A DNA stretch of 33,008 nt, taken from an uncultured Alphaproteobacteria bacterium (GTDB lineage: Bacteria; Pseudomonadota; Alphaproteobacteria; RF32; CAG-239). Below, piece after piece: positions 1 to 33,008 of the stretch. The stretch is from positions 1 through 33,008 of the forward strand of contig CALXVY010000018.1 in the NCBI GenBank assembly GCA_944392255.1, given 5' to 3'. The position numbers and the translations under genes are program-made. Below the pieces are notes generated by a model, which ran no database searches, was not told the DNA's origin, and saw only the letters and a program-made list of their open reading frames with translations. Every line of letters begins with the position of its first letter. Position 1 is the first letter of the stretch.

Positions 1-639
1 CATCAGATTCAAACCGGTTGGAAATGTAATCCCGGATATCATGAAAAGAATGGCGGTTGTGAGAAAGATTGTATTGCCAACACTTGTTCCGGATATACTC
101 TTGCTGGCTGTCCGACCAATGCAATATGCGCAACTTGCTCTAAGCAGACAACAACTTGCGGCGGTGGGGCGACCATGAGTAAAATAACTGGATGTAAATC
201 CGGATATCATTTAAGTGGTAGTACTTGCGTTGCCCACTCTTATACTTGTCCGAGTGGATATCAAGCCTCTGCTTGTTCTTCTTCGCAAGTACAAACCGGA
301 ACAACATCTAAGAAATGTTCTTGCGGTTCAACTTCCGGCACATGTTATGCTTGCCGTGCCAAAACTTGTGAAGAACAAGGCAAAAAGACTTGTAATGGCT
401 CTTGTATCTCTAAAACACAATGTTGCGGTGGATGTCCAAGTGGTAAAAAATGTTCTAATGGTACTTGTATAAAAAATTGCACACCAGATTACAGTGCTGT
501 AATCAATCCTCCTTGTGGATGTTACAGATATGTTAGCATAGACATTGGCTGCGGACAAACTGCGCAATCTTGTCAAAGACCAAAACCTTGTAAGGATGAA
601 GCTATATGTAATCCGCTATTTGATCCTAGCTGTAGATAA
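1..639 (+). CDS. Cys-rich repeat protein, C-terminal part (5' end outside window)
   Basis: The frame is open from base 1 and ends at TAA 637-639, so the gene enters from the left and only its last 212 codons are seen. About 32 of these residues are Cys (15%), spaced in short units such as CxxGYxxxxxxC, CPSGYQASAC and CPSGKKC-SNGTC, with many Gly, Ser, Thr and Lys. No membrane anchor is visible in this part. Such Cys-dense repeats suggest a secreted or surface protein held by disulfides, but the N-terminus that would carry a signal peptide is missing. I do not recognise a named family. An ATG at 175 lies inside the repeats and is not a likely start. A strong terminator follows 11 bases after the stop. 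Coding is confident; function is unknown. Confidence 0.8.
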   Translation, partial: HQIQTGWKCNPGYHEKNGGCEKDCIANTCSGYTLAGCPTNAICATCSKQTTTCGGGATMSKITGCKSGYHLSGSTCVAHSYTCPSGYQASACSSSQVQTGTTSKKCSCGSTSGTCYACRAKTCEEQGKKTCNGSCISKTQCCGGCPSGKKCSNGTCIKNCTPDYSAVINPPCGCYRYVSIDIGCGQTAQSCQRPKPCKDEAICNPLFDPSCR

Positions 640-650
640 ACTAACATAAG

Positions 651-686
651 CAAAAATAGCATCAGTTTATTCTGATGCTATTTTTG
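651..686. terminator. Bidirectional rho-independent terminator
   Basis: A perfect 15-bp stem, caaaaatagcatcag paired with ctgatgctatttttg, encloses a 6-base loop (666-671). A-rich and T-rich flanks make it work on both strands. It sits between the Cys-rich gene (plus) and the convergent GGDEF-EAL-like gene (minus). Confidence 0.85.
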
Positions 687-711
687 TTTGAATTCTATAA
701 TCCTCACACTA

Positions 712-1983
712 TTATTTTTTTATGCTATAAATTGTTTTTCTTGGTTGAGCTGCCAGCAAACGCTGAATGTAACGTCCTTGATAAAGATTAATTCCGAGTG
801 AGTTTCCAATTTCCACCGCTTGCGGATCATCAACTCGACACAAAATCATTCTTGCACGCTCGGCTTTGTTGACATAATCGGTAAAATGTTTATCCTCACG
901 CACAACATCCATAAAAGACGGGTGCCAAATAATTTTTATCAAATCGCTTTGCAAATTTTCACGATCAATATATTGCAATTTATCAACCGTAATTCCATCA
1001 ATGCAAATTTTATAACCACGATATTGAGCAAAAGTTTTGGCCAGAATAAAGGCTTTGATATCACTAAAAATATCAATCAGCTGAAATTCTAACACAATGG
1101 AAGAACGTTGCACCGGATTAATATTTTCATCAAATTCTAAAAACTCATCAGACAACACGGTTGAGACATTTAAATTAAGGCTAAAATTACTGATAAGAGC
1201 CCCATCATCATGACGGCTTAAATGCACCAACACACGCTTATCCAATGTTTCCGTCAAATACATAAACAACCATGGATTAGAAAACAAATCCACATCTGGC
1301 ATAAGCATATCGCGCAAATCACCGATAGAAACAAACACCTCATCAAAAATCATTTGTGGTGCAGATTTTCCAATCACAGCACAAACAGATTGACGGCGGA
1401 TTAAGCTTGAAAAATCCATCATTGACAGGGCTTTTTGCATCTTAGCTAAGATGGTTGGCGTCAATTCTCTTTTCAACCGACGATTATTCAAAGAATTGGC
1501 AGTAATGCTATGCTTAGGCATAAGTACGGATTTAGATGGCAAAGCATCACCGGTATCTAAATTTTTGGTTTTATTGATTAAATTTTTCAGTTCTTCAACC
1601 TGAGTTTTCAAATCGAACAACTGAGCAAACTCACTTTGCAATAAATCAACAACACCTCGGACTTTAGGATCATCATGAAACAAAAATTGCACTTTAATCA
1701 AACAAGCTTGAATCTCATCAGAAACATTTTGTCCGAAAAAGACCAAAAAATCATCATTATCACGAACAAAAATTTCTCCTTTAGTTTTCTTAACCACATT
1801 TTCAAATGTTTCGAACAAGGCTTTTCTTTGCGACATGCGTAAATTCTGATTCTGCAATTTACTAATATGCAGATACAAAACATGATAATTATCAATATCC
1901 GCACCCAATTTATGCAAAAAATCAAAAATTGCCGTATCTTTTTGAGCTAAAGATAATTCCATATTTTTATTAAAAATCACCAT
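712..1983 (-). CDS. Degenerate GGDEF-EAL domain protein (paralog 1)
   Basis: This 423-residue protein has the layout of a GGDEF-EAL c-di-GMP protein with eroded active sites. Near residues 34-85 the phrases VLYLHISKL and RDNDDFLVF match the diguanylate cyclase fold, with RDNDDF where R-GGDEF should be. The C-terminal half follows the EAL pattern: FDEVFVS at the EAL motif, SLNLNVS, VLEFQ, ICIDGIT at the DDFG position, SDLIKI, and LYQGRYI near the end. The second Asp of DDFG, the Asp after KI, and the Glu of the AEGVE region appear lost, so phosphodiesterase activity is unlikely. A role as a c-di-GMP receptor or protein scaffold is inference. It is a tandem paralog of the upstream gene (11-base gap) and probably co-transcribed with it. 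The start has AAGG about 10 bases upstream. Confidence 0.7.
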   Translation of the reverse strand: MVIFNKNMELSLAQKDTAIFDFLHKLGADIDNYHVLYLHISKLQNQNLRMSQRKALFETFENVVKKTKGEIFVRDNDDFLVFFGQNVSDEIQACLIKVQFLFHDDPKVRGVVDLLQSEFAQLFDLKTQVEELKNLINKTKNLDTGDALPSKSVLMPKHSITANSLNNRRLKRELTPTILAKMQKALSMMDFSSLIRRQSVCAVIGKSAPQMIFDEVFVSIGDLRDMLMPDVDLFSNPWLFMYLTETLDKRVLVHLSRHDDGALISNFSLNLNVSTVLSDEFLEFDENINPVQRSSIVLEFQLIDIFSDIKAFILAKTFAQYRGYKICIDGITVDKLQYIDRENLQSDLIKIIWHPSFMDVVREDKHFTDYVNKAERARMILCRVDDPQAVEIGNSLGINLYQGRYIQRLLAAQPRKTIYSIKK

Positions 1984-1994
1984 TATAAAAAACC

Positions 1995-3272
1995 TTACAG
2001 CAAACTTTCCAAAAATTCTTTATACTGACATCCTTCGCGATACCATCCTGAGAGCAAGCGTTTTCGCTTTAAACATTCCGTAACGGTACATTTTTTTGCA
2101 TTGGGGCATTTCTGACGCAACAAAGCAACTTCCAAATTATCAATATATGGTCCTTGAAAAGCTGAGATTCCATATTTTGCGCCCCATTTTAGTGCTTTCT
2201 CATCTTCACATTTAGCCAAAATAACATTTTCAGCTCCAATATGAGAAATAATATTTTTCAACTCGGTGTTCACATCTTCAAATTCCAACAAGGGCTCCCA
2301 AAAAATCTTAATTAAATCGGGATCAAGATGAGCCACATTTAACATTTTCAAGGTAACGGGAGGCACAGAATCAATCAGCAACTTATGACCACCGCTACGT
2401 AAAATTTCTTTAGCTTTAAAATATGTTGGCAGGTTATTAAAAACATCCATAAGCTGAACTTCAACAATAACCTTTTGATTGGGTTTTAAGAAATTTTTTG
2501 CAAAATCAACAAAACTCTGAGAAAAGACCGAAGACAAATTCAGATTTAGGCTAATTTCTTGCGGCCAATTTTGTAAGTTTGATATAGAAAAAGCGGCCAT
2601 TGTTTTTTTATCCAAAGCTTGTGTCAAATAATAAAACAACCAACGATTAGCCAATAAATCCAAACTTGGATCAAATTTTTTTACCAAATCTTTAACTGCG
2701 ACAAAAAACTCTTGAAACCAAACATGAAAAGCTCTGTCTTTGCCAATTTTTAAGACGCTTTGACGTTTAACAATTTCACTGATATCAATAAAGTCCAGAG
2801 CTTTAATTAAATCATCAATTTCTTCGACACGTACCGGACGTTTTTGATTTATCTCTTCTTGTTGTTTATTAACTAAAGCCAAATCTTTCATCTGGCTAAT
2901 ATAATCATAAAATTTTGAAAAATCTTGAGGAAAATCATAAATTTCAAAAAAATCCTGACTATTATGCGTATGTAAAATGGGATCAGTTGACAAGCCCTCA
3001 CGCAATTTTGCCACAGCTTCATCAATTATCTCGTGAGTAATATCACGTCCCAAAATAGCAAAATCCCCGTTAGAAAGAATAAACAAAGTACCACGAGCAT
3101 TTCCGGCCACGCTGTCAAACAATTTCGCCAAAATCTTTACAAACTCGGGGTGTCTGTTTTTGGGGCGCAATTTAGAAATATGAACATACAAAACCGAATA
3201 TCCGCTCGGATTACGTGATACTCGATCCAATGCATCTAATAAATATGTTTCATATATTACGTTTTTAGCCAT
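1995..3272 (-). CDS. Degenerate GGDEF-EAL domain protein (paralog 2) with Cys-rich tail
   Basis: First gene of the two-gene minus-strand unit, about 425 residues. VLYVHISKL and SNGDFAILG mark a decayed GGDEF domain. WFQEFFVA, SLNLNLS, VEVQL, LLIDSVPP, PDLIKIFW and FQGPYID mark a decayed EAL domain, and the same acidic catalytic positions are missing as in its neighbour. Unlike the neighbour it ends in about 40 extra residues with four Cys (CPNAKKC, TEC, GC), possibly metal-binding. I chose ATG 3272 over the in-frame TTG at 3278 because GGAA lies 8 bases before it. It diverges from the hydrogenase gene across a 209-base intergenic region. Domain calls rest on motif order, not on a profile search. 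Confidence 0.7.
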   Translation of the reverse strand: MAKNVIYETYLLDALDRVSRNPSGYSVLYVHISKLRPKNRHPEFVKILAKLFDSVAGNARGTLFILSNGDFAILGRDITHEIIDEAVAKLREGLSTDPILHTHNSQDFFEIYDFPQDFSKFYDYISQMKDLALVNKQQEEINQKRPVRVEEIDDLIKALDFIDISEIVKRQSVLKIGKDRAFHVWFQEFFVAVKDLVKKFDPSLDLLANRWLFYYLTQALDKKTMAAFSISNLQNWPQEISLNLNLSSVFSQSFVDFAKNFLKPNQKVIVEVQLMDVFNNLPTYFKAKEILRSGGHKLLIDSVPPVTLKMLNVAHLDPDLIKIFWEPLLEFEDVNTELKNIISHIGAENVILAKCEDEKALKWGAKYGISAFQGPYIDNLEVALLRQKCPNAKKCTVTECLKRKRLLSGWYREGCQYKEFLESLL

Positions 3273-3408
3273 AACCAAATTTCCAAACTCAGCTTTAGGT
3301 ATTATAATTATTTCTTATTTTTATGACAAGACAATTACTTTTTTGCTAACAAATAGAAAAGTAGTTCAAAAAAAACATTAATTATTAATCAAACAATACA
3401 TTTTTACC

Positions 3409-3436
3409 TTGACGGAAGATGACGCTGTGTTAAAAA
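3409..3436 (+). promoter_or_regulatory. Candidate sigma-70 promoter for the hydrogenase gene
   Basis: TTGACG (3409-3414) and TAAAAA (3431-3436) are separated by 16 bases. This predicts a transcript start near 3443 and a leader of about 40 bases. No clean FNR palindrome was seen beside it. Read by eye only. Confidence 0.35.
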
Positions 3437-3481
3437 AATGAATATATATTTCTAACAACCTTCAAAAAAAGGAATAAGATA

Positions 3482-4951
3482 TTGTTAACACCAAAAAATA
3501 ATGCCAATTTTATGCGCGCCAAAATCTTAATTGAAGTAGCAAAACACTATTTTAATGATAAATTCGCTCATGCCGATAAAATCCCAACAGATATCAAACC
3601 TGACGATTCCGTAGCTTTCCGTGGTTCGCTGGCAAAAGATAGAGACATTATCAAAGAACAGTGCCTAACTTCAATGGGTTTTAGCCCAGATGATGGTATT
3701 GACTTTAACGCTCATTCCTTGGCAGAATTTGGAAAAATGGCTTTAGAAAGAAAAGTTTTGGTTGCCAGCCAAATTGCGGTTATTTCTTCCGCTTGCAATC
3801 GTTGTGCGCAACCGCATCATGTTGTTACCAATATGTGCCAAGGTTGTTTTGCCCGCCCTTGCCAAGAAAATTGCCCCAAAAAAGCCATTAGTTTTATAGA
3901 TGGCAAAGCCCATATTGATGAGAGTTTATGTATCAACTGCGGCATATGCAAAGATTCTTGTCCTTATGGCGCCATCATCAAGACCAAATTACCTTGCGAA
4001 GAAGCATGTCCGGTTGGTGCTATCAGTAAAGATGAGAATGGCGTTGAACATATTGACCACGAGAAATGCATTTCCTGCGGCAAATGTTTGGCTTCTTGTC
4101 CGTTTGGCGCTATTGTTGAACGTTCTCAAATGATAGATGTTTTGAAACAAATTCATGAAACCGATAAAAAAGTTGTAGCCATGGTTGCACCGGCAGTCAT
4201 CGGCCAATTTAGCGGTAAACCGCAAAACTTAGTTGCCGCATTAAAGAAAATCGGTTTTGATGAGGTGGTTGAAGTTGCCGTTGGAGCAGATATCACCACG
4301 CAAAAAGAAGCAGCCGAATTTTTAGAAAGAATGAAAGAAGGTGCAAAATTCATGACCACATCTTGCTGCCCTGCATATTTTCGCGCTGCCGATATTCATA
4401 TTCCTGAATTAAAACCCTACGTTTCCAACACACATACGCCAATGTATTATACGGCAGAACTCATCAAAAAAGAACAACCTGATTGTGTGGCTGTATTTGT
4501 TGGACCTTGCTTGGCCAAACGTGTTGAAGCTGAATCTGACCCATATGTGGACTATGTTTTGACCTTTGAAGAAATTGCCGCCATGTTCTTGGCTCAGGAT
4601 GTTGATGTCACAACCGCCGGCGAGGAAGAATTTTCTAAAGTTTCTTGTGCGCAAGGACGTCTATTTCCGGTCAGTGGCGGGGTTGCCGGAGCTGTTCAAT
4701 CTTTGGTCGAAGGAAAAGCCGATTTCCGCCCCGAAAAGATTGATGGTTTAACCAAAGAAAGTGTTAAACTACTCAAACGCTATGCCCAAAAAGGTTGTGA
4801 GAATAATATGATTGAAGTGATGTGTTGTGAAGGAGGTTGCGTATCCGGCCCCGGATGTGTTGCCTTAGCCAAGAAAGCGGCACGCACCATAGAAACTTAT
4901 GCCGCCTCAGGTGAAAAATTGACCTTTGACACCAAAGTCGGCGAAAAATAA
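3482..4951 (+). CDS. [FeFe] hydrogenase-like protein, group B type
   Basis: A 489-residue cytoplasmic iron-sulfur protein. Residues 105-130 hold an unusual Cys series (CNRC, CQGC, C, CP). Two ferredoxin-like 4Fe-4S motifs follow, CINCGICKDSCP (150-161) and CISCGKCLASCP (196-207), with CEEACP between them. The H-cluster motifs are TSCCPAY (293-299), GPCLAKRVE (341-349) and EVMCCEGGCVSGPG (445-458). The GPC and CEGGC..GPG variants fit the monomeric group B family rather than the well-studied group A enzymes. All H-cluster Cys are present, so proton reduction, hydrogen oxidation or hydrogen sensing is possible; the physiological role of group B is poorly known. The start is TTG with AAGGA 8 bases upstream. 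No HydE, HydF or HydG maturase is in the window. Confidence 0.88.
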   Translation: MLTPKNNANFMRAKILIEVAKHYFNDKFAHADKIPTDIKPDDSVAFRGSLAKDRDIIKEQCLTSMGFSPDDGIDFNAHSLAEFGKMALERKVLVASQIAVISSACNRCAQPHHVVTNMCQGCFARPCQENCPKKAISFIDGKAHIDESLCINCGICKDSCPYGAIIKTKLPCEEACPVGAISKDENGVEHIDHEKCISCGKCLASCPFGAIVERSQMIDVLKQIHETDKKVVAMVAPAVIGQFSGKPQNLVAALKKIGFDEVVEVAVGADITTQKEAAEFLERMKEGAKFMTTSCCPAYFRAADIHIPELKPYVSNTHTPMYYTAELIKKEQPDCVAVFVGPCLAKRVEAESDPYVDYVLTFEEIAAMFLAQDVDVTTAGEEEFSKVSCAQGRLFPVSGGVAGAVQSLVEGKADFRPEKIDGLTKESVKLLKRYAQKGCENNMIEVMCCEGGCVSGPGCVALAKKAARTIETYAASGEKLTFDTKVGEK

Positions 4952-4970
4952 ATCTATATTGCAAAAAAAC

Positions 4971-5003
4971 AAAAAAGCTCAGATTACACATCTGAGCTTT
5001 TTT
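4971..5003. terminator. Bidirectional terminator between hydrogenase and rodA
   Basis: aaaaagctcagat (4972-4984) pairs with atctgagcttttt after a 5-base loop, with A and T runs on both sides. It ends the plus-strand hydrogenase gene and the minus-strand elongasome operon. Confidence 0.85.
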
Positions 5004-5017
5004 TATACCATAAACTC

Positions 5018-6157
5018 TTATTCTTTTCCTAAGGCCACATTCTTATTAATATATACACAAAGAATAATTCCAAAAGAAGACATTACCGAAAGCATAACCG
5101 TTCCGCCATAAGAAATCAAAGGTAGTGGAATTCCCACGACCGGAAGCATGCCAAGCACCATAGATATATTAATAAATATATACAAGAAATAGTTACAGGC
5201 CAAACCAATGGCCACAAGCTTACCAAAATAGCTATTACTCTTCATGGCAAAAGAATAAGTATAAGCAATAATCAAAAAGTTCACAATCACCACAAATACC
5301 GCACCAATCATACCAAATTCTTCTGAAAGCATGGTAAAAATAAAATCCGTATGTTTTTCAGGCAAAAAGTTCAAATGGCTTTGTGTTCCTTTCAAAAAAC
5401 CTTTGCCAAAAACTCCGCCTGAACCAAGCGCTATTTTAGATTGAATGATATGATAACCGGCCCCAAGAGGATCACGTTCCGGATCAAGAAAAGTCAAGAT
5501 TCGATTCTTTTGATATCCATGCAAGAATTGCCAAGCAATCGGCAAACTCAAAAGACCGCCCAAAATAACCACGCCAAATTTCCACAACTGTACACCCACA
5601 ATAAAGAAAATCATCCCAGCGGTAAACAAAAGCATCAAAGCCGTACCTAAATCTGGTTGAATCATTACCAAGAAAGCCGGAAACAACGTCATCAGTGCCG
5701 GAGGGATAATTCCACGAATACTCTCTATAGCTTGTAAAGAAGATGTATGAAAATAGCGCGCCAAAGCCAAAACCAAGGCAATTTTCATCAGCTCGGAAGG
5801 TTGAATTTTAATAATACCTAAATTAATCCAACGTTGAGCCCCCATTCCGATATGCCCTTCGACCTCAACCACAATCAATAAAAATAACGAAACAAAATAA
5901 AACAAATATGCATAACGCATAAAAATGCGAATATCCAACATTGCCAAAGCAATCATGATACAAAAACCAAAAGCATAACGAATAAGATGATTAAGCGCCC
6001 AAGGGCTCCAACTCCCATTTGCTGCAGAATAAAGCATAACCACACCGGTTGCTGCCATTAAAGAAATGAGCAAGATATAAGTAAAGTTCAAATTAAAAAA
6101 CTTTTCAGTCAAAGACATTGATTGATTTTTGATAGTTGTTTCATAAAACTTATACAT
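5018..6157 (-). CDS. rodA: Rod-shape determining SEDS protein RodA
   Basis: RodA is the membrane peptidoglycan glycosyltransferase of the elongasome and works with PBP2. The 379-residue protein has about ten hydrophobic segments. It carries family motifs including QPSELMK, IQPDLGTALM, FLDPERDPLGAGYH, QSKIALGSGG, FLPEKHTDFIF and GIPLPLISYGG. Length is normal for RodA. It is the last gene of the ddl-to-rodA operon, 18 bases after mrdA, and runs into the terminator at 4971-5003. The start at 6157 has only a weak AGAG Shine-Dalgarno; a second Met at 6118 has none. The mrdA neighbour and the conserved RodA loop sequence favour RodA over FtsW. Confidence 0.95.
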   Translation of the reverse strand: MYKFYETTIKNQSMSLTEKFFNLNFTYILLISLMAATGVVMLYSAANGSWSPWALNHLIRYAFGFCIMIALAMLDIRIFMRYAYLFYFVSLFLLIVVEVEGHIGMGAQRWINLGIIKIQPSELMKIALVLALARYFHTSSLQAIESIRGIIPPALMTLFPAFLVMIQPDLGTALMLLFTAGMIFFIVGVQLWKFGVVILGGLLSLPIAWQFLHGYQKNRILTFLDPERDPLGAGYHIIQSKIALGSGGVFGKGFLKGTQSHLNFLPEKHTDFIFTMLSEEFGMIGAVFVVIVNFLIIAYTYSFAMKSNSYFGKLVAIGLACNYFLYIFINISMVLGMLPVVGIPLPLISYGGTVMLSVMSSFGIILCVYINKNVALGKE

Positions 6158-6175
6158 TTCAATTCTCTTATATCT

Positions 6176-8044
6176 CTAATTTACTTTTGAACGAAGCGAT
6201 GTTGTTGCACTTTCAGGTTTGATGCCATGCAAACTCGTATCAAGTTTTACCGCTTCTAATAAAATCTTACTGGCGATTGGTGCCGCAGCTTTAGAACCGC
6301 CGCCACCATGTTCCACCAAAACCGCCACGGCATATTTGGGATTATCTGCCGGAGCATAGCCGACAAAAACACCATGATCTCTATATTTCCATGGCAATTC
6401 TTCTTGTTTCAAGATTCTGGTTTGACGTTCTTTCATAGTAATACGACGCACCTGCGTTGAGCCGGTTTTTCCAGCCATTTTAATTCCATGATAATCAAAT
6501 CTTGAACCATAAGCCGTTGCACCGGGAACATTAACCACTTCATACATGCCTTCTTTAACCATATCAATGTAATTTGGGTTAATATTAATTCTTTTAATAT
6601 GTTTTTTTTCATCATTTGTAAGTTTTATAAAAGTCGGTTTAACCTCATAGCCGCCATTTGCCACACGAGCCACCATGGTTGCAAGTTGCAAAGGCGTTGT
6701 CAAAATATATCCCTGTCCTATACCCGAAATCAAGCTTTCACCTTGTTGCCAAGATTCGCCAAAGCGTTTAAGCTTCCACGCTTTATCAGGTATCAATCCG
6801 GATTTTTCATTTTCTAAACCCACATTTATCTTACTTCCCAAACCAAAACGGCGCGCCATATCGGCAAGTTTTTCAATTCCCAAGCGTAAAGCCGTTTCAT
6901 AAAAGAAAATATCACAAGAATGTTTTAGGGCTTCAACGACATCTAAATAACCATGACCAATACGTTTCCAACAGTGAAAGGCATGTGTTCCCAAAGTCAT
7001 TTTTGCGGCGCAAAAGAAACGAGTATCCGGCTTAATGGTGCCTGACTCCAACGCAGCCAAAGCCGTAATAATCTTGAAAGTTGACCCTGGAGAATATTGT
7101 CCAGAAATGGCTTTATTGCTGAGAGGTTTCTTTTCATTAGAAACAAGCTCTTTCCATTCTACATTACTAATGCCTTGCGCAAAAGAATTAGGATCAAAAG
7201 AAGGAGCGGAAACAAAAGCCAAAATTTCACCGGTTTGAACATCAAGCAAAATTGCAGCCCCGCTATGTTCTTTTTCCATAAATAAATCATAAGCTTTTTC
7301 TTGCAAACGGGCATCTAAAGTTAAATCAACGCGTTCACCAGCGATTCCCTCATTTTTCTCAATTTCTTTCATCACGCGACCGTAAGCATTTACTTCTGAT
7401 TTAAGGTTTCCACCCTTTCCGCGTAATTTTTTCTCAAAAAGTTTTTCAATACCGGATTTTCCGATTTTAAATCCCGGAACTTCCAACAAAGGATCATCTT
7501 TTTCATCTTTTTCGGAAACCGCTGCCACATACCCTAAGACATGAGCCATTTTTTCTCCATAAGGATAATATCGAGATAAGCCCTCATCAATAATCACCCC
7601 AGGTAAATCGGGGGCATTAAGCTGAATTTTTGCCACTTCTTCCCAAGAAAGATTATCTTTAATTTTAATAGGAACAAAACTCTTATTCGACTTCAAATCT
7701 TTCTTAATGCGTTGCTCCTCAGCCTCACTCAAGGGCATAATCTTCTTAAAAGCATCTAATGTCTGTTGCAAATTCGGAGTTTGCTCAGCAACAATCAAAG
7801 CCTGAAAATTCTGCCGATTTGTTGCTATAACCACCCCATTTCTATCATAAATCAAACCTCGAGGCGGCACTAAAAGACGTGTAGAAATTCGGTTTTCATC
7901 AGCCAAAGTTTTATATTTGTCAGCTTGATAAACCTGCAAATAATAAAGACGAAAGATAATACACATGAGCAAAACAAATTTGCCCAACCCGACGATGAGT
8001 GAACGATTTATAAGAACTTTTCCTTTATCATTATCTCTATTCAT
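6176..8044 (-). CDS. mrdA: Penicillin-binding protein 2 (elongasome transpeptidase)
   Basis: PBP2 crosslinks new peptidoglycan during cell elongation, in complex with RodA. From ATG 8044 the protein has 622 residues: a short cytoplasmic N-terminus, one membrane segment (about 18-36), a dimerisation region beginning with RLLVPPRGLIYDRNG, and a transpeptidase domain. The active-site motifs are STFK (321-324), SCD (376-378) and KTGS (526-529). I chose ATG 8044 because it lies one base after the mreD stop and has GAGG upstream. The longer frame to 8086 would overlap mreD by 41 bases and adds an unlikely N-terminus. Its place between mreD and rodA is the classical arrangement. Confidence 0.95.
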   Translation of the reverse strand: MNRDNDKGKVLINRSLIVGLGKFVLLMCIIFRLYYLQVYQADKYKTLADENRISTRLLVPPRGLIYDRNGVVIATNRQNFQALIVAEQTPNLQQTLDAFKKIMPLSEAEEQRIKKDLKSNKSFVPIKIKDNLSWEEVAKIQLNAPDLPGVIIDEGLSRYYPYGEKMAHVLGYVAAVSEKDEKDDPLLEVPGFKIGKSGIEKLFEKKLRGKGGNLKSEVNAYGRVMKEIEKNEGIAGERVDLTLDARLQEKAYDLFMEKEHSGAAILLDVQTGEILAFVSAPSFDPNSFAQGISNVEWKELVSNEKKPLSNKAISGQYSPGSTFKIITALAALESGTIKPDTRFFCAAKMTLGTHAFHCWKRIGHGYLDVVEALKHSCDIFFYETALRLGIEKLADMARRFGLGSKINVGLENEKSGLIPDKAWKLKRFGESWQQGESLISGIGQGYILTTPLQLATMVARVANGGYEVKPTFIKLTNDEKKHIKRININPNYIDMVKEGMYEVVNVPGATAYGSRFDYHGIKMAGKTGSTQVRRITMKERQTRILKQEELPWKYRDHGVFVGYAPADNPKYAVAVLVEHGGGGSKAAAPIASKILLEAVKLDTSLHGIKPESATTSLRSKVN

Positions 8045-8045
8045 C

Positions 8046-8603
8046 TTAAGCCTCATCTTGAAGCAAATAATTTTGCACAAATGCATTTAATAATGATAAA
8101 ATGGGATAAGCAGCCACAGAAAAACAATAACTAAACACAACTTGCACCAAAGACAAAAATTGCCCGTAATAAATTGAAACAATCAACCATTTACAAAACA
8201 AAGTCAATAAAGATAACATGGCAAAACCATACCAGGTTACAATAAAAGGTTTTCCGTTAAAAAATCTTCCCAAGTTAAGCAATAAAACATATAAAACAAG
8301 TAAAGAAAAAATATTTGTTCCTAAAGGAACCGAGCTCAAAATATCCTCAATCAATCCTAAAATAAAAACCGAGAATAAATTAAAAATATCCGGACGGTGT
8401 ATAATCCAATAATAGACACATACCAATCCTATAGCCGGACGAATATTTGAAGATAAAACAAAATCAAGAGGCACATAAGAAAGCAAAATCAAAAATAAAG
8501 AAAAAAACATCGGCAATAAGCGCTGAAAATAATTTTTGACATTTTCAGCCACTTCATCTTGCAACATTGTTCTGTCATTAATTGATTGCAGCCGTTTACT
8601 CAT
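8046..8603 (-). CDS. mreD: Rod-shape determining membrane protein MreD
   Basis: MreD is a small integral membrane partner of MreC in the elongasome. The 185-residue product has about five hydrophobic segments after a short polar N-terminus, and includes the MreD-like stretch FILGLIEDILSSVPLGTN. Its start overlaps the end of mreC by 8 bases and its stop lies one base before mrdA, so translation is probably coupled. Identification rests on the transmembrane pattern, the FxxGLxxD motif and the mreC-mreD-mrdA order, since MreD is poorly conserved. Confidence 0.9.
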   Translation of the reverse strand: MSKRLQSINDRTMLQDEVAENVKNYFQRLLPMFFSLFLILLSYVPLDFVLSSNIRPAIGLVCVYYWIIHRPDIFNLFSVFILGLIEDILSSVPLGTNIFSLLVLYVLLLNLGRFFNGKPFIVTWYGFAMLSLLTLFCKWLIVSIYYGQFLSLVQVVFSYCFSVAAYPILSLLNAFVQNYLLQDEA

Positions 8604-9444
8604 TATTAATTAGCCCTTCCAAACCATAATCAACAATGCGAACATACTCAAGACTATTCAAATTGCTATAAGTTTTAACGGTTACTTTGTTTTTTTCAAT
8701 AGAAGCAATCTGTCCAACGGGCAAACCGGAAGGGAAAACGCCGGCCACACCGGAAGTAACAATTCTATCTCCGACATTAATTTCAGCATCAAGAGGAATA
8801 AATACCATTTGAGCAATAGAAGTATTATCTCCGGCCAAAATTCCGCGAACACGATTTTTTTCCACCATAACCGGAATACGAGAGTTAATATCCGTAATCA
8901 GCAAAATTTTAGAATACATATTTCCAACTTTATCGACGCGTCCAACCACGCCTCTGTCACTCAAAACGACCTGTCCTTTTTTCACTTTATCGGAATTTCC
9001 GGTATAAGCGATAACCGAATGAGAAAAAGCATCACCCTCTTCTGCAATAATACGTGCCGTAATATAATTAGCCTCTGGTGGGGTAACATAATTGAGTAAA
9101 TTTGCCAGCAACTTATTTTCCACCTCCAAAACCTTCATTTTATCATAAAGATTTAAGAGTTTTTTATTTTCTTCTCGCAATTGCTGATTATCTCGATAAA
9201 CTTCTTTAATTTCTACAAAATAATCATATACAGCAGCCACTGCACGCGCCGGCACAACCAACAAATCAACAACCGGACTAACCATATCTGTTGCCAATGA
9301 AGAAGTTTTTTCCAAGACAACACTTTCGGTTTTATTCAAAAGCATCAAAGCAAATGCTGTAAGAAACAAAATAACAATCGCAAATTTCTTAGCCAATATG
9401 CGAATATAGCTCAAATGGATAAATAAACTCCGGCGACGTTTCAT
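8596..9444 (-). CDS. mreC: Rod-shape determining protein MreC
   Basis: MreC is a periplasmic scaffold that links MreB and MreD with PBP2 and RodA. The protein (282 residues from ATG 9444) has a basic N-terminus (MKRRRS), one membrane segment, a coiled coil (VEIKEVYRDNQQLREENKKL), and the beta-rich domain with NYITARIIAEEGDAF, DRGVVGRV, LLITDINSRIPV and SGVAGVFPSGLPVG. An alternative GTG at 9453 adds three residues. Neither start has a strong Shine-Dalgarno. It follows mreB across a 96-base gap that contains a long hairpin. Confidence 0.95.
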   Translation of the reverse strand: MKRRRSLFIHLSYIRILAKKFAIVILFLTAFALMLLNKTESVVLEKTSSLATDMVSPVVDLLVVPARAVAAVYDYFVEIKEVYRDNQQLREENKKLLNLYDKMKVLEVENKLLANLLNYVTPPEANYITARIIAEEGDAFSHSVIAYTGNSDKVKKGQVVLSDRGVVGRVDKVGNMYSKILLITDINSRIPVMVEKNRVRGILAGDNTSIAQMVFIPLDAEINVGDRIVTSGVAGVFPSGLPVGQIASIEKNKVTVKTYSNLNSLEYVRIVDYGLEGLINNE

Positions 9445-9475
9445 ACAGCACACTCACAAATATAAATTTAATACA

Positions 9476-9530
9476 AAAGGTCCGTTCTCTTTTGCCTAAA
9501 AACATTTAGAGCAATAAAGAACGAACCTTT
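9476..9530 (-). promoter_or_regulatory. Long RNA hairpin between mreB and mreC
   Basis: Read on the minus strand, AAAGGTTCGTTCT pairs over 13 bp with AGAACGGACCTTT. The one non-Watson-Crick pair is G-U in this orientation and would be A-C in an RNA from the other strand. The loop folds again (GCTCTAAA with TTTAGGC). No T-run follows, so it is not a standard terminator. A role in partial termination, mRNA processing or 3'-end protection of mreB is inference. Confidence 0.6.
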
Positions 9531-9540
9531 TAGACAAGGA

Positions 9541-10653
<1,113 letters not shown>

Positions 10654-11583
10654 TTATAATATTTTTTTAACATCATTTATTAAATTTTTTTGCCCATGAT
10701 AACATTCAGTAAAAGAAAGTCCTTCATGTATCTGATGAGAAAACCAAGTTTTTTGTCGTTTAGCATATTGTCTGGTATGCAATTTTCCTAAAGAAATGGC
10801 CTCATCAAGGCTACATTCTCCATGCACGAAACACATCAGCTCCGGAACACCCAAAGCCTTCATCGCCGGTAAAGTATCGGGCAATTTTCTTTCTGCCAAA
10901 CGAGTAACTTCGGCCAAAGCACCTTGTTCCATCATTTTATCAAAACGAATAAAACAACGCGCGTCAATCTCTTCTTTCAAGGGAAGCAAACGCACGACCC
11001 TAAAATCAGCTTCGGGAAGTTTTTTTATCATTGGTTGAGCTTGCCACGTGGAAAGAGAAACGCCTGTTTGCACATAAACCCCATAAGCGCGCAAAACACG
11101 CGATGTATCACCGGCATGAATTTTGGCTGCGGATATAGGATCGACTTCCAAAAGTTTATTGTAAATATTTTGTAAACCAATTTTTTGACAAAGCTTCCGC
11201 ATTTCATCGCGCGTATCTTGAGTATTTTCAGGAACAGTTGTTGTACCGTACATCAAATTGCAAATATACATTCCGGTTCCACCGACAACCACGGGCATTT
11301 TTTCTTTTTGCCAACATTGTTTTATGGCATTAACGGCTTTATCCAACCATTCGACCACGGTTCCGTTAACAGAAGCATCATAAATTTGATAAAGATGATG
11401 AGGAATGCGAGCCATATCTTCAGCTGTGGGACAAGCCGATAATATAGGTATATCTTTATAAACCTGCATTGAATCAGCATTAATAATTTCCCCATTACAA
11501 ATTGAGGCAACATCAATGGCCAGCGCAGATTTTCCCGAAGCCGTCGGACCGGCAATCACCACAACTTTATGGCTTGGAAACAT
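10654..11583 (-). CDS. miaA: tRNA dimethylallyltransferase MiaA
   Basis: MiaA transfers a dimethylallyl group to A37 of tRNAs reading UNN codons. The P-loop GPTASGKS is at residues 12-19, followed by INADSMQVYKDIPILSACPT, PHHLYQI, VVGGTGMYI and the C-terminal tRNA-binding part ending in HTRQYAKRQKTWF. From ATG 11583 it has 309 residues. I chose this start because GGAG lies 8 bases before it. Upstream Mets at 11589 and 11613 are worse placed. It overlaps the end of ddl by 17 bases, so it is likely translationally coupled. Confidence 0.95.
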   Translation of the reverse strand: MFPSHKVVVIAGPTASGKSALAIDVASICNGEIINADSMQVYKDIPILSACPTAEDMARIPHHLYQIYDASVNGTVVEWLDKAVNAIKQCWQKEKMPVVVGGTGMYICNLMYGTTTVPENTQDTRDEMRKLCQKIGLQNIYNKLLEVDPISAAKIHAGDTSRVLRAYGVYVQTGVSLSTWQAQPMIKKLPEADFRVVRLLPLKEEIDARCFIRFDKMMEQGALAEVTRLAERKLPDTLPAMKALGVPELMCFVHGECSLDEAISLGKLHTRQYAKRQKTWFSHQIHEGLSFTECYHGQKNLINDVKKIL

Positions 11584-12499
11584 GCACATCACTCCAGAAA
11601 CGACAAGCCGCATTTTCCACTAACAATGAACACAAATCGGCATAAGAAATTCCACAATATTTTGCCTGTTCGGGAACCAAAGATAATGGGGTCATTCCCG
11701 GAGCGGTATTAATTTCCAGTAAGACCACGCCATCTTTCTCATTATAACGAAAATCTGAGCGAGAAAGCATATTACACCCCAATTTCTGGTGTAATTTCTC
11801 TGCATATTCCATACAAGTTTTTGTCACTTTTTCAGGAATAGGAGCCGGAAGAATGTGGGTTGTCATACCATCGGTATATTTCGCGGTATAATCATAGAAA
11901 CTGCATTTTGCTTGCATTTCCGTTACAGCCAAAGCCTTTCCGTTCAACACGGCACAGGTCAATTCATGTCCATCAATAAATTCTTCAATAATAATCTCTT
12001 TTGTATCATCATCATAAAAAACCTTTTGCGCATCTTCCTCTTTTTTTACAATAAAAACGCCAACACTTGAACCGTCATTTGCCGGTTTGACCACATAAGG
12101 TATTTTAATTTGAGTACCAAATTTTTTATATTCCGCGAAAGTTTTTTCTTCACCTTGGGCGACTTTAATGCCCCAGTGTTCACACACTAGTTTAGTCAAA
12201 GCCTTATCCATACCCAAAACAGAAGCTTTCATTCCCGAATGCGTATAAGGTATCTGTAACAAATCGAGTAAAGCCTGAATTTCACCATCTTCGCCCCAAT
12301 TTCCATGCAGAGCATTAAACACGGCATCGGGCTTTTCTTTTTTTAAAACATCTATCAATTCCCAAACATCATTTAAGACAAACGGAACAACATTATATCC
12401 TTTTTGGCTTAAGGCTTCACTCACACCTTTACCGCTGACTAAGCTGACTTCTCGTTCCGAAGAAAATCCGCCCATAACCACCAAAACTTTTTTCTTCAT
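11567..12499 (-). CDS. ddl: D-alanine--D-alanine ligase
   Basis: Ddl joins two D-Ala residues with ATP to make the end of the peptidoglycan stem peptide. The 310-residue ATP-grasp protein shows VLVVMGGFSSEREVSL near the N-terminus, ALHGNWGEDGEIQALLDL, YVVKPANDGSSVGV, IIEEFIDGHELTCAVL and VLLEINTAPGMTPLS. Length is normal for DdlB-type enzymes. It is the first gene of the minus-strand operon and diverges from the DUF3108 gene. The start has AAGGAAA about 10 bases upstream. In many proteobacteria ddl sits with ftsQAZ; here it heads the elongasome operon. Confidence 0.95.
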   Translation of the reverse strand: MKKKVLVVMGGFSSEREVSLVSGKGVSEALSQKGYNVVPFVLNDVWELIDVLKKEKPDAVFNALHGNWGEDGEIQALLDLLQIPYTHSGMKASVLGMDKALTKLVCEHWGIKVAQGEEKTFAEYKKFGTQIKIPYVVKPANDGSSVGVFIVKKEEDAQKVFYDDDTKEIIIEEFIDGHELTCAVLNGKALAVTEMQAKCSFYDYTAKYTDGMTTHILPAPIPEKVTKTCMEYAEKLHQKLGCNMLSRSDFRYNEKDGVVLLEINTAPGMTPLSLVPEQAKYCGISYADLCSLLVENAACRFWSDVHVSKP

Positions 12500-12584
12500 T
12501 GCTATTATTTTCCTTTATTGAAAGAATTTTTATGATAATATACCTCGCAAGTTTTGAATTTTTATTAAAAAAATAAGGAAAAAT

Positions 12585-13367
12585 ATGAAAAAAATTGTTT
12601 TGCTTTTTTGCTTTTTATTGATAAATGCATCTGTTGCACGTGCCGGTATCGTTGAGCATAATTTTACCGCCATTTTAGGTGTATTCAATGCCAGTGACAC
12701 AAAATTCACCTATGAGCTAACACCTAAAGATTATGCCATTCGCTCCGAAGTAAAGACCGCCGGTGTTTTTGACACGCTTTACCCTTTCAAAGCTATCTAT
12801 TCAACCACAGGCAATCTCAAAGGCAAAGACTTTGAAACCACAAGTTACAAATATCAATCACAATCTCGTTTTACCAAACGTACCAAAGAGTTAGTTTATA
12901 ATGATAAGGGTGAGCCTATTTATCGTTTAAGTTCAAAAAACGATGAAAGTAAAAGAGTAGAAATAACACCAGACATTAATAACAAAGACACGACAGACTT
13001 ACAAACCGTTTTTGCAAAACTGGCCAAACAATATAATGAATTAAAATTTTGCGATTCGCGCATGGAAGTTTTTGACGGCAAACGCCGCTTTGATGTTATT
13101 TTTAAAGATGAAGGACAAGATACTCTGAGTAAAAATGAATATTCTCCATTTTCCGGCAATGCGACCAAATGTTCTATGTATATTGACAAACTCAATTCAA
13201 AAGATGATGATTTGATGTGGGAGCTCACCTCCAAGCATCCGGTTTATTTTTGGATTATGGAAGACAAAGAAAGCAAAATGCCGTTCATTGCTCATGTTTT
13301 GGTAGAAGATACACCTTTGGGCAGATTAGATGTTTATACAAAAAATATTACCGTGAAGGACAAATAA
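12585..13367 (+). CDS. DUF3108 exported protein
   Basis: A 260-residue protein with a clear signal peptide (MKKIVLLFCFLLINASVARA, cleavage likely after ARA) and AAGGAAAAAT just before ATG 12585. The mature part is beta-rich, with motifs typical of DUF3108, including ELTPKDYAIRSEVKTAGVFDTLYPF at its start and FDGKRRFDVIFKDEG in the middle. The family is periplasmic and of unknown function. It is followed two bases after its stop by the trhP start, so the two are co-transcribed, although no functional link is obvious. Confidence 0.85.
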   Translation: MKKIVLLFCFLLINASVARAGIVEHNFTAILGVFNASDTKFTYELTPKDYAIRSEVKTAGVFDTLYPFKAIYSTTGNLKGKDFETTSYKYQSQSRFTKRTKELVYNDKGEPIYRLSSKNDESKRVEITPDINNKDTTDLQTVFAKLAKQYNELKFCDSRMEVFDGKRRFDVIFKDEGQDTLSKNEYSPFSGNATKCSMYIDKLNSKDDDLMWELTSKHPVYFWIMEDKESKMPFIAHVLVEDTPLGRLDVYTKNITVKDK

Positions 13368-13368
13368 A

Positions 13369-14769
13369 ATGTTAGATAAAGCAGAATTACTTTTACCGGC
13401 AGGTTCACTGGTCAAATTAAAAACCGCCATTTTATACGGAGCCGATGCCGTATATGCCGGCACACCGGATATGTGTTTACGCGCACAATCAAAATTCACC
13501 ATGGAAGAATTAAAAGAAGGAATTGAGTTTGTTCACGCTCATGGTAAAAAAATTTATCTGACCTTAAACTTGTTCATGCACAATCGCGATGTTGAAAAAC
13601 TTCCCACTTTTGTAGAAACCTTAAGACACCTTCAACCCGATGGTGTTTTGATTGCCGACCCCGGCGTTTTTCAATATGTGAAAGACAACGCCCCCGAGCT
13701 TAATTTATTTGTTTCTACCCAAGCCAACATTTGCTCTTGGCAAGCGGTTAAATTTTGGCAAAACCAAGGAGCCAAACTCTGCGTTTTGGGCCGTGAAGTC
13801 ACCTTTGAAGAAATGAAAGAAATCAGAGAAAAGTGTCCTGATATTCTGCTTGAATGTTTCATGCATGGCGCCATGTGTATGTCCTATTCCGGACGTTGCT
13901 TAATCTCCAACTATTTAGCCGACCGCTCTGCCAACCAAGGCAAATGCGCCCACTGTTGTCGCTGGCATTATAAATTGCACTTGCGTTTAAAAGACGGCAC
14001 CATCAAAGAACTTGTTATTGACGAACACAATAAAGACAGCTTCGAATTTTTGTTGGAAGAAGAATTCCGCCCCGGAGAATATTTTGAAGTTATGGAAGAT
14101 GAACATGGTGGTTATATGCTCAACTCCAAAGACATGTGCCTCATGCCCCGCCTCCCCGACTTATTAAGTATTGGTATGGACTCTCTTAAAGTTGAAGGCA
14201 GAAACAAAACCGAATATTATGCCGCCATTGTTGCCCGTACTTATCGTCAAGCCATTGATGATTGGTATGCCTCTCCCCAAACTTGGGATTACAATAAATA
14301 TATGCCGGATTTATACACTTTGCAAAACCGAGGCTATTGCTTGGGCTTCCATGATGGTAAATTAACCAACATCAGCCAAAATTATGAATATACAAGAACT
14401 TTAGGTGATTGGCTTTTTGCCGGTTCCATTGTTGAATGGCAAGGTGACGATGCCATCTTTGAAATCAGAAACTACATTAATTCTGGTGAAGATATTGAAT
14501 TTTTAATGCCAAATTCTTTAGAAAATATCAAATTAAAGTTAGAAGAGTTTGAAGATGCCGTAACAGGAGAAATCACCCCTAAAGTTTCTGCCGGACAAGA
14601 GAAAAAGATAAGAATTAAACCAAACAGTTGGAATCGACCGATTGCTGAAATCAAAAAACTCTTGCCTCAATACGTCATCGCCCGCAAATTTGCCCCAATA
14701 AAAGGTGAAAATGCAACAATGCTAAATCACAAAAAAGAAGAATTTGATATTCTTTGCAAGAACAACTAA
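13369..14769 (+). CDS. trhP: Peptidase U32 family tRNA hydroxylation protein (TrhP/YegQ type)
   Basis: TrhP makes 5-hydroxyuridine at the tRNA wobble position 34 and does not act as a protease. The 466-residue protein begins with LLLPAGSLVKLKTAILYGADAVYAG. It carries the signature FMHGAMCMSYSGRCLISNYL, then NQGKCAHCCRW, which supplies the conserved Cys set thought to bind an iron-sulfur cluster. RPGEYFEVMEDEHGGYMLNSKD and SLKVEGRNKTEYYAA match the E. coli YegQ sequence as I remember it. Length is close to YegQ (about 450) and much shorter than RlhA. Start ATG 13369 immediately follows the DUF3108 gene. A terminator lies 25 bases after the stop. Confidence 0.85.
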   Translation: MLDKAELLLPAGSLVKLKTAILYGADAVYAGTPDMCLRAQSKFTMEELKEGIEFVHAHGKKIYLTLNLFMHNRDVEKLPTFVETLRHLQPDGVLIADPGVFQYVKDNAPELNLFVSTQANICSWQAVKFWQNQGAKLCVLGREVTFEEMKEIREKCPDILLECFMHGAMCMSYSGRCLISNYLADRSANQGKCAHCCRWHYKLHLRLKDGTIKELVIDEHNKDSFEFLLEEEFRPGEYFEVMEDEHGGYMLNSKDMCLMPRLPDLLSIGMDSLKVEGRNKTEYYAAIVARTYRQAIDDWYASPQTWDYNKYMPDLYTLQNRGYCLGFHDGKLTNISQNYEYTRTLGDWLFAGSIVEWQGDDAIFEIRNYINSGEDIEFLMPNSLENIKLKLEEFEDAVTGEITPKVSAGQEKKIRIKPNSWNRPIAEIKKLLPQYVIARKFAPIKGENATMLNHKKEEFDILCKNN

Positions 14770-14793
14770 TTGATTTTACTTTATAAATATTTT

Positions 14794-14820
14794 AAAGAGC
14801 TCTTTTAGGGCTCTTTTTTT
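14794..14820 (+). terminator. Rho-independent terminator after trhP
   Basis: AAAGAGC (14794-14800) pairs with GCTCTTT (14810-14816) across a 9-base loop and runs into T-rich DNA to 14822. Confidence 0.75.
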
Positions 14821-14833
14821 TGCATATATATTA

Positions 14834-14862
14834 TTGACAAATTTTGTCCATAGCATTAGGCT
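14834..14862 (+). promoter_or_regulatory. Candidate sigma-70 promoter for the unknown gene pair
   Basis: A perfect -35 TTGACA (14834-14839) is followed after 17 bases by TAGGCT (14857-14862), which keeps TA and the final T of the -10 consensus. It would give a leader of about 50 bases to ATG 14919. Confidence 0.4.
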
Positions 14863-14918
14863 ACTTGAACATTTTGTATTTTTTTATTTTATGTTTAATT
14901 TTTAATTATTTTAAAGCT

Positions 14919-15491
14919 ATGGAAGAAAAATCTATCAAAATCGGTAAAAAACGATTCGTTTTGGAAAATGGAAAACTGTGTAATGCCCAAACCAAAGAAG
15001 AAGTAAAAGATATGCCATATCTTTTCTTCAAAAATTATCCGGCACAAGAGTTTGTTGTCGTTGATAACCGACTTTTTCAATGGTTTGATGATGACCGCAA
15101 AATTAGAGAACTTCCTCTAATTTTTCTTTGCAAGGACAATAACTTTTCTTACTTCTACTCTGATAACCCAGGGAAAGAACATGGGGAAGGACGTTTTGTC
15201 ATTGCGTTTAAAGAAAACAGAATTTTTCTAATTGGTCGCGCATTTATGCAAATACATGATAACCTCTACAAAATAGGCCGCTATGCCTACCAAATTGTAG
15301 ATGGACATCTTGAAAAACTCTGTGAGTGTTTGAATTTTGAAAAAATTGATGTCCGCGTAGAAATCAGTGCCGGAGAAAACGGCATGAGCGAAATGCAGGC
15401 ATTCAAAAAAGTTGGGCAGAGATGGAAAAAAGTTACACACTGGCGTCCCGGTCATATTGTTCCCTCCCAAAAGTCTAACCCCAAAAAATAA
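14919..15491 (+). CDS. Unrecognised protein, first of an isolated gene pair
   Basis: I do not recognise a family. From ATG 14919 the product has 190 residues, starting MEEKSIKIGKKRFVLENGK, with many alternating hydrophobic and charged residues and aromatic pairs (LFQWFDDD, NFSYFYSDN), which suggests a beta-rich cytoplasmic protein. It has no signal peptide from this start and ends in a basic tail. A TTG at 14844 would add a hydrophobic N-terminal segment, but it lies between the candidate -35 and -10 boxes and has no Shine-Dalgarno. The chosen ATG also lacks a clear one, so the start is uncertain. The next gene begins 6 bases after its stop and is surely co-transcribed. Confidence 0.65.
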   Translation: MEEKSIKIGKKRFVLENGKLCNAQTKEEVKDMPYLFFKNYPAQEFVVVDNRLFQWFDDDRKIRELPLIFLCKDNNFSYFYSDNPGKEHGEGRFVIAFKENRIFLIGRAFMQIHDNLYKIGRYAYQIVDGHLEKLCECLNFEKIDVRVEISAGENGMSEMQAFKKVGQRWKKVTHWRPGHIVPSQKSNPKK

Positions 15492-15497
15492 AACACC

Positions 15498-16061
15498 ATG
15501 AAAACCACAGAATTTCCCATCATTAGGAAGACCATAAAAATGTTGGTCGGATCTTTTTCCATACCAGAACAAGTAAAAAAGATTTTCGCCTATCAAGAAG
15601 ATGAAGCGACCGCAGAAGTCTGGTTTAAGTTGCTTGAAGATGATTTATTGTGCCAATATATCCTTTGTCCGGAACTCAAGCCCAAAGCTTTGACAACCGG
15701 TATTTTGGCTCTAACACAACATCAAGAAGTTCAAGCTCAAATACACAACACAGCTTTTGCTTATCTGGAATATGCGCAAAAAAAATATTCTCAGATAAAA
15801 GAACTTAAAAATTTTTACCAAATGGAACTAAATATTTTCTATGGTAAAAACATTACAAAATTATCGCGCCAGAAGATTTACGCTCGAGTAGTCAACTGGT
15901 TAGAAAGACATTTAGAACATAGTATCATGATTGATTACAATGCTGAAATTTCAGATTTAATGAAAATCATCATCTTAAGCAAAAGTGGAATTATGTTCTC
16001 AGAAAGCTTCCAAAATCTTTTTGATGAAAAAAAATTAGACTTAATTGCCCTAATTGATTAA
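15498..16061 (+). CDS. Unrecognised helical protein, second of the pair
   Basis: I do not recognise a family. The 187-residue product looks mostly helical, with amphipathic segments (AEVWFKLLEDDLL, AFAYLEYAQKKYSQIKELK, QKIYARVVNWLERHL) and no signal peptide or membrane segment. It starts 6 bases after the previous gene and ends before a bidirectional terminator, so the two form a closed transcription unit between housekeeping genes. The spacing suggests the proteins act together, for example as a complex or an accessory pair, but nothing in the sequence shows what they do. Confidence 0.7.
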   Translation: MKTTEFPIIRKTIKMLVGSFSIPEQVKKIFAYQEDEATAEVWFKLLEDDLLCQYILCPELKPKALTTGILALTQHQEVQAQIHNTAFAYLEYAQKKYSQIKELKNFYQMELNIFYGKNITKLSRQKIYARVVNWLERHLEHSIMIDYNAEISDLMKIIILSKSGIMFSESFQNLFDEKKLDLIALID

Positions 16062-16076
16062 GTCTAAGCGCCAAAG

Positions 16077-16116
16077 AAAAAGAGGTTCGGAATATAAAAT
16101 CCGCACCTCTTTTTTT
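16077..16116. terminator. Bidirectional terminator
   Basis: AGAGGTTCGGA (16081-16091) pairs with TCCGCACCTCT (16100-16110) with one mismatch, flanked by A-rich DNA on the left and six T on the right. It separates the unknown gene pair (plus) from the acylphosphatase gene (minus) and touches the latter's stop codon. Confidence 0.8.
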
Positions 16117-16405
16117 ATACGCGTTTGAAAACCCCATCTTCAATCGGCGGCAAAAAACTGCTGATTCGCCCCACCACAAACTCCACCTTATCCACGCGAG
16201 AAAAAGGAGAACCATTTTGACAAGCAATAATCATCGCATCTATTTTTTCCTCTTCGCCACGCATAGAAATCTCAACCGAGCCGTCAGCTTCATTATGTAC
16301 CCAACCGGATATTCCGCCGATTTCTTTGGCCATATTAATTGCCCAATAACGGAATCCCACACCTTGTACGCGCCCTTTTATTTTGATAAGAACTTCTTTA
16401 ATCAT
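16115..16405 (-). CDS. acyP: Acylphosphatase
   Basis: A small (96-residue) enzyme that hydrolyses carboxyl-phosphate bonds. It has the full family signature: KGRVQGVGFRYW with the catalytic Arg in VGFR, and GWVHNEADGSVEI with the catalytic Asn. Length is normal. Its ATG overlaps the stop of the ATP12-family gene by 4 bases (ATGA), so the two are translationally coupled. It is the last gene of the rluC-asmA-atp12-acyP run. Confidence 0.95.
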   Translation of the reverse strand: MIKEVLIKIKGRVQGVGFRYWAINMAKEIGGISGWVHNEADGSVEISMRGEEEKIDAMIIACQNGSPFSRVDKVEFVVGRISSFLPPIEDGVFKRV

Positions 16406-16911
16406 GCCGCATCTGTTTTCAAAAACTTTTCAATCTCAATTAAATTAGCTTTAGCTCTGGCGCGGCTTTTTTCAGCATCTTCAACCTTGCCCCATTTTTC
16501 AGCTTGCCAAAGTTCTTCCAGATAAGCTGCCTGAAAGGCCTGTTCCGCATTAATTTTACCCTTTACTAAAGCTGCCGCTAACATCACCGAACGCATATCC
16601 AATGCCGCTTTATAAAAAGCAATCAATTCTTTATCTGAAAACTTTTCTAAATAACGTTTGAGTGCAACGCCAAATTTTTCTTCTTGGTCAGGAACGTCTA
16701 AAGAAGTGGAGGTTTTCAGTTGAATATTAAGTTCTTGTCCAATCCAGCGCAAAACCGGAAACCAAAACTCATTTTGCCTTGCCACCAATTCTGGATTATC
16801 ATTCCAAAACAACAAAACATCAGTTTGCGCAAATTCACACATTTTATCAATAATTTCTTGCTTATTCAGCGAAGCATCTTTTAAGGCGGCTTTAAGCTCT
16901 TCTCCAACCAT
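16402..16911 (-). CDS. ATP12-family protein lacking the usual N-terminal domain
   Basis: ATP12 proteins are chaperones for assembly of F1-ATPase alpha/beta subunits in mitochondria and alphaproteobacteria. This 169-residue product matches the helical C-terminal domain: FAQTDVLLFWNDNPELVARQ, FWFPVLRWIGQELN, DMRSVMLAAALVKGKINAEQAF and YLEELWQAEKWGK. The family is usually about 230-260 residues with an N-terminal beta domain, which is absent: the frame begins at 16911, one base after the AsmA-gene stop, and no missing piece is visible upstream. It may be a trimmed but working form or may have changed role. The rluC-atp12 linkage is common in alphaproteobacteria. Confidence 0.75.
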   Translation of the reverse strand: MVGEELKAALKDASLNKQEIIDKMCEFAQTDVLLFWNDNPELVARQNEFWFPVLRWIGQELNIQLKTSTSLDVPDQEEKFGVALKRYLEKFSDKELIAFYKAALDMRSVMLAAALVKGKINAEQAFQAAYLEELWQAEKWGKVEDAEKSRARAKANLIEIEKFLKTDAA

Positions 16912-16912
16912 A

Positions 16913-19048
16913 TTATAAACCTCCTTTAAACATATTCCACATATCTTTAGCCGTATTTTTCAAATCTTTGACACTTTTTTTGATTTCTTTTTCTGTATCT
17001 TTGTAAACATCTCGCGTTGTTGCTGCCACCCCTGTCGGTTTAGGAAACATGGTTGCAAAAGGTGTACCTTGCAAGGCCGTATAGCAAGGGGAGCCATCAG
17101 GATTGATAATCAATTTTTCTCCCCAATAGGCTGTTCCGCCGGTTGCCACCACACCGATAACCGCACGCAAAGCTTCTTTATCGTCCAAACGAATGGTTGG
17201 ATTTTCAACTGTTCCGCTGATACGTAAGAAAGAAGACAAAGCCTGCGCTATGTTGGTATCAACAACTTTTCCAGAAAAAGGCTGTAAAGTAAAGCTGATT
17301 TTATCATTCACAAGATTAACATAACCATCGCTTACTAAAGTCATTTGCGCCGCATTCATAGCAATACCTTGTGGGAAGGTCGCGCGACCATTTGCAAAAT
17401 CAGTACGAACAACGGCACAACGCACATTCATATCCATAGTTTTTTGTTTGAGGTGCAAAGCATCAAGAACTTGCGTTAAGAAACTTCCGGTAAAGAAGCT
17501 CAAATTACCGGTTTGAATCACCGATTTGTTCAACACGATAGCTGTCTGACCCTTTAAGTTTTCAAATACCTGACGATAGGTATTACCTGAGCTTTGCAAA
17601 TTAACATACAAAGAGGTATCACCACCGCTTTTAATACCAAAATCAGAACTATTCATCACTTGAAATTCTTTATGCAAATTTTGCAATTTCAAATTATTGC
17701 TATTGGCTTTTAAGCTCAAACTTTTAGCATTGGCATTAACATTAAGCTCAGACATAATCTGCCCGCCGCCAAAACTCAAATTAAGTGGTTTAATTGCCAA
17801 AATACCATTTTTCAAAGAGCCTTTAACCACCACATTTTGCATAGAAAAAGCACTGTCAACAATCAAATTTCCAACAGACAAATCAAACACGGCATTAACC
17901 GTTTTCAAAACATCATAAGGAATAGGCTCAGCCGGAATATAATTTGCCGCATTTGCCGAAGAAACTAAGTTTGGCAAAACAAAAGCTTGTTGTTGCGGCA
18001 TAAATTTCTGCACGTCGATAAGACTACTTTGCAAATTAGCTCTGATGAAGGGAACTTTTTGCGAAATATCGGCATCCAGCTCACCGCTCATAACGTTTCC
18101 GGCAACCGAAAGCTGGCTGATTTTAGTTTTCACATTATCCAAACCGCCATTAACCAAACCATCAAAAACAATCTCCGGCGCACCGAAATTTCCTTGCGGA
18201 TTTACAAATTGCAAATTGAGGTTATAGGTCAATTTAGAAAGCATATTGTTCAAATTACCATTAGCTTTAGCGGCCATACCATAAGCTTTAACCTGCAAAT
18301 TAATCGGATAAACTTTATCTGCCAAAATCTCGGTAATTGAGCCGATGGTACCGTTGGCTATAATCTGCTCACCATTATAAACCGCATCAACATTGAGTGT
18401 AATCAAATCATCTGGTGTCGGAATAGACAAGTCAAGATGATTGATAATCGCTTCGGTTTTATCGCCGCTTTGTGCATCATCATAAACAAGTGTTCCGTTT
18501 TCAATCTGCACCATTTTGGCAACAATGCTGGTAAGCATGGCATCAGGAGTGGGATTTTCAGCCGAAGCAACTGTTTCCGTAGCATTGGCAACAGAAATCA
18601 GCCAACCGCTTTCAGCTTTTTTTGATTGTTGAGGTTGAGGAGTATCCAAGGCCGGAAAATCCCAACTTGTATCTCCGTTTTTAGCCACTTCCAAATTGAT
18701 TTGCGGTTCTTCTAAAATCACTTTATCTATAACAATTTGTTGATTTAAAAGAGGCAAAATGGCAAATTTTACATCCAGTTTTTTCACCTTAACCATTTGC
18801 GAATTTTTTGCCCAAGATGGATTGGCAAATTCCACATCTTCCAAAACAACAGTCGGTACAAGAGAAAGCCCCAAATAAGCCTCTCCGTTTAGAGAGAGTT
18901 TACGCCCCAACTGCTCTTGAACAATTTTTTCGGCATAAGATTTGTAGCTGTTCAAATCAAAGGTTTTGATAAAAACAAACACCCCGACAACCAAAACGGC
19001 AAACAAAATAAAGATTGTGCTAAAAAGAATTTTAAACAATTTGCGCAT
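16913..19048 (-). CDS. AsmA family protein
   Basis: AsmA-like proteins are anchored in the inner membrane with a large periplasmic part related to lipid-transport bridge proteins. The 711-residue protein has one N-terminal membrane segment (about 7-29), then the AsmA motif FDLNSYKSYAEKIVQEQLGRKL and GLSLVPTVVLEDVEFANPSW, followed by long beta-rich repeats. The C-terminal AsmA region includes GDTSLYVNLQSSG, GQTAIVLNKS and SFLRISGTVENPTIRLD. The start lies one base after the rluC stop and the stop one base before the ATP12-family gene, so it is fully embedded in the operon. Its substrate cannot be read from sequence. Confidence 0.88.
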   Translation of the reverse strand: MRKLFKILFSTIFILFAVLVVGVFVFIKTFDLNSYKSYAEKIVQEQLGRKLSLNGEAYLGLSLVPTVVLEDVEFANPSWAKNSQMVKVKKLDVKFAILPLLNQQIVIDKVILEEPQINLEVAKNGDTSWDFPALDTPQPQQSKKAESGWLISVANATETVASAENPTPDAMLTSIVAKMVQIENGTLVYDDAQSGDKTEAIINHLDLSIPTPDDLITLNVDAVYNGEQIIANGTIGSITEILADKVYPINLQVKAYGMAAKANGNLNNMLSKLTYNLNLQFVNPQGNFGAPEIVFDGLVNGGLDNVKTKISQLSVAGNVMSGELDADISQKVPFIRANLQSSLIDVQKFMPQQQAFVLPNLVSSANAANYIPAEPIPYDVLKTVNAVFDLSVGNLIVDSAFSMQNVVVKGSLKNGILAIKPLNLSFGGGQIMSELNVNANAKSLSLKANSNNLKLQNLHKEFQVMNSSDFGIKSGGDTSLYVNLQSSGNTYRQVFENLKGQTAIVLNKSVIQTGNLSFFTGSFLTQVLDALHLKQKTMDMNVRCAVVRTDFANGRATFPQGIAMNAAQMTLVSDGYVNLVNDKISFTLQPFSGKVVDTNIAQALSSFLRISGTVENPTIRLDDKEALRAVIGVVATGGTAYWGEKLIINPDGSPCYTALQGTPFATMFPKPTGVAATTRDVYKDTEKEIKKSVKDLKNTAKDMWNMFKGGL

Positions 19049-19049
19049 A

Positions 19050-19985
19050 TTAAAACTCCCTAAAACTTAAACCCAATGTCTCCAAATCTGCTTTGAAATA
19101 ATCCGGCAGAGGAGCTGTAATAATCATTTTCTTTTGATATAAATCTGATAAATCAATTTTGTAGGCATGAAGATGCAATTTATCACTAACAAGAGCAAAT
19201 TTCTGTCTTGTTTGACCAAAATATTTATCATCACCAACAATCGGGCAAGAAATATATTCCATATGTGCACGAATTTGGTGTGTGCGTCCTGTTAAAGGTG
19301 CAGCAGCCACCAAAGCAAACTTGGCACCGACATTATCCAAAACTTCAAACTCAGTTAAGGCCGGTTTTCCATCTTTGGAGATGATTGACTTTTCGCCCAC
19401 CTTTTCAAGCGCGGCTTTAATCTCACCATTTTGCTGTTTGGGGCAACCGACAACTAAGGCCAAATACGTTTTTTGCAAATTATGCTCACGGAATGCTTTA
19501 GTCAGCATATCTGCCGTTTTGCGATTACGAGCCAAAATCAAAATTCCGCTGGTATCTTTATCAATACGATGCACGAGCTTAGGTTTCTCTTCTAATCCGA
19601 AACACAAAGCCTCAAGCATTCCGTCCACATGGCGCGTGGTATTTGTTCCGCCTTGCACGGCCAAACCCGAAGGCTTATTCAAAGCAATGATATTATCATC
19701 TTTATAAATAACCATAGATTGAATATAAGCAGCATCTTTAGCGGATATACCTTTGCGCTCTTGCGTTGCATTGGCTTCATTATCCAAAGGCGGCACTCTG
19801 ATTTCTTGTCCGGCGATAAGTTTAAGTGAAGCTTCAGCTTTTTTGCCGTCCACCTTAATTTGTTTGGTACGCAAAAGCTTTTGAAAACGACCGAGAGAAA
19901 GCCCCGGATAATACTTCAAAAACCAACGGTTCAAACGCATACCATCATCAATATCTTTAACTTTTTTAATCTCTACGCCGGACAT
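19050..19985 (-). CDS. rluC: 23S rRNA pseudouridine synthase, RluC/RluA family
   Basis: The enzyme isomerises uridines in 23S rRNA (RluC: positions 955, 2504 and 2580 in E. coli numbering). From ATG 19985 it has 311 residues: an N-terminal S4 RNA-binding domain (MRLNRWFLKYYPGLSLGRFQ) and a catalytic domain with LVHRIDKDTSGILILARN, which holds the catalytic Asp, and PLTGRTHQIRAHM. AGGGA lies 6 bases before the chosen ATG. The longer open frame to 20165 would run through an upstream terminator and another gene, and is not real. RluC rather than RluD is inferred from context and length. Confidence 0.9.
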   Translation of the reverse strand: MSGVEIKKVKDIDDGMRLNRWFLKYYPGLSLGRFQKLLRTKQIKVDGKKAEASLKLIAGQEIRVPPLDNEANATQERKGISAKDAAYIQSMVIYKDDNIIALNKPSGLAVQGGTNTTRHVDGMLEALCFGLEEKPKLVHRIDKDTSGILILARNRKTADMLTKAFREHNLQKTYLALVVGCPKQQNGEIKAALEKVGEKSIISKDGKPALTEFEVLDNVGAKFALVAAAPLTGRTHQIRAHMEYISCPIVGDDKYFGQTRQKFALVSDKLHLHAYKIDLSDLYQKKMIITAPLPDYFKADLETLGLSFREF

Positions 19986-20052
19986 CAGATTCCCTTTCTT
20001 TAAAAACTTATCAAAGTGTAGCGGAAGGGAGATAAAAAAACAAGCGAATTTA

Positions 20053-20087
20053 AAACAAAAAAAACGCGAATTTTCATCCGCGTTTTT
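20053..20087 (-). terminator. Rho-independent terminator overlapping the end of the L12-like gene
   Basis: On the minus strand AAAAACGCG (20087-20079) pairs with CGCGTTTTT (20068-20060) and is followed by a T-rich run. The stop codon TGA (20076-20074) is in the loop, so the last codons of the gene form part of the stem. Confidence 0.7.
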
Positions 20088-20295
20088 GTTTCTTTTTAGC
20101 TTCTCTTTTTCTAGCTTCTCGTTCACGTTTGCGACGTTCTTGACGAGAAAGAGGAGCCTTGCCATTTTCTAAGACATTAACCTCTTTGGCAGCAGTTTCA
20201 ATACCATATTCTTCTTTCATCACTTCTGCCAACTTTTGCACTTCTTTTGTTGACAAACGAACAAGCTCTTGAGCAAAATATTTTAAATCACTCAT
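20074..20295 (-). CDS. Small protein with ribosomal L7/L12 N-terminal-like domain and basic tail
   Basis: A 73-residue protein. Residues 1-35 ([19 protein letters not shown], then [13 protein letters not shown]) closely resemble the N-terminal dimerisation and L10-binding domain of ribosomal protein bL12. Instead of the hinge and globular C-terminal domain, it continues into a tail (51-73) in which 14 of 23 residues are Lys or Arg. It sits between crcB and rluC with its own terminator. I chose ATG 20295; a GTG two codons upstream is possible, and neither has a clear Shine-Dalgarno. Ribosome or RNA binding is inference. The family likeness is from memory of bL12 sequences, not a search. Confidence 0.7.
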
Positions 20296-20364
20296 AAACA
20301 CAAATTTTTAAGATTAATAATTTTTATTTGCTCGTAAACTAGTACAAATATCAAAAAAATCAAC

Positions 20365-20724
20365 CTAAAAACAAAGCTTACCGATTTTAATACCGATAAA
20401 CAAAAATCCGATTCCCAAGATGAGTGAACCCAAGAGATATAAAAAACCTTCAATCATTTTGGCATTGGTCATCAAGTTGCCAAAATCAAGCATATAAGTT
20501 GAAAAAGTGGTAAAACCGCCAAGCATACCGGTAATAATAAAAGCTCGAATTTCCGGACGCAATCCCGCTTTGGTTGCAAAATATTCAAATGCAATACCAA
20601 TCAGCATGGCACCCAACAAATTCACGCTCATTACTGCCCAATGATTACCAATTTTAGAACATACCAAATGGCGGAGTATAGAACCCAATCCTCCCCCTAA
20701 GAACACACTCAAAAAAGTTGTCAT
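20365..20724 (-). CDS. crcB: Fluoride-specific ion channel CrcB/Fluc
   Basis: Fluc channels export fluoride as dual-topology dimers in the inner membrane. The 119-residue product has four hydrophobic segments and the family signature GMLGGFTTFSTY (66-77), with the conserved Phe residues of the fluoride path, Asn in VNLLGA (35), and Arg in SILRH (18). Length is normal. It starts 2 bases after the rarA stop, so the two are co-transcribed. No fluoride riboswitch was seen upstream of the pair. Confidence 0.95.
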   Translation of the reverse strand: MTTFLSVFLGGGLGSILRHLVCSKIGNHWAVMSVNLLGAMLIGIAFEYFATKAGLRPEIRAFIITGMLGGFTTFSTYMLDFGNLMTNAKMIEGFLYLLGSLILGIGFLFIGIKIGKLCF

Positions 20725-20726
20725 TT

Positions 20727-22061
20727 TTAACTGTCCTTATTTTGTTTTTGTTGTTGAGCTTTGGCTCGCTGTTTTTCTGCACGCAAACGCTCAAAATATT
20801 CCACTCTTTTCTTAATTTCTCTTTCAAAACCGCGATCAACCGGAAAATAAAGCTTGGTATGACGCACGCCGTCAGGAAAATAATTTGCCCCGGAAAACCC
20901 ATCTTCACAATCAGGATCATATTCATACCCCTCATGGTAACCCAGGTCACGCATCAATTTTGTTGGCGCATTCAAAATATTCTTCGGGGGCATGAGAGAA
21001 CCCGTTTTTCTTGCCAAATCGCGTGCGGCATAAGTTGATTTATACAAAGAAGCTGACTTTGGTGCCGTTGCCAAATAAGCCGTGAGTTGATAAAGAGCCA
21101 AATCGCCTTCCGGTGAGCCCAAACGCTCATAGGTTTGCCAACAAGAAATTGCTTGTGTCACCGCATTGGGATCTGCCAAAGAAACATCTTCCACGGCAAA
21201 ACGCGTCAAACGGCGAAAAATATATTTTGGATCCTCGCCGGCTTCGAGCATACGAGCCACCCAATACAAACCGGCATCTACATCAGACCCGCGCAAAGAT
21301 TTATGCACGGCTGAAATCAGATTATAGTGGCCGTCGCGCCCTTTATCATAAATCGGCGCACGCGAACGTATAATCCGCATAATTGATTCTTTATCAAAAA
21401 TTTCTTCCGGCTTAGCATAAGACCAGACAGATTCGGCCAAATTAAGAATATAACGTCCGTCACCATCTGCCGTATCTTTCATAAACTGGCGTGCTTCATC
21501 ATCAACCGGAAGCTTTTTGCCCATTTCTTTTTCGGCACGAGTTAAAAGGACTTCAAAGTCATCGGAAGTTAAACGATTCAACACAAAAACCTGACAACGA
21601 GAAAGCAAAGCGGCATTGAGTTCAAAAGACGGATTTTCAGTTGTTGCACCGACCAAAATCACCGTACCATCTTCGACATAAGGCAAGAAACCATCTTGTT
21701 GTGATTTATTAAAACGATGAATTTCATCAACAAAAAGCAAAGTACCTTTGCCTTGTGTTGCTCTTCTTTCTTGCGCATATTGGAACACACGTTTCAAATC
21801 GGCCACGCCGGAAAAAACAGCAGAAATTTGTTCAAAATAAAGATTGGTATGCTCGGCAATCAATCGTGCAATTGTGGTTTTGCCGCAGCCTGGAGGTCCC
21901 CATAAAATAAAGGAAGTAATTTTACCCGACTTTATCATACGACCAAGTGGAGCATTCTCTCCGACCAAATGGTCTTGCCCCACCACTTCGGCAAGAGACT
22001 GCGGACGCAATCTGTCGGCAAGCGGACGTTTGATTGTTGATGAAAATAAAGTTTCTTCCAT
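20727..22061 (-). CDS. rarA: Replication-associated recombination protein RarA (MgsA)
   Basis: RarA is a clamp-loader-like AAA+ ATPase that acts at stalled replication forks. From ATG 22061 it has 444 residues. PLADRLRPQSLAEVVGQDHL leads to Walker A GPPGCGKTT, Walker B LLFVDEIHRFNKSQQD, sensor 1 GATTENPSFELNAALLSR, and the C-terminal region with RSRAPIYDKGRDGHYNLISA, SLRGSDVDAGLYW and YPHxxP-like PDGV. GGAA lies before the chosen ATG; an in-frame Met at 22091 adds ten unlikely residues. crcB follows at once. Confidence 0.95.
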   Translation of the reverse strand: MEETLFSSTIKRPLADRLRPQSLAEVVGQDHLVGENAPLGRMIKSGKITSFILWGPPGCGKTTIARLIAEHTNLYFEQISAVFSGVADLKRVFQYAQERRATQGKGTLLFVDEIHRFNKSQQDGFLPYVEDGTVILVGATTENPSFELNAALLSRCQVFVLNRLTSDDFEVLLTRAEKEMGKKLPVDDEARQFMKDTADGDGRYILNLAESVWSYAKPEEIFDKESIMRIIRSRAPIYDKGRDGHYNLISAVHKSLRGSDVDAGLYWVARMLEAGEDPKYIFRRLTRFAVEDVSLADPNAVTQAISCWQTYERLGSPEGDLALYQLTAYLATAPKSASLYKSTYAARDLARKTGSLMPPKNILNAPTKLMRDLGYHEGYEYDPDCEDGFSGANYFPDGVRHTKLYFPVDRGFEREIKKRVEYFERLRAEKQRAKAQQQKQNKDS

Positions 22062-22155
22062 TTTTTTCCGATTCGTTATTAGAATAAGCACACCATAGCA
22101 AACTTTGCTTTAAAATAACAGTATTTTTTAAAAATTAAGAACAAAAATAGAACTT

Positions 22156-24471
22156 TTATTTTTTTCGAAACGGATTTGAATTTTCTTTAACATCAGAAAA
22201 ATCAAATGCATCTTCGCTCATCCACCAATCTTTTGAGCTTTTTTCACTTTTTTCGGACTTATTTTGCCACCGAGCAGAAATATCATCAACAAGAACACTT
22301 TCCTTATCAGCCACTTGTTCTATTGTTTCAACGGCTTCCTCATATTTATCTTCCAAATAAATATCAATTTCTGCCAAATTATTCAGTTTACATCCGGCAT
22401 TTTGTAAAACATCTAACAAATCGGGCGTTTCCATATCTTGTATATTTCGACCATGCAACATCTCATCTGAGACAAAATAAGCCGCATCAATAGTGGCTTT
22501 CTTTTTCATATTCTCAAAAGCCAAAAAATAAGCAGAACGAATTTTAAACGGCATACGATAAAAAGATGGAACAAGTAAAATTTCATCTCCTTGCTCTAAA
22601 ACCGTTTTTTTCATTTTTTCAAGATATTTAGCCACTTTTCTATAATAAACAGCTTCATTTATTTTCAGTGGAGGAAGACTATTTTTCGCAGCAGAAATAA
22701 CAATTCCTCCGCTTGAAAGCTTCTGTAATTCCCCAACTGCATTTTGTATATTTTCCGATAACAAAATCTTATATTGAGTTTGGTTGATAATATTCTCCAA
22801 GTCAGAAGAAGAATATTTTATTTGTAAATTAGCCAAAGAGGCTGCGGTTATAACAAATGCCATCTGATATTTTTCTGCCGATGAAAGTGCCTTAGCCAAT
22901 TTTTTATATTCAGGCTGCTGTTCGGTATTATCAAACACCCATAACAAAGGCCTTTCATTTTCACGAACCGGCTGAGACATTGTCTGTTTCAACAGCATAT
23001 CAATAAATAACTTATTTAAGAAATTAACATTTTTATCACCAGAGACACAGTAGATGGTATTAACTTTATCATCATAGGTTGTTCGCAACTGAGACAAAGT
23101 AAAATCGCTGGTTGAAGTCCTTTCTCGCACAGCCGAATTTCGGAATACGCTTAAAGGATTAAACAGCATGGGAAAAATAACACTTCTTTGCTTACGAGAA
23201 AGATAAAATAATTGTTGCAAAATTTCTAAAGACGAACTCTCGTAACCAAAAAATTCGGCCTCTTGTAAACAATATTCCAACACAATTTTCCAAGCATCAA
23301 GAGAATCTTTTTCTTGAGCTTTAATCAAAAGAAAGCTTTGTAAAAGCCAATCCGCGAACATAGAAAAACACAGCTCTTTTCCCTGCCATGCTTGAGGGAC
23401 ACCTTCCCAACTGCCAATAGGAAGATAATTTTCTTTATCAAGATTTCCTTGTTCCAAATTTTCAATTGCAGGAGCGGCATATTCTTGATTCATAATCACA
23501 TAATAGCTAAGCAACAAACGCTTGTCTTCTGGAGTTAAGCGTCCTTTTTCCAATAATGTTCCGAGAAAATAATCATTTGCGGCGGCGCGTTCAATTTTAG
23601 CCACAAAAAAGCTCAATAAACCAAACAAAGCGCGCCCAGCCAACTTAGGCCAATAATCATCGTCCATGCTTTCTGTTTCAACATTATGCAAAATAAAATA
23701 TTGAGACAGCCATTTCAAATAAGCATCACGCTTTTCCCCTTTAGCTGGAAGCTCTTTAACCGACAAAGGATTCCAACGTGGATAATACTCATTTTTTAAA
23801 GGAGCATCAGATAACCCCCAATTAAGATAGAACACATTACCTAAAGAAGCACGATAACCACTGGTGAGCTCAGCTAACTCATTTTGAGAACTAACGGCAA
23901 CAATACAACTCTCATGAGCAGACAAAATTGTCGGTACACAAACAGAAGAAGTTTTTCCACCCCGACTATCTCCTAAAACCAATAATGATTTATTTTCGGT
24001 CATCTGCAATAACATATCATCATACACCCCCAATACGGTATATTTTCCATGCATCAAACCTAATGTTGCCAATTTTTGCGGGTGAGAGAAAACAACTGAT
24101 TTCAAATTTTCAGTAAATTTTTTACAAAAACCTCTGCTTTTCCATAACAAAAAAGAAAAAAGCAAAAGAGGTAAGAACAAAGGGATATACAAGGCATCTG
24201 TCAATTTATGAGTTTGCCATGCCTTCCAAAAAATTTTTCCCCAATCTAAATAAACTTCAAACAAATAAAACGGATTAAGAACAACCTTTTGTGCAAATTG
24301 CAACGCCTCATGAAACACTTTTAGGCTAAAACCTTTTTGAGATAAGCGCAACAATGCGATAAGAAAAGCCGCCAACAAAAAAAATCCGATAATGATAAAA
24401 AATATCACCAAGAGCTTTTTCAATCCAGCTTTCAGTGATATTTTTAAATTTATATTCTGTATACGGCTCAA
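22156..24471 (-). CDS. VirD4/TraG-like coupling ATPase, divergent
   Basis: The 771-residue protein resembles type IV coupling proteins, the hexameric inner-membrane ATPases that feed substrates to type IV secretion systems. It has two N-terminal hydrophobic segments (about 18-42 and 93-110). Walker A is GDSRGGKTSS (167-176), where VirD4 has GPTRSGKG. IVAVSSQNELAELTSGYR and YYPRWNPLS follow, then TSTSDFTLSQLRT, and a Walker B-like LLWVFDN (509-515) followed by the family segment AFVITAASLANLQ. Walker B has DN where the family has DE, so hydrolysis may be altered. The start is TTG with AAGGGG 7 bases upstream, 14 bases after the pentapeptide gene. No other type IV genes are nearby. Homology is clear by motif order; cargo is unknown. 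Confidence 0.78.
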   Translation of the reverse strand: MSRIQNINLKISLKAGLKKLLVIFFIIIGFFLLAAFLIALLRLSQKGFSLKVFHEALQFAQKVVLNPFYLFEVYLDWGKIFWKAWQTHKLTDALYIPLFLPLLLFSFLLWKSRGFCKKFTENLKSVVFSHPQKLATLGLMHGKYTVLGVYDDMLLQMTENKSLLVLGDSRGGKTSSVCVPTILSAHESCIVAVSSQNELAELTSGYRASLGNVFYLNWGLSDAPLKNEYYPRWNPLSVKELPAKGEKRDAYLKWLSQYFILHNVETESMDDDYWPKLAGRALFGLLSFFVAKIERAAANDYFLGTLLEKGRLTPEDKRLLLSYYVIMNQEYAAPAIENLEQGNLDKENYLPIGSWEGVPQAWQGKELCFSMFADWLLQSFLLIKAQEKDSLDAWKIVLEYCLQEAEFFGYESSSLEILQQLFYLSRKQRSVIFPMLFNPLSVFRNSAVRERTSTSDFTLSQLRTTYDDKVNTIYCVSGDKNVNFLNKLFIDMLLKQTMSQPVRENERPLLWVFDNTEQQPEYKKLAKALSSAEKYQMAFVITAASLANLQIKYSSSDLENIINQTQYKILLSENIQNAVGELQKLSSGGIVISAAKNSLPPLKINEAVYYRKVAKYLEKMKKTVLEQGDEILLVPSFYRMPFKIRSAYFLAFENMKKKATIDAAYFVSDEMLHGRNIQDMETPDLLDVLQNAGCKLNNLAEIDIYLEDKYEEAVETIEQVADKESVLVDDISARWQNKSEKSEKSSKDWWMSEDAFDFSDVKENSNPFRKK

Positions 24472-24485
24472 AATTATCCCCTTAT

Positions 24486-25862
24486 TTATTCACGCCCTCT
24501 ATCTCGAGTAATAATATGCTCAAATTTAATATTTTCTTTATTTTTCTCTCGAGATTCATTCGCAATATATACGGGCTCTTTCTCTTTAGAAACTTCATTT
24601 TGAAATTCATGTTTTTTAGCCGCCAATTTTTTACGTTCTTCTTCTTTGCGTTGTAAAATACGTTCTTTTAATTCTTCATTGCGAGCTTTATCTTCATCTT
24701 GACGCAATTTTTCTTCTTTAATTTGGGCGACAATTTCTTCTCCCTCAAGAGGAGGTTTGGGTTTTCCGGCAGATTTTCGAAATAACTTCATACCCGATTC
24801 GACCAATTTTCCGATATCCAAACCTTTTTCTTTGGTTACATCCCATACACCAAATTCTTTACCATTATCATAAAACAAATCATGCAAATCAATGCCATTG
24901 CTTTTTTTCTTTTGTGGTGTTTTAGGTGCTAAAAGTTTAGCCAATTCTTGAGGCGTTGGAGGATAACCGAGAGCCTCGGCAATTTGAGCCGGAGAAATAA
25001 TACATTCACTCAAATCCAATTCCCGAATATTCACACCTTTCATCGAACAACCGGTAAAGTCCACACCACGCAAACTGACTTTTGTCAAATCAATTTTGGA
25101 AAGATCAAGCAAAGTCAGATTGAGTTTTGTTAAATTAAGTTTATGAGGAAAATATACCGCCATATATTCAATTAAAGCTTGGAGTTCTTCGATTCCGAGT
25201 TCATCTATTTCTATACCAAGTAAAATAGCTTCTTCCAGATTAGCTTCGGTCAGCACCACCCCATTCATCTTAGCGCCGGTAAAATTGGCTCTCAATAAAT
25301 TTGCGCCGGAAAGAACTGCTCCGCTCAAATCTGCCTGAGACAAATTGGCATCGGTTAAATTAGCACCGGAAAAATCGGCACCTTTCAAAACGGCACCGGA
25401 AAAATCGGCATGGGTCAAATCAGCGGCCGAAAAATTTGCATTTGTCAAATCTGCTTTGGCAAAATTTTGCTCTGCCAATATTTGCCCTGAAAATTCTTGT
25501 CCTGAAGCATTTTTAGAAGCATCGGGAATTTTAAACATTTTATTATCAACGGCAATTTCAGCCATAGAAATTTCTGAAGGACGCAATTTTTCTGCTTTAG
25601 GATATCTGTTTTGAGAATGTTTTTCTTGGGGTTCTTTTGCTTTACTCGAAATTTTATTCTGAGATATGCTCTCTTCAAAAGAAGTTTCTTCTTGAGAAAA
25701 ATTTTCTTGATTGGAAACAGCATGCCAAGAGTAACTCATTGACGTATCACTAACTTTTTTCGGCGGATAAGAAGACTTAGAAACAGAAAAGTCAAAGACA
25801 TTTTCATCACTTTGTCTATTCTTCTTCAGCGGTATAGAAAATTTATTTTTAAACTCTGACAT
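24486..25862 (-). CDS. Pentapeptide-repeat protein with disordered N-terminus and charged C-terminus
   Basis: A 458-residue protein with no signal peptide. Residues 1-110 are polar and low in structure. Residues 124-214 form a run of about 18 pentapeptide repeats of A(D/N)LxxAxF type (ADLTN, ANFSA, ADLTH and so on), predicting a right-handed beta helix. A helical insert (about 215-240) precedes a second short block (242-290). The last third is rich in Lys and Glu, with a likely coiled coil (KEEKLRQDEDKARNEELKER) before a basic end. It lies between the TolC-like lipoprotein and the VirD4-like ATPase in one operon, so a structural or adaptor role for that machine is a reasonable inference. No catalytic domain is visible. 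Confidence 0.8.
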   Translation of the reverse strand: MSEFKNKFSIPLKKNRQSDENVFDFSVSKSSYPPKKVSDTSMSYSWHAVSNQENFSQEETSFEESISQNKISSKAKEPQEKHSQNRYPKAEKLRPSEISMAEIAVDNKMFKIPDASKNASGQEFSGQILAEQNFAKADLTNANFSAADLTHADFSGAVLKGADFSGANLTDANLSQADLSGAVLSGANLLRANFTGAKMNGVVLTEANLEEAILLGIEIDELGIEELQALIEYMAVYFPHKLNLTKLNLTLLDLSKIDLTKVSLRGVDFTGCSMKGVNIRELDLSECIISPAQIAEALGYPPTPQELAKLLAPKTPQKKKSNGIDLHDLFYDNGKEFGVWDVTKEKGLDIGKLVESGMKLFRKSAGKPKPPLEGEEIVAQIKEEKLRQDEDKARNEELKERILQRKEEERKKLAAKKHEFQNEVSKEKEPVYIANESREKNKENIKFEHIITRDRGRE

Positions 25863-25937
25863 AACCCAAATGCTTTCAGAAATTCACCAATCTAGATAAT
25901 CATAAAATATTTTCCCGCCAATGACAACATTTTAATA

Positions 25938-27728
25938 TCATTTTTGGCGTAAAATACATTCCACTCTATCAGATCGCAACTTATTGCATAAATTGACCCA
26001 ACCGCCGTTTTTAGATTTTAAAATAAGACGATACATCATTTTACCATTTTGCACTGAGCTTTCAATTTTAGGCTTAACATTGGAAAATTCAGGATAAATT
26101 TCTTTGAGCATTTGCCATTCAATATGAGCATTTTCTTTTTGACGATAAGCACCGAGCTGCATTATTGTCATTTTATTATATTCTTCACCCTCATAAGGAT
26201 CAAAATCGCCCAAAGGTTTTAGAGGCAAAGTTATAGGTTTTTCTTCTTTTTTTCCACCTTGATCAATTAAAACCTCAAGCCAATTATCTTCTTTAGCCCA
26301 AGTATTTCCGGTATTTTTAATTGTTTTAACATGCTCATCGGCTTTAGCTAACATATCAATCATATCTTGATTAAATGCTTTTTTCAAAACTGCTTCAATT
26401 TTTGCAATCTTATCTTTAAGCAATTCTTGAGAAAAAGGAGATAAACCGGCATGAAAATACAAAGCACGCAAAGCCATAGCTCTTTCAGAAGAAATTTGTG
26501 TTTGCTGCCATTCTGCCTCATCAAGAGCCAAACGCTTATTAATCAAAGCATTTTTTTCATCACCGGAAAGATTACGCAATCTTTCTTGCGCCCGAATTTC
26601 ATCACGGAGTTTTGCCGCTGTTTCATTTGCTTTAATATAATCTTCGTCAGCTGCATTAATCATGGCATAATCAAGTTCTATTTGCACCATAATTGCCATT
26701 CCGAGTTGGTCAAAAGCTTCTCGTAAAAGCACGGTTTTTTGTTCAATATCTTTTTCTGTCAAATATGCATTGACCGAGTTAAGCAAATTCTTAGCAACCA
26801 TTTGAGCTTTGTTCTCAATACTCTTTTGATAGAGCTGAGTAAATTCATTAACCCCATTAACATCCAAACGCTGTGTTTCTGGATACATTATGGCAACGTC
26901 TTTTTGCACGTCACGCGGATTATAGCCATAAATTTCTTTACGAGCTAAATCAAATTCCGACCGATTATCCAAAGCCGTATTTTGAAAAGAAGACAATTGG
27001 TTTCTTTTATCAAAATCTTGCAACTCATAAAAATTTTTACCTTGTAAATGCAAATCTTTGCTTTCAACTTTAGTCAAAGAGGCAAAATCTGTAACAAAGG
27101 CAGACAAAAAGTCTTTGAGTTGTTGCATTTTGTTAATAGAAACTTCCAAAGTTTTCTTATATTCCAAATCTATTGCCGACAAACTTCCTTTATCCGCTAA
27201 TTTAGCGTCAAGAGCTTTAACGCTTTTCTCTTGCGTGGCGATTCGGCGGCTAAGTTCTTTAATTTTGCGTTGAGCAAAAAGCGTATCTTGATGAGCTTTA
27301 ATAGTTGCTAAAGTAAGTTGTTGTGCTGTTTTTTGATAAAGATAGGATTGAACATAACGATTATTGGCGGTTAAATGAGTTGCCGCATAAACAATGGCAA
27401 AATCTAAATTTCTGGAAGCTTCATAAAAAGGATGATTTCCGTCATTTTTAACATTCGATAAAGAAGCCAACATTTGGTCGGCATTTTTTCCGCTTGTATC
27501 TGTTACAATTGCTTTATACATATTTTTATTTGCAAGAGTAATATTATATTTAGCGGCTCTGGCCATAGATGTATACACATTCAAACGTCCTTTAACCGGT
27601 TCAATATCTATCACTTCGGCCTTTTCCGCCACGGGCATAGGTTTTTCTTTAATCTCGGAAGTAGAGCAAGCAGCAAGTAATCCTAAAAGGAGAGAGGAAA
27701 TAACGGACAAGAAAAATAAGTTCTTCAT
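25938..27728 (-). CDS. Lipoprotein with TolC-like helical region and C-terminal SPOR domain
   Basis: From ATG 27728 (AGGTG upstream) the protein has 596 residues. It begins with a lipoprotein signal, LLGLLAAC, with Cys21 followed by Ser and Thr, which suggests outer-membrane sorting. From about residue 50, NVYTSMARAAKYNITLANK resembles the start of TolC-family outer-membrane factors, and two long helical halves follow. Obvious TolC barrel strands are hard to see. Residues 520-596 (MTIMQLGAYRQKEN, MMYRLILKSK, LRSDRVECIL) form a SPOR domain, which binds septal glycan strands lacking stem peptides. It heads the operon with the pentapeptide and VirD4-like genes. A TolC-like channel or a septum-linked scaffold are both possible. 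Confidence 0.72.
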   Translation of the reverse strand: MKNLFFLSVISSLLLGLLAACSTSEIKEKPMPVAEKAEVIDIEPVKGRLNVYTSMARAAKYNITLANKNMYKAIVTDTSGKNADQMLASLSNVKNDGNHPFYEASRNLDFAIVYAATHLTANNRYVQSYLYQKTAQQLTLATIKAHQDTLFAQRKIKELSRRIATQEKSVKALDAKLADKGSLSAIDLEYKKTLEVSINKMQQLKDFLSAFVTDFASLTKVESKDLHLQGKNFYELQDFDKRNQLSSFQNTALDNRSEFDLARKEIYGYNPRDVQKDVAIMYPETQRLDVNGVNEFTQLYQKSIENKAQMVAKNLLNSVNAYLTEKDIEQKTVLLREAFDQLGMAIMVQIELDYAMINAADEDYIKANETAAKLRDEIRAQERLRNLSGDEKNALINKRLALDEAEWQQTQISSERAMALRALYFHAGLSPFSQELLKDKIAKIEAVLKKAFNQDMIDMLAKADEHVKTIKNTGNTWAKEDNWLEVLIDQGGKKEEKPITLPLKPLGDFDPYEGEEYNKMTIMQLGAYRQKENAHIEWQMLKEIYPEFSNVKPKIESSVQNGKMMYRLILKSKNGGWVNLCNKLRSDRVECILRQK

Positions 27729-27855
27729 GGCACCTGCTTTCAATGAAACAAAAAATGTAACAATATGTAACAAGAATTTAAAAGATTTTTATCAAAACTT
27801 TTGCTAATAGTAAACTAAATAAATCAGCAAACTTAAATTTAAGGAATAAAATATC

Positions 27856-28878
27856 ATGACAAATACAGTAAAAGTAGCCGTTATTGGCGCCGGTATGATG
27901 GGTAGAAACCACCTTAAAACGTACAAAAATCTTCAAGGTGTAGAATTGGTTGGTGTCTATGACATCTTCCCCGAAGCTAGAGAAAAAGCTGCTGAAATGT
28001 TCGGTATTAAAGCATTTTCTTCTCTTGAAGAAGTTGCCGCAAATGTAGATGCTGTCAGTGTTGTAACCACATCAGTAACGCACGCTGATGTTGGTGAATT
28101 TTTCTTAAACCGCGGCATTCACTGCATGATGGAAAAACCGCTTGCCACCACGGAAGAAGGCTGCAAACGTTTAATTGACGCCGCTGCTAAAAACAACGTT
28201 ACATTACTTGTCGGTCATATTGAACAGTTCAATCCTGCTGTTGAACAAATGCACAAAATTTTGCATGACACCACAAAGATTCGCTCTTTAACAGCACAAC
28301 GTATGTCAGCAGCCAGCGGTCGTATTACCGATGTTGATGTTTCAATGGATTTGATGATTCACGATGCTGAAATCATTTTGTCTTTGGTACAATCTCCGAT
28401 TAAAAACATTCAAGCTGCGGCTGTTACCACACCGGATCATCCGGAAGGCAAAGACTACATCACTGCTTTGTTAACATTTGAAAACGGCGTAACTGCAAAT
28501 ATTACCGCTAGCCGTATCACACAAGCTCGTGTTCGTACTCTAACCGTTACAACCGATACTAACTATATTGATATGGACTTCATCAACCAAAGCATCAACG
28601 TTCATTCTCAAGGTCGTATGCCTTATGTTAACCAAGAGAGCATTCCAGATTGGATGAACTATGGCTTAAAAGGCAGTGTTGAACAATTGTTCATTCCGAC
28701 CAACCAACCTTTGACAGCAGAATTGACACACTTCATCAACTGCGTCAATGGTAAAGAAACCCCGAGAATTACCGGTCAAAATGCATTGGATGCTTTGCGC
28801 GTAATCTGGGCAGTACAAAAGAAATTAGGCTTGTGGCAAGAAGAAGAAAAACAAGAAAAGATGCTCAAAGTTGCATAA
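27856..28878 (+). CDS. Gfo/Idh/MocA family NAD(P)-dependent oxidoreductase
   Basis: The 340-residue protein has an N-terminal Rossmann domain (VAVIGAGMMGRNHLKTYKN), the family EKP motif in CMMEKPLATT, and a C-terminal alpha/beta substrate domain. VGHIEQFNPAV and the His in MIHDAEIILSL fit the substrate site. VGHIE(R/Q)FNPAV is shared, as I recall, with UDP-N-acetylglucosamine 3-dehydrogenases such as GnnA and WlbA-like enzymes, so oxidation of a sugar nucleotide is likely, but the substrate is not proven. AAGGAATAAA precedes ATG 27856. It is divergent from the lipoprotein operon and monocistronic, with a strong terminator. Confidence 0.88.
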   Translation: MTNTVKVAVIGAGMMGRNHLKTYKNLQGVELVGVYDIFPEAREKAAEMFGIKAFSSLEEVAANVDAVSVVTTSVTHADVGEFFLNRGIHCMMEKPLATTEEGCKRLIDAAAKNNVTLLVGHIEQFNPAVEQMHKILHDTTKIRSLTAQRMSAASGRITDVDVSMDLMIHDAEIILSLVQSPIKNIQAAAVTTPDHPEGKDYITALLTFENGVTANITASRITQARVRTLTVTTDTNYIDMDFINQSINVHSQGRMPYVNQESIPDWMNYGLKGSVEQLFIPTNQPLTAELTHFINCVNGKETPRITGQNALDALRVIWAVQKKLGLWQEEEKQEKMLKVA

Positions 28879-28910
28879 TAAACAATTGCCAAAAGCAAAG
28901 TTTTATAATA

Positions 28911-28940
28911 AAAAAGGGGATAAGTTTTATCCCCTTTTTT
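28911..28940 (+). terminator. Strong rho-independent terminator
   Basis: AAAAAGGGGATAA (28911-28923) pairs perfectly with TTATCCCCTTTTT (28927-28939) around a 3-base loop, with a T-run at the end. It closes the oxidoreductase gene. The next 190 bases hold no gene, only the leader of truA. Confidence 0.88.
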
Positions 28941-29130
28941 GGTGGAAAAAATAAACGACCTAAATACGAGCTTTTGCAAAAGGTTGTTATGTGAGAAAAA
29001 TAATAAGATTTAAGGAAAATTACGATGGAGTGTACATAAAGGTACATGACAGAGTAATTTATCCGCAAAATCTGTATTAGATTTCCACAGAACGAACTTT
29101 TTCGCCCATTATACGAGTTTTAAGGAAGAT

Positions 29131-29937
29131 ATGCGTTACAAACTAACATTAGAATACGATGGCACTAATTTGCTAGGTTGGCAAAGACAACTGGACGGTC
29201 CCAGCGCTCAAGAATATCTTGAAACAGCCATTGCTTGTTTTACAGGTATTGAAAAAGTTTCTGCTGATGAAAAAGGCAATGTTTATAATCCTTTTGCCAT
29301 TTATGGGAAAGAACCGCAAATCACCGTGCAATGCGCAGGCAGAACTGATGCCGGCGTACATGCCTTGTGTCAAGTTGTGCATTTTGATATGGATAGAGAT
29401 ATTGATGAGTTTAGAATGCTGCAAGGCATAAATCATCATCTTCGCAGTCAAGATATAGCCATGAGCGTTTTGAAAGTTGAAAAAGTATCTGATGACTTTA
29501 ATGCCCGTTTTTCCGCCAAAGGTAGAGGCTATATTTATAAAATTTTGAACCGTCGTTCCTTCCCTGCTCTGCAAAAAAATCGCGTCTGGTGGGTACCTTA
29601 TCCTTTAGATGTTGAAAAAATGCGTGAAGGTGCCAAATATTTGCTCGGTCAGCATGACTTCACTTCTTTTCGCGCAGCTGCTTGTCAGGCAAAATCTCCG
29701 ATTAAAACACTGGATAAGTTGGATATTATCCAAAACGCAGATGAGATTGATTTTATTGTTGAAGCCAAATCCTTTTTGCATCATCAGGTCAGGAACATGG
29801 TCGGCACGTTAAAAATGGTTGGCAATCACCAAATTAAGCCTGAAGATGTCAAAACCATTTTAGAAGCCAAAGACAGAAGAAAATCCGGCCCCAATGCACC
29901 GGCTTGCGGCTTATATTTAAGCAAAGTTGAATATTAA
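29131..29937 (+). CDS. truA: tRNA pseudouridine(38-40) synthase TruA
   Basis: TruA converts uridines 38-40 in the anticodon stem-loop. The 268-residue protein shows YKLTLEYDGTNLLGWQRQ, the catalytic Asp in CAGRTDAGVHALCQVVHFD, and FNARFSAKGRGYIYKI, DFTSFRAAACQAKSPIKT and FLHHQVRNMVGTL. Compared with standard TruA there is an insertion of about 18 residues between the first strand unit and the catalytic motif. AAGGAAG precedes ATG 29131. Its stop shares the bases TTAA with the stop of the convergent recX gene. Confidence 0.96.
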   Translation: MRYKLTLEYDGTNLLGWQRQLDGPSAQEYLETAIACFTGIEKVSADEKGNVYNPFAIYGKEPQITVQCAGRTDAGVHALCQVVHFDMDRDIDEFRMLQGINHHLRSQDIAMSVLKVEKVSDDFNARFSAKGRGYIYKILNRRSFPALQKNRVWWVPYPLDVEKMREGAKYLLGQHDFTSFRAAACQAKSPIKTLDKLDIIQNADEIDFIVEAKSFLHHQVRNMVGTLKMVGNHQIKPEDVKTILEAKDRRKSGPNAPACGLYLSKVEY

Positions 29938-30479
29938 AAATCGGCTTCGGCTTGGCAAACTTCACAGACAATATCATAAGAAAAACCGGCACGAGCTAAA
30001 GCCGCCATATCTTTTTGTTTATATTCTCCTTGTTTGTCCGTAGGACGAAAACGTCCGATTCGTTTTTTCTTGGCAAACTTGAGAGCCGCTTCCAATTCAT
30101 CATACTCTTGCTCTTCAAGAAGATTATTGACAATTTCTGCATCCACACCTTTTTCTTTAAGCTTATTTTTAATATAGCGAACAGATTTACCCATTGCTTG
30201 ATAATCTTTGATTTTAAGTTCAGCAAAACGCTCATCGTTCACATAATTAAAGCGGCAAAAATCAGCAATAATTTCTTCAATCCAAGCATAAGCTTGATGC
30301 TTATCAAACTCTTTATTTTGATAAGCATAATCATTCACACGCTTTTGCAAAACTTGACGCAAATTTGCAACCGAGGTTTCATAACGTTTGAGATAATAAA
30401 GCGCAATATTCTTCAATCGTTGCTGAGTAATTTTTTTTAAAACTTTTTTCTTGATTGCTTTTTCCTGTTCATCAAACAA
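29934..30479 (-). CDS. recX: Regulatory protein RecX
   Basis: RecX binds RecA filaments and limits recombination. The 181-residue, helix-rich, basic protein matches the family: ALYYLKRYETSVANLRQVLQKR, FNYVNDERFAELKIKDYQAMGKS, IKNKLKEKGVDAEIVNNLLEE and the third repeat FSYDIVCEV. Length is normal. It overlaps truA tail to tail by 4 bases and has no recA neighbour here. It diverges from hslO over a 75-base gap. Confidence 0.9.
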   Translation of the reverse strand: MFDEQEKAIKKKVLKKITQQRLKNIALYYLKRYETSVANLRQVLQKRVNDYAYQNKEFDKHQAYAWIEEIIADFCRFNYVNDERFAELKIKDYQAMGKSVRYIKNKLKEKGVDAEIVNNLLEEQEYDELEAALKFAKKKRIGRFRPTDKQGEYKQKDMAALARAGFSYDIVCEVCQAEADF

Positions 30480-30554
30480 CTTGCAAACTCCCCAAAAAAT
30501 TATTACATATTAAACAACGATAAATCTAAAAAATCACTAATAAGGGGAAAAATT

Positions 30555-31469
30555 TTGAATAACTTTGATTCTTGCACCTCATTTCATATTGAAAACGGCG
30601 CTTTTCGCGGTCGTTTGGTTAGATTAAACAACGTTATTAACACCATTTTGGAAAAACATAAATATCCATTGCCGGTTTCTGCCGTTATTGCTGAGAGTTC
30701 AGTTTTGGCAGCCATTCTAGCCAGCTCAATTAAATATGACGGATTATTCACTTTGCAAACCGAAAGCAATGGTCCGGTTTCTATGGTTGCCGTAGATGTC
30801 AAATCAGATGGGACCATGCGTGCTTGCGCCAAATTTGATGAAGAACATTTAAACAAATCTCAAGCCTTAAGAAAAATGAGCGGAGAAATTGAACCTGCAC
30901 CACACTTAATGGGCGAAGGTCATTTAGCATTTACGGTAGATCAAGGAGCCAATACACAGCTTTATCAAGGTATTGTTGACTTACAAGGAAAAAATTTAAC
31001 CGAATGTGCTTTGAGATATTTCAAGCAATCAGAACAAATTGATACGGCTTTGCAATTGTTCATTTTGCCACCACAAGGAGAATCAAAAAGCTGGAGCGCA
31101 GCCGGTATTATGATTCAAAAAATGCCAAACAAAGGCGGAAAAGAATTTTTGGACGAAGACACCGCCAAAGATGCCTGGAATCAAGCTCAAATCTTTTTAC
31201 ATTCTTTGACTGCAGACGAAATTTTCAATGCCGATTTAAGTGCAGAAGAAATTTTACATCGTTTGTATCACGATAACAACTTGGTCATCACCAAGAGTTT
31301 AGATTATAAATTTGGCTGTCGTTGCAACCGTGAAAAATTGTTAAAAACATTGCGCTCATTTGACAAAGATGAAATTGAACATTTAGCAGAAAATGGAAAA
31401 ATCAGTGCCGAATGCAATTTCTGCGGAGAAAAATATGTTTTTGACAAAGGTGAAATATTAGCTCACTAA
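30555..31469 (+). CDS. hslO: Redox-activated chaperone Hsp33
   Basis: Hsp33 is a holdase chaperone switched on when its zinc-bound Cys are oxidised. The 304-residue protein has the N-terminal fold (AVIAESSVLAAILASSIKYDG, SNGPVSMVAVDV) and the C-terminal switch with CRC (255-257) and CNFC (287-290), the complete CxC...CxxC set. The start is TTG with AAGGGG 7 bases upstream. No nearer ATG fits the conserved N-terminus. It is followed by a lipoprotein gene on the same strand after 71 bases. Confidence 0.95.
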   Translation: MNNFDSCTSFHIENGAFRGRLVRLNNVINTILEKHKYPLPVSAVIAESSVLAAILASSIKYDGLFTLQTESNGPVSMVAVDVKSDGTMRACAKFDEEHLNKSQALRKMSGEIEPAPHLMGEGHLAFTVDQGANTQLYQGIVDLQGKNLTECALRYFKQSEQIDTALQLFILPPQGESKSWSAAGIMIQKMPNKGGKEFLDEDTAKDAWNQAQIFLHSLTADEIFNADLSAEEILHRLYHDNNLVITKSLDYKFGCRCNREKLLKTLRSFDKDEIEHLAENGKISAECNFCGEKYVFDKGEILAH

Positions 31470-31473
31470 AGCG

Positions 31474-31488
31474 TTAACGACATTTTAA
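31474..31488. promoter_or_regulatory. CtrA-like site TTAA-N7-TTAA
   Basis: TTAA (31474-31477) and TTAA (31485-31488) are 7 bases apart. On the minus strand it reads TTAA-N7-TTAAC, the full CtrA consensus. A GANTC site (gaatc, 31494-31498) lies 6 bases away. It is 52 bases upstream of the lipoprotein ATG. In AT-rich DNA such a match can occur by chance. Confidence 0.3.
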
Positions 31489-31540
31489 TTTATGAATCAT
31501 ATTCTAAAGTTAGAATTATCAATAAAATGGATTAAAAAAA

Positions 31541-32158
31541 ATGAAAATGTTAAAAAGAATTTTACCGCTTATGCTGATTGTTTCGCTTATATCTTCTTGC
31601 GCATTATTTAAATCCACAGAAGAAGAACCGGACAATTATCGCATACCGCGTTTTACCAATCTGGAGCCGATTGACTTAAAAGTAAAACAAATTGATATTG
31701 TTTCTGAGTTCACGCCTTCATTCACGCGTCCGAATGTTGAACATCTTTTCCCCATTTCCATAGAGAAGACAGCCAAGATTTGGGCTCGTGACCGCTTAAA
31801 AGCGGTTGATTTCAGCAGTGACAGAATAGCCTCAGTCATCATCAAAGATGCCAGCGTTACTGAAGAAATTGAAAAATCGCAAGAAATGTTCACTAAAGAT
31901 CGCATTAAATATCGTGCTAATTTAGATGTTGTTATTCGCATAACTGACACCAAGAGTCTGTCAAAAGCAGAAACAGAAGTCATTGCTTGGCGCGAGTTGA
32001 TTATTCCGGCAGATACAGATATCACCGAAAAAGAACAATACTGGAATTCAATGGTAACAAAATTATTCAATGAATTTAATGCAAAAATGGATCAAAACAT
32101 TCACAGATACCTAAATGCATACATTGAAAATAGCCAACATATCGAAAGTTTTGAATAA
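31541..32158 (+). CDS. Putative lipoprotein of unknown function
   Basis: The 205-residue product has a lipoprotein signal peptide (MLKRILPLMLIVSLISSC; lipobox LISSC with Cys followed by Ala-Leu), so it is probably sorted to the outer membrane. The mature part mixes strands and helices (KVKQIDIVSEF, RANLDVVIRITDTKS, FNEFNAKMDQNIHRYLNAY). I do not recognise a characterised family. Start choice is between ATG 31541 and ATG 31547, and neither has a clear Shine-Dalgarno. It lies after hslO and ends in a bidirectional terminator facing apaG. A CtrA-like site lies upstream. Confidence 0.8.
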   Translation: MKMLKRILPLMLIVSLISSCALFKSTEEEPDNYRIPRFTNLEPIDLKVKQIDIVSEFTPSFTRPNVEHLFPISIEKTAKIWARDRLKAVDFSSDRIASVIIKDASVTEEIEKSQEMFTKDRIKYRANLDVVIRITDTKSLSKAETEVIAWRELIIPADTDITEKEQYWNSMVTKLFNEFNAKMDQNIHRYLNAYIENSQHIESFE

Positions 32159-32174
32159 ATAAAACTTTGAACAG

Positions 32175-32214
32175 AAAAAAAATCCCTGAACTTTTAAGGT
32201 TCAGGGATTTTTTT
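32175..32214. terminator. Bidirectional terminator between the lipoprotein gene and apaG
   Basis: tccctgaac (32183-32191) pairs with gttcaggga (32199-32207) around a 7-base loop, extended by eight A on the left and seven T on the right. Confidence 0.88.
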
Positions 32215-32623
32215 AATTTAAGACCATATTTGAACGTTGACGAGATGTTGCCAAAGTCAAAGTCGGGATTAAAATTTCTTTGGTAACTTGTCTTTTTTCA
32301 TCAACGATTTTACAACTTCCATAAAAAACTGCATTATGCGAGGCTATCGGAGCTGTTGATGTAAATTCAAAATACTCACCGGGTTCGAGCTCAGGAATTT
32401 CTCCTTTAAAGCCCATGGAATCATCGCAATATAAATGACCTTTATCATCGCTGATATTCCAATTTTTACCGAGTACTTGAATCTTATGTTTTGAATTATT
32501 CTCAATGCAGAGATAGTATCCCCACAAATTTCCTTGAGCCGATTCCTCGACCAAAACCGGACATGCAGAAACTGCAATATCATCGGTTACTCTTGTTTGC
32601 ATTTCACTATCAAAATCTAACAT
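32213..32623 (-). CDS. apaG: ApaG domain protein
   Basis: The ApaG family is a small beta-sandwich of uncertain role, linked in E. coli to cobalt and magnesium handling and to apaH. The 136-residue product has the family pattern VLVEESAQGNLWGYYLCIENNS, VLGKNWNISDDKGH, MGFKGEIPELEPGEYFEF and ILIPTLTLAT. GAGG lies 9 bases before ATG 32623. No apaH or ksgA is in the window. The DNA upstream is dense in GANTC sites and has a CtrA-like box 35-50 bases before the start. Confidence 0.9.
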   Translation of the reverse strand: MLDFDSEMQTRVTDDIAVSACPVLVEESAQGNLWGYYLCIENNSKHKIQVLGKNWNISDDKGHLYCDDSMGFKGEIPELEPGEYFEFTSTAPIASHNAVFYGSCKIVDEKRQVTKEILIPTLTLATSRQRSNMVLN

Positions 32624-32657
32624 ATCAAAAACCTCAAAACATAAATTTTTCTTTTGG

Positions 32658-32673
32658 TTAATGATTCCTTAAC
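32658..32673. promoter_or_regulatory. CtrA-like palindrome upstream of apaG
   Basis: GTTAA-N7-TTAAC (32657-32673) matches the CtrA consensus TTAA-N7-TTAAC on both strands. A GANTC site (32663-32667) lies in its spacer. It is 35-50 bases upstream of the apaG start, which would be around the promoter. Confidence 0.45.
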
Positions 32674-32788
32674 TTTTTATGATTCGCAAACAGAGTCTAT
32701 GTTATCCCCAAACTTGTACCCAAAAAAAATTAGAGTCAAAATTTGTATTTGACAATTTTAACGAGTCTTAAGCGGAAAAGTTCGAGTC
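32663..32788. promoter_or_regulatory. Cluster of six GANTC (CcrM-type methylation) sites
   Basis: GATTC at 32663 and 32681, and GAGTC at 32693, 32733, 32763 and 32784. Six sites in 126 bases compares with roughly one per 290 expected at this base composition. A near-match to a DnaA box, TTATCCCCA, is at 32702-32710. The region upstream of apaG has no gene. Confidence 0.5.
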
Positions 32789-32847
32789 TAAATCAATCGG
32801 CAACTTTTATAAAACTCTTACGAGCCAGACGAACCTTGGTTCGAGCC
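32761..32847. repeat. Two pairs of CGAG(T/C)C hexamers with 21-base spacing
   Basis: CGAGTC at 32762 and 32783, then CGAGCC at 32821 and 32842. Within each pair the starts are exactly 21 bases apart, two turns of DNA helix. The second pair includes GAACC-TT-GGTTC, a small hairpin. Such phased repeats can be operator or iteron sites; no regulator is known. Confidence 0.35.
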
Positions 32848-32862
32848 TCCAAACTATATAAC

Positions 32863-32900
32863 AAAAAAAAAGCACCTTAGGAACAAACCTACGGTGCTTT
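32863..32900 (-). terminator. Minus-strand terminator after the tRNA-like 3' end
   Basis: On the minus strand AAAGCACCGTAGG pairs with CCTAAGGTGCTTT (one mismatch) around a 6-base loop, followed by six more T. It lies 7 bases after the CCA of the tRNA-like sequence. Confidence 0.8.
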
Positions 32901-32907
32901 AAGGAAT

Positions 32908-32925
32908 TGGTGGAGCTAAGGAGGC
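32908..32925 (-). pseudogene. Truncated 3' end of a tRNA-Ala-like gene
   Basis: On the minus strand the sequence CTCCTTAGCTCCACCA reads as a T-stem 3' strand (CTCCT), an acceptor 3' strand (TAGCTCC) and ACCA, as in tRNA-Ala, and is followed by a terminator. The T-loop and AGGAG partner strand that should lie upstream are missing; instead the DNA changes to a T-run and an IS-like hairpin. The match is short, so a chance resemblance or an attachment-site copy is possible. Confidence 0.45.
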
Positions 32926-32931
32926 TGGAGG

Positions 32932-32966
32932 AAAAAAGAAACCCACCGGCCTAGCCGGTGGTTCTT
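32932..32966 (-). mobile_element. Imperfect hairpin, possible right end of an IS200/IS605-type element
   Basis: CCACCGGC (32943-32950) and GCCGGTGG (32954-32961) pair around a 3-base loop and extend by two A-T pairs past a bulged C (32942). On the minus strand a T-run follows. Bulged subterminal hairpins just after tnpB are typical of IS200/IS605 ends and of the 3' end of the TnpB guide RNA. It could also simply be a terminator. Confidence 0.4.
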
Positions 32967-32967
32967 C

Positions 32968-33008
32968 TCAAACGGGTGTAACCCTAATGGTGCCAGCAAA
33001 CGCCTTAA
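32968..33008 (-). CDS. Last 12 codons of a minus-strand gene, possibly TnpB
   Basis: The minus strand reads KAFAGTIRVTPV and then TGA (32970-32968), open to the window edge. The GTxRxTP-like ending and the hairpin right after it fit IS200/IS605 TnpB C-termini as I remember them. With only 12 residues this is weak, and the gene body lies outside the window. Confidence 0.3.
   Translation of the reverse strand, partial: KAFAGTIRVTPV

Follow-up and report, generated by a model that had tools for sequence, protein, structure and literature searches.

The displaced tRNA-Ala end of the contig

The window analysed here, a stretch of 33,008 nucleotides, is the whole of contig C18 of the draft genome of an uncultured alphaproteobacterium (G000; 43 contigs, 1.64 Mb), and its base 33008 is the end of that contig. 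The features found at this end, all on the minus strand, are as follows, from the contig end inwards:

32933..33008, minus strand: IS200 right end (hairpin at 32942-32961, then a T-run); the element continues beyond the contig end
32925..32937, minus strand: right end of a repeat core, TTTTTTCCTCCAG; its T-run is the site of IS200 entry, and the junction is ambiguous within the T-run
32908..32924, minus strand: second, displaced 3′ end of tRNA-Ala(GGC), 17 nt including CCA, recognised by its identity to the intact gene
32863..32900, minus strand: intrinsic terminator copied along with the tRNA 3′ end; a similar terminator lies behind the intact gene (L005)
32830..32850, minus strand: P2, the T-arm hairpin (GGAGGCTCGAACCAAGGTTCG) of a following unit that is truncated; it also occurs downstream of the intact gene and of other tRNAs
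32817..32829, minus strand: opening 13 nt of a type-A core, TCTGGCTCGTAAG, at which the truncated unit breaks off and meets the region upstream of apaG

A first-pass annotation made from the letters alone had noticed an acceptor-stem sequence followed by a terminator on the minus strand, with a hairpin and T-run upstream of the tRNA end, and all of these parts are indeed there: the terminator reads from 32900 to 32863, and CCTCCTTAGCTCCACCA at 32924-32908 is a 100% match to the last 17 nt of an intact tRNA-Ala(GGC) gene, which bears out the proposed tRNA-Ala identity. This gene lies on the minus strand near the start of another contig (G000:C2:288-360). Within the window itself, ARAGORN and Rfam detected no tRNA, as expected of a 3′ fragment.

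Moving away from the intact gene, one meets the CCA, the terminator, the hairpin GGAGGATCGAACCAAGGTTCG and a core of ~150 bp whose end reads AATAATCTCCACCGGAGATTATTTTTT; the left end of IS200 comes next. Past the IS200 right end in the window, the order is T-run, CCTCCAG, CCTCCTTAGCTCCACCA, terminator, the hairpin again and 13 nt of core, followed by unrelated DNA as far as a gene that we take, from its sequence and without a family search, to be apaG. The same core end, ...TTTTTTCCTCCAG, meets a tRNA 3′ end without interruption behind tRNA-Arg(ACG) in G000 (L022) and behind tRNA-His in another genome, G004 (L057). Moreover, the unoccupied site whose comparison had been suggested does exist in a relative: at the orthologous tRNA-Ala locus of a congeneric genome, G001 (L359), an uninterrupted variant of the core end, GGAGAATTTTCTTGCCTTCAG, is followed contiguously and without IS200 by CCTCCTTAGCTCCACCA, the terminator and the start of the hairpin. 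From both IS ends and from the G001 locus, we infer that C2, IS200 and C18 join in that order, the interior of the IS200 being absent from the G000 assembly. Synteny of apaG and tRNA-Ala is not kept in G001, G004 or G005, which is neutral on this join.

The feature in the window is thus read, with good though not full confidence, as the distal portion of the tRNA-tail repeat that follows tRNA-Ala(GGC), parted from its tRNA by IS200; this confidence concerns the identity of the feature and not the role of any RNA made from it. The earlier description of a tRNA body replaced at this point holds only in part: the 3′ end is better seen as a second copy within the repeat, with IS200 sitting in the T-run of the core hairpin.

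Recurrence of the repeat behind tRNA genes

The repeat has a period of ~175 bp and comprises a terminator, a hairpin made from the T-arm of the tRNA that it follows, and a structured core, after which the final 19 nt of that same tRNA are copied exactly, CCA included. Direct copies were detected by aligning each tRNA end with its own downstream DNA, under a strict rule of 13 nt with at most one mismatch, ending in CCA and lying within 900 bp. By this rule a tRNA's own 3′ end recurs downstream of 10 of 34 tRNAs in G000 and, in the best 30 tRNA loci of each of two further genomes, of 11 of 29 (G003) and 7 of 31 (G017), against expectations from swapped tRNAs of 0.09, 0.04 and 0.07, respectively. 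The control, a complete genome of another family (G041), had none among 30 tRNAs.

The boundary of the copy is well defined. Among 77 distinct alphaproteobacterial copies, 43 match over exactly 19 nt and nine over 20-21 nt, the rest being shorter; in units of 140-200 nt from genomes that we read as Gammaproteobacteria (same phylum, another class; E. coli was the positive control), the match is 18-19 nt in 21 of 23 cases, two of the 23 probably being whole tRNA copies. Counted back from the CCA end, the nineteenth nucleotide is tRNA position 58 in standard numbering, which belongs to the T-loop. Repeats of this kind stand behind 29 anticodon types in the Alphaproteobacteria, mostly with 155-265 bp between copies in the sequences inspected, and the presence of a unit differs between congeneric species.

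Several neighbouring observations may be recorded here. One G000 locus (C14, ~23648; L194/L357) carries the 3′ two-thirds of a tRNA-Thr(TGT)-like sequence followed by a complete type-B unit (described below); no tRNA is called there, no 5′ half is recognisable upstream, and there is no intact Thr-TGT gene among the 39 tRNAs found in G000. The locus may mark an island boundary or a gap in the assembly. At L161 (G385:C2 ~183000), two tandem units follow an Arg-TCT-like 3′ part whose 5′ half looks displaced or interrupted, and ARAGORN calls no tRNA. A different repeat, TTAGTTGCCTTACAGAAAACCCCGAGTTTACTCGGGG, occurs downstream of tRNA-Asp and tRNA-Val (L011, L021) and as an IS200 flank in another genus (L053).

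Anatomy, core types and covariation

In order, the parts of a unit are the terminator, an inverted T-arm, a purine-rich loop, a direct T-stem strand with GGTTCGA, the core, and the 19-nt 3′ copy, which is usually followed by the next terminator, so the terminator mostly lies within the repeat. Two main types of core can be told apart. Type B contains a hairpin, P3 (AGGC-AGAC-GNRA-GTAT-GCC), and type A has a terminator-like hairpin at its end. Apart from the tRNA-derived arms, type-A cores lack the P3 motif of type B, so treating the two as one family is a matter of shared architecture. By eye, the core behind tRNA-Asp and tRNA-Asn resembles type A in reverse orientation.

Covariation supports a structured RNA. 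Across P2 and P3 in 16 units, 85% of cells pair, against at most 41% in slid controls, and both sides change in 9 of 15 pairs. In permutation tests P2 matched the T-stem strand of its own tRNA far better than those of other tRNAs, both in the Alphaproteobacteria (9.23 vs 5.72 ± 0.21 permuted; n = 48) and in the Gammaproteobacteria (7.26 vs 5.63 ± 0.24; n = 23), and covariation was also seen in another helix, Px, which surrounds P3 and P4 (10.96 vs 9.22 ± 0.35, reached by 0 of 10,000 permutations), all of these figures somewhat overstating independence because the permutations ignore kinship of the sequences. RNAalifold returned no structure from a MAFFT alignment of mixed units; an alignment restricted to P2-P3 worked. 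A full acceptor-T minihelix (P1, with a full inverted copy of the acceptor) in every unit was considered and dropped, as in most units its match to the own tRNA was no better than to swapped ones; the own match was better in E. coli, in Gly-GCC and in a few others.

A covariance model of P2-P3 matches 18 of 385 alphaproteobacterial genomes, with E-values that are rough owing to a short calibration, and its strong matches outside the family of G000 are mostly behind tRNAs with their own 3′ copy. The exact P3 pattern has at least 88 matches in at least 80 loci of named genomes; the related genomes among these are by record name uncultured Alphaproteobacteria, mostly from the gut. Among the matches listed, 67 of 88 are downstream of a same-strand tRNA, P3 lying mostly 82-100 bp from the tRNA end; 21 anticodon kinds are represented, an own copy is present in 49, and about five of the matches that lack a tRNA are clearly due to chance.

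Comparison with known tRNA-linked repeats

For decades the tyrT repeats of E. coli have been a curiosity of one locus. In E. coli K-12, the tyrT/tyrV repeats have their parts in the same order as the alphaproteobacterial units. The likeness between these 178-bp repeats, with their RtT RNA (RttR, RF00391), and the units described here extends to position directly behind a tRNA, a period of ~175-178 bp, tandem arrays, the inverted T-arm hairpin with its short loop, the GGTTCGA, a GC-rich core, and the exact 19-nt 3′ copy with CCA. By architecture, then, namely a 19-nt copy of the own 3′ end together with a tRNA-specific inverted T-arm, the alphaproteobacterial units are of the tyrT/RtT type as far as sequence can tell. 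They differ from RtT in the core, which has either P3 with AGAC-GNRA-GUAU or the type-A form with its terminator-like hairpin, as well as in usually including the terminator and in following as many as a third of the tRNAs. They also match no Rfam family, RtT included: RF00391 found none of them up to E = 1, and no match in G000, against scores of 133-138 bits for four E. coli units.

In a sample of the phylum, RF00391 matches 46 of 398 genomes. In the loci looked at, Tyr, Lys, Pro, Ser and Gln tRNAs are all followed by RtT-like units of 140-200 nt with copies of 18-19 nt, which shows that tRNA-Tyr is not the only tRNA to carry the RtT type. Tandem gammaproteobacterial tRNA-Lys and tRNA-Arg(ACG) genes (L346, L347, L353) have successive 3′ ends that match over just 18 nt in the scan, and these may be either copies of the tRNA or short units.

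Variation in such repeats has also been reported among close relatives. In Salmonella, rtT is a 175-bp VNTR that differs between Typhi and Paratyphi A, as does a 220-bp VNTR at tRNA-Gly (PMC2658671); shared with the units described here is a tRNA-linked repeat of similar length whose copy number varies among close relatives, and in the portion of that report available the VNTRs are given as indels, without anatomy. A literature search, thin on subscription papers, found no account of such repeats behind many tRNAs.

Origin and possible role of the repeats

Covariation indicates that the fold of the strand is important, the simplest case being an RNA read through from the tRNA promoter. By analogy with RtT, the units would be transcribed by read-through from this promoter and would release small structured RNAs with a tRNA-like CCA end. 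Such an RNA would most likely mimic the T-arm and the 3′ strand of the acceptor towards tRNA-binding factors, and changes in copy number would come about by recombination between the direct repeats. A role for RtT in the stringent response has reportedly been proposed, and the mimic could possibly act there as well. We put the chances of an RNA-mimic role at about even.

A second and more doubtful proposal concerns how the units spread, and it may well hold together with the RNA-mimic role. Here the core would be a selfish, self-retargeting element that moves between tRNA genes and gains the local T-arm and 3′ end on arrival. In G000 the type-A cores of the Ala-GGC and Arg-ACG loci share 93% identity, against 73-82% between genomes, which is the pattern that such movement would leave, and the tRNA-specific arms and the variable presence between congeneric species fit it too. 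However, gene conversion between loci would yield the same pattern, no enzyme or intermediate was identified, and covariation points also to a function of the RNA or of the folded strand. Self-retargeting is compatible with the RNA-mimic reading as an account of how units spread, and on balance we hold it to be possible but rather unlikely.

Third, the copies could conceivably be ordinary duplicated att sites, stemming from island or phage integrases that act in the T-loop of tRNA genes, the element itself having since been deleted. When an element integrates in a tRNA gene, the usual outcome is one complete tRNA copy and a partial one (PMC9897764), so a partial second 3′ copy is common to such elements and to the repeats, and the copy boundary does fall within the T-loop. 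What lies between the copies here, however, is a structured unit of ~175 bp and no gene-bearing element; an integrase with cargo between att copies, the mark of tRNA-targeting integrative elements, was not found in the sequences inspected. Nor would this account lead one to expect the fixed ~175 bp spacing, the tandem arrays, the terminator often included in the copies, the same covarying core behind 21 anticodon types among the matches listed, or the same repeats at E. coli tyrT. A pattern scan of 2.9 million viral contigs gave no true match, and none for type A; a phage origin was set aside, the single viral match being, to judge by its equal length, apparently the same Natrialba contig as a chance match in the genome scan. 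Altogether this explanation is improbable.

The IS200 element and the contig break

The element that parts the repeat from its tRNA belongs to the IS200/IS605 family. Its right end in the window is 86-94% identical to the right ends of four relatives (L038, L039, L042 and L043), the first three of which are intact and carry one gene in ~0.68 kb, that of the Y1 transposase TnpA (149 aa, or 164 aa in one copy; PF01797, E = 2.7e-37). Its left end lies at the start of C2, immediately following the tRNA-Ala unit, with another at the start of C41, and subterminal hairpins occur at both ends, at 32942-32961 of the window and at the C2 start. In its hairpin ends and, as read from the intact relatives, its 149-aa Y1 transposase and length of ~0.68 kb, this is a TnpA-only IS200 with nothing unusual about it. 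A second, different Y1 transposase gene (L186; G000:C6:14435-14800), with an open frame of 166 aa, adjoins recA and is without clear copies of these IS200 ends.

A terminator-like hairpin with a T-run precedes the left end in L038, L039, L042 and at the C41 contig end, and the L043 flank is similar; these flanks suggest a preference of the element for terminator T-runs, or at any rate repeated insertion there. At the present locus it entered the T-run of the terminator-like hairpin that closes the repeat core, and not the tRNA body. The first-pass annotation had an IS200/IS605 element, or a larger island, joined at the tRNA 3′ end. The family end is present and adjoins that 3′ end, as it said, but the tRNA gene is uncut and intact on C2, and an island is unneeded, as G001 has the same locus uninterrupted. 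Its gene end reading AFAGTIRVTPV was rejected: TnpA of L038 stops at FTGSK*, upstream of AFAGTIRV, whose frame runs on without that stop, and the string is not conserved as a gene end. It had also considered, should the element be of the TnpB type, that its guide RNA would target the empty tRNA locus, and a search for tnpB found the zinc-ribbon domain (PF07282) absent from G000 and above cut-off in no genome of its family; with no TnpB there is no guide RNA. Given as well TnpA-only relatives and a T-run site like those of the other copies, a TnpB-bearing element or island that cut the tRNA gene is very improbable indeed.

The contig break is explained by the same element. The last 76-80 bases of the window are also found at both ends of C22 and at the end of C6, three further contig ends in all, which means that assembly halted within a multi-copy repeat. 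An assembly artefact, or a plain tRNA-Ala pseudogene at a contig end, might be thought of because the window ends at a break, yet the IS200 repeat accounts for that break and the order of tRNA, terminator, unit and copy is contiguous in G001 and behind many other tRNAs, which leaves this explanation hardly any probability. In G000, 9 of 39 tRNA genes lie no more than ~560 bp from a contig end, where about one is expected (contigs C1, C2, C5, C16, C19, C30, C31, C37 and C41). Further own-copy cases, split by contig ends, are those of Ala, His and Met, and tRNA-tail arrays appear to break the G000 assembly.

Implications

The repeats carry a practical warning, in that such 3′ copies are not to be taken for the attachment sites of islands, and they suggest why tRNA ends break the assemblies of these genomes. 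More tentatively, and with the odds rather against it, tRNA-tail elements could form a Proteobacteria-wide class of gene-less mobile elements that rebuild their ends from the local tRNA and yield a tRNA-mimicking RNA; were this self-retargeting class real, RtT of E. coli would be one local case of it. The occurrence of tyrT-like anatomy behind many tRNAs turns that locus into a general question, of which RNA the units make and how they acquire new tRNA ends.
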